Positions 1-64,000 of a stretch of 64,000 nucleotides of DNA are shown piece by piece. Location: NCBI RefSeq assembly GCF_010692725.1, contig NZ_JAAFZB010000095.1, forward strand, positions 434,001 through 498,000, read 5' to 3'. Each line of letters begins with the position of its first letter. Positions within the stretch are counted from its first letter, which is position 1. A model generated the notes under the pieces. That model saw only the letters and a list, made by a program, of their open reading frames with translations, was not told the origin of the DNA and ran no database searches. Source of the DNA: Flavihumibacter soli (GTDB taxonomy: Bacteria > Bacteroidota > Bacteroidia > Sphingobacteriales > Sphingobacteriaceae). The position numbers and the translations under genes were made by a program.

Positions 1-562
1 GCAACGTATCATTAAAGGATACCCTGGGGCCTGGTGCGTCTGTTGCCTTAAGCCGGGACACCCTGATAAAAAGGTTTAGCAGTAACACCCTTACCATATC
101 AGCACCCATCGTTCTGTTGTCCTTCCTTTCTTCAATCATACTTTCGAAAAGACCGGTCATCTCCGCGTGCTGTTCAGAAGGTATTTGTATCACCTGCTCC
201 TCGGCAAAACCGCTGAAGAATGAGAACCGCTCAAGGACATTTGCGTCAAGCAGGAATGATTGAAAGAATGATGCGGAAAAGTTAACGATATAGCCATCTA
301 CCGGTTCAACGAAATCCCAGCTATGCACCTGGCCGGGAATCATAAAGTAGATCTGAAAGGGCTTAACGGCAAACCTGGTAAAGTCGATCTGATGCGTTCC
401 CTGGCCTTCCGTAAACATCACGATGTGATAAAAACTATGCCTGTGGGCAGAAGACAGATTTTTGTGAATTTTCAAATAGGGGTTGAAACGGCTCACCATG
501 ATATCATCTTCCCTGACATCAGAGAGTGAAGATATATTGTATACCGGGAACCCGTTTTTCAT
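1..562 (-). CDS. AraC-family transcriptional regulator, N-terminal part (cut by window edge)
   Basis: Reading the minus strand from the ATG at 562 gives an uninterrupted 187-codon frame that runs off the left edge. The visible part looks like the cupin-like sensor arm of AraC regulators: an early region with RHSFYHIVMF (the His-rich first cupin strand), then IDFTRFAVKPFQIYFMIPGQVHSWDF, typed here in halves as the 'PFQIYFMIPGQVHSW' metal/effector-binding turn. The DNA-binding HTH half would lie beyond position 1 and cannot be seen. The protein would sense a small molecule in the cytoplasm and control nearby or distant genes. Its divergent or co-directional target is unknown; the nearest gene is the M28 peptidase, on the same strand upstream. 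A -7-like motif lies 60 bp upstream. Family call is good; effector unknown. Confidence 0.85.
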   Translation of the reverse strand, partial: MKNGFPVYNISSLSDVREDDIMVSRFNPYLKIHKNLSSAHRHSFYHIVMFTEGQGTHQIDFTRFAVKPFQIYFMIPGQVHSWDFVEPVDGYIVNFSASFFQSFLLDANVLERFSFFSGFAEEQVIQIPSEQHAEMTGLFESMIEERKDNRTMGADMVRVLLLNLFIRVSRLKATDAPGPRVSFNDTL

Positions 563-621
563 TTGAATCTAAGCTTGCAACGAACCAATTAGCACTTGTA
601 TTGTCCGGTTTGTTACGATAA

Positions 622-629
622 CAAAGATA
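622..629 (-). promoter_or_regulatory. Candidate Bacteroidota -7 element for the AraC regulator
   Basis: On the minus strand this reads TATCTTTG, matching TAnnTTTG, about 60 nt before the start codon at 562. No clear TTG -33 element was found at the usual distance, so this is a motif match only. Confidence 0.4.
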
Positions 630-717
630 GACAGAAAGGGTTACACCAGTTCAGGCTGATTTACTTGTCTGATGGTACTTTTTACTGATTGCTGATCGTT
701 CGACCGCTCAAAAAAGA

Positions 718-749
718 AGAGGCCGCCTAATATATATTAAGCAGCCTCT
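718..749 (-). terminator. Rho-independent terminator of the M28 peptidase gene
   Basis: A 32-nt imperfect palindrome with an AT-rich centre (TAATATATATTA) flanked by AGAGGC/GCCTCT arms. Read as plus-strand RNA it contains two C-A mismatches; read as minus-strand RNA these become U-G pairs and the stem closes fully. A T-rich stretch (TTCTTTTTT) follows on the minus strand. Both features assign it to the minus-strand gene whose stop is at 776. Confidence 0.8.
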
Positions 750-775
750 GTAAATAAAATTTAAAGGTTGTGAAA

Positions 776-2365
776 CTATTCTACACCACCTTTGCGGGTT
801 GCCGGTCTGGGTGAAGGCCATTTGCTAGCCTCTCCCGTACGCGGATTTGCAGGTAAAACACTTTGTTCGCGTGATGTTTTCGCAGGCTCTTCACTAGCCA
901 TGTAAGCCATGATAGCAGTAAGGATTGCATTGCTTCTCACGTCATCAAAAACGATCTTATCATAAGTATCGCGGTTGGTATGCCATGTATAGCTACCATA
1001 ATCCCAACTCAGAGAACTCAGAGAAAAAGCAGGTACGCCGGCCGCAAGGAACGATGCGTAGTCAGAACTGCCACCGCTTGGTGCTCCCGGGAACGTTGTT
1101 TGAATATCTTTGCGAATGTCCATAGGAACCTTGTTCAACCAGCGTCCCACGTAGTCATATGAATGAAGGAAACCCTGTCCTGCAATATTCGCCACGCGAC
1201 CGGTGCCGTTATCCTGGTTAAATACAGCCTGGATGTTCTTAACAATTTCCGGATGGTCTTCAACGAATGCGCGTGAACCATTTAATCCCTGCTCTTCGCT
1301 TCCCCAGTGACCTACAAGTATGGTACGTTTAGGGTTTGGATAGATCTTTTTCAGAATACGCATTGCTTCCATCATCGTGATGGTTCCTGTACCATTGTCA
1401 GTTGCACCTGATGCGCCATCCCAGGAATCGAAGTGAGCTGAAAGAATAACATATTCTTCAGGTTTCTCTGTACCCCTGATCTCAGCGATGGTATTAAATG
1501 TTGGAACCAGCCCAAGTTCTTTTGAATCAACTTTCACGCTGATCTGGGGTTTATGACCTGATTCAGTCAGGCGGTAAAGCAGACCATAATCTTCAAGAGA
1601 AACGTCAATTGTAGGTATTTTGCTTGTGCTTGCGCCGAAGATCTTGTTTACACCGAAACCTGCTGACCAGTTAGAACCAACAATTCCCGCTGCACCGGCT
1701 TTCTCAAGAGCCTGAGCAAGAGTACGGGTATTATAACCTGTCTTGCTGATCCGTTTACGCCATGCAGCCGACTGGTCTGCACGGTCTTTTTTCATCTTTT
1801 CGAAAGATTCTTTTGTTCCGAATTCTTCCCAGTTATCATCATCGCGTCCGGTTGGCTGATTCATCGACACCATAACGAACTTTCCTTTTACGTTCGGCAA
1901 CCAGTTTTGGAATGCAATCGAATCTGCAGCATCAGCAATAATGATCACCTCTGCAGTTACACCCTTACTGCCGGTACCCGGACTCCAGGCCAGCTGGGTT
2001 CCTTCAAGCGACTTAATACGTGGAGAAACCATTGTGATCTGTGATGGACCACGCTGCCAGCCTCTCCATTCGCCCCATTTCTCATTTTTTGCCGAGATAC
2101 CCCAGCTTTTATATTTTTCGACAGCCCAATCATTTGCCTGTTTCATTTGCGGAGTTCCCACCAGGCGCGGACCAATTACATCTAACAGCTCGTGAGCCAG
2201 TCCTTCAAGTTGCGAATTATTTGTAGCTTCCTTAACGATGTTATCGACAATCGGATCTTTGCTCTGAGCAAAGGTCATCGTTGCAGACAGCATTAAGCCT
2301 GTGAGTAAGAGCCCCACGGGTTTGATGCCGGCATCTAAAATTTGTTTATAAGTATATCTTTCCAT
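776..2365 (-). CDS. Secreted M28-family zinc aminopeptidase / carboxypeptidase Q-like
   Basis: A 529-residue secreted metallopeptidase that probably trims peptides in the periplasm or outside the cell. Residues 1-34 are a signal peptide ending in a TFAQ|S-type cleavage site. A PA-type insert spans roughly residues 130-270, and the M28 catalytic domain follows. The co-catalytic zinc ligands are all visible: H311 and D323 in the AHFDSWDGASGATDNG stretch, catalytic E357 followed by ligand E358 in HWGSEEQG, D385 in NQDNGTG, and a late His in YTWHTNRDTYDKI. I chose the ATG at 2365 because the signal peptide begins there; an in-frame ATG at 2434 would add 23 residues with no signal-like character. 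Monocistronic, with its own terminator at 718-749. Substrate unknown. Confidence 0.92.
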   Translation of the reverse strand: MERYTYKQILDAGIKPVGLLLTGLMLSATMTFAQSKDPIVDNIVKEATNNSQLEGLAHELLDVIGPRLVGTPQMKQANDWAVEKYKSWGISAKNEKWGEWRGWQRGPSQITMVSPRIKSLEGTQLAWSPGTGSKGVTAEVIIIADAADSIAFQNWLPNVKGKFVMVSMNQPTGRDDDNWEEFGTKESFEKMKKDRADQSAAWRKRISKTGYNTRTLAQALEKAGAAGIVGSNWSAGFGVNKIFGASTSKIPTIDVSLEDYGLLYRLTESGHKPQISVKVDSKELGLVPTFNTIAEIRGTEKPEEYVILSAHFDSWDGASGATDNGTGTITMMEAMRILKKIYPNPKRTILVGHWGSEEQGLNGSRAFVEDHPEIVKNIQAVFNQDNGTGRVANIAGQGFLHSYDYVGRWLNKVPMDIRKDIQTTFPGAPSGGSSDYASFLAAGVPAFSLSSLSWDYGSYTWHTNRDTYDKIVFDDVRSNAILTAIMAYMASEEPAKTSREQSVLPANPRTGEASKWPSPRPATRKGGVE

Positions 2366-2534
2366 GTCGCTAATATATTCAAATGGGCAGGAATGCGAAA
2401 AACGTAAACAGTTTGATACAATGCCGATTATCAACGGCCCTGCTTATCAAACAATATCCCAGCTTTTCCATTAATGTTAAGGACTGCAAATGATTCCGTA
2501 AATTCCCTTCACAAAAACCACAATCCCGTATATT

Positions 2535-3656
2535 ATGACTGAAATGCCGATCACTGTAAAAAGATCACTCGAACTGCTGGGATTATTCCTGATCGGTGCC
2601 CTGATCGTTTTAGGCCGTGATATTATTATGCCTATACTGCTGGCGTTCTTTGTCAGTATCATGCTATTGCCTATTTACCGGTTTCTTAAAAAGAAGCGGT
2701 TCCCTGAAACCATGGCTATCTTGATTCCCATCTTATTGCTAGCCATATTTCTAGCCGGCATTATCTGGTTCTTTTCAGCCCAGATAGGCATCCTTGTTAG
2801 TGACTTCCCTCGTATAAAAATGAATGTCAGCAAGCATTTAACGTCCCTGAGCGAATGGATCAACGATGCTTTCAACTATTCTACCACCAAACAACTGAAA
2901 CTCATCAACGAGCAAAGCGACAAAATGCTAAGTTCTGCGGGAAATATCCTGGGCGGATTCGCCGGATCCATAACAGGATTGTTTTTATTTTTTGGCCTGC
3001 TGCCGATCTACATCTACCTAATGCTCTTTTATAAGAATCTACTACTCCGCTTTATCTTCATGTGGTTTGAGCCCGCCGATCATAAAATGGTGGAAGAAGG
3101 AATGAAAGAAACGGAGGTCATCATTAAAAGTTACCTCATCGGGCTTCTGATCCAGATAACCTACATCACCGTCTTGCTTGGAGGAATCCTGATGATCTTT
3201 GGCATTAAACACGCGCTGCTCATCGGTGTGATCTTTGCGCTGCTGAATCTCATCCCCTATATCGGGGCTCTGGTCGGCAACGTTATCGGAGTTATGCTGA
3301 CGCTCACTTCATCCCAGGAATTAAGTCCGATCTTTACCGTACTAATCACTATCGCCTTCGTCCAGTTTCTTGACAACAATATTCTGATGCCGCGGATCGT
3401 CGGTTCGAAGGTTAAGATCAACGCGCTAAGTGCAATCCTGGGCGTTTTTATAGGGGGCGCACTTGCAGGAATATCCGGGATGTTCATGGCACTGCCGATC
3501 ATCGCTGTGCTGAAGATCATTTTCGACCGCACGGATATGTTCAAACAGTGGGGTGTTTTGCTCGGCGATGACCTGCCCGCTAAAAGCCCGATGAGCTTCC
3601 CGAAATTCCGGGTCAAGAAGAAACTGGCAGAGGCTGAAAAGAAAGAAACAACCTGA
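2535..3656 (+). CDS. AI-2E family transporter (PerM/YdiK type)
   Basis: A 373-residue inner-membrane protein of the AI-2 exporter-like family (PF01594). It has two N-terminal membrane helices (about 12-50), a third near 60-85, a hydrophilic stretch with an amphipathic region (about 90-140), then a cluster of C-terminal helices. The family hallmark lies at about 230-265 (ALLNLIPYIGALVGN) and is followed by the conserved FLDNNILMPRIVG segment. Members export signals or ions; the substrate cannot be read from sequence. The ATG at 2544 is an alternative start. The C-terminal tail is short, Lys/Glu-rich and cytoplasmic. A second, divergent member is at 18175-19218. The gene stands alone between oppositely oriented neighbours. 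Confidence 0.9.
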   Translation: MTEMPITVKRSLELLGLFLIGALIVLGRDIIMPILLAFFVSIMLLPIYRFLKKKRFPETMAILIPILLLAIFLAGIIWFFSAQIGILVSDFPRIKMNVSKHLTSLSEWINDAFNYSTTKQLKLINEQSDKMLSSAGNILGGFAGSITGLFLFFGLLPIYIYLMLFYKNLLLRFIFMWFEPADHKMVEEGMKETEVIIKSYLIGLLIQITYITVLLGGILMIFGIKHALLIGVIFALLNLIPYIGALVGNVIGVMLTLTSSQELSPIFTVLITIAFVQFLDNNILMPRIVGSKVKINALSAILGVFIGGALAGISGMFMALPIIAVLKIIFDRTDMFKQWGVLLGDDLPAKSPMSFPKFRVKKKLAEAEKKETT

Positions 3657-3659
3657 TAT

Positions 3660-4148
3660 TTACCTGATGCGTGGGTTGACCGCCTTGCAATCAATTTTTG
3701 TGAATTTCAAGCTAAAAGATGCTGTATCAGCCAATGTTTCGCGGCCAGTGGTCACATCAAAGCTGGTAGGCTTCTGTAAAAGATCTTCTTTATCGAGTTT
3801 AAACTCAAAGGGTATAGAATCGTTCATTCCTTCCTGCTGGAAACGCCAGATACCTTTAATTATATCGCCTGAACGGATGCCACTCAAAGTCCCTTTGCGG
3901 GCATCCTTTTGGTATGGAATATTCTCATAACTGCCGGTAACCGTATTATCGTTTATAACAAGTGCTATCGAAGCGGTATCCTGATTCCGGTTTCCGCTGT
4001 ACCGTTCATAACAGAGGGTATCGCTTGTTGCCGAAACCGATGTTTCTTCCACTACGGCCTTATTACTTACCTCTGTTTCCCTGTTTTCATTTTGACTGCA
4101 CCCGGTTGTAGCGAAAAGCAGCGCAAATACTCCGAAATAGATTTTCAT
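3660..4148 (-). CDS. Small lipoprotein of unknown function
   Basis: A 162-residue predicted lipoprotein. A short hydrophobic signal ends in the lipobox ATTGC, with the lipidated Cys at residue 17, followed by a polar Asn/Glu/Ser-rich linker to about residue 45. The remainder looks like a single small beta-rich domain (LCYERYSGNRNQDTASIALVINDNTV, read in parts; then GSYENIPYQKDARKG and GIWRFQQEG). The repeated 'value-of-change' pattern resembles other Bacteroidota envelope lipoproteins, but I recognise no named family. It converges on the AI-2E transporter gene with only 3 bp between stops, and starts just downstream of a terminator that closes the next gene, so it needs its own promoter or read-through. 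Confidence 0.75.
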   Translation of the reverse strand: MKIYFGVFALLFATTGCSQNENRETEVSNKAVVEETSVSATSDTLCYERYSGNRNQDTASIALVINDNTVTGSYENIPYQKDARKGTLSGIRSGDIIKGIWRFQQEGMNDSIPFEFKLDKEDLLQKPTSFDVTTGRETLADTASFSLKFTKIDCKAVNPRIR

Positions 4149-4170
4149 AGCTTATTTTATTTAAAAAAAT

Positions 4171-4196
4171 AAAGCGCCGGAAAGATCCGGCGCTTT
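4171..4196 (-). terminator. Rho-independent terminator after the lipocalin-like lipoprotein gene
   Basis: Perfect 11-bp arms (AAAGCGCCGGA / TCCGGCGCTTT) around the AAGA loop. On the minus strand it is followed by ATTTTTTT, placing it 20 bp after the stop of the gene at 4217-4702. Confidence 0.9.
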
Positions 4197-4216
4197 AAAA
4201 TAAATGATCAGGTGGT

Positions 4217-4702
4217 TTATTTCTTAGTCATATGGTAAACGATATATCCCGATCCGCCACCGTATTGAACAGGAGCCTTCAGGGTAAGGTTATCACCGTC
4301 AGCATTTTCAACCAGCAAACGATAACCGCTTGCAACTTCCTTCGGCTTTTCACCTTCATTAATCTTTTTAAACGCGAATTCAGGAGTGCCGCCGGTATTG
4401 GTCATGGACCAGAAAATTGACTGGGTAGTACCATTAGTCAATGCGTATATGCCTTTGCCGCTATTGGTAAGAGTCCAGGTACTTCCCTGGAAAAGGCTTG
4501 CGGGCCCCTGATCAAAAACAGACTGTACTGCATTTTCTACAATTCCCTCGTAGGTGATTGAGTTTACGGTCCAGGTGCCGGTGATCTTACCGCGTCCAAC
4601 TTCTGCATTGGATGCAGTAGAAGCATTTTTAGTAGTTGAACAAGCCGTAATTAGAGTCGTTACTGTAAATAACAGCGCTATAGAATAAAGTATCTTTTTC
4701 AT
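4217..4702 (-). CDS. Lipocalin-like lipoprotein
   Basis: A 161-residue lipoprotein. The signal ends in LITAC, with Cys21 as the lipidation site, followed by a Ser/Thr/Ala linker. From about residue 38 the GKITGTWTVNSITYEG start, the TWTLTNSGKGIYALTNG middle and the YIVYHMTKK end resemble the lipocalin-like lipoproteins common in Bacteroidota envelopes (one Gly-x-Trp motif near the first strand). Such proteins are thought to bind small hydrophobic ligands or stabilise the envelope; no ligand is implied here. The upstream DNA carries a striking direct repeat and palindrome (4770-4813), so the gene may be regulated. It ends at a strong terminator. Confidence 0.75.
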   Translation of the reverse strand: MKKILYSIALLFTVTTLITACSTTKNASTASNAEVGRGKITGTWTVNSITYEGIVENAVQSVFDQGPASLFQGSTWTLTNSGKGIYALTNGTTQSIFWSMTNTGGTPEFAFKKINEGEKPKEVASGYRLLVENADGDNLTLKAPVQYGGGSGYIVYHMTKK

Positions 4703-4769
4703 GATGTATCGATTTATGTCAAGCCATATACATTAATCCTGCCAAATAGAAATCCCAATGGATTGGTCT

Positions 4770-4813
4770 TGTTAAGGTCATGTTAAGGTTAGTCCGCTAA
4801 ATTAGTGGACTAA
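4770..4813. promoter_or_regulatory. Candidate operator: TTAAGG direct repeat next to a 25-bp palindrome
   Basis: TGTTAAGGT occurs at 4770-4778 and again at 4781-4789, exactly 11 bp apart, which is the spacing of OmpR/PhoB-class response-regulator boxes. It abuts a near-perfect 25-bp palindrome at 4789-4813 (arms TTAGTCCGCTAA / TTAGTGGACTAA, one mismatch). The pair lies 68-111 bp upstream of the lipoprotein start at 4702 and downstream of the DUF1543 gene. No T-tract follows, so it is not a classical terminator. Function is inferred from layout only. Confidence 0.4.
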
Positions 4814-4913
4814 CCACTAGATGAGTAGTACCTGACTTATACGATAGCACCCGAAGGCATCAACTTGAATATGTCACCTTCAACGCGCCGCCAGCAGTCC
4901 GAGGTTATTTAGA

Positions 4914-5486
4914 TCACAGTTCATCCAGTTTAAAATAACCCAAATGAATCCGATCTTGCTGCACTGACTCAGCCGGCAACAGCCGTATTGTATAATTTTC
5001 CTTTATTTTATCCGGAAGAATCTCCTGAATCTCGTAAATGTCATCCACGTCTACTCCGAACTTGTCGTCTATGTGCGAGGGTGCTCCATCAAATCCGGTG
5101 TGTTTGTAGAAAGCTGTTTCTTTAGCGAGCCGTATGGCAGCCGCTTTATCGGAGGCAGTCACCAGCATCTTATAATGGAATTCGTCAAACTCGTTTTCCC
5201 GGTATCCGCCGAGATTAATGAAAAACAACCTGGCCTCTAAAGCTTCAGCCACAGCATCTCCCGCCAGGTCTTTTGATATGACCTCCACCGAAAACTGCTC
5301 AACCTGATTTACCTCACGCCAGGCATCTATGTGAATTTTTCCCTTGGCTTCGGGCCAAAATTCTTTAATCTCCTGAACCGTGTCCTTGATACTGCGGGCA
5401 GCGGTAAAATAAATATCATGCTGCTCTGTATTTCGCCCTGGAGGAGTGCAGCCTAGCATAAGCATAAAAAGTTTGATCGGGGTCAT
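4914..5486 (-). CDS. DUF1543 domain protein
   Basis: A 190-residue soluble protein recognised by its opening, KLFMLMLGCTPPGRNTEQHD, which is the signature of the DUF1543 family (PF07566). The fold appears twice: residues 1-85 contain the first copy (ending in EVISKDLAGDAVAEALEAR), and a second related half runs from about 95 to 190 (EFHYKMLVTASDKAAAIRLAK). Family function is unknown; members are cytoplasmic and scattered in Bacteroidota and Proteobacteria. The chosen ATG leaves only four residues before the conserved core. The gene is transcribed alone, 70 bp from the GH30 gene and on the same strand. Nothing in the context points to a pathway. Confidence 0.82.
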   Translation of the reverse strand: MTPIKLFMLMLGCTPPGRNTEQHDIYFTAARSIKDTVQEIKEFWPEAKGKIHIDAWREVNQVEQFSVEVISKDLAGDAVAEALEARLFFINLGGYRENEFDEFHYKMLVTASDKAAAIRLAKETAFYKHTGFDGAPSHIDDKFGVDVDDIYEIQEILPDKIKENYTIRLLPAESVQQDRIHLGYFKLDEL

Positions 5487-5556
5487 AATTGTTCAGGCTT
5501 CAGTGTAATAATTTGCCGCAAAATACGGTTTGATCAATCAAAACGACAGGCCTTCT

Positions 5557-6972
5557 TTACCAAACATATGTGCCGACCGCACCTGGTTTAAGCGAGCTTG
5601 TGAAAGCCTTCCCATTGTAACGAATACTGAAACTCTGATCCGAAGGGCCGTCATTTAGTACGATCAGCACCGTCTTTTTATCAGGAGTTTGAAAAGCCAC
5701 ATTCGAAAGTTTCTCAGGTAAACTGGAATGAATTCGGACAGATCCTGGCCTTACGAATTTAGAAGCATGCGCAACAATATAATAGGCAGGATTACGCACA
5801 AAGCTGTCTCCGTCGACGGTGATAGCGCCCAGGCATTCGTAACATCCACCTTCGGTGTGCGGATCTTGCTTCGGGTCAGCGGCAAGATTCCATTCGAGAA
5901 CAGTCCTGCTCCAATTTCGGGGAGCGCCAATGATGAGGGTTTTTACATGCCACTTCAGGTCCTCAGGAAAATTACCCGGTGCACCGATCCATTGCTCAGT
6001 GAAATACAGGTTTTTATCCGGGTGTGCATCATGCACTTTGCTTAAACTATCAATATGACCGCCATACAAATGAAAGGCAGAACCGTCGACATATTTTTTA
6101 GCTTCCGGATCATTTAAGATACTGATTGGATAATCTGGCCGATCGGCATTATGATCATATAATATAATTTTTGTATCGATGCCGGCAGCCTTAAAGGCCG
6201 GCCCTAAGTTCTTTTTAATAAATGTTGCCTGATCAGGTGCTAACATTAAAAGGCTCGGATTATTCCCCGGATGCAAGGGTTCATTCTGGATCGTGATGGC
6301 ATCGATGCGAATACCTTCGGCCTTCATGCTCTGGATATACTTAATGAAGTATTTAGCATATACATCATAGTATTGCGGCATTAAACTTCCGCCCTTCGAG
6401 TTCTTATTCGTTTTCATCCACACCGGCGGGCTCCATGGTGAACCAAGGATTTTAATATCCGGGTTAATTGCCAAAATTTCTTTCAGTACGGGCAGCAGAT
6501 CCTTACGATCAGGTTCCAGGCTAAACTTAGACATCGACGTATCGGTTTCACCTGCTGGAAGATCGTTGTATGAAAACACATGATCATTTAGATCCGAAGC
6601 ACCGATACTGAGCCTTAAATAGCTGATACCAATATTTGCACCCTCCGTACCGAATAATTCATTTAATAGCTCCTTTCTCTTCGCGGGTTCCATCCTGTTA
6701 ATGACCTGTGCGCTGCCACCAGTCAATGTAAAGCCAAATCCATCCATTTCCTGGAAGCTTTTACTGGGATCAACATCGATAACAAGCCCCGAAACAGAGG
6801 AATCTGAAAAAGCCATGTTAATTTTCTGTTCCTGAAATAGAACAGATTTATCGGGATTGGTAAGCCAGAAACTGATCTCTTGGTTCTGCTGCTTCGTTTT
6901 GCAGCCGACGGCGAAGCAAAGTACCGCTAAAATGATCGCCAGTTTAAAAGAGTTGTATCGAAATTGGTTCAT
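5557..6972 (-). CDS. GH30 family glycoside hydrolase lipoprotein (endo-beta-1,6-glucanase/glucosylceramidase-like)
   Basis: A 471-residue retaining beta-glycosidase of family GH30, anchored as a lipoprotein (lipobox AVGC, Cys24). The (beta/alpha)8 domain covers about 60-400: the QEMDGFGFTLTGGSA entry, ISYLRLSIGASD, and GSPWSPPVWMKTN strands are typical of the family. The acid/base is E231 in TIQNEPLHPGNN and the nucleophile is E326 in YFTEQW. A small beta-sandwich closes the protein (about 400-471), as usual for GH30. Many Bacteroidota GH30 members cut beta-1,6-glucan; the substrate here is inferred from that and the adjoining susCD. A terminator (7101-7130) separates it from the upstream PUL genes, and a separate promoter motif (7036-7043) precedes it. 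Confidence 0.92.
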   Translation of the reverse strand: MNQFRYNSFKLAIILAVLCFAVGCKTKQQNQEISFWLTNPDKSVLFQEQKINMAFSDSSVSGLVIDVDPSKSFQEMDGFGFTLTGGSAQVINRMEPAKRKELLNELFGTEGANIGISYLRLSIGASDLNDHVFSYNDLPAGETDTSMSKFSLEPDRKDLLPVLKEILAINPDIKILGSPWSPPVWMKTNKNSKGGSLMPQYYDVYAKYFIKYIQSMKAEGIRIDAITIQNEPLHPGNNPSLLMLAPDQATFIKKNLGPAFKAAGIDTKIILYDHNADRPDYPISILNDPEAKKYVDGSAFHLYGGHIDSLSKVHDAHPDKNLYFTEQWIGAPGNFPEDLKWHVKTLIIGAPRNWSRTVLEWNLAADPKQDPHTEGGCYECLGAITVDGDSFVRNPAYYIVAHASKFVRPGSVRIHSSLPEKLSNVAFQTPDKKTVLIVLNDGPSDQSFSIRYNGKAFTSSLKPGAVGTYVW

Positions 6973-7035
6973 GAAAGTATGGTTTATGCAATATTACAAA
7001 AGTTCCTGCCCGCACCAGCGTAATCGTTACAAGCA

Positions 7036-7043
7036 CAAATCTA
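7036..7043 (-). promoter_or_regulatory. Candidate -7 element for the GH30 gene
   Basis: Reads TAGATTTG on the minus strand (TAnnTTTG), about 65 nt upstream of the GH30 start and just downstream of the terminator at 7101-7130. That layout supports independent expression of the glycosidase. No good -33 TTG at standard spacing. Confidence 0.45.
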
Positions 7044-7100
7044 TTTACCACCTTACTGCAATTAGGGCACTATGCAGGAGCTTTTAATTAAGGGATAAAT

Positions 7101-7130
7101 AAAAACCGGAGGCGCTTACCTCCGGTTTTT
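7101..7130 (-). terminator. Rho-independent terminator after the PKD-domain lipoprotein gene
   Basis: Perfect 12-bp arms (AAAAACCGGAGG / CCTCCGGTTTTT) around CGCTTA, 16 bp past the stop at 7146. Because the arms carry A and T runs it can act on either strand. It would end or attenuate the susC-susD-lipoprotein transcript before the GH30 gene. Confidence 0.9.
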
Positions 7131-7145
7131 ACTTATCAGGCAGGG

Positions 7146-7964
7146 CTAGTCTTTTTTTACTAAACTAATGTTATCTATAGATATCCCTCCGGCACCTAAA
7201 TTGTTTCCGCCTGTCTTAATCAGAAGGTATACAGTTCCTGATTGAGAGAATGTAATTTCGCCGTCTTTGCCTTTTTGCGCACCTGCACAGGCAAGAGTCG
7301 CTAGATTACCATTAAATGGAGTAGAACCACATCCGTCCCAGGTACTTAAGCCAAATTGGTTTCCTCCTGAAGAGTAGTCAGAATTTTGAACGGGAGGCAG
7401 GGCTCCAAAATAAGTTTCCAGCCAGGTTTCTGTAGCACCGCTGCCTGCAACCAATGCTGAAAACGTGTACTTCTGGTTAGCTTCCACCTGGATAGCCTGG
7501 TAAATTGCTGCGTGTCCCCAGTTTCCGCCTCTGGCTATTGCTTTTCCATTCTCGAAAGTAATATCAACGCCGTCACTAATTTTAAGAACAGTCCAGTTGC
7601 TGATATCTGCAGCTTCCATTTTTCCGCCCTTTACAAAATTTTCAGGGGCGGTCACTGTGACCTGAGCAGCCTGGGTGTTAACCTTTCCATCCCTGCCAGT
7701 GGCCGTTAAAGTCACCGTGTATGTTCCCTCATCTTCGTAAAAATGTGAAGGATTGATATCGGTTGATGGGTCTGAACCATCACCAAAGTCCCAGGAAAAA
7801 TAGCGGGTATTGGTAGATTCATTTGTAAAGTCAACGGATAAATTGGTTGCTGTCGCGGTAAAGCCGATCGTTGAGGGCGGGATCTTATCATCCTTTTCGC
7901 ATCCTGATAAAATTACCATTGCCAGCATGACTAGAATAGGCAATTTGCTGTATAAGGTTTTCAT
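7146..7964 (-). CDS. PKD-domain surface lipoprotein, probable glycan-binding protein of the PUL
   Basis: A 272-residue lipoprotein (lipobox ILSGC, Cys22) followed by an acidic EKDD start, as in surface-exported Bacteroidota lipoproteins. A PKD domain spans about 30-107, marked by the canonical WDFGDG and the closing EGTYTVTLTATG. The C-terminal part (about 112-270) looks like a carbohydrate-binding jelly roll: KGGKMEAADISNWTV entry, ATETWLETYFGA, and the final GGISIDNISLVK strand seen in CBM4/9-like modules. Position directly after susD is where surface glycan-binding proteins (SusE/F equivalents) are encoded. It likely holds the glycan at the cell surface for the GH30 enzyme and the SusCD transporter. 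Specificity is unknown. Confidence 0.82.
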   Translation of the reverse strand: MKTLYSKLPILVMLAMVILSGCEKDDKIPPSTIGFTATATNLSVDFTNESTNTRYFSWDFGDGSDPSTDINPSHFYEDEGTYTVTLTATGRDGKVNTQAAQVTVTAPENFVKGGKMEAADISNWTVLKISDGVDITFENGKAIARGGNWGHAAIYQAIQVEANQKYTFSALVAGSGATETWLETYFGALPPVQNSDYSSGGNQFGLSTWDGCGSTPFNGNLATLACAGAQKGKDGEITFSQSGTVYLLIKTGGNNLGAGGISIDNISLVKKD

Positions 7965-8013
7965 AATTCTTTAATTCAGATTTATAATCATAATTAAGAT
8001 CATCGTTTAAACA

Positions 8014-8032
8014 GGACAAGGCTGCCTTGTCC
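8014..8032 (-). other. Intra-operon stem-loop between susD and the surface lipoprotein gene
   Basis: GGACAAGG / CCTTGTCC perfect 8-bp arms around CTG, 15 bp after the susD stop. There is no long T-tract on the minus strand, so it looks more like an RNA-processing, stabilising or attenuating hairpin than a full terminator. Confidence 0.6.
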
Positions 8033-8047
8033 CGTTCTATTATTGAA

Positions 8048-9532
8048 TTAATTATAACCCGGGTTTTGAGTAAGTTTTGTATTCCGGTTCAACTCTTGCT
8101 GAGGAATCGGAAGTAGCAGATCTGTAGCCTGAGCGTTGTAATTCGTTTTGGTATTTGTTCTCAGATCGATCTCATTCAGGTTATTCATTACTTCAACAGC
8201 TACCCCGTATCGTTTCAGATCATTCCAGCGCTGTGCTTCCTGGGCTAATTCCATGCGGCGTTCATTTAGTATGGCAGACCGTAAATCTGCCTGTGTTGAT
8301 GCTGTTGATGGAGGCAGCCCGGCACGTAATCTAATTTTATCTACTTCAAGTTTTGCGTCTGCGGGACGATTCAATTCGTTCAGAGCTTCAGCCTTTAAAA
8401 GAATGATGTCAGCTAAACGCAGAAGATATTGCCTGTTAGTACTTGCCCAACCATTAGCGCTTCTCCATTTGTAAGCAAATGGGACGCTTCCACCAACCGG
8501 CAAAGCCCAGTATTCATCTGACCATGGGGCATTTTCAAAAAGTACGGTGGCATTCTTACGAACCTGATCATTTTCATTATCAAAGGCTGCTACCAGGTCC
8601 TTAGACGGAGTTACGAACTTTCTCCAGCTATCGCCGCTTATAGAAGGCGGCAATAATAATTGAGGCCCATAATTTGCTTCCGGCCCGCCCTCAAACTGCG
8701 CTTCCAGAATTGATTCTGCATTATTGTAGTGATCTCCATCCCATAAAAAGTCAAAGCTGGGCATTAACCGGTAGTCTGCCGGACTGGATATCACCGCGTC
8801 AGCATATTGAAGAACCTTATTATAGTCTTTCGAAGGCTTTTGAGCGTAGGCTTTTGCTAACAAGGCATTTGCCGCTCCCTTGGTTGCTCTTGCTTTTGAT
8901 ATGCTCGCCACGCCACTATAAGTGTCCGGTAAAACCGTTACAGCAAATTCAAGATCAGTTATGATCTGGGCATATACTTCTTCCTCAGTAGACCGCGGCA
9001 CATTGGTAGCGCCCGGTTCAGTGGATGAAATTGGAGAGGTTACCAATGGAACTCCGCCAAATAATGAAACCAACTGATAGTAATGGAACGCGCGCAAAAA
9101 AGAAGCTTCTCCTAACATCTCTGCTCTCCGGTTATTTTTATCCAGCGCTGCATCCTGGATACCGGGTACTTTTTGCAATACCAGGTTGGCTTTCGCAATA
9201 GCACCATAAAGCTGGCCCCAGTTTGAGTTAAGACGTGCATTGGTAGGAGTAATTTCTAATTTATCAATAGCAAAAATCTCCGGATTGTCTCCCCCCGCAT
9301 AATAGTTATCAGAGATCACATCGCTGAAGAGGATATTATCCCATATGTAATACTCCTGGGCAAATGAATCATAAACGCCGGTGAGGGCGGCTTCTGCATC
9401 GGGGGCTGTATTGTAAGCATTGGCAGTGGTCGCACTGGAGATCGGAGCAAGATCAACGAAATCTTTACATGAAGGTGCGCTTAACATCAATGACACTGTC
9501 ATTGTATATAGAGCTATATTTTTAGTTTTCAT
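8048..9532 (-). CDS. susD: SusD/RagB-family outer-membrane nutrient-binding lipoprotein
   Basis: A 494-residue SusD homologue that forms the lid of the SusC transporter and captures glycans at the cell surface. The lipobox is LSAPSC with Cys22. The helical TPR-like scaffold is recognisable from ANAYNTAPDAEAALTGVYD, then GEASFLRAFHYYQLVSLFGGVPLV (read in parts) and the C-terminal RLADIILLKAEALNELNRP, followed by the family ending ILNERRMELAQEAQRWNDLKR. It terminates in LTQNPGYN, a typical SusD tail. It lies 11 bp downstream of susC, clearly the same transcript. Symbol is by family, not a claim of starch specificity. Confidence 0.95.
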   Translation of the reverse strand: MKTKNIALYTMTVSLMLSAPSCKDFVDLAPISSATTANAYNTAPDAEAALTGVYDSFAQEYYIWDNILFSDVISDNYYAGGDNPEIFAIDKLEITPTNARLNSNWGQLYGAIAKANLVLQKVPGIQDAALDKNNRRAEMLGEASFLRAFHYYQLVSLFGGVPLVTSPISSTEPGATNVPRSTEEEVYAQIITDLEFAVTVLPDTYSGVASISKARATKGAANALLAKAYAQKPSKDYNKVLQYADAVISSPADYRLMPSFDFLWDGDHYNNAESILEAQFEGGPEANYGPQLLLPPSISGDSWRKFVTPSKDLVAAFDNENDQVRKNATVLFENAPWSDEYWALPVGGSVPFAYKWRSANGWASTNRQYLLRLADIILLKAEALNELNRPADAKLEVDKIRLRAGLPPSTASTQADLRSAILNERRMELAQEAQRWNDLKRYGVAVEVMNNLNEIDLRTNTKTNYNAQATDLLLPIPQQELNRNTKLTQNPGYN

Positions 9533-9543
9533 ATCGATCGATA

Positions 9544-12471
9544 TTAAAATGTAACGTTTAAGCCGAAAATTAGATTTCGTGTTTGCGGATAAGTACCAAA
9601 ATCGATTCCCTGAACTGTATTAGATCCGCCGGCATAATTTACCTCGGGATCGAACCCTTTATAATCAGTGCTGGTTAACAGGTTTTCTCCGGTAACATAG
9701 AATTTAGCGCCGGAGGATTTTATTTTTGATAGTAAGCTTTTCGGAAGTGCGTAACTAAGCGTAGCAGATTTCAACCTGATATACGAGCCATCCTCTACAA
9801 AACGGGTTGAAATGATCGAATTATTCACGTTGCCTGATTTCGGCATGCTCGTAACTTGACCTGGAGCAGTCCAACGGGATAAAACGTCTGCTGAATGATT
9901 TTTAGGATCGACCATTGCTTCGGTTTCAATCCGGGTAGCGTTGAAAATATCATTACCCTGTGAACCCTGGATAAAGAAGTCGAACGCGAAATTTTTATAA
10001 GAAAGGCTGTTGGTCAAACCGTAAATGAAATCAGGATTAGGATTCCCGATAATCGTACGATCGCTTGCAGCCGGGTTGAACGTACTGTTTCCATTCACGT
10101 CCAGATACATTAGGTTGCCTGTAGCAGGATCAACAATGTCTGCTACATAACCAAAGAAAGTCCCGAGTGGATACCCTTCTCTCGCTAAACTTACATCGCC
10201 CCTGGCAGCAACATACCCCCCGTAAATGTCACTCCCGTTAATGCTTAGTACTTTATTCCGGTTAAAAGAAATATTGAAATCTGTATCCCATAGGAAATCA
10301 CCCTCGACAAAGTTTCTGCTACCTATCTGGAATTCTAATCCTTTATTTTCAACAGATCCTACGTTTTGGATTCCGGTTGAGAATCCGGTTGAAAGAGGCA
10401 GTGGTACATCCAACAGAAGATCTTTCGTTTTTTTCCAATACGCTTCAGCGGTAAAATTGATTCTTGAATTTAAAATAGCGAGATCGATACCAATATTGGA
10501 TTGCTCCGTCTCTTCCCATTTCAACTCATTATTTCCTATAGTTGAAGGATAAGTACCCGGCATGATCACCCCGCCAAAAGGATAATTAGCGCCTACGCCC
10601 ACACTGGCGAAGGAGGCATAGGTCCCAACATTATCATTCCCGACAACTCCCCAGCCAGCTCTCAATTTTAAATCATTGATTATCTCAACATCCTTTAAGA
10701 AAGATTCCTGAGAAATTCTCCAGCCTGCCGAGAACGAAGGGAAATAACCCCACCTGTTTTCGGCACCAAAATTAGATGAAGCATCGGCTCTAAAATTGAC
10801 GGTTAAAAGATATTTTCCCGCATAGTCGTAATTGAGACGGCTTAAGAAGGATTGATTTGCCTTCTCTGATTTATCTGCGGATGCAATATTAATGATCGAG
10901 CCGCCGTTTGGTGTAGTTACCGAAATTCCTGAAAAGTTCCTTCGTTCGATGGAGCTGTTTTCATACTTTGTTTTTTGAAGAACAAATCCACCTAAGGCAC
11001 TGAAATTATGGTCTCCAACTACTTTATTGTAGGTTAGAGTATTATCGTTGATCCAGAAATTAGTCAGGTTAGTGGTGTATACGCCTATACCGCCATTCGC
11101 ACGGCCATATCCGGTACGAATCGGATCAAGGAATGAATCAAAAGCAGCATTGCTGTAATCAATACCGAGATTGGTCCTGAATTTTAAATCTTTCATTATG
11201 TTTAAATCGGCGTGTACACCGGCAAGCAGCCGTTGATTTTTATAACCTCTGTCAGTACCGTCTGTGCCGGAAATCGGGTTTTCCCAGTCCTGGAAAGGAT
11301 TCCTGGTAAAGGTTCCATCTTCATTATAAATTCCAATCACCGGTGGTGTTGAGAGCACCCCCAGCAACACGCCCCCCTGGTTAACTGCCGAATTATCGCT
11401 TACATCAACATCATGGTAGTTGGTATATGCCACGTTGGTTCCCACGTTTAACCATGGTTTCAGTTCCTGATCCAGATTAACTTTAAAGTTGGCACGGTCC
11501 ATTTCAGAACTACGAACAGCTCCCTTTTGCTGAACCCATCCTCCGGATACGTAGTATGAAGTTTTTTCGGTTTTTCCTGAAACGGCCAACTGGTAATTTT
11601 GAGAATTCCCATTTTGAAAAACTTCATCCTGCCAGTTTGTATTTTCAGTATACTGGTTCCAGTCAGTATTTTGCCCCATTTCCGTCATCAAGGCCCTGTA
11701 CTGGTCCCCATTCAAGACATCAAGTTCCCTCCAAACACTGGAAAAGCCTGCATAGGCCTCGAATTCAAATTTTGGCTCGCCGACCTTGCCCTTTTTAGTT
11801 GTGATTAATACAACTCCGTTTGCGCCCTGAGCGCCATAAATAGCCGCCGATGAAGCATCTTTTAAGACAGTAATGGTTTCAATATCACTGGGACTAAGCG
11901 ACCGTGTATCTGAAGTCGGAACCCCATCAATGACATATAATGGCTCACTCGACGCATTGATAGAGCTGGTCCCCCTGATCCTCATGCTAAAACCTGCAGA
12001 CGGTTTACCTGAAGAAGAAAGCACCTGAACCCCTGCAGTTTTTCCCTGAATAATACTTCCGAATTGCGTATTAGGTCTTGACTCAAAGGCTTCTTCGGAA
12101 ACGATTCCGACAGAACCTGTAATATCACCCTTGCGCTGAGTCCCATAGCCGACAACGACGACTTCACTCAACTGCCGGTTCTCTTCGGCTAAGGTGATAT
12201 CTATTACATTCCGATTGTTAACAGCTACCTCTTGTGCTGTAAAGCCAAGGTAAGTAAAAACAAGGGTGGCGTTTGCGGGCACACTTATAGAGTAGTCACC
12301 ATTCGCCCCGGCCAAGACCCCGGTAGAGGTATCTTTAACTTTAACTGAAACTCCGGGCAGTGTGCCACCCTTCTGATCTTTGATAGTGCCTTTCACCGTG
12401 ATGTTTTGCGCCATTGCAAGCGTCCAGCCGGTTAATAGAAAGACAATAAGCAGAGTAGTTATCTTTTGCAT
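9544..12471 (-). CDS. susC: SusC/RagA-family TonB-dependent outer-membrane transporter
   Basis: A 975-residue outer-membrane barrel that imports oligosaccharides using TonB energy. In order: signal peptide 1-21 (cleaved after AMA), carboxypeptidase-regulatory-like domain about 22-95, TonB-box-like LSEVVVVGYG at about 101-110, plug domain about 115-225 with the SusC signature DASSAAIYGAQGANGVV, then the 22-strand barrel ending in an aromatic residue (NLIFGLNVTF). There is no N-terminal secretin/STN extension, so an anti-sigma/ECF signalling role is unlikely. I chose the ATG at 12471 because the signal peptide starts there; an upstream in-frame ATG at 12498 adds MCLLIKRQI. First gene of the PUL operon. 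Confidence 0.95.
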   Translation of the reverse strand: MQKITTLLIVFLLTGWTLAMAQNITVKGTIKDQKGGTLPGVSVKVKDTSTGVLAGANGDYSISVPANATLVFTYLGFTAQEVAVNNRNVIDITLAEENRQLSEVVVVGYGTQRKGDITGSVGIVSEEAFESRPNTQFGSIIQGKTAGVQVLSSSGKPSAGFSMRIRGTSSINASSEPLYVIDGVPTSDTRSLSPSDIETITVLKDASSAAIYGAQGANGVVLITTKKGKVGEPKFEFEAYAGFSSVWRELDVLNGDQYRALMTEMGQNTDWNQYTENTNWQDEVFQNGNSQNYQLAVSGKTEKTSYYVSGGWVQQKGAVRSSEMDRANFKVNLDQELKPWLNVGTNVAYTNYHDVDVSDNSAVNQGGVLLGVLSTPPVIGIYNEDGTFTRNPFQDWENPISGTDGTDRGYKNQRLLAGVHADLNIMKDLKFRTNLGIDYSNAAFDSFLDPIRTGYGRANGGIGVYTTNLTNFWINDNTLTYNKVVGDHNFSALGGFVLQKTKYENSSIERRNFSGISVTTPNGGSIINIASADKSEKANQSFLSRLNYDYAGKYLLTVNFRADASSNFGAENRWGYFPSFSAGWRISQESFLKDVEIINDLKLRAGWGVVGNDNVGTYASFASVGVGANYPFGGVIMPGTYPSTIGNNELKWEETEQSNIGIDLAILNSRINFTAEAYWKKTKDLLLDVPLPLSTGFSTGIQNVGSVENKGLEFQIGSRNFVEGDFLWDTDFNISFNRNKVLSINGSDIYGGYVAARGDVSLAREGYPLGTFFGYVADIVDPATGNLMYLDVNGNSTFNPAASDRTIIGNPNPDFIYGLTNSLSYKNFAFDFFIQGSQGNDIFNATRIETEAMVDPKNHSADVLSRWTAPGQVTSMPKSGNVNNSIISTRFVEDGSYIRLKSATLSYALPKSLLSKIKSSGAKFYVTGENLLTSTDYKGFDPEVNYAGGSNTVQGIDFGTYPQTRNLIFGLNVTF

Positions 12472-12833
12472 AATCTGTCGTTTTATAAGTAAACACAATT
12501 AGTCACTTAAAGTTATGACTTAATAAAGGGGAATCATAAGAAAAACCAAGGAAATTTTGATGTAAAATGCTGATTACAAGGTGCATAGGTGTTTTTTCCG
12601 TTACAAATCGTTGACATTTAAATACGATTTTTTAGCTCATGCGGTCAGTTCTTCCTTTAATTCTAACTGCTCGTCTTTTCATTATTAGAACAACCTCCCG
12701 GAAAATCAAAGGATTTGACCGTCAGAATTCATTAAAAGTCGCTGGAAAAAATTGGAGGTGATCCGTTTAAGTGCGTGTGAAATTGGTTGATTATCCCATT
12801 TAATAATTAGCTTTAACTTTTAAAAAAGCGAAC
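12472..12833. other. Divergent intergenic region between susC and the glutathione peroxidase gene
   Basis: About 360 bp without a gene. It must hold the PUL promoter (minus strand) and the peroxidase promoter (plus strand). It is AT-rich, but I found no TAnnTTTG element on either strand, no clear operator palindrome and no RNA gene. The PUL promoter may need an activator or alternative sigma factor encoded elsewhere. Confidence 0.6.
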
Positions 12834-13379
12834 ATGATGAAATATATGATTACCGCGGTTCTTTTGGTTATGGTACTTACATCGGCCTCACCGGTGAAAG
12901 TGAAAAGTATCCATGATTTCAAAATAGAATCAATTGATGGCAAGACTATCAACCTATCGAAATTTAAGGGCAAGAAATTGCTGATAGTGAATACAGCATC
13001 CAAATGCGGCTATACGCCACAATACAAGGCCCTGGAAGAACTTTCTCAGAAATACAAAGGTCAGCTGGTGGTGATTGGCTTTCCTTCCGACAACTTCGGA
13101 GGACAGGAATTTCAACAGAACACCGAGATCAAAGAGTTCTGCCAAAAGAACTATGGTGTAACGTTCCCGCTTACTACCAGGGTTGATGTTAAAGGCGAAA
13201 ATGCTACCCCTATCTTTAAATATCTTTGCAGCAAGAGTGAGAACGGTGTGCTGGATGCTACGATCAACTGGAATTTCAATAAATTCCTGGTTGACGAGAA
13301 CGGAAAGGTGATCGCTCATTTTAACAGTAAAACCCTGCCTGACAGCCCTGAGATACTAAAGTTTATCGCTCAGAACTAA
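12834..13379 (+). CDS. Exported glutathione peroxidase-family thiol peroxidase
   Basis: A 181-residue GPx-fold protein that reduces hydroperoxides, probably using thioredoxin rather than glutathione. A signal peptide occupies about 1-20, so it should act in the periplasm. The catalytic tetrad is visible: peroxidatic Cys58 in NTASKCGYTPQY, Gln91 in FPSDNFGGQEF, Trp146 and Asn147 in TINWNFNKFLVD. Cys103 (EIKEFCQKNYG) is in the resolving-Cys position of thioredoxin-type family members. Length is normal for a non-selenium GPx plus signal. It is monocistronic, converging on glnS with a shared terminator. Confidence 0.93.
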   Translation: MMKYMITAVLLVMVLTSASPVKVKSIHDFKIESIDGKTINLSKFKGKKLLIVNTASKCGYTPQYKALEELSQKYKGQLVVIGFPSDNFGGQEFQQNTEIKEFCQKNYGVTFPLTTRVDVKGENATPIFKYLCSKSENGVLDATINWNFNKFLVDENGKVIAHFNSKTLPDSPEILKFIAQN

Positions 13380-13397
13380 ACTTATTTATTGCGCATA

Positions 13398-13433
13398 AAA
13401 AAACCCTGCTTTGTAGAGAAGGCAGGGTTTTTT
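13398..13433. terminator. Bidirectional terminator between gpx and glnS
   Basis: AAAAAACCCTGC / GCAGGGTTTTTT arms around about 12 nt, with A and T runs on both sides. It sits 18 bp after the peroxidase stop and 26 bp after the glnS stop, so it can serve both convergent genes. Confidence 0.88.
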
Positions 13434-13458
13434 GTTAGCACTTATTCTTTGTAGACGA

Positions 13459-15129
13459 TCAGCCCTTTTTTGACTCTTTAGCCCAGGCATCCTTTAAAGT
13501 GACCGTCCGGTTAAATACGAGACTGTTTTCGTTTGAATCTATATCCAACGTAAAATACCCTTTCCGTATAAACTGGTAGCCTTTTCCCGGAATGGCCGTT
13601 GCCAGATCAGGCTCTATAAAAGCGTTACGGATAATGGTCAGGCTATCCGGATTGATATATTCTTTAAAATCACCATCCTCGCTTGAGGGATCCTCGACCT
13701 GGAAAAGGCGGTCATATAAACGAATCTCAGCTGTTTTTGCATGCAATACACTGACCCAGTGAATCGTGCCCTTCACATTAATGCCGCTGGTATCACTCCC
13801 ACTTCTTGACTCGGGAATGTAGCTGCAGTGCACTTCTGTTACCCGGCCGTTTTCATCCTTAACAAAATTCTCACACTTAACGATGTAAGCATGCTTCAAA
13901 CGTACCATCAGGCCAACTCCAAGCCGGAAGAATTTTTTAGGGGGCTCTTCCATAAAGTCTTCCCGCTCTATCCATATTTCCCTACTGAAAGGGATATTCC
14001 GGGCACCTTCGCCACCTTCCACCTCCGGATTATTCTCACCAACGAGAACTTCCTCTTTACCGGCAGGATAATTTGTAATAACCAGTTTAATCGGATCGAG
14101 TACAGCCATCCTGCGCCAGGCGGACTTGTTTAAATCTTCACGTATGCAAAATTCCAGCAAGCTGTACTCAATAATATTCTCCCGCTTGGCGATCCCGATC
14201 CTTTCGCAAAAATTCCGGATTGATCCGGGAGTATAGCCTCTGCGTCTGTAGCCGCTGATAGTTGGCATTCGAGGGTCATCCCAGCCGGTGACAAACCTTT
14301 CATTCACGAGTTGAAGGAGCTTACGCTTGCTCATGACAGTGTAGTTCATATTCAGGCGGGCAAACTCATATTGCTTTGAAGGGAAGATCTCCAGTTCATC
14401 TATGAACCAGTCATACAAGGGCCTATGCGGAATAAATTCCAATGTACAGATAGAATGAGTGATCCTTTCAATGGAATCACTTTGCCCGTGAGCAAAGTCA
14501 TACATCGGGTAAATACACCATTCGTCACCTGTCCGGTGATGATGTGCATGGCGGATGCGGTACATCAATGGATCCCGCATATGCATATTGGGTGATGCCA
14601 GGTCGATCTTAGCACGAAGAACTTTGGCTCCGTCTGCGTATTTGCCTGCCTTCATTTCTTCAAAAAGCCTGATATTTTCTTCAACACTCCGACTGCGGAA
14701 AGGTGTAGGTATTCCAGGCTCAGTCGGCGTACCCTTACTGGCTGCTATTTCTTCGGCAGTACTGTCATCAACGTAGGCCTTCCCCTTTTGTATGAGCTGC
14801 ATTGCGAAGGCATACATCTGGTCAAAGTAGTCTGAGGAATAGAGTTCCTGATCCCAGTCAAAACCCAGCCATTTAATGTCCTCCTTTATACTATCAACAT
14901 AGCGTGTATCCTCCGTTACGGGATTAGTATCATCAAAGCGAAGGTTCGTCTTTCCATTATACTGTTGTGCTATGCCGAAATTCAGGCAAATAGATTTTGC
15001 GTGTCCTATATGAAGGAACCCGTTAGGCTCCGGCGGAAAGCGGGTAAGTACCCGACCGTCATGTTTCCCTTCGCGTACATCCCCCTCAATTATTTCTTCT
15101 AAAAAGTTTAATGATCTTTCTTCGCTCAT
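13459..15129 (-). CDS. glnS: Glutaminyl-tRNA synthetase
   Basis: A 556-residue class I aminoacyl-tRNA synthetase that charges tRNA-Gln. The HIGH motif is in [18 protein letters not shown] (residues about 33-42) and the KMSKS-type loop is VMSKRKL (about 268). GlnRS-specific segments include [11 protein letters not shown] and [11 protein letters not shown]-like text read as [17 protein letters not shown] in parts. The C-terminal half contains the two beta-barrel anticodon-binding domains. The presence of direct GlnRS means tRNA-Gln need not be made by transamidation. Start is the ATG at 15129; a TACTTTTG motif lies 33-40 nt upstream. Full length for the family. Confidence 0.97.
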
Positions 15130-15161
15130 AAATCTCTAATGTCACCATTTGTGACTATCTG

Positions 15162-15169
15162 CAAAAGTA
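15162..15169 (-). promoter_or_regulatory. Candidate -7 element for glnS
   Basis: Reads TACTTTTG on the minus strand, matching TAnnTTTG, about 33 nt upstream of the glnS ATG. The -33 TTG is not obvious. Confidence 0.45.
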
Positions 15170-15245
15170 ACAATTCAGTTCGTCTCCGCTGACCTGAAAT
15201 TACCCTATAGGGTGTTCCCATTCTTTTTTCTATTATTTTTACACA

Positions 15246-15665
15246 ATGAACAACAGCTTAAGCCGCCCCCTGAGAGTATTAGTGGCCAAGGTAGGCCTCG
15301 ACGGCCATGACCGCGGTGCAAAAATAATCGCTACTTCATTACGGGATGCAGGAATGGAAGTGATCTATACGGGCCTGAGACAAACTCCTGAAATGGTTGT
15401 TAACACAGCTCTCCAGGAAGATGTTGATGCCATTGGGGTTTCTATTCTTTCCGGCGCTCATATGACGGTTTTCCCAAAGATTATCCGGATAATGAAGGAA
15501 AAGGGCTTGAATGATGTGCTTCTTACCGGCGGAGGAATCATTCCCGATGCGGACATGAAGTTCTTAAATGAGATCGGTGTCGGTAAACTTTTTGCTCCTG
15601 GTACGCATACACACGATATTGTTACGTATATTACTGCGTGGGTTGAAGAGAACCGGAATTTTTAA
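15246..15665 (+). CDS. Stand-alone B12-binding subunit of an acyl-CoA mutase (methylmalonyl-CoA mutase C-terminal-like)
   Basis: A 139-residue Rossmann-like cobalamin-binding protein. It carries the base-off/His-on motif D19-x-H21-x-x-G24 in VGLDGHDRGAK, the second cobalamin loop SILSGAHM and the third GGGIIPDAD, ending in GVGKLFAPGTHT. This is the C-terminal domain of methylmalonyl-CoA mutase alone, as found in split mutases where a separate large subunit carries the TIM barrel. It would deliver adenosylcobalamin for carbon-skeleton rearrangement in the cytoplasm. No large subunit or MeaB-type chaperone is in this window. It is followed 52 bp later by an enoyl-CoA hydratase gene on the same strand, suggesting acyl-CoA breakdown. 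Confidence 0.9.
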   Translation: MNNSLSRPLRVLVAKVGLDGHDRGAKIIATSLRDAGMEVIYTGLRQTPEMVVNTALQEDVDAIGVSILSGAHMTVFPKIIRIMKEKGLNDVLLTGGGIIPDADMKFLNEIGVGKLFAPGTHTHDIVTYITAWVEENRNF

Positions 15666-15717
15666 TCTTCTAAGAACCCGTTTCTAATCCGCTACTATAG
15701 AATTGTTGTCACAACAT

Positions 15718-16500
15718 ATGAAATACGAAAATCTACTCCTTGAGATTAAAAACCGCATCTTATACATCACGATAAATCGCGAAAGCAAACTTAATGCACT
15801 GAACAAGGCGACGCTCGGCGAACTGCACTTTGCTATAACCGATTCGTTCAATGACCGTTCGGTGGGCGGAATAATTTTGACAGGCGCAGGGCCTAAGGCT
15901 TTTGTGGCCGGTGCCGATATATCCGAATTTGCAACCTTTAATCCTGATGAGGGTCGCAACCTTGCCCGTGAAGGCCAGACAAAAGTTTTCGACGTCATTC
16001 ACAACAGCAATAAACCGGTGATCGCAGCTATCAATGGATTTGCGCTTGGCGGTGGCCTGGAACTTGCCATGGCCTGCCACATAAGGGTCGTGTCAGATAA
16101 CGCACGCCTGGGTTTGCCTGAAGTGACCCTGGGCCTGATTCCCGGTTATGGCGGTACCCAGAGACTTACCCAGCTTGTCGGACGCGCGCGTGCCCTGGAA
16201 TTGATCCTTACTGCCGATATGATCACCGCAGCAGAGGCATTACAGTCGGGGCTGGTCAATCATGTCGTATCTCCCGAAGAACTGATCATTAAGTCTGAGG
16301 AGATCATGAATAAAATATTAAGCCGATCACCCGTCGCAGTGGCAGCTGCCATCAGGGCTGTTAACGCTGGCCTTACCGACGGAGAAAACGGATTTGAGGC
16401 GGAAATTAATGAGTTCTCGAATTGTTTCGGGACCGCCGATTTCCACGAAGGTGTCACTGCATTCAGGGAGAAACGTAAACCGGTGTTTAAAGGGAATTAA
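15718..16500 (+). CDS. Enoyl-CoA hydratase/isomerase family protein (crotonase)
   Basis: A 260-residue crotonase-fold enzyme, probably hydrating short enoyl-CoA or 3-hydroxybutyryl-CoA-type substrates. The oxyanion-hole strands are FVAGADISEF (about 60-70) and FALGGGLELAMACH (about 104-117). Both catalytic glutamates of true hydratases are kept: the Glu in GGLELA and the Glu in GLPEVTLGLIPGYGGTQRL. The sequence then has the standard AADRLGLVNHVV-type helix (SGLVNHVVSPEEL). I chose the ATG at 15718; the upstream TTG at 15703 adds only five residues. Likely co-transcribed with the B12 subunit, fitting acyl-CoA metabolism. Confidence 0.92.
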   Translation: MKYENLLLEIKNRILYITINRESKLNALNKATLGELHFAITDSFNDRSVGGIILTGAGPKAFVAGADISEFATFNPDEGRNLAREGQTKVFDVIHNSNKPVIAAINGFALGGGLELAMACHIRVVSDNARLGLPEVTLGLIPGYGGTQRLTQLVGRARALELILTADMITAAEALQSGLVNHVVSPEELIIKSEEIMNKILSRSPVAVAAAIRAVNAGLTDGENGFEAEINEFSNCFGTADFHEGVTAFREKRKPVFKGN

Positions 16501-16663
16501 TACCTTTAATTCAAATTTAAAACCGCAACAATAAACTGTGGCTAATTTGTAACATTACCAAAGTTGTACACGTAAAATCTACTCAGCCAACAAATTATAA
16601 ATTTATAGGCAATGAGCATTCGAGCTTAGAACGTTACAAACACTATTTATCGCTTCTTGTAAA

Positions 16664-18067
16664 ATGAATAAAATATTAATCGTTGACGATGAAATTAACA
16701 TCGGCCTGATACTATCCAAGTTTCTCACACGAAATGGTTTCGAAGTAAATACTGCCACCACCGGTGCTTCGGCGCTCGACCATCTCTCAAAAAGTTTTTA
16801 TCACCTGGTATTGTGTGATTTCCGCTTAGAGGACACTGACGGGCGTGAAATTCTTCGCAAGATAAAGGAAAACTACCCAGAGACCGGGGTCATTATTATA
16901 ACCGGGTATTCTGACATCAAGCTTGCCGTGGAGCTAATTAAGATGGGTGCGTTTGATTACATCACTAAACCACTCTACCCGGACGAAATTTTAAATACTG
17001 TTCATAAAGCTATCGACGCCCAGAAGATACAGCCTAAGTCTTATACGGCTGATCAGGATGCGGATACTGAGAAAACGAAAAAAAATAATTTTCCTGAAGA
17101 ATTCGTTGTTGGGCAAAGTCATGCCTCCAAAGAGCTGTTCCGCCAGATAGCCCTCGTAGCTCCCACGAATTACAGCGTAATTATCACAGGCGAAAGTGGC
17201 ACGGGTAAAGAGTCTGTAGCTAAAAGCATTCACCTGAACAGTCCACGAAGAGATAAGCCATTTATCGCGATGGATTGCGGCTCCCTGACTAAGGAATTAG
17301 CCGGAAGTGAATTTTTCGGTCACGAAAAGGGATCTTTTACAGGCGCTTTATTCACTAAAATCGGTCACTTCGAACTAGCAAACGGCGGAACTTTGTTTCT
17401 GGATGAAGTGGTAAACCTTTCATACGATCTGCAGGCATCTTTGCTGAGAACTGTACAGGAAAGAAAAGTAAAACGCATCGGAAGTACGAAAGAAATTGAT
17501 CTGGACCTCCGAATTATTGTCGCAACTAATGAAGACCTGGGACAGGCGATTCAGAAAGGGCGTTTCCGCGAGGATCTTTATCATCGTTTTAATGAATTTA
17601 ATATTACCCTGCCACCCTTACGGAATCGCGGGAATGATATCATGATATTTGCAGAGAGCTTCCTGAAACAAGCGAATGCAGAGTTGAACCGTAATGTTCA
17701 GGGTTTCTCACCCGAAGTCATCGAGTGTTTCAAAACTTACCATTGGTCAGGAAACGTACGCGAACTAAAGAACGTGATCAGGCGTTCAGCCCTTTTAACT
17801 GAGGGTGAAATGATCCAGGTCAAAGCGCTTCCATTAGAAATTGCAACTTTCGCAAAGGTTACGGCTTTACAAAATGCGATGAGTAGCGGAGGCAGTTCCA
17901 GCACGAATAATCGCCGTGACTTAAAGAATGCTGCTATGGAAGCAGAGTATGATACTATATTAAACGTGTTGCGCGAAGTAAAATTCAATAAGACAAAAGC
18001 AGCTGAGTTACTGAACATTGACCGCAAAACTCTTTACAACAAGATGAAGGCGATAAACCTGGAGTAG
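16664..18067 (+). CDS. NtrC-family sigma-54-dependent response regulator
   Basis: A 467-residue transcription activator. A receiver domain (1-115) has the acidic pocket DDE at 8-10, phosphoacceptor D52 and K102. The AAA+ domain (about 145-380) has Walker A GESGTGKE at 176-183, the sigma-54 contact loop at 223-228 reading GSFTGA instead of GAFTGA, Walker B GGTLFLDE at 241-248 and the R-finger region FREDLYHRF. A Fis-type HTH closes it (FNKTKAAELLNIDRKTLYNKMK). It would bind an enhancer and open sigma-54 promoters on phosphorylation. No histidine kinase gene is adjacent, so the partner is elsewhere. A strong terminator follows, so it is transcribed alone. Confidence 0.95.
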   Translation: MNKILIVDDEINIGLILSKFLTRNGFEVNTATTGASALDHLSKSFYHLVLCDFRLEDTDGREILRKIKENYPETGVIIITGYSDIKLAVELIKMGAFDYITKPLYPDEILNTVHKAIDAQKIQPKSYTADQDADTEKTKKNNFPEEFVVGQSHASKELFRQIALVAPTNYSVIITGESGTGKESVAKSIHLNSPRRDKPFIAMDCGSLTKELAGSEFFGHEKGSFTGALFTKIGHFELANGGTLFLDEVVNLSYDLQASLLRTVQERKVKRIGSTKEIDLDLRIIVATNEDLGQAIQKGRFREDLYHRFNEFNITLPPLRNRGNDIMIFAESFLKQANAELNRNVQGFSPEVIECFKTYHWSGNVRELKNVIRRSALLTEGEMIQVKALPLEIATFAKVTALQNAMSSGGSSSTNNRRDLKNAAMEAEYDTILNVLREVKFNKTKAAELLNIDRKTLYNKMKAINLE

Positions 18068-18094
18068 CGCAAACTTTATAAATATAACCCTTAG

Positions 18095-18130
18095 AAAAAT
18101 CCTGTCCCGCTCAATGCGGACAGGATTTTT
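18095..18130 (+). terminator. Rho-independent terminator of the NtrC-type regulator gene
   Basis: AAAAATCCTGTC...GACAGGATTTTT arms with inner CCGC/GCGG pairing and a one-base bulge, followed by more T. It lies 28 bp after the stop at 18067. Confidence 0.9.
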
Positions 18131-18174
18131 TTTATAGCAGCCCTTTTATGTAGCTTAGGTTTTTTAATAACGTT

Positions 18175-19218
18175 ATGTCTATCTATAATTATAAACAGCG
18201 GAATATCATCGTATTAGCCATCCTGATCATCCTGGGTTGCTTTATTCTATACTCTCTTCGAACCATTGCCGGCTCCTTGTTAAGTACAATAGTCCTTTAT
18301 ACGATATTTCGCCCTGTCTTCCTGCACATGATCGGGCCCTGGAATATGAAGAGATGGTTGGCAGCAATCATAATAATTGTTCTTTCGCTCGTGATAATCG
18401 TACTCCCTTTCCTGGCACTCAGCCTGATGGTGATCTCGAAAATAACGGAGTTCAACCAGGACCCTATGCGGATCAAGGTCATCATGCAAAAGATCGATGA
18501 TTTTGCCGGTTCAGAATTGAACCAGCCCGACCTGCTCGACAAGGGCCTGGGCAAACTCAACACCCTTGCGGCTGAGCTTTTCCCATCCATCCTGGGCGGA
18601 GCGGCAAGCGTATTCCTTGGGCTGCTTGTTATGTATTTCTTACTCTACTTTATGTTCGTAACGTACGAAGAATTTGAAGGTGGGCTGCTTAAATACGCGC
18701 CATTTAATGAACAAAACGCTATCCGGTTTGCAACGGAATTAAAAACAACAACCTACTCCAATGTACTCGGCCAGGGTTGCATTGCCATCGTACAGGGGGC
18801 CCTTGTTAGTCTTACGTTCTTTGCGTTCGGTGTGCGGGATCCTATTTTCTGGGGGGTTATCTCAACATTTCTTTCTTTCTTACCCGTGGTGGGTGCACCG
18901 GTTGTGTTCGTGCCGGCGGCTTTAATTGAGCTGGCAAATGGCAATAGTACAGCCGGATGGGGAATCCTGTTAGTTGGCTTTATAATAATCACCAACATCG
19001 ATAACGTTTTACGCCTGCTGATCGCTAAGCGTGTGGCGGATACCCATCCGATCATTACTGTCGTCGGGGTGATCATCGGCATCCCGGTGTTCGGAATTAT
19101 CGGCCTTGTCTTCGGGCCGCTGCTCCTTTCGTATTTCATCCTGACCATCAGAATCTATGAAACCAGCAAATTGGCCTCAGAACGCCTTGAGCGGATAAAG
19201 TCGGTCGAAGATGAATAA
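18175..19218 (+). CDS. AI-2E family transporter, second paralogue
   Basis: A 347-residue inner-membrane protein of the AI-2 exporter-like family. N-terminal hydrophobic pair at about 10-50, a helix at 65-90, a hydrophilic middle (about 95-135), then C-terminal helices with the family region FLSFLPVVGAPVVFVPAA and the segment NIDNVLRLLIAKRVADTHP in the place of the conserved NxLxPxxxG stretch. It is clearly diverged from the paralogue at 2535-3656. It begins a compact plus-strand operon with three small envelope proteins (YtxH, holin-like, unknown). Substrate unknown. The ATG follows an AT-rich leader without a clear ribosome-binding site. Confidence 0.9.
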   Translation: MSIYNYKQRNIIVLAILIILGCFILYSLRTIAGSLLSTIVLYTIFRPVFLHMIGPWNMKRWLAAIIIIVLSLVIIVLPFLALSLMVISKITEFNQDPMRIKVIMQKIDDFAGSELNQPDLLDKGLGKLNTLAAELFPSILGGAASVFLGLLVMYFLLYFMFVTYEEFEGGLLKYAPFNEQNAIRFATELKTTTYSNVLGQGCIAIVQGALVSLTFFAFGVRDPIFWGVISTFLSFLPVVGAPVVFVPAALIELANGNSTAGWGILLVGFIIITNIDNVLRLLIAKRVADTHPIITVVGVIIGIPVFGIIGLVFGPLLLSYFILTIRIYETSKLASERLERIKSVEDE

Positions 19219-19287
19219 GTGAAAACAGTTTTACAAATTAGTTTGTATAGTTAGTAGTTTAAGAATTTTAACCAAAACCGAAACATC

Positions 19288-19608
19288 ATGAACGATAACT
19301 CAAAAGTATTGGCTGCATTATTGGCCGGAATGGCTGCCGGAGCTGCAATAGGACTGTTATTTGCTCCCGAAAAAGGATCTGACACCCGCGACAAGTTGAA
19401 TGACTCATTGAGAAACCTGGCTGATAGTATTAAAGACCGCGCTTCAGATGAAATCAGTAATTTAAAAGATGCCAAAAACAGGATGGCCAGCAACATAAAA
19501 TCCAAATTTGCCAACGCAGGGGATGAATTGAGGAATGCGGGCGAGCAGGCAAAGTCAGCCATTGGAAACGCTGCTGATAGCGCTGAAAACAACCTTAACC
19601 AGGCATAG
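19288..19608 (+). CDS. YtxH domain protein
   Basis: A 106-residue protein of the YtxH family (general-stress-like proteins). A small hydrophobic N-terminal segment with Gly/Ala-rich LLAGMAAGAAIGLLFAPEKG is the family signature; the Ala-rich rest (about 30-106) is an amphipathic helical tail (SDEISNLKDAKNRMASN, SAIGNAADSAENN). Such proteins sit on the membrane by the Gly-rich helix and are linked to stress and envelope integrity, though their biochemistry is not known. It lies between the AI-2E gene (70 bp gap) and a holin-like gene (21 bp gap) in one transcription unit. Confidence 0.85.
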   Translation: MNDNSKVLAALLAGMAAGAAIGLLFAPEKGSDTRDKLNDSLRNLADSIKDRASDEISNLKDAKNRMASNIKSKFANAGDELRNAGEQAKSAIGNAADSAENNLNQA

Positions 19609-19628
19609 TCAGTTATCCTTAATCTGAA

Positions 19629-20003
19629 ATGGAAGAGCAGAAAGAAAAAGACAACGGATTGATTAGCGATATCAAAGAATATGCAAACATACGTATGGAC
19701 CTTGCTATGCTTACTGTTGCCGAAAGGACGTCCACCGCAGCGGCAGGAGCAGCGGCGGGAAGCATTCTGGCAATCCTGGGGCTGTTTGTCGTGTTCTTCG
19801 GCAGCCTCAGCCTCGGATTTTACTTATCCGAAGTAATTGGCAATACATATGCAGGCTTCCTTATTGTTACCGGAATCTACCTCCTTCTGGCATTGATTGT
19901 ATTATTCACACAAGAGAATATGATAAAAAAGCCTATAGAGAACGGAATAATAAAAAAGATATTCAAGGAACGTAACGAAGCTACTTATGAAAAGCAAAAT
20001 TGA
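19629..20003 (+). CDS. Phage-holin-like small membrane protein (holin superfamily III type)
   Basis: A 124-residue protein with two membrane helices: about 40-66 (AGAAAGSILAILGLFVVFF, preceded by a basic stretch) and about 78-100 (YAGFLIVTGIYLLLALIVLF). An amphipathic N-terminus (MEEQKEKDNGLISDIKEYA) and basic C-terminus flank them. This is the layout of the putative Actinobacterial holin-X / holin superfamily III proteins, which in Bacteroidota are found in chromosomal YtxH operons rather than in prophages. No endolysin is nearby, so a lysis role is unlikely. Its end overlaps the next gene by 17 bp (19987-20003), indicating coupled translation. Confidence 0.8.
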   Translation: MEEQKEKDNGLISDIKEYANIRMDLAMLTVAERTSTAAAGAAAGSILAILGLFVVFFGSLSLGFYLSEVIGNTYAGFLIVTGIYLLLALIVLFTQENMIKKPIENGIIKKIFKERNEATYEKQN

Positions 20004-20439
20004 AAACATTGACGATTTGCGTTCTGAGATTCTTCGACTAAAACTGCAACGTTTTCATCACGAGGCGCTCATTGAGCAACACGTTCACAGGCTCAAAGAT
20101 AAATTCCGAATCCCTAGCATTCTTTTAAATAAGGTGAATACCTGGTTCGGCGATAATGCCCGCGGTGTAGACAAGAGCAGCAACGATTGGGTGACCAATG
20201 CATTTAGAATCGGCTTACCTGTGGCTTTAAATAAGCTGGTCTTTGGAAAATCTGGTTTTATTATGAAGTCACTGGTTACGCTGCTATCTCAAAAGGCCGC
20301 AACATCTTTCAATAAAGATAGTATTACCAGTTGGATAGACACAGCATCCAGCTGGATTCGGGGAGCTGCAAAATCAAGACGCAGCAGGTCGGCGAATTCC
20401 GATGATTATGGGATTCCGCCGGATAGCGAAACCTATTAA
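19987..20439 (+). CDS. Unrecognised 150-residue protein of the YtxH/holin operon
   Basis: I do not recognise this gene. The protein starts with a coiled-coil-like helix (about 1-45, with LRSEILRLKLQRFHHEALI), then a short hydrophobic region near 75-100 (GLPVALNKLVFGKSGFIMK) and a basic Arg/Ser-rich tail (AAKSRRSRSAN) ending in an acidic stretch. It has no signal peptide. Overlap with the holin-like gene by 17 bp and the shared terminator argue that it works with the upstream membrane proteins, perhaps as a peripheral partner on the inner membrane. That role is inferred only from gene order. Confidence 0.7.
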   Translation: MKSKIENIDDLRSEILRLKLQRFHHEALIEQHVHRLKDKFRIPSILLNKVNTWFGDNARGVDKSSNDWVTNAFRIGLPVALNKLVFGKSGFIMKSLVTLLSQKAATSFNKDSITSWIDTASSWIRGAAKSRRSRSANSDDYGIPPDSETY

Positions 20440-20465
20440 AAAGATTGCCTTCGGGCAATCTTTTT
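20438..20465. terminator. UUCG-loop terminator between the envelope operon and fcl
   Basis: AAAAAGATTGCC / GGCAATCTTTTT perfect 12-bp arms around a TTCG loop, starting at the stop codon at 20439 and ending 6 bp before the fcl stop. A/T runs on both sides allow use in both directions. Confidence 0.92.
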
Positions 20466-20470
20466 TTGCG

Positions 20471-21400
20471 TTAAGGATGTTTCGTTAAGAAATCCGCATA
20501 AGCCATTTTAATGCCTTCGGGTAGCTCGACCCTGTGCTTCCATCCACGTGAGTGAAGCTTCGAAACGTCCATTAGTTTCCGGGGCGTGCCATCCGGCTTC
20601 GAAGAATCGAATATCAATTCACCCTCAAATCCGACAATATCTTTAATCAGCAGCGCAAGATCCTTAATCGTAATATCCTCCCCCGTTCCAATATTGATGA
20701 GGCTGGGCTCACTATAGGTCTGCATAAGATAGTAGCATGCATCAGCCAAATCATCCGCGAATAGAAACTCCCGCATAGGACTTCCGGAACCCCAGACAAT
20801 AACTTCCTTCTCTCCGTGGGCCTTAGCCTCGTGAAATTTCCGGATCAGCGCCGGCAGTACATGCGAATTTTCCGGATGGTAGTTATCATTATAACCATAA
20901 AGGTTGGTTGGCATTACAGAGATAAAATCGCAATTATACTGGTCCCGGTAAGCGTCACAAAGTTTGATTCCCGCGATCTTCGCAATGGCATAGGGTTCGT
21001 TGGTGGGTTCTAACAAGCCTGTTAACAAGTACTCTTCCTTAAGCGGTTGCGGAGCCAGCTTAGGATAGATACAACTCGAACCCAGAAAAAGAAGCTTAGT
21101 AACCCCAGTTATGTAGGAATTATGAATAATATTATTTTGGATTACCAGGTTATCGTATAGAAAATCCGCACGATACGTATTATTCGCAACAATACCCCCA
21201 ACCTTTGCCGCAGCCAGGAAAACATACTCCGGCTTCTCCAGTGTAAAAAAGTCCGCAACTGCCTGCTGATTTCTCAGGTCAAGCTCTGAAGACGTACGGG
21301 TGATCAGATTCGTAAAACCTTCATACTGAAGCTTTCTGAGAATAGCTGATCCTACCATTCCCCGGTGACCTGCGATGTATATTCTGGAGGTTTTTTCCAC
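20471..21400 (-). CDS. fcl: GDP-L-fucose synthase
   Basis: A 309-residue NADP-dependent epimerase/reductase (SDR family) that converts GDP-4-keto-6-deoxy-mannose to GDP-L-fucose for surface polysaccharides. The dinucleotide motif is [10 protein letters not shown] (residues 10-19). The catalytic set is S108/S109 in FLGSSCIYP and Y137-x-x-x-K141 in [10 protein letters not shown]. The substrate-specific ending ([19 protein letters not shown]) is typical. Length is normal. The partner gene gmd (GDP-mannose dehydratase) is not in this window, nor are other capsule genes, so it is an isolated gene. A -7 motif TATATTTG lies 20 nt upstream, back-to-back with the trmB promoter. Confidence 0.95.
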
Positions 21401-21419
21401 TTATTTTTTGTTAAGCGTG

Positions 21420-21427
21420 CAAATATA
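21420..21427 (-). promoter_or_regulatory. Candidate -7 element for fcl
   Basis: Reads TATATTTG on the minus strand, about 20 nt upstream of the fcl ATG, separated by only 4 bp from the plus-strand -7 motif of trmB. Confidence 0.5.
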
Positions 21428-21431
21428 AAAC

Positions 21432-21439
21432 TATTTTTG
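21432..21439 (+). promoter_or_regulatory. Candidate -7 element for trmB
   Basis: TATTTTTG (TAnnTTTG) with a TTG at 21408-21410, giving a 21-bp spacer, which is close to the Bacteroidota -33/-7 arrangement. The trmB ATG is 18 nt downstream. Confidence 0.55.
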
Positions 21440-21457
21440 CAGGCTGAAGATTGATAT

Positions 21458-22108
21458 ATGGGTAAAGATAAATTGCGCCGCTTTGCGGAAATTGCCACCT
21501 TTAATAACGTGTATGAGCTTGAAGAGGGGCATTCTCTTAAGGGCAAATGGAATAAGGAGCATTTCAAAAATGATCACCCCTTAGTACTTGAATTAGCCTG
21601 CGGTAAGGGAGAGTATTCAGTAAACCTGGCGCGGCTTTTTCCCGAAAAGAACTTTATCGGCATTGACTACAAGGGCAACCGCATCTGGAGAGGTGCTAAA
21701 ACCGCACTGGAAGAAGAAATCAATAATGTCGCTTTTTTACGTATCCAGATAGAAAGTATTCTTGATTACTTCGATAAAGGTGAAGTATCTGAGATATGGA
21801 TCACCTTTCCCGATCCGCAACCTCAGATAAGCAGGGAGAAAAAGAGACTTACTTTCCCCGGATTTTTGGAAAAATACCGTACCATCCTGAAGCCTCACGG
21901 AATACTGCACCTGAAAACAGACAACGATGCACTTCATGCATATACGCACGAAAAGATCGCCGAGCTGGGCCTGCAACTTCATGTAAGAACCGAAGACCTT
22001 TACCGCTCTGATTTTGCGGATGAGGTTCTGTCAATAAAAACCTACTACGAGAAGAAATACCTTGCTCACGAAAAAAACATAAATTACCTGAAATTCAGTT
22101 TCCATTAA
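21458..22108 (+). CDS. trmB: tRNA (guanine-N7-)-methyltransferase
   Basis: A 216-residue SAM-dependent methyltransferase making m7G46 in the tRNA variable loop. The Rossmann entry is VLELACGKGEYSVNLA (about 45-60) and NFIGIDYKGNRIWRGAK follows. The family signature ITFPDPQPQ (about 113-121) and the KTDN-containing loop at about 149-152 (LHLKTDNDALH) are present. Typical length for the family. Its stop overlaps the next start (TAATG at 22106-22110), so it is co-transcribed with the alkyltransferase-like gene. Confidence 0.96.
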   Translation: MGKDKLRRFAEIATFNNVYELEEGHSLKGKWNKEHFKNDHPLVLELACGKGEYSVNLARLFPEKNFIGIDYKGNRIWRGAKTALEEEINNVAFLRIQIESILDYFDKGEVSEIWITFPDPQPQISREKKRLTFPGFLEKYRTILKPHGILHLKTDNDALHAYTHEKIAELGLQLHVRTEDLYRSDFADEVLSIKTYYEKKYLAHEKNINYLKFSFH

Positions 22109-22449
22109 TGGACAGAGCATCATTTTATGACCAGGTATACCAGGTTGTCCGATTGATCCCGGCCGGCAGGGTGACGTCGTACGGTGCAATCGCAGCATAT
22201 TTGGGCACCAAAGGTTCATCAAGAATGGTCGGCTATGCTATGAATAACTCTGGTCTCGCCGACCCGCCGGTACCTGCACAGCGCGTAGTTAACCGAAACG
22301 GACTGCTAACCGGAAAATTTCATTTCAATCCGCCTGAACTAATGGAGCAGCTGCTGGCACAGGAAGGAGTCGAAGTAAAGGATGACCGGATTATAAACTT
22401 TAAATCAGTGTTCTGGGATCCGACGGTAGAGCTGGACCTTGAAAAATAA
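22108..22449 (+). CDS. Alkyltransferase-like (ATL) DNA-repair protein, MGMT family without the active Cys
   Basis: A 113-residue MGMT/Ada-C-like protein. The helix-turn-helix and Arg finger are present: GRVTSYGAIAAYLGTKGSSRMVG (read in halves), then NNSG. The alkyl-acceptor motif PCHR is PAQR here (residues 56-59), so Ala57 replaces the Cys and the protein cannot transfer alkyl groups to itself. Known ATL proteins bind O6-alkylguanine and hand it to nucleotide excision repair; some bacterial ATLs also carry Ala at this site. Overlaps trmB by one base. Interestingly mfd, the transcription-repair coupling factor, is in the same window but far away. Confidence 0.88.
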   Translation: MDRASFYDQVYQVVRLIPAGRVTSYGAIAAYLGTKGSSRMVGYAMNNSGLADPPVPAQRVVNRNGLLTGKFHFNPPELMEQLLAQEGVEVKDDRIINFKSVFWDPTVELDLEK

Positions 22450-22473
22450 TATACGGTTAACATAAAAACTAAA

Positions 22474-22818
22474 ATGGGAAAACTGATTGAAGAGTTTAAC
22501 GGCTATCGTACTAAAATGAATAGCCGGATTATGGAGAGCGCAAATACAAACATCAAAAGATTTCTTGCCCTGGATACTACCTCCTATGCAGAGGGCGCTC
22601 TCGATGTAAAGACCAAGGAAATGCTTGGCCTTGTTGCTTCAATGGTATTGCGCTGCGACGATTGCATTAAATATCACCTCGGGAAATGTCATGACGAGGG
22701 CGTTTCGACCGAAGAGATGAACGAGGTATTTATGATAGCAAACCTCGTTGGGGGCTCGATCGTCATTCCTCACTATCGTCGCGCCGTTGAGTACTGGGAT
22801 GAGTTGTGTGGGGGTTAA
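22474..22818 (+). CDS. AhpD-like carboxymuconolactone decarboxylase family protein
   Basis: A 114-residue all-helical protein of the CMD/AhpD family (PF02627). The redox motif C61-x-x-C64-x-x-x-H68 is intact in LRCDDCIKYHLG, and the helix after it (GVSTEEMNEVFMIANLVGG) is typical. The CxxC makes a disulphide-reductase or peroxidase-partner role more likely than decarboxylase activity. It follows the ATL gene after 24 bp, so the three genes trmB-ATL-CMD probably form one unit. Its stop at 22818 borders the GGAGTT-like repeat that precedes the four-helix-bundle gene. Confidence 0.88.
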   Translation: MGKLIEEFNGYRTKMNSRIMESANTNIKRFLALDTTSYAEGALDVKTKEMLGLVASMVLRCDDCIKYHLGKCHDEGVSTEEMNEVFMIANLVGGSIVIPHYRRAVEYWDELCGG

Positions 22819-22822
22819 TGGT

Positions 22823-22888
22823 TGGGAGTTAGGAGATTGGGGTTGGGAGTGGGAAGTAAGGAATGGGAAGTGAGGAGTAGGGAGTAAT
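22823..22888 (+). repeat. G-rich degenerate GGAGTT repeat, left flank of the four-helix-bundle gene
   Basis: About 66 bp made of degenerate units such as GGGAGTTAGGAG, GGGGTTGGGAG and GAGGAGTAGGGAG. It is nearly free of C. It begins 5 bp after the preceding stop codon. The right flank of the same gene carries units of the complementary type in opposite orientation. Confidence 0.8.
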
Positions 22889-22921
22889 TTGAGTTTTTAG
22901 CAGATATCTTTAACTTTCATT

Positions 22922-23338
22922 ATGGGAACTTTAAGAGATCTGCTGGCTTACAAAAAAGCCTTTGCCCTGGCGATGGGAATATTCGAACTGACAAAATCTT
23001 TCCCGAAAGAAGAGACATACAGTTTAACTGATCAGATACGGCGATGTTCAAGATCTGTGAATGCAAACCTTGCTGAAGCTTACCGTAAGCGCAGGTATCC
23101 TAATCATTTTATCAGTAAGCTATCTGACGCAGATACTGAAAATGGCGAAACTCAAACCTGGTTGGAATTTGCACTCGCTTGCCAATACATTTCGGAGGAA
23201 GAATACGCTAGCCTTTTTAATCAAAGTGAAGAGGTCGCTAAACTTCTGAGTTATATGATGAACAATCCTGAGAAGTTTCTTTTGAAAATACCGATCCTGA
23301 AAACTGAAAGCTCCAACGTTAAATTACCGCCTGCATAA
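22922..23338 (+). CDS. Four-helix-bundle protein (23S rRNA intervening-sequence family)
   Basis: A 138-residue helical protein of the TIGR02436/bIVP family. The pattern is recognisable from LLAYKKAFALAMGIFELTK, then the motif LTDQIRRCSRSVNANLAEAYRKRRY and the closing WLEFALACQYISEEEY (all read in parts here). The family was first seen inserted in 23S rRNA of spirochaetes but is also common as single genes in Bacteroidota; it is thought to form pentameric helical bundles and its job is unknown. The gene is bracketed by low-complexity repeats in opposite orientation (22823-22888 and 23351-23423), which is unlike its neighbours and suggests it arrived as a unit. Confidence 0.9.
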   Translation: MGTLRDLLAYKKAFALAMGIFELTKSFPKEETYSLTDQIRRCSRSVNANLAEAYRKRRYPNHFISKLSDADTENGETQTWLEFALACQYISEEEYASLFNQSEEVAKLLSYMMNNPEKFLLKIPILKTESSNVKLPPA

Positions 23339-23350
23339 GGTCTTATCTCA

Positions 23351-23423
23351 CCACTCTAAACTCCAAACTCTCACCTGCCAACTCAAAACCTCAACTGCAA
23401 ACTCTCAACTCCAAACTCCAAAC
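23351..23423 (-). repeat. C-rich degenerate repeat, right flank of the four-helix-bundle gene
   Basis: About 73 bp of degenerate CTCCAAACTC / CTCAACTGCAAACT units, almost free of G on the plus strand. On the minus strand it reads GGAGTTTGGAGTTGAGAG, the same type as the left flank, so the two flanks are in opposite orientation. It runs to 3 bp before the tag start codon and so occupies the position where a ribosome-binding site would be. Confidence 0.8.
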
Positions 23424-23425
23424 AG

Positions 23426-23986
23426 ATGACTGACCTTAAAAGATGCTCCTGGTGCGGTACAGATCCGCTTTATGTAAAATATCATGACGAAGAGTGGGGA
23501 AAGCCGGTTTATGATGACCGGGTATTGTTCGAGTTCCTGATCCTTGAAAGTGCCCAGGCTGGACTCAGCTGGATCACTGTTCTTCGGAAGCGGGAAAACT
23601 ATCGCAAGGCATTTGCTGATTTTGATCCTGAAAAGGTCGCTGCCTTTACAGACAAGGATGTCGAGCGCCTGCTTCAGGATCCCGGAATTATCCGTAACCG
23701 TCAAAAAGTTGCCGCTGCTATTAACAACGCAAAGTTGTTCCTTGATATTCAAAGGGAATTTGGAAGTTTTGCCAATTATATGTGGGGTTTCCTCCCCGAC
23801 GGAAAGCCGATAATCAATAACTGGAAAGATCACTCGAAGACTCCGGCACGAACCGATCTTTCCGATAAGATCAGTGCCGACATGAAAAAACGGAGCTTTA
23901 AATTCTTTGGTACCACCATCTGTTATGCCCATATGCAGGCGACGGGAATGGTGAACGATCATTTGCAGGATTGCATTGCCCGCTGA
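23426..23986 (+). CDS. tag: DNA-3-methyladenine glycosylase I
   Basis: A 186-residue base-excision repair enzyme that removes 3-methyladenine. The N-terminus has the zinc-snap ligands: C8 and C11-like residues in RCSWCGTDP, the HDEEWGKPV segment, and later TTICYAHMQATGMVNDH near the C-terminus supplies the His ligands. The catalytic/recognition residues in LESAQAGLSWITVLRKRENY (read in two parts) and the helix-hairpin-helix region are present. Full length. Its upstream region is overwritten by the repeat at 23351-23423, so translation signals are unusual. It may rely on read-through from the upstream genes or on a promoter within the repeat. Confidence 0.95.
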   Translation: MTDLKRCSWCGTDPLYVKYHDEEWGKPVYDDRVLFEFLILESAQAGLSWITVLRKRENYRKAFADFDPEKVAAFTDKDVERLLQDPGIIRNRQKVAAAINNAKLFLDIQREFGSFANYMWGFLPDGKPIINNWKDHSKTPARTDLSDKISADMKKRSFKFFGTTICYAHMQATGMVNDHLQDCIAR

Positions 23987-24051
23987 AGGACGTAACAATG
24001 AATTCGCCTGAACGCGACCCTAACCTGTCTCTACATTTACCCGCATAATAG

Positions 24052-24059
24052 TAACTTTG
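24052..24059 (+). promoter_or_regulatory. Candidate -7 element for polA
   Basis: TAACTTTG (TAnnTTTG) about 105 nt upstream of the chosen polA ATG. A -33 TTG is not evident at standard spacing. Confidence 0.4.
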
Positions 24060-24164
24060 AAGTCTTAGATTCATTTGTAATTTAAACGCAGAAATCCTGT
24101 AATCAAACTTCCGCCGGCAGATATACTGAGGCATGTTTGCTTATTGAAACACGAATTCACATCA

Positions 24165-26975
24165 ATGAAAAAACTCTTTCTTTTAGACGCCTTCGCTTTA
24201 ATATACCGCGCACATTTCGCATTAAGTAAAAGCCCCCGTTTCACCTCCGGCGGGATGAACACATCGGCAATCATGGGGTTTACCAATACCCTTCTGGAGG
24301 TAATGCGAAAAGAAAACCCGAGCCATATGGCTGTCGTCTTTGACACGGATGCGCCGACCGAACGACATGCGGATTATACAGCCTACAAGGCTCACCGCCA
24401 GGCAATGCCTGAGGATCTGGCCGTTGCCATCCCTTTCATTGTCCGCCTGATAGAAGGCTTTAATATTCCCGTTCTCTTTTCAGACGGCTTTGAAGCAGAC
24501 GATGTGATCGGCACCCTTGCAAAGAAAGCCGAACAGGAAGGTTTCACCGTTTACTGCATGACCCCCGACAAAGATTTCGGGCAACTGGTCTCAGAAAATA
24601 TTTTCATCTACAAGCCTGCACGGATGGGTAATACCATGGAGATCCAGGGCGTTAAGGAAATACTTGAAAAGTGGGAAGTCGAACGTATCGAACAGGTAAT
24701 TGATATCCTGGGATTGTGGGGAGATGCTGTTGATAACATCCCGGGAATCCCCGGCATCGGCGAAAAAACCGCCAAGCAGCTGATCAAACAGTATGGCTCA
24801 ATTGAAAATATGATAGCCAACAGCCACGAACTGAAAGGAAAGCTGAAGGAGAATGTGGAGCAGTATGCTGATCAGGCCCTGGTATCAAAAAAACTAGCCA
24901 CCATCATGCTCAATGCACCCGTAGATCTCGATGTGACAGCCTTAAAGGTTGATCCGCCAAATCGTGAGGTTCTTGAACCGCTGTTTGCTGAACTTGAATT
25001 CAGAACCCTGGGACGCCGGGTCTTTGGCGATGAATTCAACGTCAACGAAAGCAAGCAGGCTGCAAATGGCAACGGGCAAATGGATATGTTCGCAGGCGGC
25101 TCAGGCGTGCAACCAACAGAAACTGTACCCCAGCAGGAGGTGGGCGATGAGCCTCAGACACCCGGCAGGAACATCAATAACACACCTCACACCTATCACC
25201 TGGCCGATACTGCTGAAAAAAGAAAAGAGCTGCTTGTGGTTCTGTCTTCGCAGGCCGGATTCTGCTTTGAAACCGAAACAACCTTTATCGATGCCAATGA
25301 CTGCGAAATGGTAGGACTGGCCTTCTCTGTAAAAGCAGGTGAAGCCTGGTATGTACCCTTTGCCGCAGACCAGGCCGAGTGCCAGGCGTGCATAAATGAG
25401 TTTAAACCAATTTTCGAGAACGAGAATATCGCCAAATGGGGTCAAAACCTGAAGTACGATATCCTGGTGCTTAACTGGTACGGCATCAAAATGCGGGGCG
25501 AACTGTTTGATACCATGCTTGCACATTACCTGCTGGATCCCGACTCCAGGCACAATATGGATCTCCTCGCTGAGAATTATCTAGGCTATTCGCCCGTGAC
25601 CGTTGATTCCCTGATAGGCAAAGGCAAAAAGCAAGGCAGCCTGAGAGATGTCCCAATGGAGGACATCAAGGAATTTGCAGCGGAGGACGCTGACATCACT
25701 CTCCAGCTGAAGGAAGCTTTTGAACCGCTTCTGAAATCCGTAAATGCCGACCGGCTGGCCCGGGAAATAGAAAACCCCCTGATCTATGTTCTGAGCGATA
25801 TGGAACGCGAAGGAGTCAAAGTAGACGAGGAAGCACTGGCTGAATTCTCCAAAACTTTGCAGACCGATATAAAGCAACTGGAACACACGATCTACGAGAA
25901 AGCGGGTGTCAAGTTCAATATCGCTTCCCCCAAGCAATTGGGCGAAGTGCTCTTTGATAAGCTGCAGCTTGATCCGAAGGCTAAAAAAACCAAGACCGGG
26001 CAATACCAGACGGGCGAAGATGTGCTGACCGCCCTGGCAAACAAGAGTGATATCGTCAAAGACATCCTGGACTTCAGGCAACTGCAAAAACTGAAGTCTA
26101 CCTATGTAGACGCACTGCCGCTCATGATCAACAAGAAAACCAGCCGTATTCATACGTCCTATAACCAGGCTGTGGCTTCCACGGGCAGACTAAGTTCAAA
26201 TAACCCTAACCTGCAGAACATTCCGATAAGAACCGAACGCGGTCGTGAGGTTCGCCGGGCATTTATTCCTCGGGATGAAAATCACCTGATCCTGTCGGCG
26301 GATTACTCCCAGATCGAACTACGTCTGATCGCCGAGATCAGTAAGGAGAAGAATATGATGGAGGCTTTTGCGCAGGGCCTGGATATTCATACCGCTACCG
26401 CAGCCAAAGTATATGGCATACCGCTCGGGGAAGTAACCGACACACAGCGTCGTAACGCCAAAGCAGTTAACTTCGGTATCATTTACGGGCAGTCAGCTTT
26501 TGGTCTGTCGCAGAGCCTTGGCATCCCGCGTAAGGAAGCCGCGGAAATTATTGAAAACTATTTTATCCAATACCCGGGCATCAAGGACTACATGAGTAAC
26601 ACCATGAACTTCGCGCGGGAGAATGGCTACGTGGAGACTATTATGGGTCGTCGTCGTTATCTCCGGGATATCAATTCTGCGAACGCCACGGTGAGAGGCT
26701 TTGCAGAACGAAATGCCATTAATGCCCCGATACAGGGCTCAGCCGCAGATATGATCAAAATAGCAATGATCCACATCCACAAGGATATAAAGGATCAGAA
26801 CCTCGACTCCAAAATGACCATGCAGGTTCATGACGAATTAGTTTTTGATGTGCTTCGCACGGAAGTGGAGCCCATGAAAAAGATCATTGAAGAACGTATG
26901 AAGAACGCCTTCAAAACAGTGGTACCGATCCTGGTGGAAATAGGCCAGGGTGAGAACTGGCTGGAAGCGCATTAA
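24165..26975 (+). CDS. polA: DNA polymerase I (with 5'-3' exonuclease and 3'-5' exonuclease-like domains)
   Basis: A 936-residue family A polymerase for Okazaki-fragment maturation and gap filling. 5'-3' exonuclease: about 1-300 (LFLLDAFALIYRAHF start, FEADDVIGTLA, GDAVDNIPGIPGIGEKTA). A Gln/Pro-rich linker follows. 3'-5' exonuclease-like: about 355-530. Polymerase: 560-936 with motif A DYSQIELRLIA, motif B RRNAKAVNFGIIYGQS and motif C VHDELVFDV. In the proofreading domain the first motif reads F-E-T-E (E369 where Asp is usual) and the third reads F504-A-A-E-D508 (Phe for the usual Tyr), so proofreading may be weaker. I chose the ATG at 24165 over the TTG at 24144, matching where homologues begin. 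Confidence 0.97.
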   Translation: MKKLFLLDAFALIYRAHFALSKSPRFTSGGMNTSAIMGFTNTLLEVMRKENPSHMAVVFDTDAPTERHADYTAYKAHRQAMPEDLAVAIPFIVRLIEGFNIPVLFSDGFEADDVIGTLAKKAEQEGFTVYCMTPDKDFGQLVSENIFIYKPARMGNTMEIQGVKEILEKWEVERIEQVIDILGLWGDAVDNIPGIPGIGEKTAKQLIKQYGSIENMIANSHELKGKLKENVEQYADQALVSKKLATIMLNAPVDLDVTALKVDPPNREVLEPLFAELEFRTLGRRVFGDEFNVNESKQAANGNGQMDMFAGGSGVQPTETVPQQEVGDEPQTPGRNINNTPHTYHLADTAEKRKELLVVLSSQAGFCFETETTFIDANDCEMVGLAFSVKAGEAWYVPFAADQAECQACINEFKPIFENENIAKWGQNLKYDILVLNWYGIKMRGELFDTMLAHYLLDPDSRHNMDLLAENYLGYSPVTVDSLIGKGKKQGSLRDVPMEDIKEFAAEDADITLQLKEAFEPLLKSVNADRLAREIENPLIYVLSDMEREGVKVDEEALAEFSKTLQTDIKQLEHTIYEKAGVKFNIASPKQLGEVLFDKLQLDPKAKKTKTGQYQTGEDVLTALANKSDIVKDILDFRQLQKLKSTYVDALPLMINKKTSRIHTSYNQAVASTGRLSSNNPNLQNIPIRTERGREVRRAFIPRDENHLILSADYSQIELRLIAEISKEKNMMEAFAQGLDIHTATAAKVYGIPLGEVTDTQRRNAKAVNFGIIYGQSAFGLSQSLGIPRKEAAEIIENYFIQYPGIKDYMSNTMNFARENGYVETIMGRRRYLRDINSANATVRGFAERNAINAPIQGSAADMIKIAMIHIHKDIKDQNLDSKMTMQVHDELVFDVLRTEVEPMKKIIEERMKNAFKTVVPILVEIGQGENWLEAH

Positions 26976-27386
26976 TTCTACGCCTGAGTCGAAAAAAGTA
27001 TCTTTTCTCTAAACGAAAATCCCATTATCAAAAGCTCTGACCTTGTCAGGGCTTTTTTTTGCCCTAAAAGAAGGGAAACCCCTCACCGGGATTGCTCAGA
27101 TTGATCGATTCCATTTAAAGCCCTTGCTATACTCTTTTGGTACTCTGGTTAAGGTTAAGTCCATAAGTAAATGGACATGACCCTAAGCAGACCCTAATTA
27201 CTCTTCGTCCATTCTGCTTTTTGATTTTTAAATCTTTCACTGATCCCGAAACATCCCCGGCACTTTCCCTGTTAACTATTAAGAAACAAAGGTGCTTTCT
27301 GCAGGGCTGCGCTTAATCTTAATGCTCAAGCTTCTTTCGTAATGATTTTCTATTAAACAATTACTATATTGAATGAAAATACTGGT
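26976..27386. other. Intergenic region between polA and glgA
   Basis: About 410 bp. It holds the polA terminator at 27030-27056 and, in the second half, a GGTTAAGGTTAAG stretch at 27147-27159 leading into a GTCCAT/ATGGAC inverted pair (27159-27176). No TAnnTTTG element, no RNA gene and no convincing small reading frame was seen. Confidence 0.55.
27030..27056 (+). terminator. Rho-independent terminator of polA
   Basis: AAAAGCTCTGAC / GTCAGGGCTTTT arms (one U-G pair) around CTT, with eight T at the 3' side. It lies 54 bp after the polA stop. Confidence 0.88.
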
Positions 27387-28808
27387 ATGAACGTTTTCCA
27401 CCTCAGCGCAGAATGTTACCCGGTAGCCAAAGCGGGCGGTCTTGGTGACGTGGTGGGTGCTTTACCAAAATATCTTTGCCGGAGCGGAGCAAAAGCTTCC
27501 GTCGTTCTACCTTATTACGACCGCAAATTTGTCAGGGAAAATACCTTCGAAAAAGTCTTTGAAGGTAGCGGCAAGCTTGGTCACCGGCGTTTCGACTTCT
27601 ACGTTCTGCGGGAAGAAACCAATAAGCTTGGATTTGAATTATACCTCATAAACATTCCCGGGTTGCTGGACCGCCAGGAGATATATGGCTACCCGGATGA
27701 AACAGAACAATTTGTGTCCTTCCAGCTCGCATTCCTGGAATGGATGGTTCAGTCAGGTGAAGAGCCGGACATCATCCACTGTCACGATCACCATACCGGC
27801 CTTATTCCCTTTCTTGTTTCCAACTCCTATCGGTATAATTCCCTCAAGGGAATTCCGACGGTATGCACGATTCACAACGGCGAATATCAGGGCTGGTTTG
27901 GGTGGGATAAAATTAGTTACCTGCCGGAGATCGATCTTTCGAGGTCCGGCCTCCTCGACTGGGGTGGATGTATCAACTCGCTTGCTGCCGCCGTTAAGTG
28001 CTGCTGGAACTTCACCACCGTTTCACCGAGCTACCTGGAAGAGCTTTCCTACCGCTCCAACGGGCTCGAGAATTTGTTTCGCATGGAGCGGCAAAAAGGC
28101 ACTGGAATAATCAATGGCATTGATACCGAGGTTTGGGATCCGCAAAAAGATCCGTTCATTACTGCACACTATAACGCGGATACCGTGACGGAAGGTAAGC
28201 AGGCAAATAAAAAAGCCCTGTGTAAGGAGTTTAAGCTGAAGCTTAAAAATCCATTGATCGTGTTCATTGGCCGCCTGGTTGGCGAGAAAGGAGCCGATCT
28301 CCTGCCCGCAATTGTCGACCGGGTATGCTCTGTTTACAAGGATCGGGTTAATTTCCTGATTCTGGGCTCAGGCGAACCAGAGATCGAACTGGAACTCAGC
28401 GCTCTGCAGGTAAAGCATCAAGGCCAGTTCGGCTTGTTCATCGGTTATGATGAAGCTTTGGCGCACCGCATTTACGCCGGGGCCGATTTCATAATCATGC
28501 CCTCACGAGTTGAACCTTGCGGCCTGAACCAATTATACTCTCTGCGATACGGTACTATGCCGGTTGTCAACAGTACGGGCGGGCTTAAAGATACCGTGGT
28601 CGACATTCTCACAGACGAGGGTTACGGGATCCGGTTTAACCAGGCAGCGACAGTTGATGCCGTAGAAGCGCTGGGAAGGGCCATAGCACTATTTTCGGAG
28701 ACTAAAAGAATGAAAGAATTGCAAAAACGGATGATGTCCCTGGATTTTTCATGGGACAGGTCAGCCGCAGAATATCTTGACTTATATAACAGTTTAACAA
28801 AACGATAA
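27387..28808 (+). CDS. glgA: Glycogen synthase (ADP-glucose type)
   Basis: A 473-residue GT5 glycosyltransferase that extends alpha-1,4-glucan from ADP-glucose. The ADP-glucose-binding K15 lies in AKAGGLGDVVGALP. The GT-B second domain has FIGRLVGEKGADLLP and the E-x7-E-type site ADFIIMPSRVEPCGLNQLY, followed by STGGLKDTVVD. I chose the ATG at 27387 because the family starts with this strand; the longer frame begins at a TTG (27369) and adds six non-conserved residues. It is followed by glgC after 1 bp. Branching enzyme and phosphorylase genes are not in the window. Confidence 0.96.
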   Translation: MNVFHLSAECYPVAKAGGLGDVVGALPKYLCRSGAKASVVLPYYDRKFVRENTFEKVFEGSGKLGHRRFDFYVLREETNKLGFELYLINIPGLLDRQEIYGYPDETEQFVSFQLAFLEWMVQSGEEPDIIHCHDHHTGLIPFLVSNSYRYNSLKGIPTVCTIHNGEYQGWFGWDKISYLPEIDLSRSGLLDWGGCINSLAAAVKCCWNFTTVSPSYLEELSYRSNGLENLFRMERQKGTGIINGIDTEVWDPQKDPFITAHYNADTVTEGKQANKKALCKEFKLKLKNPLIVFIGRLVGEKGADLLPAIVDRVCSVYKDRVNFLILGSGEPEIELELSALQVKHQGQFGLFIGYDEALAHRIYAGADFIIMPSRVEPCGLNQLYSLRYGTMPVVNSTGGLKDTVVDILTDEGYGIRFNQAATVDAVEALGRAIALFSETKRMKELQKRMMSLDFSWDRSAAEYLDLYNSLTKR

Positions 28809-28809
28809 T

Positions 28810-30075
28810 ATGGAATCGAATGTAATTAGCGTAGTGCTTGGCGGCGGGCAAGGTTCCCGACTGGCTCCTTTAACATCTACAAGGTCAAAACCGGCAGTAC
28901 CCATAGCGGGCAAATATCGCCTGGTTGACATCCCCATTTCAAATTGCCTGAACTCAGGATATGAGCGTATTTTCGTAGTTACTCAGTTCAATTCCGCATC
29001 GTTAAATAAACATATCAAGAACACCTATCATTTCAGCATTTTCAGCGACTCGTTCGTTGATATACTGGCTGCCGAACAGACCCCGCATAACGTTACATGG
29101 TTCCAGGGCACAGCAGATGCCGTACGTCAATGTCTCCACCATTTTGTCCAGCATGAATTTGAGTATATCCTGATATTATCAGGCGACCAGTTATATCAAA
29201 TGGACTTCTGCGAAATGATAGAAAATCATGAAAGAAGCGGTGCAGATATTTCAATTGCTACAATCCCGGTAACGGCCAGGGAGAGCTCTGCATTCGGCAT
29301 TTTAAAAGCCGACGAAGACCAGGTCATCACTTCATTTGTAGAAAAGCCCACCTCAAACCTGCTTCCTGACTGGGTGTCTGATGTAGGTGATGAGATGAGA
29401 AAGCAAGGCCGTGAGTACCTCGCATCCATGGGTATATATGTTTTCAACCGGAAGGTCCTGTTCGACCTGCTGGAAGGAAACAACCGTACGGATTTTGGGA
29501 AGGAGATCATTCCCCAATCACTCGAGACCCACAAGGTGGTAAGTTTCCAATATGATGGTTACTGGACCGACATCGGTACGATCAGTTCGTTTTTTGAAGC
29601 TAATATCGGGTTAACGGAAGATATTCCGGACTTTAACCTTTTCGACAAAAAGCCTATTTATTCAAGGGCACGGATGCTTCCGCCTTCGAAGATCTCGGGA
29701 ACCACTCTGGAGAAAACGGTGATATCCGATGGTTGTATCATCAATGCAAGCCGCATTGAACGCTCTGTCATTGGCATACGAACTCGTATTGGTACCGGAA
29801 CAACAATAGTGAATGCATACGTGATGGGTAACGACTATTACCAGACACTGGATGAGATCAGCAGTGCTCATGATGAACACAGGCCAATCATGGGTATCGG
29901 CGAACGTTGTTACATTAAAAATGCGATCCTTGACAAGAACTGTTACATCGGCAATGATGTCCGGATACATGGCAAGGATACGCTACCTGATGGTGATTAT
30001 GATACTCATACGATCAAGGACGGGATCATAGTCATTAAAAAGCTGGCTGTTATCCCTAATGGTACTGTTATCTGA
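28810..30075 (+). CDS. glgC: Glucose-1-phosphate adenylyltransferase (ADP-glucose pyrophosphorylase)
   Basis: A 421-residue nucleotidyltransferase making ADP-glucose, the committed step of glycogen synthesis. The NTP motif is VLGGGQGSRLAPLTSTRSKPAVP (read in parts), the substrate Lys segment is VEKPTSN (Lys about 180) and the C-terminal left-handed beta-helix (about 290-421) is seen as repeats like NAILDKNCYIGNDVRI. Start is 2 nt past the glgA stop, indicating translational coupling. Together with glgA it supplies glycogen. Its 3' end converges on the metal-dependent hydrolase gene with 7 bp between stops and no terminator. Confidence 0.96.
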   Translation: MESNVISVVLGGGQGSRLAPLTSTRSKPAVPIAGKYRLVDIPISNCLNSGYERIFVVTQFNSASLNKHIKNTYHFSIFSDSFVDILAAEQTPHNVTWFQGTADAVRQCLHHFVQHEFEYILILSGDQLYQMDFCEMIENHERSGADISIATIPVTARESSAFGILKADEDQVITSFVEKPTSNLLPDWVSDVGDEMRKQGREYLASMGIYVFNRKVLFDLLEGNNRTDFGKEIIPQSLETHKVVSFQYDGYWTDIGTISSFFEANIGLTEDIPDFNLFDKKPIYSRARMLPPSKISGTTLEKTVISDGCIINASRIERSVIGIRTRIGTGTTIVNAYVMGNDYYQTLDEISSAHDEHRPIMGIGERCYIKNAILDKNCYIGNDVRIHGKDTLPDGDYDTHTIKDGIIVIKKLAVIPNGTVI

Positions 30076-30082
30076 TATAGAT

Positions 30083-30760
30083 CTAAAGCTGAAGAGTCTG
30101 CCCTATCGGTAATAACTGAAGATTTAGTCCCGCTTTCGCAAACTTATCCATTGCCTCCTGTTCATTAATTTGGATAGGAGGGAATGTGTTAAAATGAATG
30201 CCGATGATGTTTTTGCAGTTAATAAAACCGGCTGCAGTGATCGCGTCATCAACCCCCATGGTAAAATTATCGCCAATTGGAAGGAATGCCCAATCAAGTT
30301 GCTCACCTGCCAGCAGTTTCATGTCATAGGTCAGCGCAGTATCGCCCGCGAAGTAAACGTTCTTGCCATTCGCCTGTATCAGGTATCCCGCCGGACTACC
30401 ACCGTAGCTGCCGTCTGGAAGCGAGCTTGAATGCAGGGCATGGACCATTTTCACTCTGCCGAACTCAAACCGGAACGCTCCCCCAATGTTCATTCCGTGA
30501 ACCTTAGTGATCCCTTTCCTGTTAAGCCAATATAATATATCAGCGATGCAGATAATGGTGGCGTTGCTGTTTTTCTGAATTTCAAAAAGATCGGCAATAT
30601 GATCCTCGTGGCCATGTGAGAGTAAAATGAAATCAGGCTTAATCTGTTTAACATCAATCGCCGCAGCGAGCTTATTTGGCCTGATAAAGGGATCGAATAA
30701 TAAAGAGACCTTCCCTGTATCAAGCTGCACCGTGGCATGCCCATAATAGGTAGCTTTCAT
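30083..30760 (-). CDS. Metal-dependent hydrolase, MBL fold (UPF0173 type)
   Basis: A 225-residue metallo-beta-lactamase-fold protein. It opens MKATYYGHATVQLD and carries the metal signature H49-x-H51-x-D53-H54 in LLSHGHEDHIADL, later His/Asp ligands in YFAGDTALTYD and a final His in IGIHFNTFP. Members of this UPF0173 family are usually annotated as metal-dependent hydrolases without a defined substrate. I chose the ATG at 30760 (7 bp after the YbaB stop); the frame extends upstream to 30796 but would overlap ybaB and adds no conserved residues. Probably co-transcribed with ybaB. Confidence 0.9.
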   Translation of the reverse strand: MKATYYGHATVQLDTGKVSLLFDPFIRPNKLAAAIDVKQIKPDFILLSHGHEDHIADLFEIQKNSNATIICIADILYWLNRKGITKVHGMNIGGAFRFEFGRVKMVHALHSSSLPDGSYGGSPAGYLIQANGKNVYFAGDTALTYDMKLLAGEQLDWAFLPIGDNFTMGVDDAITAAGFINCKNIIGIHFNTFPPIQINEQEAMDKFAKAGLNLQLLPIGQTLQL

Positions 30761-30767
30761 GCGCCGA

Positions 30768-31073
30768 TTACTTTCCAAAAAGTCCTCCCAATCCACCCAT
30801 CATATCGCGGGTGGCGGCCTGCATTTCTGTTTGACTTACCTGCTCAGCTTGTTGTAAAGCTTTATTAATGGCTGTCAGCAACAACTCTTCGAGTTCCTCA
30901 CTGTCGGCGTCCTTTAAAAAATCGGGATCAATATGAATGGAGGTCAGTGATTTATTAGCAGTTGAAATAACACTGATCTTGCCACCTTCAACTTCGGCGC
31001 TGACAGAAATAGTATCCAGGCGGCTTTTTATCTCTTCTGCTTTTTTCTGCGCTTCTAATAATTTATCGAACAT
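30768..31073 (-). CDS. ybaB: YbaB/EbfC nucleoid-associated protein
   Basis: A 101-residue DNA-binding protein that forms a tweezer-like dimer and helps organise the nucleoid. The helix MFDKLLEAQKKAEEIKSRL, the beta strands VSAEVEGGKISVISTANKS and the second helix LLLTAINKALQQAEQV are all as in the family; the Gly/Met-rich tail (MMGGLGGLFGK) is also typical. It is usually next to dnaX/recR; here it is followed instead by an MBL-fold hydrolase and preceded by a response regulator gene 47 bp upstream. All three are on the minus strand. Confidence 0.93.
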   Translation of the reverse strand: MFDKLLEAQKKAEEIKSRLDTISVSAEVEGGKISVISTANKSLTSIHIDPDFLKDADSEELEELLLTAINKALQQAEQVSQTEMQAATRDMMGGLGGLFGK

Positions 31074-31120
31074 CGGATATTAGTCTTTTCAAAAAATAAA
31101 CATCCCAGTTGAAGAAAGGT

Positions 31121-31501
31121 TTATAGAGTGCCCCGAATTATGTCCGGAGAAAGCGGCTTGGAAATAAAGCCCGTTACAAAGGCATAGTCCTGTGCACGCA
31201 AGATATCTTTCTCATCTACCGAGGAGGTGACGATAAATATGCGGATCGCCTTAGATAATTCATTCTTAAAATTCTGATAGAGATCAAGAAAATCCCAGCC
31301 ATCAATAACTGGCATATTCAAATCCAATAGAATTACATCCGGAAGTTCCTGCGGACTATTCTTCTTGTCTTTTAGAAAGGCAACGGCCTTCTCGGCTTCT
31401 GTAAAACTTGTATATTCATCAAAAAGCTGATGCTTTTCGATCATAATTTGAGCAATCCGCTGGTGAATGGAGTCATCATCAATTATAAAAACCTTGCTCA
31501 T
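31121..31501 (-). CDS. Stand-alone receiver-domain response regulator
   Basis: A 126-residue single-domain CheY-like protein. The acidic residues DDD (8-10), phosphoacceptor D60 in ILLDLNMP, Thr/Ser (VTSS) and a Lys in SKPL (about 118) are intact, so it can be phosphorylated. It has no output domain and would act through protein-protein contacts. The NMPVIDGWDFL segment resembles Bacteroidota stand-alone receivers paired with hybrid kinases. No kinase is adjacent. The next gene, ybaB, is 47 bp downstream on the same strand. Confidence 0.9.
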   Translation of the reverse strand: MSKVFIIDDDSIHQRIAQIMIEKHQLFDEYTSFTEAEKAVAFLKDKKNSPQELPDVILLDLNMPVIDGWDFLDLYQNFKNELSKAIRIFIVTSSVDEKDILRAQDYAFVTGFISKPLSPDIIRGTL

Positions 31502-31620
31502 TTTTTCAACGCCTAAAAGTCATTTTATGTTAAATCAATACGATAATTCTGGCGTTACGATCAGGCAGCAAACAGCATCGAGTTCTGTCTTGCCTGTATT
31601 TTAACCGGTTATACTTAAAT

Positions 31621-31668
31621 ACGTTGAACCCGCACAATAAGTTACAATAAGTGATGCGGGCTGAACGT
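31621..31668 (+). other. Orphan stem-loop followed by a T-run
   Basis: ACGTT...AACGT outer arms, an internal loop, CCCGCA/TGCGGG inner arms and a 20-nt apical loop containing two ACAATAAGT copies. On the plus strand it is followed by TTTTT, but no plus-strand gene lies upstream within 1.5 kb. It is located between two minus-strand genes. Confidence 0.5.
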
Positions 31669-31750
31669 TTTTAATCTTGATTTAAGTGTGAATCCTAAAC
31701 AGCGAACATAGGATTATATCCTGAAACAACAAACAAAGTTCTTTTGTTCA

Positions 31751-32971
31751 TCAGTCATCATCAGAATCAGATGGCGTAACAGTGCCGTTACCAGAGTAGG
31801 CTCCCCTTCTGATTACCGGCATTCCCACCATTTTGTAAAGTTCGTCCAACTTCAGCAGGCTTCCATTCGTCAGATTACTGAGTAAAATGACCGTGATATC
31901 TTTCTTCAGGTCTCTTACATAAATATGCCGGAAACCATGCCACCACCCCGTATGATACACCACATGATCCGGGCCGTCCTGAAATGTACGCCAGCCGTAA
32001 CCATAGTTAAAGTGGCCTCTTTCCATCACATTATGTGGTGCATAGGCAGAATCCTGGGTTTGCTTCTTGATCAGACGGTTTTCACGCATCGCGCGATCAA
32101 ATAGATACAGGTCATGGACGGTACTATAAACCCCTTTATCTCCTACCGGTCCATCTAAAAAATTCTGAGCAACGGATCGACGCCAGGTGCGGTCATGTCC
32201 AACCACATCCACCGGTATCTTCTCATAAACAGCCTTGGAGTAAACCGCTGTGTTCTTCATCCCACACGGTTTGAAAACCCGCTCCTTCATAAAAGTGGCA
32301 AATGGTTTACCGGTAACTTTCTCAACTATGGCAGCCAGTACCATAAAATTAGAGTTATTGTAGTGGAATTTTTTGTCCGGGGTATTGTATGGGGCCGGCT
32401 TATATTTCGCGATCAGGCCCATAACCTCCTTATTGGTCATACCCTTTCTTTCATTTCTCTTCTCTGATTTCCAGATATTGTCAGTGAAATAAACATAGTT
32501 CATCATTCCTGACCGGTGGGTTAATAGCATTTTAACAGTGATTCCGGCATATGGGAAATCAGGATAGAATTCGCGGACGTCCTGATTCAGTTTGATCTTG
32601 CCTTCTTCCACAAGCATCAGGACTGCTGTAGCGGTGAGCGGTTTGGACACCGACGCCAGTTCGAAGACCGAGTTTATCTTTAAACTATCGCGATGAAGGT
32701 AATCTGCCCAGCCGATCGCATTCTGATAAATGATCTTTCCTTTCTTGGCAACAAGCACATTCCCGTTAAAGGAGTATTTCCGATGAAGCTCTTTCATGAA
32801 TTCATCAATTCGCTTATCGGATTTTTTAGAATTATATAAAAGGGCAATACTATCTTTCTTAGCATTGTCGGCCGGATTAGCCGATTTTCCATTTGGTGTT
32901 GAGGAAGAGCATGATTGAAGTACGGAAAAAGTAAGGAGTAGCAGAAGTGATCTGCGCAGACAATAGATCAT
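31751..32971 (-). CDS. Serine hydrolase of the beta-lactamase/D-Ala-D-Ala peptidase family, lipoprotein
   Basis: A 406-residue class C beta-lactamase-like protein (PF00144). The lipobox is VLQSC with Cys21, so it is anchored in the envelope. The SxxK motif is S107-V-S-K110 in ELASVSKPLTATAV. The YxN motif is in KFHYNNSNFMV and the KTG-equivalent is HTGWWHG near residue 340. These residues support peptidase, esterase or amidase activity; the substrate is unknown, and antibiotic resistance should not be assumed. It is monocistronic, with no close terminator; an orphan hairpin lies 80 bp downstream. Confidence 0.92.
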   Translation of the reverse strand: MIYCLRRSLLLLLTFSVLQSCSSSTPNGKSANPADNAKKDSIALLYNSKKSDKRIDEFMKELHRKYSFNGNVLVAKKGKIIYQNAIGWADYLHRDSLKINSVFELASVSKPLTATAVLMLVEEGKIKLNQDVREFYPDFPYAGITVKMLLTHRSGMMNYVYFTDNIWKSEKRNERKGMTNKEVMGLIAKYKPAPYNTPDKKFHYNNSNFMVLAAIVEKVTGKPFATFMKERVFKPCGMKNTAVYSKAVYEKIPVDVVGHDRTWRRSVAQNFLDGPVGDKGVYSTVHDLYLFDRAMRENRLIKKQTQDSAYAPHNVMERGHFNYGYGWRTFQDGPDHVVYHTGWWHGFRHIYVRDLKKDITVILLSNLTNGSLLKLDELYKMVGMPVIRRGAYSGNGTVTPSDSDDD

Positions 32972-33150
32972 TATTACTGGTGTGATTTTGTGTGTAAGAT
33001 AGAATGGCGAAAATTAGAAATTATTGTAAAATACAGGGCAAAAGAGTTATAAACACTTTTAATTCGGGTTTTTGTTTTCGAGAATCGTTGTTTCTTAAAG
33101 AGAGTACGGAAAAGGACCCGTCTAAGGTTATATACTTCTTTAAAAAAATC

Positions 33151-33158
33151 TAAATTTG
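33151..33158 (+). promoter_or_regulatory. Candidate -7 element for fumC
   Basis: TAAATTTG (TAnnTTTG) 23 nt upstream of the fumC ATG, with TTA (not TTG) 20 bp before it. It predicts a short 5' leader of about 16-20 nt. Confidence 0.5.
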
Positions 33159-33180
33159 TGGCCTTAATCTTTATCCGGAA

Positions 33181-34578
33181 ATGACTTACAGAGTAGAACA
33201 TGATACCATGGGCGAAGTTCAGGTGCCCGCTGACAAGTATTGGGGTGCACAAACAGAACGCTCGCGCAACAATTTCAAAATTGGACCTGAGGCTTCGATG
33301 CCCCCTGAGATCATAGAAGCATTTGCTTACCTGAAAAAAGCGGCTGCTTTTACTAACACCGATTGCGGTGTTTTGCCTGCAGAAAAAAGGGATCTGATCG
33401 CTCGTGTTGCTGATGAAATACTTTCTGGCGAGCTGGCTGAACAATTCCCGTTGGTAATCTGGCAGACAGGCTCAGGAACGCAGTCGAATATGAATGTAAA
33501 TGAAGTGATTGCTAACCGAGCGCATGTCCTGCAGGGGAATAAGCTTGGCGAGGGCCAGACCTTTATTCATCCGAATGATGATGTAAACAAATCGCAGTCT
33601 TCAAATGATACCTATCCGACGGCTATGCATATAGCTGCCTACAAGATGCTGATCAGTATAACCATCCCCGGGGTGGAGAAATTGAGAGATGCCTTGAAGG
33701 AAAAGGCTGATGCATTTAAAGACGTTGTTAAAATTGGTCGTACCCACTTGATGGATGCGACGCCCCTCACCCTTGGCCAGGAGTTCTCAGGTTATGTTTC
33801 CCAGCTTACGCACGGCTTGAAGGCTCTTCGCAATACATTAGATCACCTGTCGGAGCTTGCTCTCGGTGGTACCGCGGTTGGTACAGGCATCAACACGCCG
33901 GCCGGATACGATGTGAAGGTTGCGGAGTACATCTCCAATTTTACCGGCCTGCCTTTCCGGACTGCTGAAAATAAATTCGAAGCGCTTGCGGCGCATGATG
34001 CCTTTGTTGAAACTCATGGCGCATTGAAGCAAATCGCCGTTTCCTTAATGAAGATCGCAAACGATATCCGCTTGCTGGCATCAGGTCCCCGTTCAGGGAT
34101 CGGAGAGATCCACATTCCGGATAACGAACCTGGTTCTTCTATCATGCCCGGCAAAGTCAATCCTACACAAAATGAAGCGGCAACGATGGTTGCAGCACAG
34201 ATCATGGGTAACGATGTTACTATTTCTATTGGAGGGTCTAACGGGCATTTCGAACTAAACGTTTTTAAACCGGTGATGGCAGCTAACCTCCTTCAGTCTG
34301 CACGACTGCTTGGAGATGCCTGTGTGTCGTTCGCAGATCATTGTGTGAAAGGTATCATGCCTAACTACGATGGAATAAAGAAGCATCTGGAAAATTCGCT
34401 GATGCTTGTTACAGCATTAAACCCTCATATCGGTTATGAAAATGCTGCTAAGATTGCCAAGAAAGCACTTCATGATAATTCCTCTCTTCGGGAGGCGGCC
34501 ATTGGCCTGAACCTGCTTACTAACGAACAGTTCGACGAGTGGGTAAGGCCTGAGCAAATGATTGGCGGTCTGAAATAA
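33181..34578 (+). CDS. fumC: Class II fumarate hydratase
   Basis: A 465-residue fumarase of the TCA cycle, iron-independent and tetrameric. The fumarase/aspartase signature [16 protein letters not shown] (about 318-333) is intact, with its catalytic Ser. The N-terminal region reads [26 protein letters not shown] in pieces and the substrate loop is [14 protein letters not shown]. Start is the first Met of the conserved N-terminus, just after a -7 motif. It is followed by a terminator and then by a lipoprotein gene. Confidence 0.97.
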
Positions 34579-34588
34579 ACGCTTTCCC

Positions 34589-34612
34589 ACCCCTCCCACT
34601 TGGCGGAGGGGT
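34589..34612 (+). terminator. Rho-independent terminator of fumC
   Basis: ACCCCTCC / GGAGGGGT perfect arms around CACTTGGC, followed by TTTTTTT, 11 bp after the fumC stop. Confidence 0.92.
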
Positions 34613-34623
34613 TTTTTTAAATT

Positions 34624-35124
34624 ATGAGCCGCTTTTTAGTAATACTTTTTCTTGTTCTTGGCCTGCTGACATCCTGCAAATTTAACCCTAACCTGCAGGG
34701 GCGAGGTTCTGATTTTCTCCAGGGTGAATGGAAGGAAGACAGCGTTATATATCGCAAAGACCTCTTGCAGTATACAACACACGAATTCCGATTTACCTGT
34801 GATTCATTCTATGTGACACTGAACACCTTTGCCAGGACGAATTTTTATCCAGACAGCTGCTTCAATAACGGCAGATGGACTGAATATGCCAAGGGGCTTT
34901 ATACTGTCCGCGGCGATTCGCTCCTGATCTCGGGAACCTTTACAAAGTCTAACTTCAAGCAAAAGATCAGTGGCTGTTACCGTATCGGCCAATACCTGGA
35001 AGCATTCATAATTAAGGACCGGGCACCCGCATCAATCAGCCTGGAAAGTTTACGGCAGCACCGGCCTCTGCAACTTTCATTAAAACAAAGAATTACCTGT
35101 ATACAAAAACCCCTTAACCAATAA
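34624..35124 (+). CDS. Lipoprotein often found after fumC
   Basis: A 166-residue lipoprotein. The lipobox is LLTSC with Cys18. The mature domain is a single beta-rich unit with LQGEWKEDSVIYRKDLLQY, FTCDSFYVTLNTF and YTVRGDSLLISGTF, resembling the small fumarase-associated lipoproteins that automated annotation in related genomes sometimes mislabels as fumarate hydratase because of gene order. It has no fumarase motif. Its start is 12 bp after the fumC terminator and its end is 1 bp before the S1/P1 nuclease gene, so it is co-transcribed with the nuclease. Confidence 0.75.
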   Translation: MSRFLVILFLVLGLLTSCKFNPNLQGRGSDFLQGEWKEDSVIYRKDLLQYTTHEFRFTCDSFYVTLNTFARTNFYPDSCFNNGRWTEYAKGLYTVRGDSLLISGTFTKSNFKQKISGCYRIGQYLEAFIIKDRAPASISLESLRQHRPLQLSLKQRITCIQKPLNQ

Positions 35125-35125
35125 A

Positions 35126-35923
35126 ATGCGATCATTATTTAAACTAGTTCTGTTAGGCATATTTATGCTTTCTATACCCGGAAAATCAATGGCCTGGGGA
35201 ATGCTCGGGCACCGTATAGTCGGGCAAATTGCCGACAGTTACATCAGCGGAAAAACCAGGAAAGAGGTTAAGAAAATTTTAGGTAACGAGTCTCTTGCAA
35301 TGGCCAGCAATTGGGCGGACTTTATAAAGTCTGACAGCACGTTCAATTATCTCGGGAACTGGCATTATGCTAATTTCCTGGATAACCTGGATTATCAAAC
35401 CCTGAAGCAGGAGATGGAGAAAGAGACGGGAACAAACATTTATAACCGTATTCGCTTTGTTGCGGCCGAATTAAAAAACAAGAATACCGATCCGGCAAAG
35501 AAAAAAATGTACCTGCGATTGCTGATTCATTTTGTTGGAGACCTGCATCAGCCAATGCACATGGGCCGCAAGGCAGACGCCGGGGGTAACGGAATTAAAC
35601 TAAGCTGGTTTTCCCAGCCAACGAACCTACATCGCGTGTGGGATGAACAATTGATCGAATACCAGCAGCTGAGTTACACGGAATATGCAGATGCCATCAA
35701 TTTTACAGATAAACAACAGGTTAAGAAACTTCAGAGTGATGATCTGACCGTATGGGCATACGAATCGTATAAGATAAGCCGGCAATTATACGCTACCGTC
35801 AAGCCTGAAGATAAGTTGAGTTACCGATATAACTTCGATCATATCGCAACGCTAAATCAACAATTGCTTCAAGGCGGTGTACGTCTTGCCGGCTTACTGA
35901 ATGAGGTATTTATCAGCTACTAA
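35126..35923 (+). CDS. Secreted S1/P1-type zinc nuclease
   Basis: A 265-residue nuclease of the S1/P1 family that cuts single-stranded nucleic acids and removes 3'-phosphates. A signal peptide ends SMA|W, leaving Trp24 as the mature N-terminus; its amino group is a zinc ligand in this family. The other ligands are visible: H29 in WGMLGHRIVG, the Asp in NWADFIKSD, the His in NWHYANF, and HFVGDLHQPMHMG with following GGN. Typical length. It would scavenge phosphate or nucleotides outside the cell. It ends flush against the convergent minus-strand gene (stops at 35921-35923 and 35924-35926). Confidence 0.93.
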   Translation: MRSLFKLVLLGIFMLSIPGKSMAWGMLGHRIVGQIADSYISGKTRKEVKKILGNESLAMASNWADFIKSDSTFNYLGNWHYANFLDNLDYQTLKQEMEKETGTNIYNRIRFVAAELKNKNTDPAKKKMYLRLLIHFVGDLHQPMHMGRKADAGGNGIKLSWFSQPTNLHRVWDEQLIEYQQLSYTEYADAINFTDKQQVKKLQSDDLTVWAYESYKISRQLYATVKPEDKLSYRYNFDHIATLNQQLLQGGVRLAGLLNEVFISY

Positions 35924-36520
35924 TTACTGTAGCATCTTCGCTATCTCCGTGATAGGTATCTGCGCTGCGAGTTTCAATACCTCTGATTCGTCCGCATTTT
36001 CCATGCGGAATGTAAGCAAGGTTGAATTGAACGGCATCTGCAGCTCGTAGTTTGTTTTTTGGGTCTCGCTGTTAACGTTCTTTTGCAGCAGACCCTTATA
36101 GCCGTCGATCTTTACCCGTTTTTGGGTGCCGTCACCGGAATTACCTACTAAGGGAATTGCCAGTATGGTATTGATCGAAGCGACCAGCGGAGAATTTGTG
36201 ATCATATCTATTTCTGCTTTTTTATCCGCTGTTCCATAATCCCGGTGAATATTAACGCCCAGAAAGCCGGTTGTTCCGCTAACATTATCGGCAGCAGAAT
36301 TCATGCTGAGATTATCAAGCTTGGCGGGCAGCAGTTTAAGAACCTCTTTTCCAATCGTCATATCCAGTTCCTGCATCATTTGCTCCATAGCGAACCGGCT
36401 GTCCTCGAGCTTTCCGGAGGAATAAGCTGATTTGGCTGTTGCGAGATGTTTATTGAAATCCTGGGCCAGGACAAAGGCCGGCAGGAAAAATGATAAAGCG
36501 ATTAACAATGTTTTTCTCAT
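35924..36520 (-). CDS. Secreted protein of unknown function, paralogue of the next gene
   Basis: A 198-residue secreted protein I cannot assign. Signal peptide 1-19 (cleaved after VLA|Q or LAQ|D). The mature part begins with a short helical region (NKHLATAKSAYSSGKLEDSR), then a conserved block LDMTIGKEVLKLLPAKL, then a beta-rich region with GFLGVNIHRDYG and SINTILAIPLVG. All these blocks have counterparts in the same order in the upstream gene (36534-37331), so the two arose by duplication. No metal- or ligand-binding motif is clear. Confidence 0.75.
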   Translation of the reverse strand: MRKTLLIALSFFLPAFVLAQDFNKHLATAKSAYSSGKLEDSRFAMEQMMQELDMTIGKEVLKLLPAKLDNLSMNSAADNVSGTTGFLGVNIHRDYGTADKKAEIDMITNSPLVASINTILAIPLVGNSGDGTQKRVKIDGYKGLLQKNVNSETQKTNYELQMPFNSTLLTFRMENADESEVLKLAAQIPITEIAKMLQ

Positions 36521-36533
36521 GATTTCAGGTTGA

Positions 36534-37331
36534 TTACTTTTCTCCTAATGTTTTTTTAATACCGTCGATATCAAAGCTGTTGGCCGCATTCATGATATCC
36601 TGCTCGGTGGCAAAATTCACGCCCTCCCAGATGATCAGGGAGGTCTGCCCGATCGGAACGGTCAACTTATAGCCAGATCCCTCATCAAATTCTATAAGTG
36701 CTTTGTTACCCTTTACTTTCGTTTGTTTCCACTTTTGGTTATCACTGCTTGTTTGAGCATAGCCTCCGTTTGCGAGGTAAAGATTAACGGCCGACATCCA
36801 GACGGAGTTATTAGCTATCGTTGTGGTGAGCTGCTTATCTCCTTCGGCGTATTTTCGCTGAATGGTTAAGCCTACCCAGCCCCAGCCGGTGCTTGTAACT
36901 TTATCATCTTCCTTAGAAATCTTCAGACCGCTTACAGACTCCGGTAGTCCGGCAAGAATTTTCTTTCCTATCTGCATCTCAACTCCGAGCATCGCCTGCT
37001 GGACTGCGTAACGAGCTTCGCCATAGTTGTTTGCTTTGAAAGCGGCTTCAGCATCGCTAAGGTTTTGGTTAACATCCGGCGGGGTAGTTACCAGGCCGGC
37101 TCCGCCTTTATTGCCCGGACTGTTTTTTGCCGATGGACTGGGAGTACTGGTATTCTCATTACTGATCCCCGTTTGATCTTCAACGGCTTTGTCGATTTTT
37201 TTGTCCACCACCTTTTCGGCTGTCTGCTCAGCCTTCTGCTTGATTTTCTTTAAAAGATTCTGCGCATGTGCAGTAGAGTAGCCCAGTAGTAGCAAGCTTA
37301 CTGACAGTAGTTTTATTGCATTTTTCATCAT
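36534..37331 (-). CDS. Secreted protein of unknown function, long paralogue with a coiled-coil N-terminus
   Basis: A 265-residue secreted protein. Signal peptide about 1-22 (THAQ-type site). Residues about 25-70 form a Lys/Glu-rich helix (LLKKIKQKAEQTAEKVVD), then a Pro/Ser-rich low-complexity linker. The rest matches the downstream paralogue: NNYGEARYAVQQAM, MQIGKKILAGLPESV, GWVGLTIQRKY, NLYLANGG, and the final alternating Asn/Ile helix. I chose the ATG at 37331; the frame opens seven codons earlier at 37352. It is 13 bp upstream of its paralogue on the same strand. The linker and coiled coil are unique to this copy. Confidence 0.75.
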   Translation of the reverse strand: MMKNAIKLLSVSLLLLGYSTAHAQNLLKKIKQKAEQTAEKVVDKKIDKAVEDQTGISNENTSTPSPSAKNSPGNKGGAGLVTTPPDVNQNLSDAEAAFKANNYGEARYAVQQAMLGVEMQIGKKILAGLPESVSGLKISKEDDKVTSTGWGWVGLTIQRKYAEGDKQLTTTIANNSVWMSAVNLYLANGGYAQTSSDNQKWKQTKVKGNKALIEFDEGSGYKLTVPIGQTSLIIWEGVNFATEQDIMNAANSFDIDGIKKTLGEK

Positions 37332-37499
37332 GTTTTCTTTTGGCGTATACATTAAAGTTAGTAATAAAATGTCTTAGGAGTTTTATTTAAAGCCCTTGAT
37401 TTTCTGTAAAAACCATCGCCTATAGAAATGCCTTTAAACTAATGGTGCAGCTTGTGAATGCCGACGATAATGACAAATCCATTCTATTGAGAGTTTTTT

Positions 37500-37507
37500 T
37501 ACCTTTG
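37500..37507 (+). promoter_or_regulatory. Candidate -7 element directly at the hisS start codon
   Basis: TACCTTTG (TAnnTTTG) ends only 4 nt before the hisS ATG at 37512. If used, transcription would start at or next to the ATG, giving a leaderless mRNA. Confidence 0.5.
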
Positions 37508-37511
37508 CCGG

Positions 37512-38888
37512 ATGTCTGCTATAAAACCCTCATTACCCAAAGGAACCCGGGATTTTTCACCTTCTGAAATGGTGAAACGCAATTACATCTTTGAAACGAT
37601 CAAATCCGTTTTCCGGAAGTTTGGGTACCAGGAGATTCAAACGCCTGCGATGGAAAATCTGTCGACCTTAACCGGCAAGTATGGTGATGAGGGCGACAAG
37701 CTGATATTTAAGGTTTTAAATTCGGGTGATTTCCTGGCGAAAGCCGACAGCCAAAAACTGATCAGCCGCAACTCAAATCTGCTAACGCCTGAGATTTCAG
37801 AAAAGGCTCTTCGTTATGATCTCACGGTACCTTTTGCGCGTTACGTGGTCATGCATCAGAACGATATCGCATTCCCTTTCAAAAGATTCCAGGTTCAGAA
37901 CGTGTGGCGGGCTGACCGCCCTCAAAAAGGGCGTTATCGCGAATTTTTCCAATGCGATGCTGACGTCGTGGGGTCCGAAAGCCTGCTGAATGAGGCGGAA
38001 TTTGTAATGATCTATGATGAAGCATTAAGTCTTTTAGGCCTTCGTGATTTTTCCATCAAGATAAACAATCGCAAGATCCTTAGCGGAATAGCTGAGATAA
38101 TCGGTAAACCGGAGCTTATTGTCGACATGACCGTAGCTATCGACAAGCTGGACAAAATTGGTCTGGATGGCGTTTCATCAGAATTAATTGAAAGGGGCTT
38201 TACTTCTGAAGATATCGAAACAATCAAACCAGTCATTCTTTTAAAAGGGTCGAATGAAGAAAAGATCGAGGCTCTCAGAGCTGTACTTGCAACGTCCGAA
38301 ACAGGAATAAAGGGCGTTGGGGAGATTGAAACAATATTAGAGTACCTGACAAGCTTTAAGCTGATGAACGCCTCCGTGGAGCTTGATATAACGCTAGCAC
38401 GTGGGTTAAACTATTATACAGGTGCAATATTTGAAGTTAAGACCAACGAAGTAGGCATGGGAAGCATAGGTGGCGGCGGTAGGTATGATGATCTTACTGG
38501 TATGTTCGGGCTAAAAAACCTGACCGGGGTAGGGATCTCGTTTGGAGCTGACCGCATTTACGATGTCCTGGAGGAGCTGAACCTTTTTCCGGAAAGCACA
38601 CAACAAACGACAAAGGTGTTGATCAGCAACTTCGACAGCGCTTCAGAACGATACGCTCTGCCCCTCTTACAGGAGTTAAGGAGTGCCGGGATCGCTTCGG
38701 AATTATATCCAGTTGCCACTAAACTAAAGAAACAACTCGGTTACGCAGATGATAAGCGAATTAAGTATGTCATCCTTATCGGGAGTGACGAGATAGAGAG
38801 CGGTAACCTGAGTCTGAAGAATATGAGTACGGGCGAGCAGGAGAAATTAACATCTTCGGAAGTAATCAACCGGCTTAAAGCCGAATAA
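37512..38888 (+). CDS. hisS: Histidyl-tRNA synthetase
   Basis: A 458-residue class II aminoacyl-tRNA synthetase. It opens [20 protein letters not shown] (motif 1 region), has the motif 2 arginine loop in [14 protein letters not shown]-type text ([14 protein letters not shown]), the HisA-type motif [14 protein letters not shown] and motif 3 [14 protein letters not shown], ending with the anticodon-binding domain. The start is secure because Bacteroidota homologues begin with this sequence. A -7 motif lies almost on top of the start codon. Full length. Confidence 0.97.
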
Positions 38889-38892
38889 GGAC

Positions 38893-38923
38893 AGAAAGCC
38901 TGCTTAATGTAAGCAGACTTTCT
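38893..38923. terminator. Terminator between hisS and the convergent lipoprotein gene
   Basis: AGAAAG-C-CTGCTTA / TAAGCAG-A-CTTTCT arms (one C-A mismatch) around ATG. It lies 4 bp after the hisS stop and 7 bp from the stop of the minus-strand lipoprotein gene. No strong T-run on either side, so efficiency may be modest. Confidence 0.65.
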
Positions 38924-38930
38924 ATCGACC

Positions 38931-39395
38931 TTATTTGCACGGACAATGAAAATCCATGACAGTGACTTCCTTCGCAGCTGTTTTCGGCCCGTTGTCTTCA
39001 TACTGCACGTTCGCGGTCTCCAGCCTCCAGCTCATGATTTCCTCTTCCAGTGATAATATCTCAAAATTTTTTTCGACGCTTTTTTGTGTATAGTTAAGAT
39101 AGTTTTTCCCGTTTAAATTCGAAATCGTATACTGCGTTAATAAATGCCGTACACCCTGAGGACTCCATATCCGAATGTTATCGTCCAGGGTAAATTTCCA
39201 TCCCGGCTCAACTGTTCTGGTAAAGACTTTTTCGTTGTTGGCATTGTAATACTCATGGGTTTCCGCCGTTGTATACCATGTGCCCCTGATGGCTTCAGCA
39301 ATCGGCTTATCTGCCCTGGCATTAGATTTCTTTTCTTTTTTACATGCCGCACCCGCGATAGCAGCTACCAGCACCAATAAGATAAGTTTTTTCAT
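38931..39395 (-). CDS. Lipocalin-like lipoprotein
   Basis: A 154-residue lipoprotein with lipobox GAAC (Cys18) and a Lys-rich early linker. The region about 38-145 has GTWYTTAETHEYYN, WKFTLDDNIRIWSP, TQYTISNLNGKNYL and the closing MDFHCPCK, a single beta-barrel-like domain of the sort called lipocalin-like in Bacteroidota. The two C-terminal Cys (FHCPCK) are unusual and could bind metal or form a disulphide; that is an inference. It converges on hisS. Confidence 0.7.
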   Translation of the reverse strand: MKKLILLVLVAAIAGAACKKEKKSNARADKPIAEAIRGTWYTTAETHEYYNANNEKVFTRTVEPGWKFTLDDNIRIWSPQGVRHLLTQYTISNLNGKNYLNYTQKSVEKNFEILSLEEEIMSWRLETANVQYEDNGPKTAAKEVTVMDFHCPCK

Positions 39396-39443
39396 ATGAA
39401 CAAAATTTATTGGTATTCATGACCTAGTAAACATCCTGATTCA

Positions 39444-39451
39444 TAAATTTG
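39444..39451 (+). promoter_or_regulatory. Candidate -7 element for the DUF4175 operon
   Basis: TAAATTTG (TAnnTTTG) about 52 nt upstream of the ATG at 39503. The -33 element is not clear. Confidence 0.45.
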
Positions 39452-39502
39452 TTTAAAACACGGATTAATTGTAAATCTTAGTACAAAGGTATCCACCATC
39501 AT

Positions 39503-42500
39503 ATGAATAGCTCGAGCAGGAATTATGCCTTACTTATTCAGAAAATCGATGAATTCACCCGGAAGTATTACCTGAACAAGGTAATTCGCGGATGTATTTA
39601 TTTGGCTGCGTCCTTTTTTGCCGCTTATCTGCTGGTAACACTCGCAGAGTACTACGGCAATTTCGACCCGAATATTAGGGGTTTTATATTTTATGGTTTC
39701 CTATCATTGAACCTTATTATCCTGTCCTTTTATCTCGCAATCCCATTGACTTCTTACTTTAAGCTGGGAAGCCAGATTAGCCATGAACAGGCATCAGAGA
39801 TTATCGGCGAGCATTTTAAACCAGTAAAAGATAAATTGCTTAATACCCTTCAATTGAAGAAGCTTTCTGATGAAAGTCCTGAACACCGATCCCTCATCGA
39901 AGCAAGTATCGATCAGAAGATAGCCGATCTAAGTCCTTTACCATTCACGAACGCCGTCCATATCAGTGATAACAAGCGATATTTAAAGTATGCGCTAGTT
40001 CCCCTATCATTCATTATCCTGATCTTCTTTACAGCTCCTTCCATATTCAGTGAGAGTACAGAGCGATTATTGAAATATAATACCCGGTTTGTCAAAAAAG
40101 CGCCGTTCAGCTTTGTGATACTTAATGACAACCTTAGCGTGCTTCAGGGTAGTGATTTTGAACTTAAGGTGAAGCTCACCGGCGATCAGATACCAAATGA
40201 TCTGTATCTGGAAGACGGGGTGAACACTTTTAAATTGGAAAAAAAATCGATTATACGGTTCACGTACATTTTTAAAAACCTTCAAAGCAGCAAAAAGATC
40301 CGCTTGACCTCAGGTGAATTTAGTTCCAGAGAGTATGATCTTGTAGTGAATGCGAAGCCCTCTCTGTTAAAACTTGAAGTTAATCTGGACTTCCCCGCTT
40401 ATCTCAATAGAAAGAATGAACAGATCAGTAATACAGGAGACCTGACGGTACCCATTGGAACTAATATCCGATGGAAACTGGAGTCAGAAAACACGGAGCA
40501 GATCGAATTGAAAGTTAACAACCAGGAAAAGCTCATCTCCCCTTCCGGACAAAATGAATTCCGCTTTTCTTATAAGGCAATGAATAACAGCACCTACACG
40601 CTGCGTCCAACCAATAGCCAAGTGAAGAACCCTGAGGGTATATCATATCAGTTAACGGTAGTTCCAGACCTTCATCCGTCCATTGATGTGAGCGAAAACC
40701 GCGATTCAGTCAATAACAAGTTGATATATTTTGTAGGCCAGGTCAACGATGATCACGGATTTAGCGGGCTTCGCTTCAACTATCGTGTCCTAAGCAAGGT
40801 TAAAGAAGGAAAGAGCGCTTCCCGTGGAGTAACAATTCCGATCAGCGCAAACGCCTTGCAAAGTTCCTTCTCATATTATTGGAATGTGAATAAGACGGGA
40901 GCAATGCCGGGTGATCAGATAGAATATTACTTTGAGATATCTGATAACGATGGGGTAAACGGGGCTAAGGTAACACGATCACCGATTCGAATATTCAACC
41001 TGCTGACTGAAAAACAGATAGATCAGAAATTGGAGACAAATTCTGCTACCATTAAAAGCAAAATGACGCAGGCGATCAAGCAGGCTAGCCAGGTTGAAAA
41101 AGAAGCGAAACGCTTAAACCAGGAGCTTCTAAATAAAAAAAGCCTGAATTATGATGACAAAAAGCAGCTGGAAGCATTATTAGAAAAGCAAAAGGAACTG
41201 GAAGCTCTTGTGAAGGAGATTCAGACTGAAAACAAACAGGATCTGTTTGAACAGCAGGAAAATAAAGAGGTGCGGGAGGATATCCTGGAAAAGCAAAAGC
41301 AGATAGAGGACCTTTTCAATAATGTACTGGACGAAAAAACTCGTGAGATACTTAGAAACATTGAAAAACTGTTGGAGCAAAACAATAAAAATTTAACTCA
41401 GGAGCAATTATCGAAGATGCAGGTTGATAATAAATCCCTTAAGAAAGAATTGGACCGCATTCTTGAATTATACAAGCAACTGGAATTCGAGCAAAAGCTT
41501 GCCGAAACGGCCGATAAGTTGAAAGATCTTGCTAAAGATCAACAGACTTTAAGCGACGAGTCTAAAAAGAACAATGCAGACCAGAAACAATTGACTGAGG
41601 AACAGCAGAGGCTCTCTGAGGACTTCAAATCAGTAAAGGAAGACCTGAAGAGCCTGGAAACAAAAAATGACCAGCTGGAGGAGAAAAATGAATTCAGCGT
41701 CCCGGAAGAGGAGCAAAGGCAAATAGATCAGGATCAGCAGGAAAGCAGCGATAATTTGCGTAAGAAGAATTTACGCAAAGCAAGTGAAAACCAACGCCAG
41801 GCGGCACAGAAAATGCAACAGCTCTCTGAAAAATTGGAAAGTATGCAGCAGGAAGGTGAAGAAGAAGAGAATGATATCAACATTCAGGCACTACGGGAAA
41901 TTTTAGATAATCTGATCACGACGTCCTTTGATGAGGAAAAAATTATGCAAACTCTTAGGAGCACCAACTCTTCTGATCCTAATTATATTTCGAATACTCA
42001 AAAACAAAAAGATATAAAAGATAATTTAAAGATGATTGAGGATAGTCTCTATTCTCTCAGTAAGAAGGTCCCGCAAATACAATCAGTAGTAAATAAAGAA
42101 ATTCAAACGATAAATTTAAATATCGACAATGCTCTCGAGCATCTTTCTGAGCGCAGAACAGCTGAAGCTAATCGGAATCAACAATATGCCATGACCTCAA
42201 TTAACAACCTCGCACTTATGCTGAGCGAGGCGCTTGAGCAAATGCAGCGGGCTCAGCGCAATGCACAGTCGGGCGGAAAGGGTAAAAAGCAAAGCCTTTC
42301 ACAGTTAAGTAAAATGCAGGACCAGTTGAACAAAAACATGCAAAAGGCCCGGGAACAGATGAAAAAAGAGGGGCAGCAGGGACAGCAAGGACAGGGAAAG
42401 GGACAAATGAGTGAACAACTAGCAAAGATGGCTCGTGAACAACAGTTAATACGGCAGGGAATGCAGGAAATTAATCGTGAAATGAATAAAGACGGGCAAA

Positions 42501-42847
42501 AAGGACTGGGCAATCTGGATAAATTGATGAAAGAAATGGAACAAACAGAGACAGATCTCGTAAACAAAAAGATATACCAGGAGACTATTAACCGCCAACA
42601 GGAAATTTTAACTAAATTACTGGAAGCGGAAAAGGCTGAGCGGGAGCGAGAACAGGATAATCAGAGGGAAAGTAAACGCGGAGTAGATCAGCCTTCAAAC
42701 TATACTAATTTTATGAAGGAATTTAAAAGCATTAAACAACAAGAAACTGAATTATTGAGAACCGTACCACCGTCTTTAAATTCATTTTATAAAATAAAAG
42801 TGGGAGATTATTTTAAATTCTTAAATTCGGGAAATAATGACAAGTAG
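39503..42847 (+). CDS. DUF4175-family large membrane coiled-coil protein
   Basis: A 1114-residue protein with three N-terminal membrane segments (about 28-50, 60-85 and 158-180), a beta-rich periplasmic region (about 200-490, with NAKPSLLKLEVNLDFP), a long coiled coil from about 500 to 800, and a Gln/Lys/Gly-rich low-complexity part near 920-975 (GKGKKQSLSQLSKMQDQ, QGQQGQGKGQ). This is the DUF4175 family of Bacteroidota. Its job is unknown; the shape suggests an envelope-spanning scaffold or stress sensor. It heads a plus-strand run and overlaps the next gene (42837-43271) by 11 bp, so the two are likely translated together. Confidence 0.88.
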   Translation: MNSSSRNYALLIQKIDEFTRKYYLNKVIRGCIYLAASFFAAYLLVTLAEYYGNFDPNIRGFIFYGFLSLNLIILSFYLAIPLTSYFKLGSQISHEQASEIIGEHFKPVKDKLLNTLQLKKLSDESPEHRSLIEASIDQKIADLSPLPFTNAVHISDNKRYLKYALVPLSFIILIFFTAPSIFSESTERLLKYNTRFVKKAPFSFVILNDNLSVLQGSDFELKVKLTGDQIPNDLYLEDGVNTFKLEKKSIIRFTYIFKNLQSSKKIRLTSGEFSSREYDLVVNAKPSLLKLEVNLDFPAYLNRKNEQISNTGDLTVPIGTNIRWKLESENTEQIELKVNNQEKLISPSGQNEFRFSYKAMNNSTYTLRPTNSQVKNPEGISYQLTVVPDLHPSIDVSENRDSVNNKLIYFVGQVNDDHGFSGLRFNYRVLSKVKEGKSASRGVTIPISANALQSSFSYYWNVNKTGAMPGDQIEYYFEISDNDGVNGAKVTRSPIRIFNLLTEKQIDQKLETNSATIKSKMTQAIKQASQVEKEAKRLNQELLNKKSLNYDDKKQLEALLEKQKELEALVKEIQTENKQDLFEQQENKEVREDILEKQKQIEDLFNNVLDEKTREILRNIEKLLEQNNKNLTQEQLSKMQVDNKSLKKELDRILELYKQLEFEQKLAETADKLKDLAKDQQTLSDESKKNNADQKQLTEEQQRLSEDFKSVKEDLKSLETKNDQLEEKNEFSVPEEEQRQIDQDQQESSDNLRKKNLRKASENQRQAAQKMQQLSEKLESMQQEGEEEENDINIQALREILDNLITTSFDEEKIMQTLRSTNSSDPNYISNTQKQKDIKDNLKMIEDSLYSLSKKVPQIQSVVNKEIQTINLNIDNALEHLSERRTAEANRNQQYAMTSINNLALMLSEALEQMQRAQRNAQSGGKGKKQSLSQLSKMQDQLNKNMQKAREQMKKEGQQGQQGQGKGQMSEQLAKMAREQQLIRQGMQEINREMNKDGQKGLGNLDKLMKEMEQTETDLVNKKIYQETINRQQEILTKLLEAEKAEREREQDNQRESKRGVDQPSNYTNFMKEFKSIKQQETELLRTVPPSLNSFYKIKVGDYFKFLNSGNNDK

Positions 42848-43271
42848 CCCGATAGATTTTTCAGATAGCACCGGATTGTATACTCTGCAATTACAGTCTA
42901 AATTAGAAAGTATCACCACGGTTGAAAACTTCATAGACAACCTTAGCGAGAAATATAATCTTAGTGAAGAGACGTATGCCAACGTGCTGACCTGCCTTAG
43001 CGAGGCGGTAATAAATGCTATTGTACATGGCAATAAGCAGGATGACACTAAAAAGGTTTACATTAACCTGGAAATAGTTGAGCACAAGCGCCTGATCTTC
43101 ACTATTGCGGACGAAGGAAGCGGATTTGACTACAATAACCTTCCGGATCCAACTTCTCCTGAAAACCTGGAAAACTATAGCGGTCGCGGAGTCTTTATAA
43201 TCAAAAAACTAGCCGATCAATGTATTTTTAATACTATCGGCAACGAATTGGAATTACATTTTAAGATTTAA
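42837..43271 (+). CDS. RsbW-like anti-sigma/Ser-Thr kinase ATP-binding protein
   Basis: A 144-residue GHKL-fold ATPase of the RsbW/SpoIIAB type. N box: LSEAVINAIVHGNK (about 60-73). G1-type motif: DEGSGFDY. G2/GTPase-like: NYSGRGVFIIKKLADQ. Members act as anti-sigma factors or as histidine-kinase-like ATPases. No partner antagonist (STAS protein) is adjacent. It overlaps the DUF4175 gene by 11 bp and ybeY by 1 bp (TAATG), so it is translated as part of a tight three-gene unit. Confidence 0.88.
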   Translation: MTSSPIDFSDSTGLYTLQLQSKLESITTVENFIDNLSEKYNLSEETYANVLTCLSEAVINAIVHGNKQDDTKKVYINLEIVEHKRLIFTIADEGSGFDYNNLPDPTSPENLENYSGRGVFIIKKLADQCIFNTIGNELELHFKI

Positions 43272-43702
43272 TGCCCTTAATCCCAATTCATTTCTTTTCA
43301 GAGGATATTGAATTCACTTTAAAACAAAAGCTTCTGGTTCGCAGCTGGATTAAGGATACCATCCTTGCTGAGGGCTATAGGCTGAGTGAACTTAACTATA
43401 TTTTTTCAAGTGATAATTACCTGCTTGAGTTAAATAAGCAGTATCTTAACCATGACACCTATACTGATATCATTACATTTGATAACAGCGAGACCCCAAA
43501 ACTTATCACTGGTGATATATTTATCAGTATAGATCGAGTTCGGGAGAATTCCTCAAAGTTTAGTGTGAATGAATGGGATGAATTACACCGGGTAATGATA
43601 CACGGCGCCCTGCACCTCCTTGGATACCCTGATAAGGGCGCAGTAGCCAAAAAGCTAATGACAAGCCGGGAAAACCATTATCTTTCGCTGAGAAGCTTTT
43701 AA
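43271..43702 (+). CDS. ybeY: Endoribonuclease YbeY, rRNA maturation factor
   Basis: A 143-residue zinc-dependent RNase acting in 16S rRNA 3' maturation and ribosome quality control. The core metal motif is in MIHGALHLLGYPDKGAV: two His are visible (H-x3-H-type) and the third position is Asp, as in many Bacteroidota homologues. The middle strand TYTDIITFDNSE matches the family. It starts at the overlapping ATG of the upstream ATPase stop. Length is slightly short but normal for the group. Confidence 0.92.
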   Translation: MPLIPIHFFSEDIEFTLKQKLLVRSWIKDTILAEGYRLSELNYIFSSDNYLLELNKQYLNHDTYTDIITFDNSETPKLITGDIFISIDRVRENSSKFSVNEWDELHRVMIHGALHLLGYPDKGAVAKKLMTSRENHYLSLRSF

Positions 43703-43811
43703 GAGCACTTCCGAACCATTCAATTCCCGAACTATCTTCAATTGATTTTCATACTAATCTAATTTAATTAGCTGTTTGGGCATGTAATGCACTTTAAAAA
43801 CTTGTATTGCT

Positions 43812-43819
43812 TACCTTTG
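43812..43819 (+). promoter_or_regulatory. Candidate -7 element for the ABC-F gene
   Basis: TACCTTTG lies 61 nt upstream of the GTG at 43880 and inside the longer in-frame extension that starts at 43787. Its position supports the GTG start, because a transcript from here would not contain the upstream ATG. Confidence 0.5.
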
Positions 43820-43879
43820 CATTTATTTTATTGTGGGATTATCATCCCCAAACATCTCTTATATTACATCGGCATCAGC

Positions 43880-45748
43880 GTGAGCATTATATCAACAGAA
43901 CAATTAGGTCATTCATTTAATGATAACTGGCTATTTAAAGATCTTTACCTGGGCTTGGCTAAAGGAGACCGGGTTGCTCTCGTTGGCATAAACGGCACGG
44001 GTAAATCTACCCTTCTTCGGATTCTTTCCGGCCAGTTGACTCCTACCCTTGGCAAAGTTGTTACTGAGCGGGATCTGCGCATCGGTTACCTGGAGCAGGA
44101 CCCGCAGTTCAATTCTCTAAATACAATTAGTGACTTTATTTATTCCATCGGAAACAAACAACAACAGCTTATTCGTCATTATGAAGAGGCTTTGGAGTCA
44201 GATGTACATGATGAAAAGCTTTTAAACAGGCTCATGGATGAATTGAGTACGGAGAACGCGTGGGAATACGAATATCAAATTAAAACTATCCTGGGCCGCT
44301 TGGGAATCCAGAAGCTCGACCAACAGATCTCTACCCTCTCAGGAGGTCAGCGTAAAAGGCTTGCACTGGCAAAGCTACTAATAGATGACCCTGACGTATA
44401 TATCATTGATGAGCCAACCAACCACCTCGATATCGAGACAATTGAGTGGCTCGAGAACTTCCTCACTACCGGTCAGAAGACCATACTATTGGTTACCCAC
44501 GACAGGTATTTTCTGGATAACGTTTCATCACAAATAATCGAACTGGACAAAGGAAAACTGCAAACCTTTAAAGGCAATTACAGCTATTACCTTGAAAAGA
44601 AATCCGAACAGATGGCTGCGGAAGATGCGAGCTTTGAAAAGAACAGTAATCTTTTGAGGAAGGAGCTGGAGTGGATGAGAAGGCAGCCGAAAGCCCGTAC
44701 CACTAAATCGAAATCAAGGATTGATTCTTTTTACGATCTGGAGGAAAAAACTAAAGGTAGGACTGCTAAATCAACCCTGGAACTAAGTGTCAATGTCTCG
44801 AGACAAGGAAACAAAATTCTGGAGCTTAAGCATGTCGGAAAATCGTTTGACAGTCATCCGATAATCAATGACTTCAGCTATACCTTTAAAAAGGGCGATC
44901 GGATAGGTGTTGCAGGAAAGAACGGAACTGGCAAGTCTACCCTTTTGAACTTAATTACCGGGAGCATTCAGCCTGACTCAGGCAGCATAGCTCTGGGTGA
45001 AACAACCTCGTTCGGCTACTATCGTCAGGGTGGTCTGGAATTTCAAGATGATGAACGTGTAATTGATGTAGTTAAAAATGTGGCGGAGTACATTACGATG
45101 GCTGATGGGAAAAACTTGACGGCAAGCCAGGTATTAACCCACTTCCTGTTCCCTCCTGCCCGCCAGTATGGCATGGTTAGCAAGCTAAGCGGCGGTGAAA
45201 AAAAACGACTACAATTAATGCGGGTACTGATGAAGAACCCTAATTTCATGATCCTGGATGAGCCTACTAATGATCTTGACATTGATACCCTGAACGTTCT
45301 TGAAGATTTCCTTCTGAAATTTCCGGGTGTCTTAATGCTGGTTTCCCATGATCGATATTTGATTGACCGGCTAACCGACCAGCTATTCATTTTTGAGGGC
45401 CAGGGGAATGTTAATATCTACTCTGGAAACTATACTGATTACAGACTTGAGCAGGAAGAAATCAAAACCGCTGAAAAGACCGCTCCTCAGATAGTGGCAA
45501 AGAGCGTTAGCGATAAGAGTGTATCAAAAAAACTATCATACAAAGAAGAACAGGAACTGTCTGGTATTGAGAATGAGATTACAGCATTGGAGAGCAATAT
45601 AGTAGAACTCACGTCAGAGCTCAATGCTGCTGAAGCTGATCATCAGCGATTGCTCTCTCTTGCAAGTGAAATAAAGGCTCTTCACGACAAATTAGACGCG
45701 CGCACTATGCGCTGGATGGAGTTGTTAGAACTAAAAGAAACTGCATGA
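43880..45748 (+). CDS. ABC-F family ATPase (Uup-like ribosome-associated)
   Basis: A 622-residue soluble twin-ATPase of the ABC-F family. First domain: Walker A GINGTGKS, signature LSGGQ, Walker B IIDEPTNHLDI. Second domain: Walker A GKNGTGKS, signature LSGGE, Walker B ILDEPTNDLDI. A coiled-coil tail (about 540-620) is like Uup. These proteins act on the ribosome or on structured nucleic acids, not in transport. I chose GTG at 43880 (MSIISTEQLGHSF) because the family starts there and a promoter motif lies in between; the frame runs back to 43787 and would add 31 hydrophobic residues. It ends by overlapping the next gene (ATGA). Confidence 0.93.
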   Translation: MSIISTEQLGHSFNDNWLFKDLYLGLAKGDRVALVGINGTGKSTLLRILSGQLTPTLGKVVTERDLRIGYLEQDPQFNSLNTISDFIYSIGNKQQQLIRHYEEALESDVHDEKLLNRLMDELSTENAWEYEYQIKTILGRLGIQKLDQQISTLSGGQRKRLALAKLLIDDPDVYIIDEPTNHLDIETIEWLENFLTTGQKTILLVTHDRYFLDNVSSQIIELDKGKLQTFKGNYSYYLEKKSEQMAAEDASFEKNSNLLRKELEWMRRQPKARTTKSKSRIDSFYDLEEKTKGRTAKSTLELSVNVSRQGNKILELKHVGKSFDSHPIINDFSYTFKKGDRIGVAGKNGTGKSTLLNLITGSIQPDSGSIALGETTSFGYYRQGGLEFQDDERVIDVVKNVAEYITMADGKNLTASQVLTHFLFPPARQYGMVSKLSGGEKKRLQLMRVLMKNPNFMILDEPTNDLDIDTLNVLEDFLLKFPGVLMLVSHDRYLIDRLTDQLFIFEGQGNVNIYSGNYTDYRLEQEEIKTAEKTAPQIVAKSVSDKSVSKKLSYKEEQELSGIENEITALESNIVELTSELNAAEADHQRLLSLASEIKALHDKLDARTMRWMELLELKETA

Positions 45749-45999
45749 CCCTGCCAGATATAATTGCCACGATCGGGATCAGTATGCTATTAGTCGCTTT
45801 TGCTCTGCATTCAAGGGGGCTGATGTCCTCGGAGACGAAGAGTTATACCATGTTAAATATTATAGGCGCGGGTCTTTGCGGGTATTCTGCATACTTAATA
45901 GGATTCTATCCCTTTGTTGTTCTCGAGACAATATGGGCAGGAGTTGCATTGATAGCCTTTATCAAGATTGTTTCACGTGGAACACCACGTGTTGTTTAG
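45745..45999 (+). CDS. CBU_0592-family small membrane protein
   Basis: An 84-residue protein with three membrane helices (about 5-23, 33-53 and 57-75). The pattern IATIGISMLLVAFAL followed by SYTMLNIIGAGLCGYSAY is that of the CBU_0592 family, whose function is unknown. It overlaps the ABC-F stop by 4 bp (ATGA). Its last codons (for SRGTPRVV) are formed from DNA containing two CACGTG cores, so the 3' end of this gene doubles as part of the parS cluster. Confidence 0.85.
   Translation: MTLPDIIATIGISMLLVAFALHSRGLMSSETKSYTMLNIIGAGLCGYSAYLIGFYPFVVLETIWAGVALIAFIKIVSRGTPRVV
45969..45984. promoter_or_regulatory. parS site 1 (ParB/Spo0J binding)
   Basis: TGTTTCACGTGGAACA, one base off the widely conserved parS consensus TGTTNCACGTGAAACA. 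It lies inside the last codons of the CBU_0592 gene. A second CACGTG core follows at 45986-45991. Confidence 0.9.
45986..45991. promoter_or_regulatory. Extra CACGTG core next to parS site 1
   Basis: A CACGTG core flanked by AACAC and TTGTT. It is not a full parS consensus, but it lies 12 bp (about one helical turn) from the core of site 1, within the same gene end. Confidence 0.5.
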
Positions 46000-46016
46000 T
46001 TTAGTATATATTTAAT

Positions 46017-46032
46017 TGTTCCACGTGGAACG
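46017..46032. promoter_or_regulatory. parS site 2 (ParB/Spo0J binding)
   Basis: TGTTCCACGTGGAACG contains the perfect 14-bp palindrome GTTCCACGTGGAAC. It matches parS at 14 of 16 positions when N is allowed and lies 10 bp before the mnmG ATG. It could also affect mnmG expression. Confidence 0.88.
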
Positions 46033-46041
46033 TACAATAAT

Positions 46042-47904
46042 ATGTTTAAAGAATATGATGTAGTTGTTGTTGGAGCTGGTCATGCAGGCTGCGAAGCTGC
46101 TGCCGCCGCAGCAAATCTTGGGTCTTCTGTCCTGCTGATAACAATGAATATGGGCACAATCGCTCAGATGAGTTGTAATCCTGCGATGGGCGGAGTTGCT
46201 AAAGGTCAGATCGTGCGTGAAGTAGATGCGCTTGGCGGATACTCGGGCATCGTCTCAGATAAAACAACCATCCAGTTCAGGATGCTTAATCGTTCCAAAG
46301 GTCCTGCTATGTGGAGCCCCCGCTCACAGAATGACCGTATGCGATTTGCCGAAGAGTGGCGGTTAATGTTGGAGCGAACCCCTAACGTTGACATCTGGCA
46401 GGACACTGTTAGTTCCCTCGTCGTTAAAGGCAATGCCGTTTGTGGTGTCAGAACATCGCTGGGGATCGAGATAGCAGCGAAGGCAGTGGTACTAACCAAT
46501 GGCACCTTTCTGAACGGAATAATTCATATCGGCGAAAAGCGCTTTGGTGGCGGACGGACAGGTGAGAAATCAGCAACCGGACTCACCGAACAACTGGTTG
46601 AATTAGGATTTGAAGCGGGAAGAATGAAGACAGGAACTCCTCCCCGTGTCGATGGCAGGAGTCTTGATTATTCTAAAATGGAAGAGCAATGGGGTGATGA
46701 GGACAGGGGCCGCTTTTCCTATACGGACGTTGAACTTCCGAAAGAGCAACGATGCTGCTGGATAACCTATACGAATACAGCTGTCCATGAAACCCTGAAG
46801 GAGGGCTTCGAAAAATCTCCGATGTTTACGGGAAGAATCAAGGGCCTCGGTCCAAGATATTGCCCTTCCATTGAAGATAAGATTAACCGATTCGCTGAAC
46901 GTGACAGGCACCAAATCTTCGTGGAACCGGAAGGCTGGAACACAGTCGAGATCTATGTCAACGGATTCTCTACTTCCCTGCCTGAAGATATACAGTACAA
47001 AGCGTTGACTCAAATCCCGGGATTTGAGACTGCGAAAATGTTCAGACCAGGCTATGCGATTGAATACGACTTCTTCCCTCCTACGCAATTAAGCTTGACA
47101 CTCGAAACTAAACGAATCAATAATCTTTACTTCGCAGGACAAATAAACGGGACAACCGGATATGAGGAAGCAGCATGCCAGGGCTTCATAGCGGGCATCA
47201 ATGCGCACTTAAAAATTGCCGATAAACATGAACTCATTCTTAAAAGATCAGAATCTTATATCGGTGTTCTAATAGATGACCTGGTTACTAAAGGAACCGA
47301 AGAGCCATACCGCATGTTTACCTCCCGGGCGGAACACAGACTCCTCCTCCGTCAGGATAATGCAGATATACGCTTAAGTCCGATTGGTCATAAAATTGGC
47401 TTGATTTCTGATGAGCGCTTAGAAAAGGTGAAGCAAAAAGTTAAGAATGCTGATGACATCGTATCTCATTTAAGAAGTCACTCGATATCCCCGGAAAGTG
47501 TCAACACGCTCCTTGAAGCACAAGGCACCTCACCTATCAACCAAAATGCAAAATTATTTCAATTAGTCACCAGACCGCAAATTGGTTTTAGTGAACTCCG
47601 GACCGTTGATAAGAAACTTGATGATCTTCTGAATAATTATGACAAAGAGACCGTTGAGCAGGCTGAGATTAAAGTGAAATACGAAAGTTACTTTGAGAAA
47701 GAACTCGAGATAGTCGGCAAAATGAAAAAGATGGAAGACCACGAGATCAACCCTGAGTTCAATTATGGAACACTGGTATCGCTATCTAAAGAAGCTCGTG
47801 AAAAACTAATGAGAATAAAGCCGCGAACATTAGGACAGGCATCAAGAATTTCGGGCGTTTCACCCTCCGATATTTCTGTGTTAATGGTGCATATGGCTCG
47901 TTAA
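46042..47904 (+). CDS. mnmG: tRNA uridine-5-carboxymethylaminomethyl synthesis enzyme MnmG (GidA)
   Basis: A 620-residue FAD enzyme that with MnmE modifies U34 of certain tRNAs. The FAD motif is [19 protein letters not shown] (residues about 8-26). The signature [18 protein letters not shown] (about 50-67) and the C-terminal [19 protein letters not shown] are canonical, as is the C-terminal helical domain for MnmE. Start is the ATG right after the parS cluster. The classic association of gidA with chromosome origin and partition genes makes the parS sites notable, although parA/parB and dnaA are not in the window. Confidence 0.97.
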
Positions 47905-48037
47905 TATGTAACTAACTGACATTAAGATACTTAACAGAGTAAATAGCTGACCTTAAATAAGCCCTTATACGGCGATAACTACCGACCGAGAATACAATTA
48001 CTTCAAATGAGCCGATAATTAATTTAAAAGCCTTTAA

Positions 48038-49669
48038 ATGCCGAAATTTCAGATACCCTATTTAAAGTTAAATTATTTAACCCTTGTTACCCTGATATCT
48101 GCCCTTTGGGGTTGTGCAAGTATCCAGCAGCCTACCGGAGGGCCAAAAGATAAGCAGCCACCGAAAGTTGTAAAAGCAACACCTAAAAATCTATCAACAA
48201 ATTTTTCATTAAAAAAAATCCAGATTGAGTTTGATGAATTCATTAAACTCAATAGTGAGTATACGGAGATCAGTATATCTCCGGCTATGGAAAAAATGCC
48301 AGTTTTCAAAGCCCGGAAAGAATTGCTGGAAATAGATTTTGATGAAGCGCTAGACAGTAATACTACTTACACAATAAATTTTGGAAAAGCAGTTGTTGAT
48401 GTTAACGAAGGAAACATAATTACCAATTTTACTTACGTGTTTTCGACAGGAAACCTGATCGACTCTTTGTCCATAAGCGGTACGGTAAAAAGCTCACTTA
48501 CTAAGGAACCGCTCAAAGATGCAACGGTATTTATATTGCCTGTCAAAAGGGACTCCATCTTCGGAAAAGGGAAACCAAATATCTTCACTTCTACTGACTC
48601 GGCAGGTAATTTTACTCTTCGAAACCTTAGAGAAGATAACTATTTCCTGTACGCACTTAAGGAAGAAGCTGCCGATCGTATTTATAACTCCCCAGCGGAA
48701 GAAGTGGGTTTCCATAAGGATACAATTCATTTGGACAAAAATATTTCAGGACTTGAACTAAGCCTATTTAAGCAAGTGCCGGAAACGTTCGCCGTTAAGG
48801 ACCGAAAAATTGAGAATGATGGCAGAATAGTTTTTGCTTATAATAAGCCTTTGGTTAACGGCTCAATCGATATTCTCTCACCTGCAGCCCTGAACAGCAA
48901 AAAAGTGGTCGAATTAACGGCAGAGAAGGATTCGGCATTCCTTTGGTTACCAGACCTGACATTTGATTCCCTAACAGTGTCCCTGTCAGCCGATAAGCAA
49001 CCTATTGATACGGTGCAGATCAGCCGAAGCAAGCGGGATACATATACCAAGCCCCTGATTATCACCGATAATCTGGGATCGGGCAACCTTAAGCCGGGAA
49101 CTGATCCACTGCTCATTCTGTCCAGACCTACCGATCTTTTCGACAACTCGAAATTCTCCCTGCTGGAAGATTCGGTGGCTATAAGCGGCTTACAAATCTT
49201 GAAGGACAGTACATCGCTAAGAAGATTCAAGCTTAAATATCCCTGGCGCCCAGAGCGCGAATACATTTTGAAGTTAGCAGACGGCGCTCTAACCGATATC
49301 TTTGGCAATAAGTCTAAGAACTACAGCAGAACCTTCTCATTAGATTCAGAGGAAAATTTTGGCTCAATAGCACTCACGTTCACGGTGCCGGATACATCGA
49401 AAAACTATATCGTACAGTGGTTAAATGCTGAAAATAAAGTGATTAGAACCGACCTTATTAAAAAGGATACAGTCATCAATTACATGCGGTATCCTACTGC
49501 CAAATACAATGTCAGGGTTGTCTACGACGAGAATAAAAACGGCACATGGGACACGGGAAGCATCAAACTCAGACGTCAGCCTGAACATATCTGGAAATTT
49601 GACAAGGTATTAACGCTGCGCCCTAACTGGGATCTTGAAGAAAAGGTTGTTATACCAAAGGATCAGTAA
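48038..49669 (+). CDS. Ig-like-domain lipoprotein
   Basis: A 543-residue lipoprotein with lipobox LWGCAS (Cys26) followed by QPTGGPKDKQPPKV, the standard start of Bacteroidota Ig-like (SbsA/Big_5-type) lipoproteins. Residues about 35-140 form the first Ig-like domain (KKIQIEFDEFIKL, TYTINFGKAVVDVNEGN). A second region (about 150-230) resembles a carboxypeptidase-regulatory-like domain with SGTVKSSLTKEPLKDATV and NFTLRNLREDNYFLYAL. The C-terminal half has further beta-sandwich repeats. Role unknown; envelope scaffold or adhesion are guesses. Its 3' end overlaps the carbonic anhydrase gene by 20 bp. Confidence 0.85.
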   Translation: MPKFQIPYLKLNYLTLVTLISALWGCASIQQPTGGPKDKQPPKVVKATPKNLSTNFSLKKIQIEFDEFIKLNSEYTEISISPAMEKMPVFKARKELLEIDFDEALDSNTTYTINFGKAVVDVNEGNIITNFTYVFSTGNLIDSLSISGTVKSSLTKEPLKDATVFILPVKRDSIFGKGKPNIFTSTDSAGNFTLRNLREDNYFLYALKEEAADRIYNSPAEEVGFHKDTIHLDKNISGLELSLFKQVPETFAVKDRKIENDGRIVFAYNKPLVNGSIDILSPAALNSKKVVELTAEKDSAFLWLPDLTFDSLTVSLSADKQPIDTVQISRSKRDTYTKPLIITDNLGSGNLKPGTDPLLILSRPTDLFDNSKFSLLEDSVAISGLQILKDSTSLRRFKLKYPWRPEREYILKLADGALTDIFGNKSKNYSRTFSLDSEENFGSIALTFTVPDTSKNYIVQWLNAENKVIRTDLIKKDTVINYMRYPTAKYNVRVVYDENKNGTWDTGSIKLRRQPEHIWKFDKVLTLRPNWDLEEKVVIPKDQ

Positions 49670-50171
49670 ACCAGCTGGAGTACTTTATATATCGTGAAGG
49701 AAGTGTATCCAGAAGCTCCTTTTGCTGAGTGGTAATCGGCTTAATTTTCCTGGCAGGGATACCTGCATATAAATAGCCGGATTCACACGTCGTATTCTCG
49801 AGCACGATCGCCCCGGCGGCGATTATAGTGTACTCCTCTACAATGGCATGATCCATCACAATGGCGCCCATGCCTATAAGTACATGATCCTGAAGCGTAC
49901 AGCCGTGAACAAGCGCATTATGCCCTACAGAGACATTGTTGCCGATCTCAGTAGCAGCATACTGATACGTGCAATGAATCACAACTCCATCTTGTATGTT
50001 CGTATTATTTCCAATGCGGATATAATTAACATCACCCCGAATAACGGTATTGAACCATACTGAGCAGTTCTCTCCCATAACCACGTCTCCTACGATCGTA
50101 GCATTCTCAGCAATAAAGCAATTTTCTCCCCATGAGGGAGATTTATCCAGAACCGGTAATATCAATGCCAT
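49650..50171 (-). CDS. Gamma-class carbonic anhydrase family protein
   Basis: A 173-residue left-handed beta-helix trimer protein. The hexapeptide repeats are clear (IAENATIVGDV, GNNTNIQDGVVIH). The zinc ligands H66, H84 and H89 are present (VIHCTY and VGHNALVHGC), so it may be an active carbonic anhydrase, although many family members of this type act as acyltransferase-like proteins or have unknown function. It ends with a helix that caps the trimer. The stop overlaps the convergent Ig-like gene by 20 bp. It lies 9 bp downstream of nadB, so they may be co-transcribed. Confidence 0.93.
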   Translation of the reverse strand: MALILPVLDKSPSWGENCFIAENATIVGDVVMGENCSVWFNTVIRGDVNYIRIGNNTNIQDGVVIHCTYQYAATEIGNNVSVGHNALVHGCTLQDHVLIGMGAIVMDHAIVEEYTIIAAGAIVLENTTCESGYLYAGIPARKIKPITTQQKELLDTLPSRYIKYSSWFTDPLV

Positions 50172-50180
50172 TATAATGAG

Positions 50181-51767
50181 TTAAAATACAGTATCCTGAG
50201 GGTTCTCCTGATGATCAGGATAGTCGGTGGTATAATGCAGTCCCCTGCTTTCCTTTCGCATCATAGCTGATTTAATAACGATATAGGAGTTCTGTATTAT
50301 ATTCCGCAATTCACACAACTTCAAAGACAGCTTAGTCTTCTTATAAAAGCTTTCAGTTTCTTCATGCAACAAGCCCAGGCGCCTTAAAGCGCGGTCAAGC
50401 CTGAAGTCAGACCTCACAATACCTACATAATCACTCATGACCTTTTGAGTTTCCCGCAGATTATGAGTGACAAGTATATCCTCATTTGACAATTGTGTAT
50501 CTGTCTCATCCCATTCCGGAATATCATCGGGTATATGATTCCCTGAAAAATTATTCAATGCATCCAGGTAAATCCTGTGAGCAAAAACAGTTGCTTCCAA
50601 TAGTGAATTGGAGGCAAGCCTATTAGCACCATGCAAACCAGTGGAAGCACATTCACCGCACGCGTATAAACGTTGAATGGAAGACCGGCCGTACTCATTA
50701 ACCTTGATTCCACCACACATATAATGCGCCGCAGGGGTCACCGGAATCATATCCTTAGTCATGTCAATACCAATACTTAAACACTTGGCATATATATTAG
50801 GGAAATGGGTTAATATATCCGATTTCGCCCGATGCCGGATATCCAGATAAACATAATCATCTCCACTTTTCTTCATTTCCGCATCAATAGCTCTCGCAAC
50901 GATATCTCTGGGAGCCAATGAGCCGCGGGCATCATAATTTTGCATGAACTCCTCCCCATTGCGAGTTTTCAGCACTCCGCCATAACCCCTAACTGCTTCA
51001 GAAATAAGGAATGATGGATACTCCCCCGGATTATATAAGGCTGTAGGATGAAACTGGATAAACTCCATATTCCTCACCTTCCCCTTTGCACGATAAACCA
51101 TAGCCATCCCATCACCCGTTGCAATAACAGGGTTGGTTGTATTGGAATAAATATGCCCTGCACCACCGGAAGCCATTACCGTTACTCTCGATAGTATCTT
51201 TTCAACAGAGTTATCAAAGGTGTTTAAGGCATAGACGCCATAACAGGTAATATCCTCTGTACTCTTATCAACAAATTCGCCAAGATGATGCTGCGTGATG
51301 AGTTCAACAGCAAAATAATGTGTAAGTATCTCAATGTTTTCGTGCTGATGTATCTTCTCAAGCAGCGCCCGCTCTATTTCAAAACCGGTTACATCCTTAT
51401 AATGCAGAACCCGGTGTTCCGAATGACCGCCTTCCTTCGCGAGATCAAAGATCCCGTCCGTATCCTTGTCAAAATGGGTTCCGTACTGTATTATCTCGTC
51501 AATCCGGGCGGGGCCCTCCTTTACAACAAGCTCGACAATATGCTCATCACAAAGGCCGTCGCCCGCTACTAAAGTATCTTCTATATGTTTTTGAAATGAG
51601 TCCTCCTTATCGACTACTACTGCCACTCCACCCTGGGCATACTTGGTATTCGATTCATCTTCATTTGCCTTCGTCACAATAAGTACCTTACCATGATTAG
51701 CAGCTTTTAATGCAAAGCTTAACCCGGCAATACCAGAGCCTATCACCAAAAAATCAATATCCTTCAT
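50181..51767 (-). CDS. nadB: L-aspartate oxidase
   Basis: A 528-residue FAD enzyme for the first step of NAD biosynthesis (aspartate to iminoaspartate). FAD motif: VIGSGIAGLSFALKAA (about 6-21). The active-site region contains EAVRGYGGVLKTRNGEEFM and HGANRLASNSLLEATVFAHR, as in succinate-dehydrogenase-like flavoproteins of this type. C-terminal helical domain as in NadB. It is transcribed away from nadA, with about 450 bp between them. nadC is not in the window. Confidence 0.96.
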   Translation of the reverse strand: MKDIDFLVIGSGIAGLSFALKAANHGKVLIVTKANEDESNTKYAQGGVAVVVDKEDSFQKHIEDTLVAGDGLCDEHIVELVVKEGPARIDEIIQYGTHFDKDTDGIFDLAKEGGHSEHRVLHYKDVTGFEIERALLEKIHQHENIEILTHYFAVELITQHHLGEFVDKSTEDITCYGVYALNTFDNSVEKILSRVTVMASGGAGHIYSNTTNPVIATGDGMAMVYRAKGKVRNMEFIQFHPTALYNPGEYPSFLISEAVRGYGGVLKTRNGEEFMQNYDARGSLAPRDIVARAIDAEMKKSGDDYVYLDIRHRAKSDILTHFPNIYAKCLSIGIDMTKDMIPVTPAAHYMCGGIKVNEYGRSSIQRLYACGECASTGLHGANRLASNSLLEATVFAHRIYLDALNNFSGNHIPDDIPEWDETDTQLSNEDILVTHNLRETQKVMSDYVGIVRSDFRLDRALRRLGLLHEETESFYKKTKLSLKLCELRNIIQNSYIVIKSAMMRKESRGLHYTTDYPDHQENPQDTVF

Positions 51768-52218
51768 TATTATTCACTTATTAACAGGCTCAATGGTCCG
51801 GCAAACCTTGTCTGGAGCGCTGTTTGTCTTACAATCCGTAACTGGTGTTAACAACCATACCAAAGATGTTAATATTGTCTAACAACTCGGTTGAATAATT
51901 TCAAAACTTACTAACCCGTTACCCTAAGGACCTAATTTTAGCTTACTTTTGAAAAAGTTATGAGACGATATAAGAAGTTATTCCACTTTCATAAACCATA
52001 AATCATTACACAAAAAAGTTTTAAAAATAATCACAGCATTACAAAGAAATCTGTGTATCAATTAGATAACTTATACCTGATGTTTATAATGTGTTAGTAA
52101 ATAACTTAAAACAAAAATATCAAAAAAAAGTATGTCGACTTTCCAACATAACTAACACACTAATAAACTATAAGTATTCTCTTTAAAGAATTAATTGTAT
52201 TTATTGAAGACGTTAAGA
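51768..52218. other. Divergent nadB-nadA intergenic region
   Basis: About 450 bp, very AT-rich, with no gene. It contains a TACTTTTG -7-like motif on the plus strand at 51944-51951 (275 bp before nadA), a CAAAAATA (minus-strand TATTTTTG) motif near 52113, and an 8-bp inverted repeat GTGTTAGT (52091-52098) / ACTAACAC (52151-52158). No riboswitch or RNA gene was recognised. Confidence 0.5.
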
Positions 52219-53211
52219 ATGGATACCTTCGAAGAATTAAATATTAAAGGTTTCATCGATGAGCCTATTGATCCAACACTGGATCTGTTTGAAGAAATAA
52301 ACAAACTTAAAAAGGAGAAGAATGCCGTAATACTAGCCCACTATTACCAGGAACCGGATATTCAGGATATTGCCGATTACATTGGCGATAGTCTGGGCTT
52401 ATCTCAGGAAGCAGCTAAGACAGAAGCGGATATCATTGTATTTGCGGGCGTTCACTTCATGGCAGAAACGGCTAAGATACTATCCCCGGATAAACGGGTT
52501 TTACTTCCTGACCTAAAGGCAGGTTGTTCTTTATCAGATAGTTGTCCACCGGCTTTGTTTGCTAAGTTTAAGGAAAAGTACCCTGATCACCTGGTAATAA
52601 CCTACGTAAATTGTACGGCTGAATTGAAAGCGTTAAGCGATATTGTTTGCACATCCACCAATGCGGTACAGATCGTCGACAGCCTACCTAAGGATCAGAA
52701 GATAATCTTTGGTCCAGACCGTAACCTGGGAGCGTGGGTTGCTAAAAAGACGGGCCGGGATATGGTGTTATGGAACGGTGCCTGTATGGTTCATGAGATA
52801 TTCTCGCAGCAGCGGATCCTGAAGTTAAAAGAGCGTCATCCTGAAGCGAAGTTTATAGCCCACCCGGAATGTGAGGAAGTGGTGTTAAAGATGGCGGATT
52901 ACATTGGTTCTACCACAGGCCTGTTGAAATATACCATCAGTGATCCGGCTAAGGAGTTTATTGTAGCTACCGAGAGTGGAATAATTCACCAAATGGAAAA
53001 GGCCAATCCGGATAAAGTGTTCATTCCGGCGCCGCCAAATAATGCATGTGCCTGTAATGACTGTCCGCACATGAAGCGTAATACTTTGGAAAAGCTTTAT
53101 TTGTGTTTAAAAAATGAGCTGCCTGAAGTAACCGTACCCATGGACATCATCCTAAAGGCACAAAAGCCAATAGAGCGGATGCTCGAAATTTCAGCCAAAT
53201 ATGGCTTGTAA
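52219..53211 (+). CDS. nadA: Quinolinate synthase
   Basis: A 330-residue [4Fe-4S] enzyme that condenses iminoaspartate with dihydroxyacetone phosphate to quinolinate. The cluster Cys are in KAGCSL (C103), NGACMVHE (C189) and [11 protein letters not shown] (C282 most likely). The triplicated fold is evident, starting with [16 protein letters not shown] chose the ATG at 52219 (the conserved start); the frame opens at a TTG at 52195 and adds eight residues. It is divergent from nadB; thiL follows on the same strand after 32 bp. Confidence 0.96.
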
Positions 53212-53243
53212 TAAATGAATAAAGATAAATTAGCAATATCTGC

Positions 53244-54287
53244 ATGTTTGAGAATAAAGGCCGGACTGAAATAGAGAATCTGGGTGAATTTGGGCTTATT
53301 GATCATCTCACAAAAAATATTAAGATTAAGAACGAGAGTTCTCTGAAAGGCATAGGCGATGACTCCGCCGTTCTTAATTTTGAAGGTAAAAGAACCTTAA
53401 TTTCTACAGACCTCCTACTGGAAGGCATACATTTCGACCTTGCTTATACTCCGCTTAAGCACCTTGGCTATAAGGCTGTTCAGGTTAATTTAAGTGATAT
53501 CTATGCCATGAACGGTACTGCTACCCAGATCACCGTTTCCATCGGTATTTCGAGCAAGTTTCCCCTCGAAGCAGTCGAAGAATTATACACGGGAATTTCA
53601 ATCGCCTGCGAAAAATATAATATTGATCTTATTGGCGGCGATACAAGTTCATCAAAGCAGGGTTTGGTAATCAGTGTTACCAGCGTGGGTTATGCAGATG
53701 AGGATAAAATATGTTATCGGAATGGTGCCCGTGAAGGTGATCTTATCTGTGTTTCAGGTGACCTGGGCGGAGCTTATATAGGTTTACAGTTATTAGAAAG
53801 GGAAAAGGCTATATTCCTGGAAAATCCGCAAATCCAACCGGATCTTGAAGGCAAGGATTATATAGTTGAGCGTCAGCTAAAACCCGAGTCACGAAAAGAT
53901 ATCATTGAGGTTCTAGGTGAAATCAACGTAAAACCAACCTCAATGATCGATGTATCAGATGGTCTGGCCTCAGAGATCCTTCACATTTGTAAACAGTCTG
54001 ACAAAGGCTGTAAAATCTATGAAGAAAAAATACCCATTGATCCCATGACTTACGATACTGCCCGTGATTTCGGTATTGACCCTACAGTTTGTGCATTGAA
54101 TGGCGGCGAGGATTACGAACTGCTCTTTACAATTGCACAATCCGATTACGAAAAGATTAAAAACAGTGCTGATATATCCGTTATCGGGCATATAACAGAA
54201 CCTTCTGCAGGCTGCAACCTTATCTCGAAATCGGATATAGTACATGAGATTAAAGCCCAAGGCTGGAATGCTTTCAAAAAAAGCTGA
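53244..54287 (+). CDS. thiL: Thiamine-monophosphate kinase
   Basis: A 347-residue kinase making thiamine diphosphate, the last step of thiamine synthesis. It shows the family pattern IGDDSAVLNFEGKRTLISTDLLLEGIHF (read in parts), the metal loop NLSDIYAMNGTATQITVSIG, GGDTSSSKQGLVISVT, DVSDGLASEILHI and GGEDYELLFTI. Typical length. It follows nadA after 32 bp and is followed by arsC after 3 bp, so nadA-thiL-arsC may be one unit mixing cofactor synthesis and redox functions. Confidence 0.96.
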   Translation: MFENKGRTEIENLGEFGLIDHLTKNIKIKNESSLKGIGDDSAVLNFEGKRTLISTDLLLEGIHFDLAYTPLKHLGYKAVQVNLSDIYAMNGTATQITVSIGISSKFPLEAVEELYTGISIACEKYNIDLIGGDTSSSKQGLVISVTSVGYADEDKICYRNGAREGDLICVSGDLGGAYIGLQLLEREKAIFLENPQIQPDLEGKDYIVERQLKPESRKDIIEVLGEINVKPTSMIDVSDGLASEILHICKQSDKGCKIYEEKIPIDPMTYDTARDFGIDPTVCALNGGEDYELLFTIAQSDYEKIKNSADISVIGHITEPSAGCNLISKSDIVHEIKAQGWNAFKKS

Positions 54288-54290
54288 CCA

Positions 54291-54644
54291 ATGGTAACGA
54301 TCTATCATAACAGCAGGTGTTCGAAAAGCAGGGGTGCCTGCGAGATTCTTTCCGGCAAGGGTGTCCAGGCAGAAGTAATTGAATACTTAAAAAACCCGCC
54401 TACCGAACTTCAGATCTCAGAACTTCTGGGAAAGCTGGATATGAAAGCTTCTGAACTGGTACGCAGAAGTGAGGACATCTTTAAAGATCAGTTTTCAGGT
54501 AAGAATTATTCGGAAGCCGAATGGTTGAGCATATTAGCAAAGAATCCTATATTGATTGAAAGGCCAATAATAGTTATGGGTAACAAAGCGATAATTGGCA
54601 GACCTCCGGAAAGAATACTGGAGCTGCTGGAAAAGGCAGTCTAA
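54291..54644 (+). CDS. arsC: ArsC-family (glutaredoxin-fold) protein, possible arsenate reductase
   Basis: A 117-residue ArsC-fold protein. The active Cys is C10 in YHNSRCSKSRGACEIL, the usual CSKSR-type loop; C17 is nearby. Anion-binding Arg residues are in ERPIIVMGNKAIIGRPPERI. This matches the arsenate-reductase/YffB-type family; without other ars genes here, arsenate reduction is plausible rather than shown. It starts 3 bp after thiL and its stop overlaps rmuC by 4 bp. Confidence 0.9.
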   Translation: MVTIYHNSRCSKSRGACEILSGKGVQAEVIEYLKNPPTELQISELLGKLDMKASELVRRSEDIFKDQFSGKNYSEAEWLSILAKNPILIERPIIVMGNKAIIGRPPERILELLEKAV

Positions 54645-55984
54645 TCTTCCACTTCATTAAGGAGCTTCTGATCAATTTGCTTTCCTGTCTTTGCCCCAAG
54701 GACCTTTATTTTTTGAGCGGTAACCGCGAGATTTCCCCTGCCGGTTGAAAGTTTATTATAAGCCTTATCATAAGCATCCTGGCTGTGCCGGATATTCTTA
54801 CCAATGCTTTCCATATCCCCGGCGAACCCGACAAACTTATCGTACATCTCACCGCTCAGCCGTGCAATCTCCATGACATTGCGATTTTGTCTTTCCTGTT
54901 TCCAGATACTGGCAATGGTCCTTAATGTAGCAAGCAATGTTGAGGGACTTACAATTACAACTCGTTTATCCCATGCATAATTGAAGAGTTCAGCATCGGT
55001 TTGAACCGCAACACTAAAGCATGATTCGATCGGGATGAACAACATGACGAAGTCAGGCGAATCGATATCATAGAGGTCGCTGTAATTTTTCGAAGAAAGG
55101 CCTGTTATATGATTTCTAAGCGAGTTTATGTGCTGCCGGATATAAAGATCCTTCTCGGTATCATTTTCGCTGTCTACGAAGCGCGAATAAGCGATCAAAG
55201 AAACCTTTGAGTCTATTATCAGATGCTTATTATCGGGAAGGTCTATGATGACATCGGGCTGAAAGCGGTTTCCGTCGCCTGAATGAACACTCGCCTGTAT
55301 TCGATATTCCTGTCCTTTAACAAGTCCCGACCGCTCAAGAACCCTCTCAAGGATCATTTCTCCCCAGTTGCCCTGTTTCTTATTATCCCCTTTCAGTGCC
55401 CGGGTTAAGTTCTGCGTTTCTGCGCTCATGATCTTGTTCAGATCAACCAGCTGACTGATAACTCCTTTCAATACATTTCGCTCATCCGACTCCTGTTTGT
55501 ACACTTTATCCACTTTCTCTTCAAAGGCTTTGATGTTCTCTTTAAGCGGATTCAATAGCATGTCGAGGTTGCTGCGATTCTGCTCTGTGAATTTGTGTGT
55601 CTTCTCATCGAGGATACGGCTTGCAATGAGCTCGAAATCTTTACTGAATTTCTCCTGGTTTCTTTCTCTTTCAAAGTTGAGCTCAGCGATTTTTTCCTGC
55701 TGTGCCTTGTGATAGGAACGAATACTTTCAAGCGATTGGTTTGTATGCGCAAGTTTTTCCCGTTCCCGGTTAAGTTCTTCTTTTAAACTCTCTTTTTCCT
55801 GCTGGAGGATCGCAGACCGTTCTTCGGTTTTCGCAAAACCTATTTTAAGCTGACTATTTTCTGTCCGCAGGTTTTCCAGTTCTGAATTAAATGATGGGGT
55901 TGATAGGATCGCCGATCTTTTCAGAAAAAGAATGAAGGCTAAGATCAATATTGCTGCAGAAACTATCAGGACGGCTATTTCCAT
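54641..55984 (-). CDS. rmuC: DNA recombination protein RmuC
   Basis: A 447-residue protein that limits inversion at short repeats. It has an N-terminal membrane helix (residues about 3-22), a long coiled coil (about 30-190) and the RmuC nuclease-like domain (about 210-430) with GNWGEMILERVLERSGLVKGQEY and KHLIIDSKVSL. Typical length. It overlaps the convergent arsC gene by 4 bp. Confidence 0.95.
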   Translation of the reverse strand: MEIAVLIVSAAILILAFILFLKRSAILSTPSFNSELENLRTENSQLKIGFAKTEERSAILQQEKESLKEELNREREKLAHTNQSLESIRSYHKAQQEKIAELNFERERNQEKFSKDFELIASRILDEKTHKFTEQNRSNLDMLLNPLKENIKAFEEKVDKVYKQESDERNVLKGVISQLVDLNKIMSAETQNLTRALKGDNKKQGNWGEMILERVLERSGLVKGQEYRIQASVHSGDGNRFQPDVIIDLPDNKHLIIDSKVSLIAYSRFVDSENDTEKDLYIRQHINSLRNHITGLSSKNYSDLYDIDSPDFVMLFIPIESCFSVAVQTDAELFNYAWDKRVVIVSPSTLLATLRTIASIWKQERQNRNVMEIARLSGEMYDKFVGFAGDMESIGKNIRHSQDAYDKAYNKLSTGRGNLAVTAQKIKVLGAKTGKQIDQKLLNEVED

Positions 55985-56084
55985 TACTAATTATTTTATC
56001 ACTAATATAAAACATAATAGCAGTTTTATAGAATAAAAGCTAAAAAAATTAGTTTAATAAATGAAGCTTAGATAAATGAAGATC

Positions 56085-57227
56085 TCAGACGGACTGAAGG
56101 ATAAGCTCCGCTGCCTGCTGACCGGTAAGGCTTCCCATGGCCACGCCCATCCCGTTGCAGCGGACGGCGCAGAAGACAGCTGGCTCGATCTGCTCAATGA
56201 TCGGTTTTAGCTGATCGCCGAAGCCCATCACCCCGCTCCAACGGAATTCTATATCGGGTCTTTGATCCGGGATGATCGTCTGATAAAGGAGGCTTTCCAG
56301 TGCGGATTGAACCCGCGAAGTTGTTCCCGGAAGAAGGGTTTCTTCTGCAGTGAAGTCGATATTTCTACCGCCACCCAGGAGAATGCGGTCATTGATATTT
56401 CGAAAATAATAATAGCCTTTGTCGTAGTGGAATGTGCCCTTAATCTTCAGGCCTTTGATCGGCGCAGTAACTAGTACCTGCCCTCTCCCCGGAATGACAT
56501 CCAGTGTTGGGAAAAGATCCCTGGCAAAGGCATTTGTGGCAATCAGGACCTTTTGGGCTTTAAAGCTTCCCTGCTTCGTTCTTAAGCAATGACCCGAACC
56601 TTCTTTATGGATGTTTAAAACTTTACAATCATTAAATATACGCACACCTGTTTCCTGCACCTTTAGCAATAGTGCTGACATCATTTTCCCTGCATCGATC
56701 TGTGCTTCGCATCGGTTAAGGATCATCGAACCTACATTATGGAAGTTGAAACCTGCTATTCTTTCATTGGCGACTGCATAAATGTCAGGTCTCCCAATAA
56801 TGCTTGCCAGTCTTGTATTCAGGTAACTAATTTTTTCTATACACTCGTCAAATGAGGCGGAGTCTTCATGCCGGAAGATCTCGTAACCGCCCAGTTGATG
56901 ATAGTCTATAGCAGCCTCACCCAATGTTTCTTTCAGCTTCTGAAGCCCCTTCCATCTCATTTCTACCACTTGCAGCACTTCATCTTCTGAAGTGGATCTC
57001 ACTTCATCTATAAGTTCTGAAACACTCCCGAAGCACGCAAAACCGGCATTTTTTGTACTTGCACCGCTTGGAAGAAAGCCAGCTTCAAGAATGCCGACAC
57101 TCAGCGACGGCGCTTTGAGTTTGATGGTTAATGCAGCGCTCAAACCTACTATCCCGCTTCCGATGATGATGACATCGTAGTCAGCAAAAAAAGAACTGTG
57201 CTCCCAATAGGAGATATTATTCTGCAT
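56085..57227 (-). CDS. FAD-dependent oxidoreductase of the glycine/D-amino-acid oxidase family
   Basis: A 380-residue DAO-family flavoprotein. The FAD motif is VIIIGSGIVGLSAALTIK (about 19-36). Further support: GASTKNAGFACFGS, VPGRGQVLVTAP and the late GGGRNIDFTAEE and RCNGMGVAMGSLTG. Substrate unknown; glycine, sarcosine or D-amino acids are typical for the group. It is transcribed alone, and its long first 15 residues are non-conserved. No terminator seen. Confidence 0.9.
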   Translation of the reverse strand: MQNNISYWEHSSFFADYDVIIIGSGIVGLSAALTIKLKAPSLSVGILEAGFLPSGASTKNAGFACFGSVSELIDEVRSTSEDEVLQVVEMRWKGLQKLKETLGEAAIDYHQLGGYEIFRHEDSASFDECIEKISYLNTRLASIIGRPDIYAVANERIAGFNFHNVGSMILNRCEAQIDAGKMMSALLLKVQETGVRIFNDCKVLNIHKEGSGHCLRTKQGSFKAQKVLIATNAFARDLFPTLDVIPGRGQVLVTAPIKGLKIKGTFHYDKGYYYFRNINDRILLGGGRNIDFTAEETLLPGTTSRVQSALESLLYQTIIPDQRPDIEFRWSGVMGFGDQLKPIIEQIEPAVFCAVRCNGMGVAMGSLTGQQAAELILQSV

Positions 57228-57384
57228 GCGTTAAAGATCGGAAAATTTGAAATTTAATTATGGCCTGACAATAAGTGCCTCTTCGATGCTGATATTTTGT
57301 AATATTACTATGGGTTTAGCAGCATTTTTTTATTAGGAATACTTTTTGAACTATTGCACTATATAACCAGATAAAACACGAAAA

Positions 57385-58077
57385 ATGAATTTAGGATTTA
57401 TATTAATAATCGTCATTGGAGTCATCAGCTTTATTGTTCAGTGGCGTTTTAAAAACAAGTTTAAACAATATTCGGAGATGCCTCTTGCATCCGGTCTGAG
57501 CGGAAAGGATATTGCGCAGAAAATGCTCGCAGACAATGGTATTCCCGATGTGAAGATCATTTCTGTCGAAGGCCAGCTTTCTGACCATTATAACCCGGCA
57601 GACCGTACGGTAAACCTTAGCCCCGAGGTATATCATGGCCGCAGTGTCGCAGCAGCAGCTGTGGCGGCCCATGAGTGCGGCCACGCGGTGCAGCATGCAC
57701 GTGCATATGCATGGTTAAAGTTCCGTTCCGCTGTTGTACCGGCGGTCAACGTGGCTTCAAAACTTGTTCAGTGGACATTGATGATTGGGGTCATGTTATT
57801 GATATTCTCAGGCAATCCGCTCGTTCTGGCTGTAGGAGTAGCCGCTCTCGCTCTGGTAACTATTTTCGCCTTCATTACCTTACCGGTCGAATTTGACGCC
57901 AGTAACAGGGCTTTGGCATGGCTTCAAAGCAACAGGGGGATCATGCAGGTAGATTCAGAACATTCGCAGGCTAAAGATGCTTTATGGTGGGCTGCCATGA
58001 CCTATGTAGTAGCGGCCCTGGGTTCCCTGGCCACACTCGTTTATTATGCGAGCATGTTGGTAAACAGGAGAGATTAA
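57385..58077 (+). CDS. YugP-type membrane zinc metallopeptidase
   Basis: A 230-residue membrane protease of the Zn_peptidase_2/YugP family (PF04298). The HECGH zinc motif (H96-E97-C-G-H100) is intact in AAHECGHAVQHARAYAW. Hydrophobic segments lie at 1-20 and at about 130-175, and there is an additional segment at about 205-228. Its substrates are unknown. It is monocistronic, with a strong terminator shared with apaG. Confidence 0.92.
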   Translation: MNLGFILIIVIGVISFIVQWRFKNKFKQYSEMPLASGLSGKDIAQKMLADNGIPDVKIISVEGQLSDHYNPADRTVNLSPEVYHGRSVAAAAVAAHECGHAVQHARAYAWLKFRSAVVPAVNVASKLVQWTLMIGVMLLIFSGNPLVLAVGVAALALVTIFAFITLPVEFDASNRALAWLQSNRGIMQVDSEHSQAKDALWWAAMTYVVAALGSLATLVYYASMLVNRRD

Positions 58078-58096
58078 TAAGCCCATTCCAAACAAC

Positions 58097-58131
58097 AAAA
58101 AACCCGCTCCAGATATGGAAGCGGGTTTTTT
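58097..58131. terminator. Terminator between the YugP and apaG genes
   Basis: AAAAAACCCGC-TCCA / TGGA-A-GCGGGTTTTTT arms around GATA with a one-base bulge, T-runs on both sides. It lies 19 bp after the YugP stop and 17 bp before the apaG stop, so it can end both convergent genes. Confidence 0.9.
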
Positions 58132-58148
58132 TATTATCTTGAAACAGC

Positions 58149-58535
58149 TTAGTTAAGTTTATAAGGAGCTATAAGGTAGAACTCCGGAATGTTGACATGA
58201 AACCGTTCTTCATCTACTACCCGCTTCATTTCATAATGACCCTTCATGCTTCCTATATCAGTCTTCAGGTTACAACCCGATACATATTCATGATTGTCTC
58301 CAGGCTCTATTACCGGCTGCTGGCCCACAACTCCTTCACCATCTACTTCCCTGTGTGCACCATTAGAATCAAATATAAGCCAGTGCCTGTTCAATAGCTG
58401 AACACTGAATTCGGTTAAATTTTCAATATTCACTTTGTATGCGAACATGAAGTGTTCATTGGCAGGATTTGAATATTCTGGCTGGTAAATAGTCTCAACC
58501 GACACTTTTACCCCTTCCGTGATTTCGGTTACCAT
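58149..58535 (-). CDS. apaG: ApaG (Co2+/Mg2+ efflux-associated) protein
   Basis: A 128-residue single-domain FN3-like protein. The family pattern is clear: VSVETIYQPEYSNPANEHFMFAYKV, then FSVQLLNRHWLIFDSNG, GVVGQQPVIEPGDNHEYVSGC and MKGHYEMKR (all read in parts). ApaG proteins bind Mg/Co and are linked to metal homeostasis; the exact role is unclear. It follows dusB on the minus strand after 49 bp. Confidence 0.94.
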   Translation of the reverse strand: MVTEITEGVKVSVETIYQPEYSNPANEHFMFAYKVNIENLTEFSVQLLNRHWLIFDSNGAHREVDGEGVVGQQPVIEPGDNHEYVSGCNLKTDIGSMKGHYEMKRVVDEERFHVNIPEFYLIAPYKLN

Positions 58536-58584
58536 AAACTAAAATTTTAAATCAAGATAATAATATAATTTGAAACCTCAAATC

Positions 58585-59577
58585 CTATGCGATAACCGCT
58601 TCAAATTGTTCTTCTATTTCATCAAGAACAGCGTAGATATCCTGAATGTTTTCAAGAGATACCAGTTTCATCCGGTATGCTTTGAAATCAGGAATTCCTT
58701 TAAAATAATTTGCATAGTGCCTGCGCATTTCGAAAATGCCGGTTTTTGGCCCTTTCCAGGCAATAGATTTTTCCAGATGAGTCCGGCAAACTTCAACTCT
58801 TTCCTGGATCGTCGGCCCCGCAAGATGTTCACCGGTTTTAAAGAAGTGCTTCACTTCTCTGAAGATCCAGGGATATCCAATCGCAGCCCGGCCGATCATA
58901 ATGCCGTCTACTTCATATTCCATTCGCCAGTTTGCTGCCTTTTCTACACTGTCTACATCGCCGTTCCCAAAAATGGGGATCTGGATCCTCGGATTGCGCT
59001 TTATCTCCCTGATCAGGGTCCAGTCAGCACTCCCTTTATACATCTGGGCACGCGTTCTGCCATGAATGGTCAAAGCCTTGATGCCGATATCCTGCAACCG
59101 CTCGGCAACCTCATAAACGTTCCTGGTATTGTCATCCCAACCCAGGCGTGTTTTCACGGTCACAGGCAGGTGGGTTGATTCTACAACTGCTTTGGTCATT
59201 CTGACCATCTTATCAATGTCCTGAAGCAGGCTTGCGCCGGCACCCCTGCATGCGACGTTCTTCACCGGGCAACCATAATTAATATCGATCAGGTCTGGTT
59301 CTACAACTGTGGCGATCCTGGTTGCTTCGCGCATGCTTTCTATATCACTACCGAATATCTGAATGCCGATCGGGCGCTCATATTCAAAGATATCCAGCTT
59401 CTGCCTGCTTTTTGCAGCATCGCGAATCAATCCTTCCGATGATATAAACTCGGTGTACATCATATCCACCCCATTCTGTTTACAAACGTAACGGAAGGGC
59501 GGATCGCTAACATCCTCCATAGGGGCCAGCAACAGCGGGAACTCCCCTAAATCAATATTTCCAATCTTAACAGACAT
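58585..59577 (-). CDS. dusB: tRNA-dihydrouridine synthase
   Basis: A 330-residue FMN-dependent TIM-barrel enzyme reducing uridine in the tRNA D-loop. The catalytic Cys is C103 in DINYGCPVKNVACRGAGAS (read in parts). Other marks are LAPMEDVSDPPFR, GIQIFGSD, VTVKTRLGWDD and GRAAIGYPWIF. Typical length. The name dusB follows general Bacteroidota annotation. A TAATTTTG motif lies about 49 nt upstream. Confidence 0.95.
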   Translation of the reverse strand: MSVKIGNIDLGEFPLLLAPMEDVSDPPFRYVCKQNGVDMMYTEFISSEGLIRDAAKSRQKLDIFEYERPIGIQIFGSDIESMREATRIATVVEPDLIDINYGCPVKNVACRGAGASLLQDIDKMVRMTKAVVESTHLPVTVKTRLGWDDNTRNVYEVAERLQDIGIKALTIHGRTRAQMYKGSADWTLIREIKRNPRIQIPIFGNGDVDSVEKAANWRMEYEVDGIMIGRAAIGYPWIFREVKHFFKTGEHLAGPTIQERVEVCRTHLEKSIAWKGPKTGIFEMRRHYANYFKGIPDFKAYRMKLVSLENIQDIYAVLDEIEEQFEAVIA

Positions 59578-59625
59578 TAGCTATCTTCAACGCAATTTTT
59601 ATAAAACGGGTTTCTTCTGAAATGC

Positions 59626-59633
59626 CAAAATTA
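59626..59633 (-). promoter_or_regulatory. Candidate -7 element for dusB
   Basis: Reads TAATTTTG on the minus strand (TAnnTTTG), about 49 nt upstream of the dusB ATG and 17 bp from the divergent CPBP gene. Confidence 0.4.
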
Positions 59634-59649
59634 CAAATTATTACTCACC

Positions 59650-60570
59650 ATGGCTGATTCAGGGTCAACGCAGCGTCATCCTTTTGTTTCTTTGCTCTTG
59701 CTGCTGTTACTGGTTATGGCCGGTGCAATAATTTTTACCCTGGTCGGCGCTATTATCGGTGGCGCTGCTTACGGTCTGCCCGATCTGCTTAAATTTCTTG
59801 GCGGAGACCTTAATGCCAATCTTTCACTAACAAAACTAATACAGATCGCTTCCAGCATCGGGATGTTTATTATTCCTGCCATATTTTTCGGGTGGCTGGA
59901 AATCCGGGACTGGAAGCGCTACCTAAAATTACATAGTTTCTTACCTATCCTGGGATTGCTCACCATCGTCGTGATGTTTGTGTCGGCTCCCCTTCTTGAA
60001 CTGGCTGTAGAAGTAAACAAAAGCATGAAACTGCCCGCTTTTTTAAGCGGAATTGAGGAATGGATGCGCCGGCAGGAAGATCAGATGGCAGAATTAACAA
60101 GACAGCTGCTTACGATGAAAACGGTCGGCTCACTGCTGGTGAATCTGCTGATGCTTGCCATCATCCCGGCTATCGGCGAAGAGTTTATCTTCAGAGGCTG
60201 TCTGCAGCGGATCTTTCATCAGCTCACGAAAAACCATCACATCGCGATCTGGCTAACCGCCATTATTTTCAGCTCGATACATATGCAGTTTTATGGCTTT
60301 TTACCCCGCATGTTACTGGGAGCCATGTTTGGCTACCTGTTTGTCTGGAGCAATAGCCTTTGGCTGCCGATATTGGGACACTTCCTGAATAATGCGACTG
60401 CAGTAATAACAGCCTTTGTCTTTCAGCAGCAGGGAAAAGGTCTTGAAAAGTTAGATGAAGTCCAGACATCGTCCTGGCCCGCATACTTAATAAGCATAGT
60501 AGGAACCGTACTTATTCTCTGGTATTTCTACATACAAAGCCGCCGGGAGCGAGTTATTGTCAGGGCATAA
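59650..60570 (+). CDS. CPBP-family intramembrane metalloprotease
   Basis: A 306-residue integral membrane protein with about eight helices. The CPBP (CAAX-like) catalytic motif E177-E178-x-x-x-R182 is in PAIGEEFIFRGCLQRIF and the second His motif contains H211 in FSSIHMQFYG, followed by the NNAT motif (LGHFLNNATA). In bacteria these proteins are mostly linked to peptide or toxin maturation or immunity; no substrate gene is seen here. It starts a plus-strand group with DUF2007, cdsA and tonB. Confidence 0.92.
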   Translation: MADSGSTQRHPFVSLLLLLLLVMAGAIIFTLVGAIIGGAAYGLPDLLKFLGGDLNANLSLTKLIQIASSIGMFIIPAIFFGWLEIRDWKRYLKLHSFLPILGLLTIVVMFVSAPLLELAVEVNKSMKLPAFLSGIEEWMRRQEDQMAELTRQLLTMKTVGSLLVNLLMLAIIPAIGEEFIFRGCLQRIFHQLTKNHHIAIWLTAIIFSSIHMQFYGFLPRMLLGAMFGYLFVWSNSLWLPILGHFLNNATAVITAFVFQQQGKGLEKLDEVQTSSWPAYLISIVGTVLILWYFYIQSRRERVIVRA

Positions 60571-60580
60571 TCGTTTATAT

Positions 60581-60784
60581 ATGGAACAGGGCTGGGTTAA
60601 AATTTACACGTCAAATGATTTCTTCAAGTCTGAAATGGTAAGACAGGCTTTAAACGATCATGAACTGGACCCTATTCTGATAAATAAGCAAGGCTTCCCC
60701 TACCGCGTCGGCGAAGTTGAAGTTTATATCCATGCCGATAATTTTCACCAGGCGATCGAGATCATAGTAAAGAACGAATTATAA
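60581..60784 (+). CDS. DUF2007 domain protein
   Basis: A 67-residue protein of the DUF2007 family (putative signal-transducing, PF09413). The pattern WVKIYTSNDFFKSEMVRQALNDH and NHQLGEVEVYIHA-type strand (VGEVEVYIHADNFHQAIEII) is recognisable. These proteins have a GlnB-like fold. I chose ATG at 60581; the longer frame opens at a TTG (60557) that overlaps the end of the CPBP gene. It is followed by cdsA after 50 bp. Confidence 0.85.
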   Translation: MEQGWVKIYTSNDFFKSEMVRQALNDHELDPILINKQGFPYRVGEVEVYIHADNFHQAIEIIVKNEL

Positions 60785-60834
60785 TCATACATGCATTTAC
60801 CAGTTTCTAATTACAACCAGCAAGCTATTTACTA

Positions 60835-61641
60835 ATGAAAACCAGAGCAATTACAGGATTCTTTTTTGTTGCGGTGATGCTGGCTTCAGTGTTATTGGGA
60901 GCATATGCCTTTACCCTGTTTTTTTTGATCCTAAGCATCTTAAGCGTGGAAGAGTTTTACCGGCTGGTAACTACGGAGGAAGTAAAACCACAAAAACGAT
61001 GGGGACTTGCGCTGACCACTTCCATCTACCTGCCCGTTTGTCTTTATTTTTTCAAGGGTGAGCCCCTGCAATACCTGCTGATCTGCGTGCCGTTGTCCCT
61101 TATGATCATTGTTGCGGAACTTTATCGGAATAAGCCCAACCCGTTTCATAATATTGCCTATACCCTGTTCGGTATAATTTTCGCCGCCGTGCCTTTCTGT
61201 TTCTTCTATGGATTAGCTTTCCTCGACGGCGAATATTCCAGTCACTATCCCCTTGCATTCCTCATCCTCCTCTGGTCAAGTGATACCGGGGCCTACCTGG
61301 CCGGGAGCACCCTGGGAAAGCATAAATTGTTTGAACGCCATTCGCCCAAAAAAACATGGGAAGGATTTGCAGGCGGCCTGGTCAGCAGTTTGGCAGCAGC
61401 CGTTATCCTGGGCATTTACTTTCACGAACTTCCTTTGATCCATTGGCTTGCTGTTTCTGTGATCATCGTAGTGGCAGGTACACTAGGCGATCTTTCAGAA
61501 TCAATGCTTAAGCGAAGTCTATCGGCAAAAGATTCCGGGTCCCTGCTACCCGGACATGGCGGACTGCTTGACCGTTTCGATGGCCTGCTTTTAGCTGCCC
61601 CTTTGGTATTCGTATATTTGCAGCTGATCAGTATCCTGTAA
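60835..61641 (+). CDS. cdsA: Phosphatidate cytidylyltransferase
   Basis: A 268-residue membrane enzyme that makes CDP-diacylglycerol for phospholipid synthesis. About seven helices. The family signature SDTGAYLAGSTLGKHKLFERHSPKKTWEGF (read in parts) and the end motif KDSGSLLPGHGGLLDRFDG are intact. Typical length. It lies in a plus-strand series with no terminator before the TonB gene, 88 bp away. Phospholipid-head-group genes are not seen nearby. Confidence 0.96.
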   Translation: MKTRAITGFFFVAVMLASVLLGAYAFTLFFLILSILSVEEFYRLVTTEEVKPQKRWGLALTTSIYLPVCLYFFKGEPLQYLLICVPLSLMIIVAELYRNKPNPFHNIAYTLFGIIFAAVPFCFFYGLAFLDGEYSSHYPLAFLILLWSSDTGAYLAGSTLGKHKLFERHSPKKTWEGFAGGLVSSLAAAVILGIYFHELPLIHWLAVSVIIVVAGTLGDLSESMLKRSLSAKDSGSLLPGHGGLLDRFDGLLLAAPLVFVYLQLISIL

Positions 61642-61729
61642 ATTAAAGCCGCTTTTTGAAAACTGCTTTTCCCGATGATGGTCTGGAACGGTTTTAGTAT
61701 GACAATCTTTCAAAGACTCTAAATTGTTA

Positions 61730-62779
61730 ATGGAAAACTCTTTAACTCCACAGCCTGACGAAATTCGCGACCAAGAACCGGTAAAAAGAGATCGCTCACT
61801 GCTTTATATGGGGCTCATATTGGGGTTTGTACTCCTGATTATGGGGTACCTGACGTTTTTTGTGGATGATCTGAATAGTTTGTTTTCCGGGGAGCAACCG
61901 CCCGTCACAGTCGTCGACGACAAATCGGACCTGCTGGACAAAAATGCAGATATGACCGATGAGCAGGTCAGAAGCTCGCTGGTCAAGTTTATTGAAGCTT
62001 TTTATTACGACCAGCGGAAAGGCTATTTCGACCCGCCAAGCTATTTCGCGAGTATTACTGAGACCTATTATAATTACCATAACCTCACTTATCAGCGCCT
62101 GCGAGAGATCCATGATCTCAGATCGCGTGAGATGCAGAACCTGGATCAGAACTGGATCGTTTCATCATTGGATTACGAGCGTGCTGGCGATAACCTGGTG
62201 GTAACTTACTGGAATAAAGTAAGCTATTTTAAGCCCGACTGGGGTAAGCAGGAATCGGCTGATGTGAAAAATGAAATGATTATTAATCCTGAAGGCAAGA
62301 TCATTTCACTGCGCGAGCTTGAACAGAAGAATTTCTCATCCTACACTGTTGTTCCAACGGAAGATACAGCCTGGGAAGACACGGGCTACGACGGTCCGGG
62401 TGCAGAGCCGGTTGCCGAAAGCGGCACAGTAAACACCGAGGCTATATATGAAGGCAAGCTGTTTGACCTTGGGACTGTTCAGGTAGCTCCGGAATATCCC
62501 GGGGGTCAAAAGGCCTTCGGCAAGTTCCTGGGATCGAACATTAAATATCCTGTCAATGCCCGCGAAAACAATATCCAGGGTAAGGTTTATATCGGCTTTA
62601 TTGTTGAGAAAACCGGGGAGCTGAGCGACCTGAAAATCATCAAGGGAATCGGAGGCGGTTGCGACGAAGAAGCACTCCGGGTACTAAAAACAAGTCCCCC
62701 ATGGAAACCGGGCATGGTCGAGGGAAAGCCTGTTCGAACAGCCTACACCTTTCCGGTTACCTTCCAGATAGCTAATTAA
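61730..62779 (+). CDS. TonB-like energy-transducing protein with an NTF2-like middle domain
   Basis: A 349-residue inner-membrane protein. One membrane helix at about 25-45 (LLYMGLILGFVLLIMGYLTFF). Residues about 65-195 do not form the usual Pro-rich rod but a folded alpha+beta region (VRSSLVKFIEAFYYDQRKGYF, YNYHNLTYQRLREIH, NLVVTYWNKVSYFKPDW) with an NTF2-like look. A flexible acidic part follows, then a TonB C-terminal domain (about 255-349) with YPGGQKAFGKFLG, IQGKVYIGFIVEKTGELSDLKI and PPWKPGMVEGKPVRTAYTFPV. I chose ATG at 61730; a TTG two codons earlier also is in frame. ExbB/ExbD are not nearby. It converges on mfd with an 8-bp overlap. Confidence 0.85.
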   Translation: MENSLTPQPDEIRDQEPVKRDRSLLYMGLILGFVLLIMGYLTFFVDDLNSLFSGEQPPVTVVDDKSDLLDKNADMTDEQVRSSLVKFIEAFYYDQRKGYFDPPSYFASITETYYNYHNLTYQRLREIHDLRSREMQNLDQNWIVSSLDYERAGDNLVVTYWNKVSYFKPDWGKQESADVKNEMIINPEGKIISLRELEQKNFSSYTVVPTEDTAWEDTGYDGPGAEPVAESGTVNTEAIYEGKLFDLGTVQVAPEYPGGQKAFGKFLGSNIKYPVNARENNIQGKVYIGFIVEKTGELSDLKIIKGIGGGCDEEALRVLKTSPPWKPGMVEGKPVRTAYTFPVTFQIAN

Positions 62780-64000
62780 CAGCCACCGGCTGAGCGATCT
62801 CCTGCAAGATATCGATAGCACTCTCTACCGAGCCTACATGCTCGATTGCAATCCTGAGGGTCTTCTTAACCTCCTTCAGATTACAGATCCGGGGGTGTGC
62901 CTGTACAAACTGCAGAACGCGGTTAAATTGTTCCGTCTCGAAGTATGGGGATTGCTGGTTTGTGATGAAATAGCCTTTGAGAGTATTTTTCTTCAGGGAA
63001 ATTTTTTCGAATCCGATCATCTTTCCAAGCCACTGCAATCGCCAGGTGTTCAGAAGCTCTCTTACAGCAGGTGGTATAGGGCCGAAACGGTCAACAAGCT
63101 GCTGCTCGAACTGTTCAAGCTGCGCTTCATCCTCCAGCTTTGAGAGTTCGGTATAGAGGTTATACCTTTCGCCGATGTTGGTTACATATTCATCCGGGAT
63201 TAGTACCTCAAGATCGGTATCAACCTGGGTAAAATTGATGAACGGCCTGGGTTTTTCATCAGTGAAAAGATCCTTGAACTCGTCATCCTTCAGTTCCTGT
63301 ATAGCTTCATCCAGGATCTTATGATACATCTCAAAACCTATCTCAGCAATAAAGCCGCTTTGTTCTGCCCCCAAAAGGTTTCCACTTCCCCGGATATCCA
63401 GGTCCCGCATGGCCACATTAAAGCCGCTTCCGAGGTCTGAGAATTCCTCGATGGCACTAAGCCGCTTTCGCGCCTCGCTTGTTAGTGTTGATAAGGGAGG
63501 ACTTAACAGGTAACAGAAAGCCTTCTTGTTTGACCGGCCAACCCTGCCCCGCATCTGGTGCAGGTCGCTTAAGCCGAACATATGAGCATGGTTGATGAGG
63601 ATGGTGTTGGCGTTGGCAATATCCAGGCCGGCCTCAATAATGGTGGTGGCCACCAGTACATCGTAGTCGCCGCTCACAAACTTCATCATCACATCTTCCA
63701 GCGCGTCGCCCTCCAGTTGCCCGTGAGCAATCCCGATGCGGGCCTTCGGAACCAGCTTTTGTATCAGGCCGCCCAACTGCATCAGGTCCTGAACGCGGTT
63801 ATGGATAAAAAACACCTGCCCGCCGCGGTCCACCTCAAATTCCACTGACTCCTTGATTAGCTTTTCGTTGAAGACATGCAGCTCGGTTACTACCGGCTGG
63901 CGGTTTGGAGGAGGAGTGCTGATAATGCTGAGATCGCGGGCACCCATCAACGAAAAATGAAGCGTTCGCGGAATAGGGGTAGCTGTGAGGGTAAGTGTAT
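62772..64000 (-). CDS. mfd: Transcription-repair coupling factor Mfd, C-terminal part (cut by window edge)
   Basis: The frame runs without a stop from 62772 to the right edge. At the edge it reads LTLTATPIPRTLHFSLMGARD, the SF2 motif III SAT-like box and linker of Mfd. Then ISTPPPNRQPV, the helicase VI region (GRVGRSNKKAFCYLL, GSGNLLGAEQSGFI) and the Mfd C-terminal TRCF domain follow (VDTDLEVLIPDEYV, RFGPIPPAVRELL). Mfd removes RNA polymerase stalled at lesions and recruits UvrA. An internal ATG at 63950 should not be used as the start. It overlaps the convergent TonB gene by 8 bp. Confidence 0.96.
   Translation of the reverse strand, partial: TLTLTATPIPRTLHFSLMGARDLSIISTPPPNRQPVVTELHVFNEKLIKESVEFEVDRGGQVFFIHNRVQDLMQLGGLIQKLVPKARIGIAHGQLEGDALEDVMMKFVSGDYDVLVATTIIEAGLDIANANTILINHAHMFGLSDLHQMRGRVGRSNKKAFCYLLSPPLSTLTSEARKRLSAIEEFSDLGSGFNVAMRDLDIRGSGNLLGAEQSGFIAEIGFEMYHKILDEAIQELKDDEFKDLFTDEKPRPFINFTQVDTDLEVLIPDEYVTNIGERYNLYTELSKLEDEAQLEQFEQQLVDRFGPIPPAVRELLNTWRLQWLGKMIGFEKISLKKNTLKGYFITNQQSPYFETEQFNRVLQFVQAHPRICNLKEVKKTLRIAIEHVGSVESAIDILQEIAQPVAVN

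Follow-up and report, generated by a model that had tools for sequence, protein, structure and literature searches.

An S23p-family gene between inverted heptad arrays upstream of tag in Flavihumibacter soli, and similarly flanked genes in other bacteria

The closest described systems are the intervening sequences of 23S rRNA genes that carry an S23p open reading frame, as in Coxiella and Leptospira. In the sections of PMC4990558 consulted here, these consist of a PF05635-type reading frame with inverted terminal repeats that form a stem. The Coxiella unit, as reported there by Warrier and others, has a 28-bp terminal inverted repeat and an S23p ORF, contains tandem GACAGAT heptamers whose copy number varies (two or three, depending on the strain), and is cleaved by RNase III in vitro. 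It has replaced a hairpin tip, the helices that now hold 23S units having originally carried a small tetraloop.

Arrays of seven-nucleotide units (heptads) have been described in several other settings. The cyanobacterial heptanucleotide repeats (STRR, and the P6b classes of the trnL intron) are degenerate 7-nt arrays like those reported below, and the P6b hairpin of the Nostoc trnL intron has been replaced several times by one of another heptad class; unlike here, a link to a PF05635 gene is not described in the sections of that account at hand (PMC4476775). Intergenic heptads are likewise known from Xanthomonas (GGGAATC) and Nostoc, with 70 and 75 convergent inverted heptamer pairs in two Xanthomonas genomes. 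In contrast with the loci studied here, that work follows one word per group, and the terms XCC0516 and S23 have 0 occurrences in the portion consulted (PMC4692102). The TAACTGA heptamers of Beggiatoaceae, cyanobacteria and Bacteroidetes are also intergenic, with indels in steps of 7 nt and a patchy distribution, but they are mostly direct repeats, and S23, 23S rRNA and a four-helix gene have 0 occurrences in the consulted part of the paper (PMC4679880).

The unit between the CMD-like gene and tag

The window, by which we mean the whole stretch of 64,000 nucleotides analysed, holds a unit of comparable build at positions 22821 to 23423. Its boundaries are marked by two host genes that lie outside it: a CMD/AhpD-like gene (22474 to 22818, plus strand; PF02627), which adjoins tag in relatives, and tag itself, encoding DNA-3-methyladenine glycosylase I (23426 to 23986, plus strand; PF03352 and TIGR00624). 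The left array (22821 to 22886, plus strand) starts 1–2 nt past the CMD stop codon (the stop ends at 22818 and the repeats run from 22820–22821), and is G-rich and C-poor on the strand that has the reading sense of the gene; Tandem Repeats Finder (TRF) rows cover 22821–22885 and the lag-7 segment 22821–22886. A leader visible in the sequence (22887 to 22921, plus strand) separates this array from the start codon of an S23p/IVP-type four-helix-bundle gene of 138 aa (22922 to 23338, plus strand). The right array (23352 to 23423, minus strand; TRF rows 23353–23423) aligns as the reverse complement of the left one. A preliminary description of this DNA had the right repeat reach almost to the tag ATG, which is the case, with a gap of 3 bp, which becomes 2 nt when measured from the array end at 23423 to the ATG at 23426. 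The array may also occupy the former position of a tag ribosome-binding region, as proposed there; in relatives this position is taken by a spacer of about 25–95 nt free of repeats.

The same description placed repeat blocks on both sides of the gene, where they indeed lie, and gave their unit as GGAGTT, which has to be replaced by a heptad of the GTTGGGA/GTTAGGA type. The right arm has TRF periods of 7, 14, 21 and 34; the left arm has periods of 14 and 21 together with a short row of nominal period 6 and 7-letter consensus, and can be read directly as nine successive 7-mers (GTTGGGA, GTTAGGA, GATTGGG, GTTGGGA, GTGGGAA, GTAAGGA, ATGGGAA, GTGAGGA and GTAGGGA). The arms thus consist of tandem degenerate 7-nt units, as STRR-type arrays do, and are degenerate enough for their lag-7 segments to score 10.7 and 12.5, under the strict threshold of 14. 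The opposite orientation claimed for the two flanks was confirmed by alignment, the left arm scoring 24 against the reverse-complemented right arm and none of 56 control genes from the window going beyond 16. When it was aligned with right flanks taken from 69 unrelated loci, the left flank did not exceed 18. In a predicted RNA fold, most of both arms is paired around the gene (z of −2.88, calculated with only 20 shuffles). An Rfam search of the window returned no known RNA family at the gathering threshold.

The encoded protein, which had been assigned to the 23S-intervening-sequence family, is firmly a member of PF05635 (23S_rRNA_IVP; E 2.1e-33, 115.2 bits against a curated Pfam cut-off of 33.8), and it also matches the NCBIfam profile TIGR02436 (E 2.1e-30, 105.1 bits against a cut-off of 24). 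As an intervening sequence the unit has the anatomy, that is an S23p ORF between inverted terminal repeats, and fails on location, since it lies between CMD and tag. This sets it and the other units read between protein genes, with their locus-specific words, apart from the 23S intervening sequences, for which published heptamers are those of Coxiella in the consulted part of PMC4990558.

Inside the window unit the PF05635 gene is the one recognised gene, and no transposase of the kind that marks a classical transposon is encoded. In REP/RAYT systems and MITEs a gene also lies between inverted short repeats and gene-less copies are found elsewhere; in those systems there is a recognised transposase and the repeat sequence is shared, whereas here the words vary by locus and the unit contains no transposase. 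The Avd protein of diversity-generating retroelements is a related four-helix-bundle protein. The window protein stays below the Avd cut-offs (29 against 80 bits for NF033474, 36.2 against 40 bits for PF22296) and thus outside that family, and no reverse transcriptase is annotated in 11 annotated plasmid neighbourhoods of such genes.

Arms, words and proteins across loci

The preliminary description proposed a search for flanks of the same type at other four-helix-bundle genes. Such flanks were found at eight of eight genes of this genome by eye and, as sets, in 138 rows from relatives and in 75 named loci. The eight PF05635 genes of this genome each lie between inverted low-complexity arms with a word of their own; examples from the other units are GGTATCA, AAGTAAT, AATTAAG, GAGATAT, AATTTGT and AAAGGTA. 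Left-right scores of the eight units range from 19 to 28, although for one of them (L010) the own score is equalled or exceeded by 12 of 36 foreign right flanks, and automatic consensus words agree between left and right within two letters in five of the eight pairs. Copies within one genome are diverged, only 3 of 284 pairs exceeding 60% identity, and an active recent transposon is therefore not supported. Close to the arm of one unit we noted a small SRP RNA (RF04183; L006:1878-1984, minus strand).

The PF05635 family was found in 38 of the 41 genomes searched (211 matches). Among the matches listed there are 143 unique genes from 35 genomes, 138 of which have both flanks; in these 138 rows two stop-broken genes (L096 and L141) are each counted twice, and both are dropped from a non-redundant set of 70 genes from 30 genomes in which no pair exceeds 60% identity. 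Among the matches listed, the two arms of one locus score 22.0 on average in the 138 rows, compared with 12.6 across loci. The own-pair sum is 3031, while 5000 permutations gave a mean of 1747 (sd 36) and a maximum of 1897. The non-redundant set gave 1392 against a permutation maximum of 948, and in this set flanks taken from two loci in the same genome score 12.0, no better than any others. A second, named set of 75 loci (out of 80), composed mostly of Bacteroidota, gave 1515 against a maximum of 1070. Chance or composition is thus ruled out by the permutations, the control genes of the window and the unrelated loci.

The seven-base period was equally apparent. Self-identity of the flanks is in excess at lags 7, 14, 21 and 28, and among lags 1–30 otherwise only at lag 1, which is common to the controls; this series is absent within the gene itself and in DNA 760–900 nt away. 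In the named set, lags 7, 14 and 21 come top among the nine lags printed. The strict array threshold was passed by 65 of 220 and 25 of 136 arms in the two sets and by none of 285 control windows, with a median of 6.1 and 5.4 heptads per passing arm (range 3–21). Over the strict-threshold arms of both sets, 36 of 45 left arms are G-rich and 41 of 45 right arms are C-rich, and the two strands are therefore not equivalent. At one locus (L136, G003:C4:276777-280094) the polarity is reversed, with the C-rich strand upstream, and at the same site in G018 it is the usual one. At L365, an IMG/VR contig, the arms read by eye as 8-nt units (GGAACTAA) rather than heptads; viral contigs encoding a relative of the gene number ten.

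Consensus words of the two sides are at most one position apart in 49 of the 138 rows (2.8% expected from cross-locus pairs), while in 29 rows, about a fifth, they are 4–5 of 7 positions apart and there is no common word. One common repeat family is ruled out, as the words vary by locus. Own flanks compared in direct orientation have a mean of 15.6 and reach at least 18 in 17 of 138 rows; of 71 neighbouring reading frames in these loci, 15.5% have a score of 18 or above, the highest being 39, because arrays and second units lie near; the arrays are therefore not confined to PF05635 genes.

On plasmids, 13 loci were read from 30 matched records, and by eye and score eight have clear arms (two Nostoc, Anabaena, Picosynechococcus, Calothrix, Riemerella, Gemmatirosa and Azospirillum), four have partial ones, and one, the Pseudanabaena locus L177, has both arrays in the same orientation. 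The ten cyanobacterial loci among them comprise five with clear inverted heptad arms, four partial and the one with same-orientation arrays. Arms were also seen on single contigs titled Opitutae, Clostridia, Atribacterota and Syntrophobacterales, one each and assigned by title only. As statistics over many loci, the inverted-heptad layout with locus-specific words is thus demonstrated to hold generally.

We then compared arms between species at the same site, meaning that homologous reading frames lie on both sides within 1.5 kb; these comparisons used 130-nt flanks and no clean-arm filter. Within a locus the left-right score of such species pairs stays at 17–21 at every protein divergence, whereas between species it falls from 19.2 (protein identity above 80%) through 17.0, 13.1 and 12.7 to 10.3 (40–50%). 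The within-locus score is the higher one in 30 of 46, 30 of 47, 44 of 50, 113 of 124 and 53 of 57 pairs, respectively, although loci are shared between pairs, which are thus non-independent. The words therefore change, and both arms change jointly: between the same two genes, for example, the word is GGTATCA here and GGCATTA in G018. That the two arms remain matched while their sequence drifts is an unusual mode of concerted evolution.

For the comparison of words themselves we used the 73 of 138 rows that passed a clean-arm filter. At different sites the mean word distance (out of 7) is 0.80 for proteins of 60–80% identity (n=15, at least 11 of these pairs involving just three loci), 2.31 at 50–60% (n=95) and 2.6–2.8 below that. 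Because word distance shrinks as protein identity rises, word and gene seem to travel together. The same filter was applied to 31 same-site pairs for dN/dS, which has a median of 0.09 (range 0.04–0.26; the pairs are non-independent); such low values indicate purifying selection and hence that the protein matters.

The family profile matches the solved chains 2GSC (XCC0516) and 2RLD, and the X. campestris S23p is a toroidal homopentamer according to the consulted part of PMC4990558. In a broad alignment of 15 proteins, L35, Q38, S45, N49, E52 and E75 are invariant and R41 nearly so, which agrees with the motif GxxRxxxSxxxNxxE given in the consulted part of PMC3936711. The inequality of the strands, the number of heptads per arm and the pentameric ring lead us to infer strand-specific binding by the protein, perhaps with one heptad per ring subunit.

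In 67 of 92 non-redundant contexts the gene runs in the direction of both neighbours, and in nine it is opposed to both; in the named set it is co-directional with both in 58 of 63 and opposed in two. Antisense cases occur in Nostoc, between two ribonucleotide reductase genes, and in Calothrix. The prevailing co-directionality would fit dependence on host transcription or a transcription-linked insertion. On the cyanobacterial plasmids L177, L178 and L182 the units lie among CRISPR-cas genes (cas6-cas4, cas10-cmr3), surroundings noticed earlier for the gene alone, as the consulted part of PMC3936711 reports.

A resident regulatory module is the alternative that survives best. The protein would bind heptads of its own transcript and tune the operon, and the whole would be inherited vertically with occasional loss. 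It would agree with the purifying selection on the protein, with the orientation of the gene relative to its neighbours in both sets, with the age of the copies within a genome, and with the fact that same-site orthologues above 80% identity keep their word (25 of 26 pairs that have both flanks in common). We nevertheless hold it to be rather unlikely, on account of sites where the unit is missing.

Empty sites and gene-less arrays

The region upstream of tag offered such a site, and the proposed comparison with genomes without the gene spoke for an inserted unit. In 17 genomes (16 of the same genus, one of the same family) CMD lies close to tag, and the spacer of about 25–95 nt, a length that is approximate because it was measured from the end of the protein alignment, is free of the gene and of heptads. 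Outside these 17 are L048, which has neither CMD gene nor unit, L062, in which the unit is present, L068, in which CMD is 436 nt away, no gene is found and the 120 nt before tag are heptad-free, and L066, L067 and L069 to L075, which have other neighbourhoods. At L053 and L061 (G019 and G007) the CMD gene before tag seems broken or diverged, as its matches are split. In another genus, L138 (G023:C1:115607-119921) has a 58%-identical PF05635 gene before tag, with an internal TGA, weak arms and a different word; the site has therefore been occupied on two or more occasions, or the unit predates the genus.

A second case came from the 23S rRNA itself. One of the 23S rRNA copies of Azospirillum lipoferum 4B, that of plasmid AZO_p2, contains a 473-bp insert with a PF05635 gene between arms that read GAGGACGGATGACAG and its reverse complement. 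In place of the insert, the 23S copies of AZO_p3 (flanks 100% identical) and AZO_p1 (99.9%) have a 19-nt hairpin tip, GTGTGATCTTCGATCACGC. The host sequence was confirmed as LSU rRNA, and at the junction 19 nt are replaced with no evident target duplication. A hairpin tip has here given way to a gene-bearing hairpin. The Azospirillum and Coxiella 23S units are built alike, and with the window layout thus present inside 23S rRNA, the intergenic units and the 23S intervening sequences share one anatomy. This likeness, the unit of seven bases and the variation of words by locus were invisible from the window alone.

The tag sites empty in 17 relatives, and the rRNA copy that is empty between identical flanks in the same genome, are not what a resident module would predict; nor is the finding that a relative has the same word elsewhere, the argC-argD site used here and in G018 being gene-free in G003. 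Empty sites and the like-flanked genes elsewhere support instead the idea of the preliminary description that the layout is an inserted unit and a dispersed element. Neither a polymorphic insertion inside one species nor a transposase was seen. In the era-der spacer (L293 to L308) we observed, depending on the species within the genus, a gene unit, a gene-less inverted pair, mixed words or nothing, which resembles a hot spot.

Heptad arrays also occur without the gene. In 464 kb of this genome (400 kb plus the window) 7 is the commonest short tandem period, with 14 arrays at a middle threshold under which the degenerate arms of the window fall; periods 4–6 and 8–13 have 0–3 arrays in the same sample. 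An inverted partner lies within 500 nt of only 4 of 20 gene-less arrays, most being one-sided, so that these are mostly not paired miniature elements. At a looser threshold (35 arrays), 34% of their 7-mers are common to the arms of this genome's own units, compared with at most 19% for any of 31 other genomes and 16% for 200 same-genus pools (sd 4.5, maximum 29%). In G018 (12 arrays) own sharing is 22%, with at most 16% for other genomes and 12% for pools (sd 3.9), the best pool reaching 28%. This test covers these two genomes; gene-less arrays were also found in G010 and G005. Array density has no clear relation to gene number in 100-kb samples of nine genomes (400 kb for G000): it is zero per 100 kb both in a genome with 8 genes and in one with 12, and 1 where there are no genes.

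One route from unit to bare array is suggested by G015, in which the search found no PF05635 gene. Just after argC (L376) we recognised by eye the last 24 codons of a four-helix-bundle gene beside a heptad array, and this relic therefore points to loss of the gene from a unit. Elsewhere, at L278:11297-11650, a 350-bp block contains several heptad words in series, and no PF05635 gene was found in that 20-kb stretch.

The gene might also land in pre-existing heptad arrays, which would then be a property of the genome rather than part of the unit, an explanation favoured by the prevalence of gene-less heptad arrays in the 464-kb sample and by the words they share with resident units. We consider it improbable and disfavour it, since the empty CMD-tag and 23S sites are heptad-free and a gene that landed in a one-sided array would not be expected to have the same word inverted on both arms. 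Low-complexity drift or polymerase slippage in spacers that lie near these genes by chance, slippage having been proposed for heptamer repeats (it is mentioned in the consulted parts of PMC4679880 and PMC4692102), is very improbable and is refuted as a whole account by the own-versus-cross permutation tests (138 rows and non-redundant 70) and by a heptad periodicity that is present beside the gene and gone 760–900 nt off, although slippage may well set the length of the arrays.

A proposed mechanism and related elements

We think it somewhat probable, mechanism included, that 22821–23423 is one member of a dispersed family of insertion units, each made of an S23p-family gene in inverted heptad arrays. 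The mechanism, with paired arms, word-specific binding, hairpin exchange and arm-to-arm copying, is our best reading and for the most part inferred. As RNA or single-stranded DNA the arms would pair to form an extended hairpin whose loop contains the gene, and such a hairpin could allow a unit within a host transcript to be cut out or tolerated, as in the case of the RNase III-cut 23S units. The protein, which in a solved relative is a pentamer in the shape of a ring, would probably bind the heptad strand at a ratio near one heptad to one subunit. New units would arise when a spacer or a hairpin tip is swapped for a whole unit, one arm would be copied from its partner across the hairpin so that the two stay alike, and loss of the gene would leave gene-less arrays behind.

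Many of the parts are in print separately: PF05635, the 23S intervening sequences, cyanobacterial heptanucleotides, the inverted heptamer pairs of Xanthomonas, TAACTGA arrays and the trnL hairpins of Nostoc. A search of freely accessible journal literature found no description of the gene with heptad arms beyond rRNA, nor of locus-specific words. The like-bracketed genes of many bacteria, one of them inside an rRNA gene and each place with a word of its own, point to a family of insertion units that is widespread and has gone largely unrecognised. As a tentative proposal, possible rather than probable, each S23p-family protein may recognise its own heptad word on one strand, swap hairpin tips or spacers with the help of host enzymes and keep both arms in one word, in which case 23S intervening sequences, cyanobacterial STRR and Xanthomonas heptamers would be autonomous and gene-less forms of one class of element, with a changing 'dialect' of its own. 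The finding links how 23S intervening sequences arose with what the S23p/IVP proteins do and with where the heptanucleotide arrays of cyanobacteria, Xanthomonas, Beggiatoaceae and Bacteroidota come from, phenomena that the published accounts, in the parts consulted, treat apart and call unexplained.
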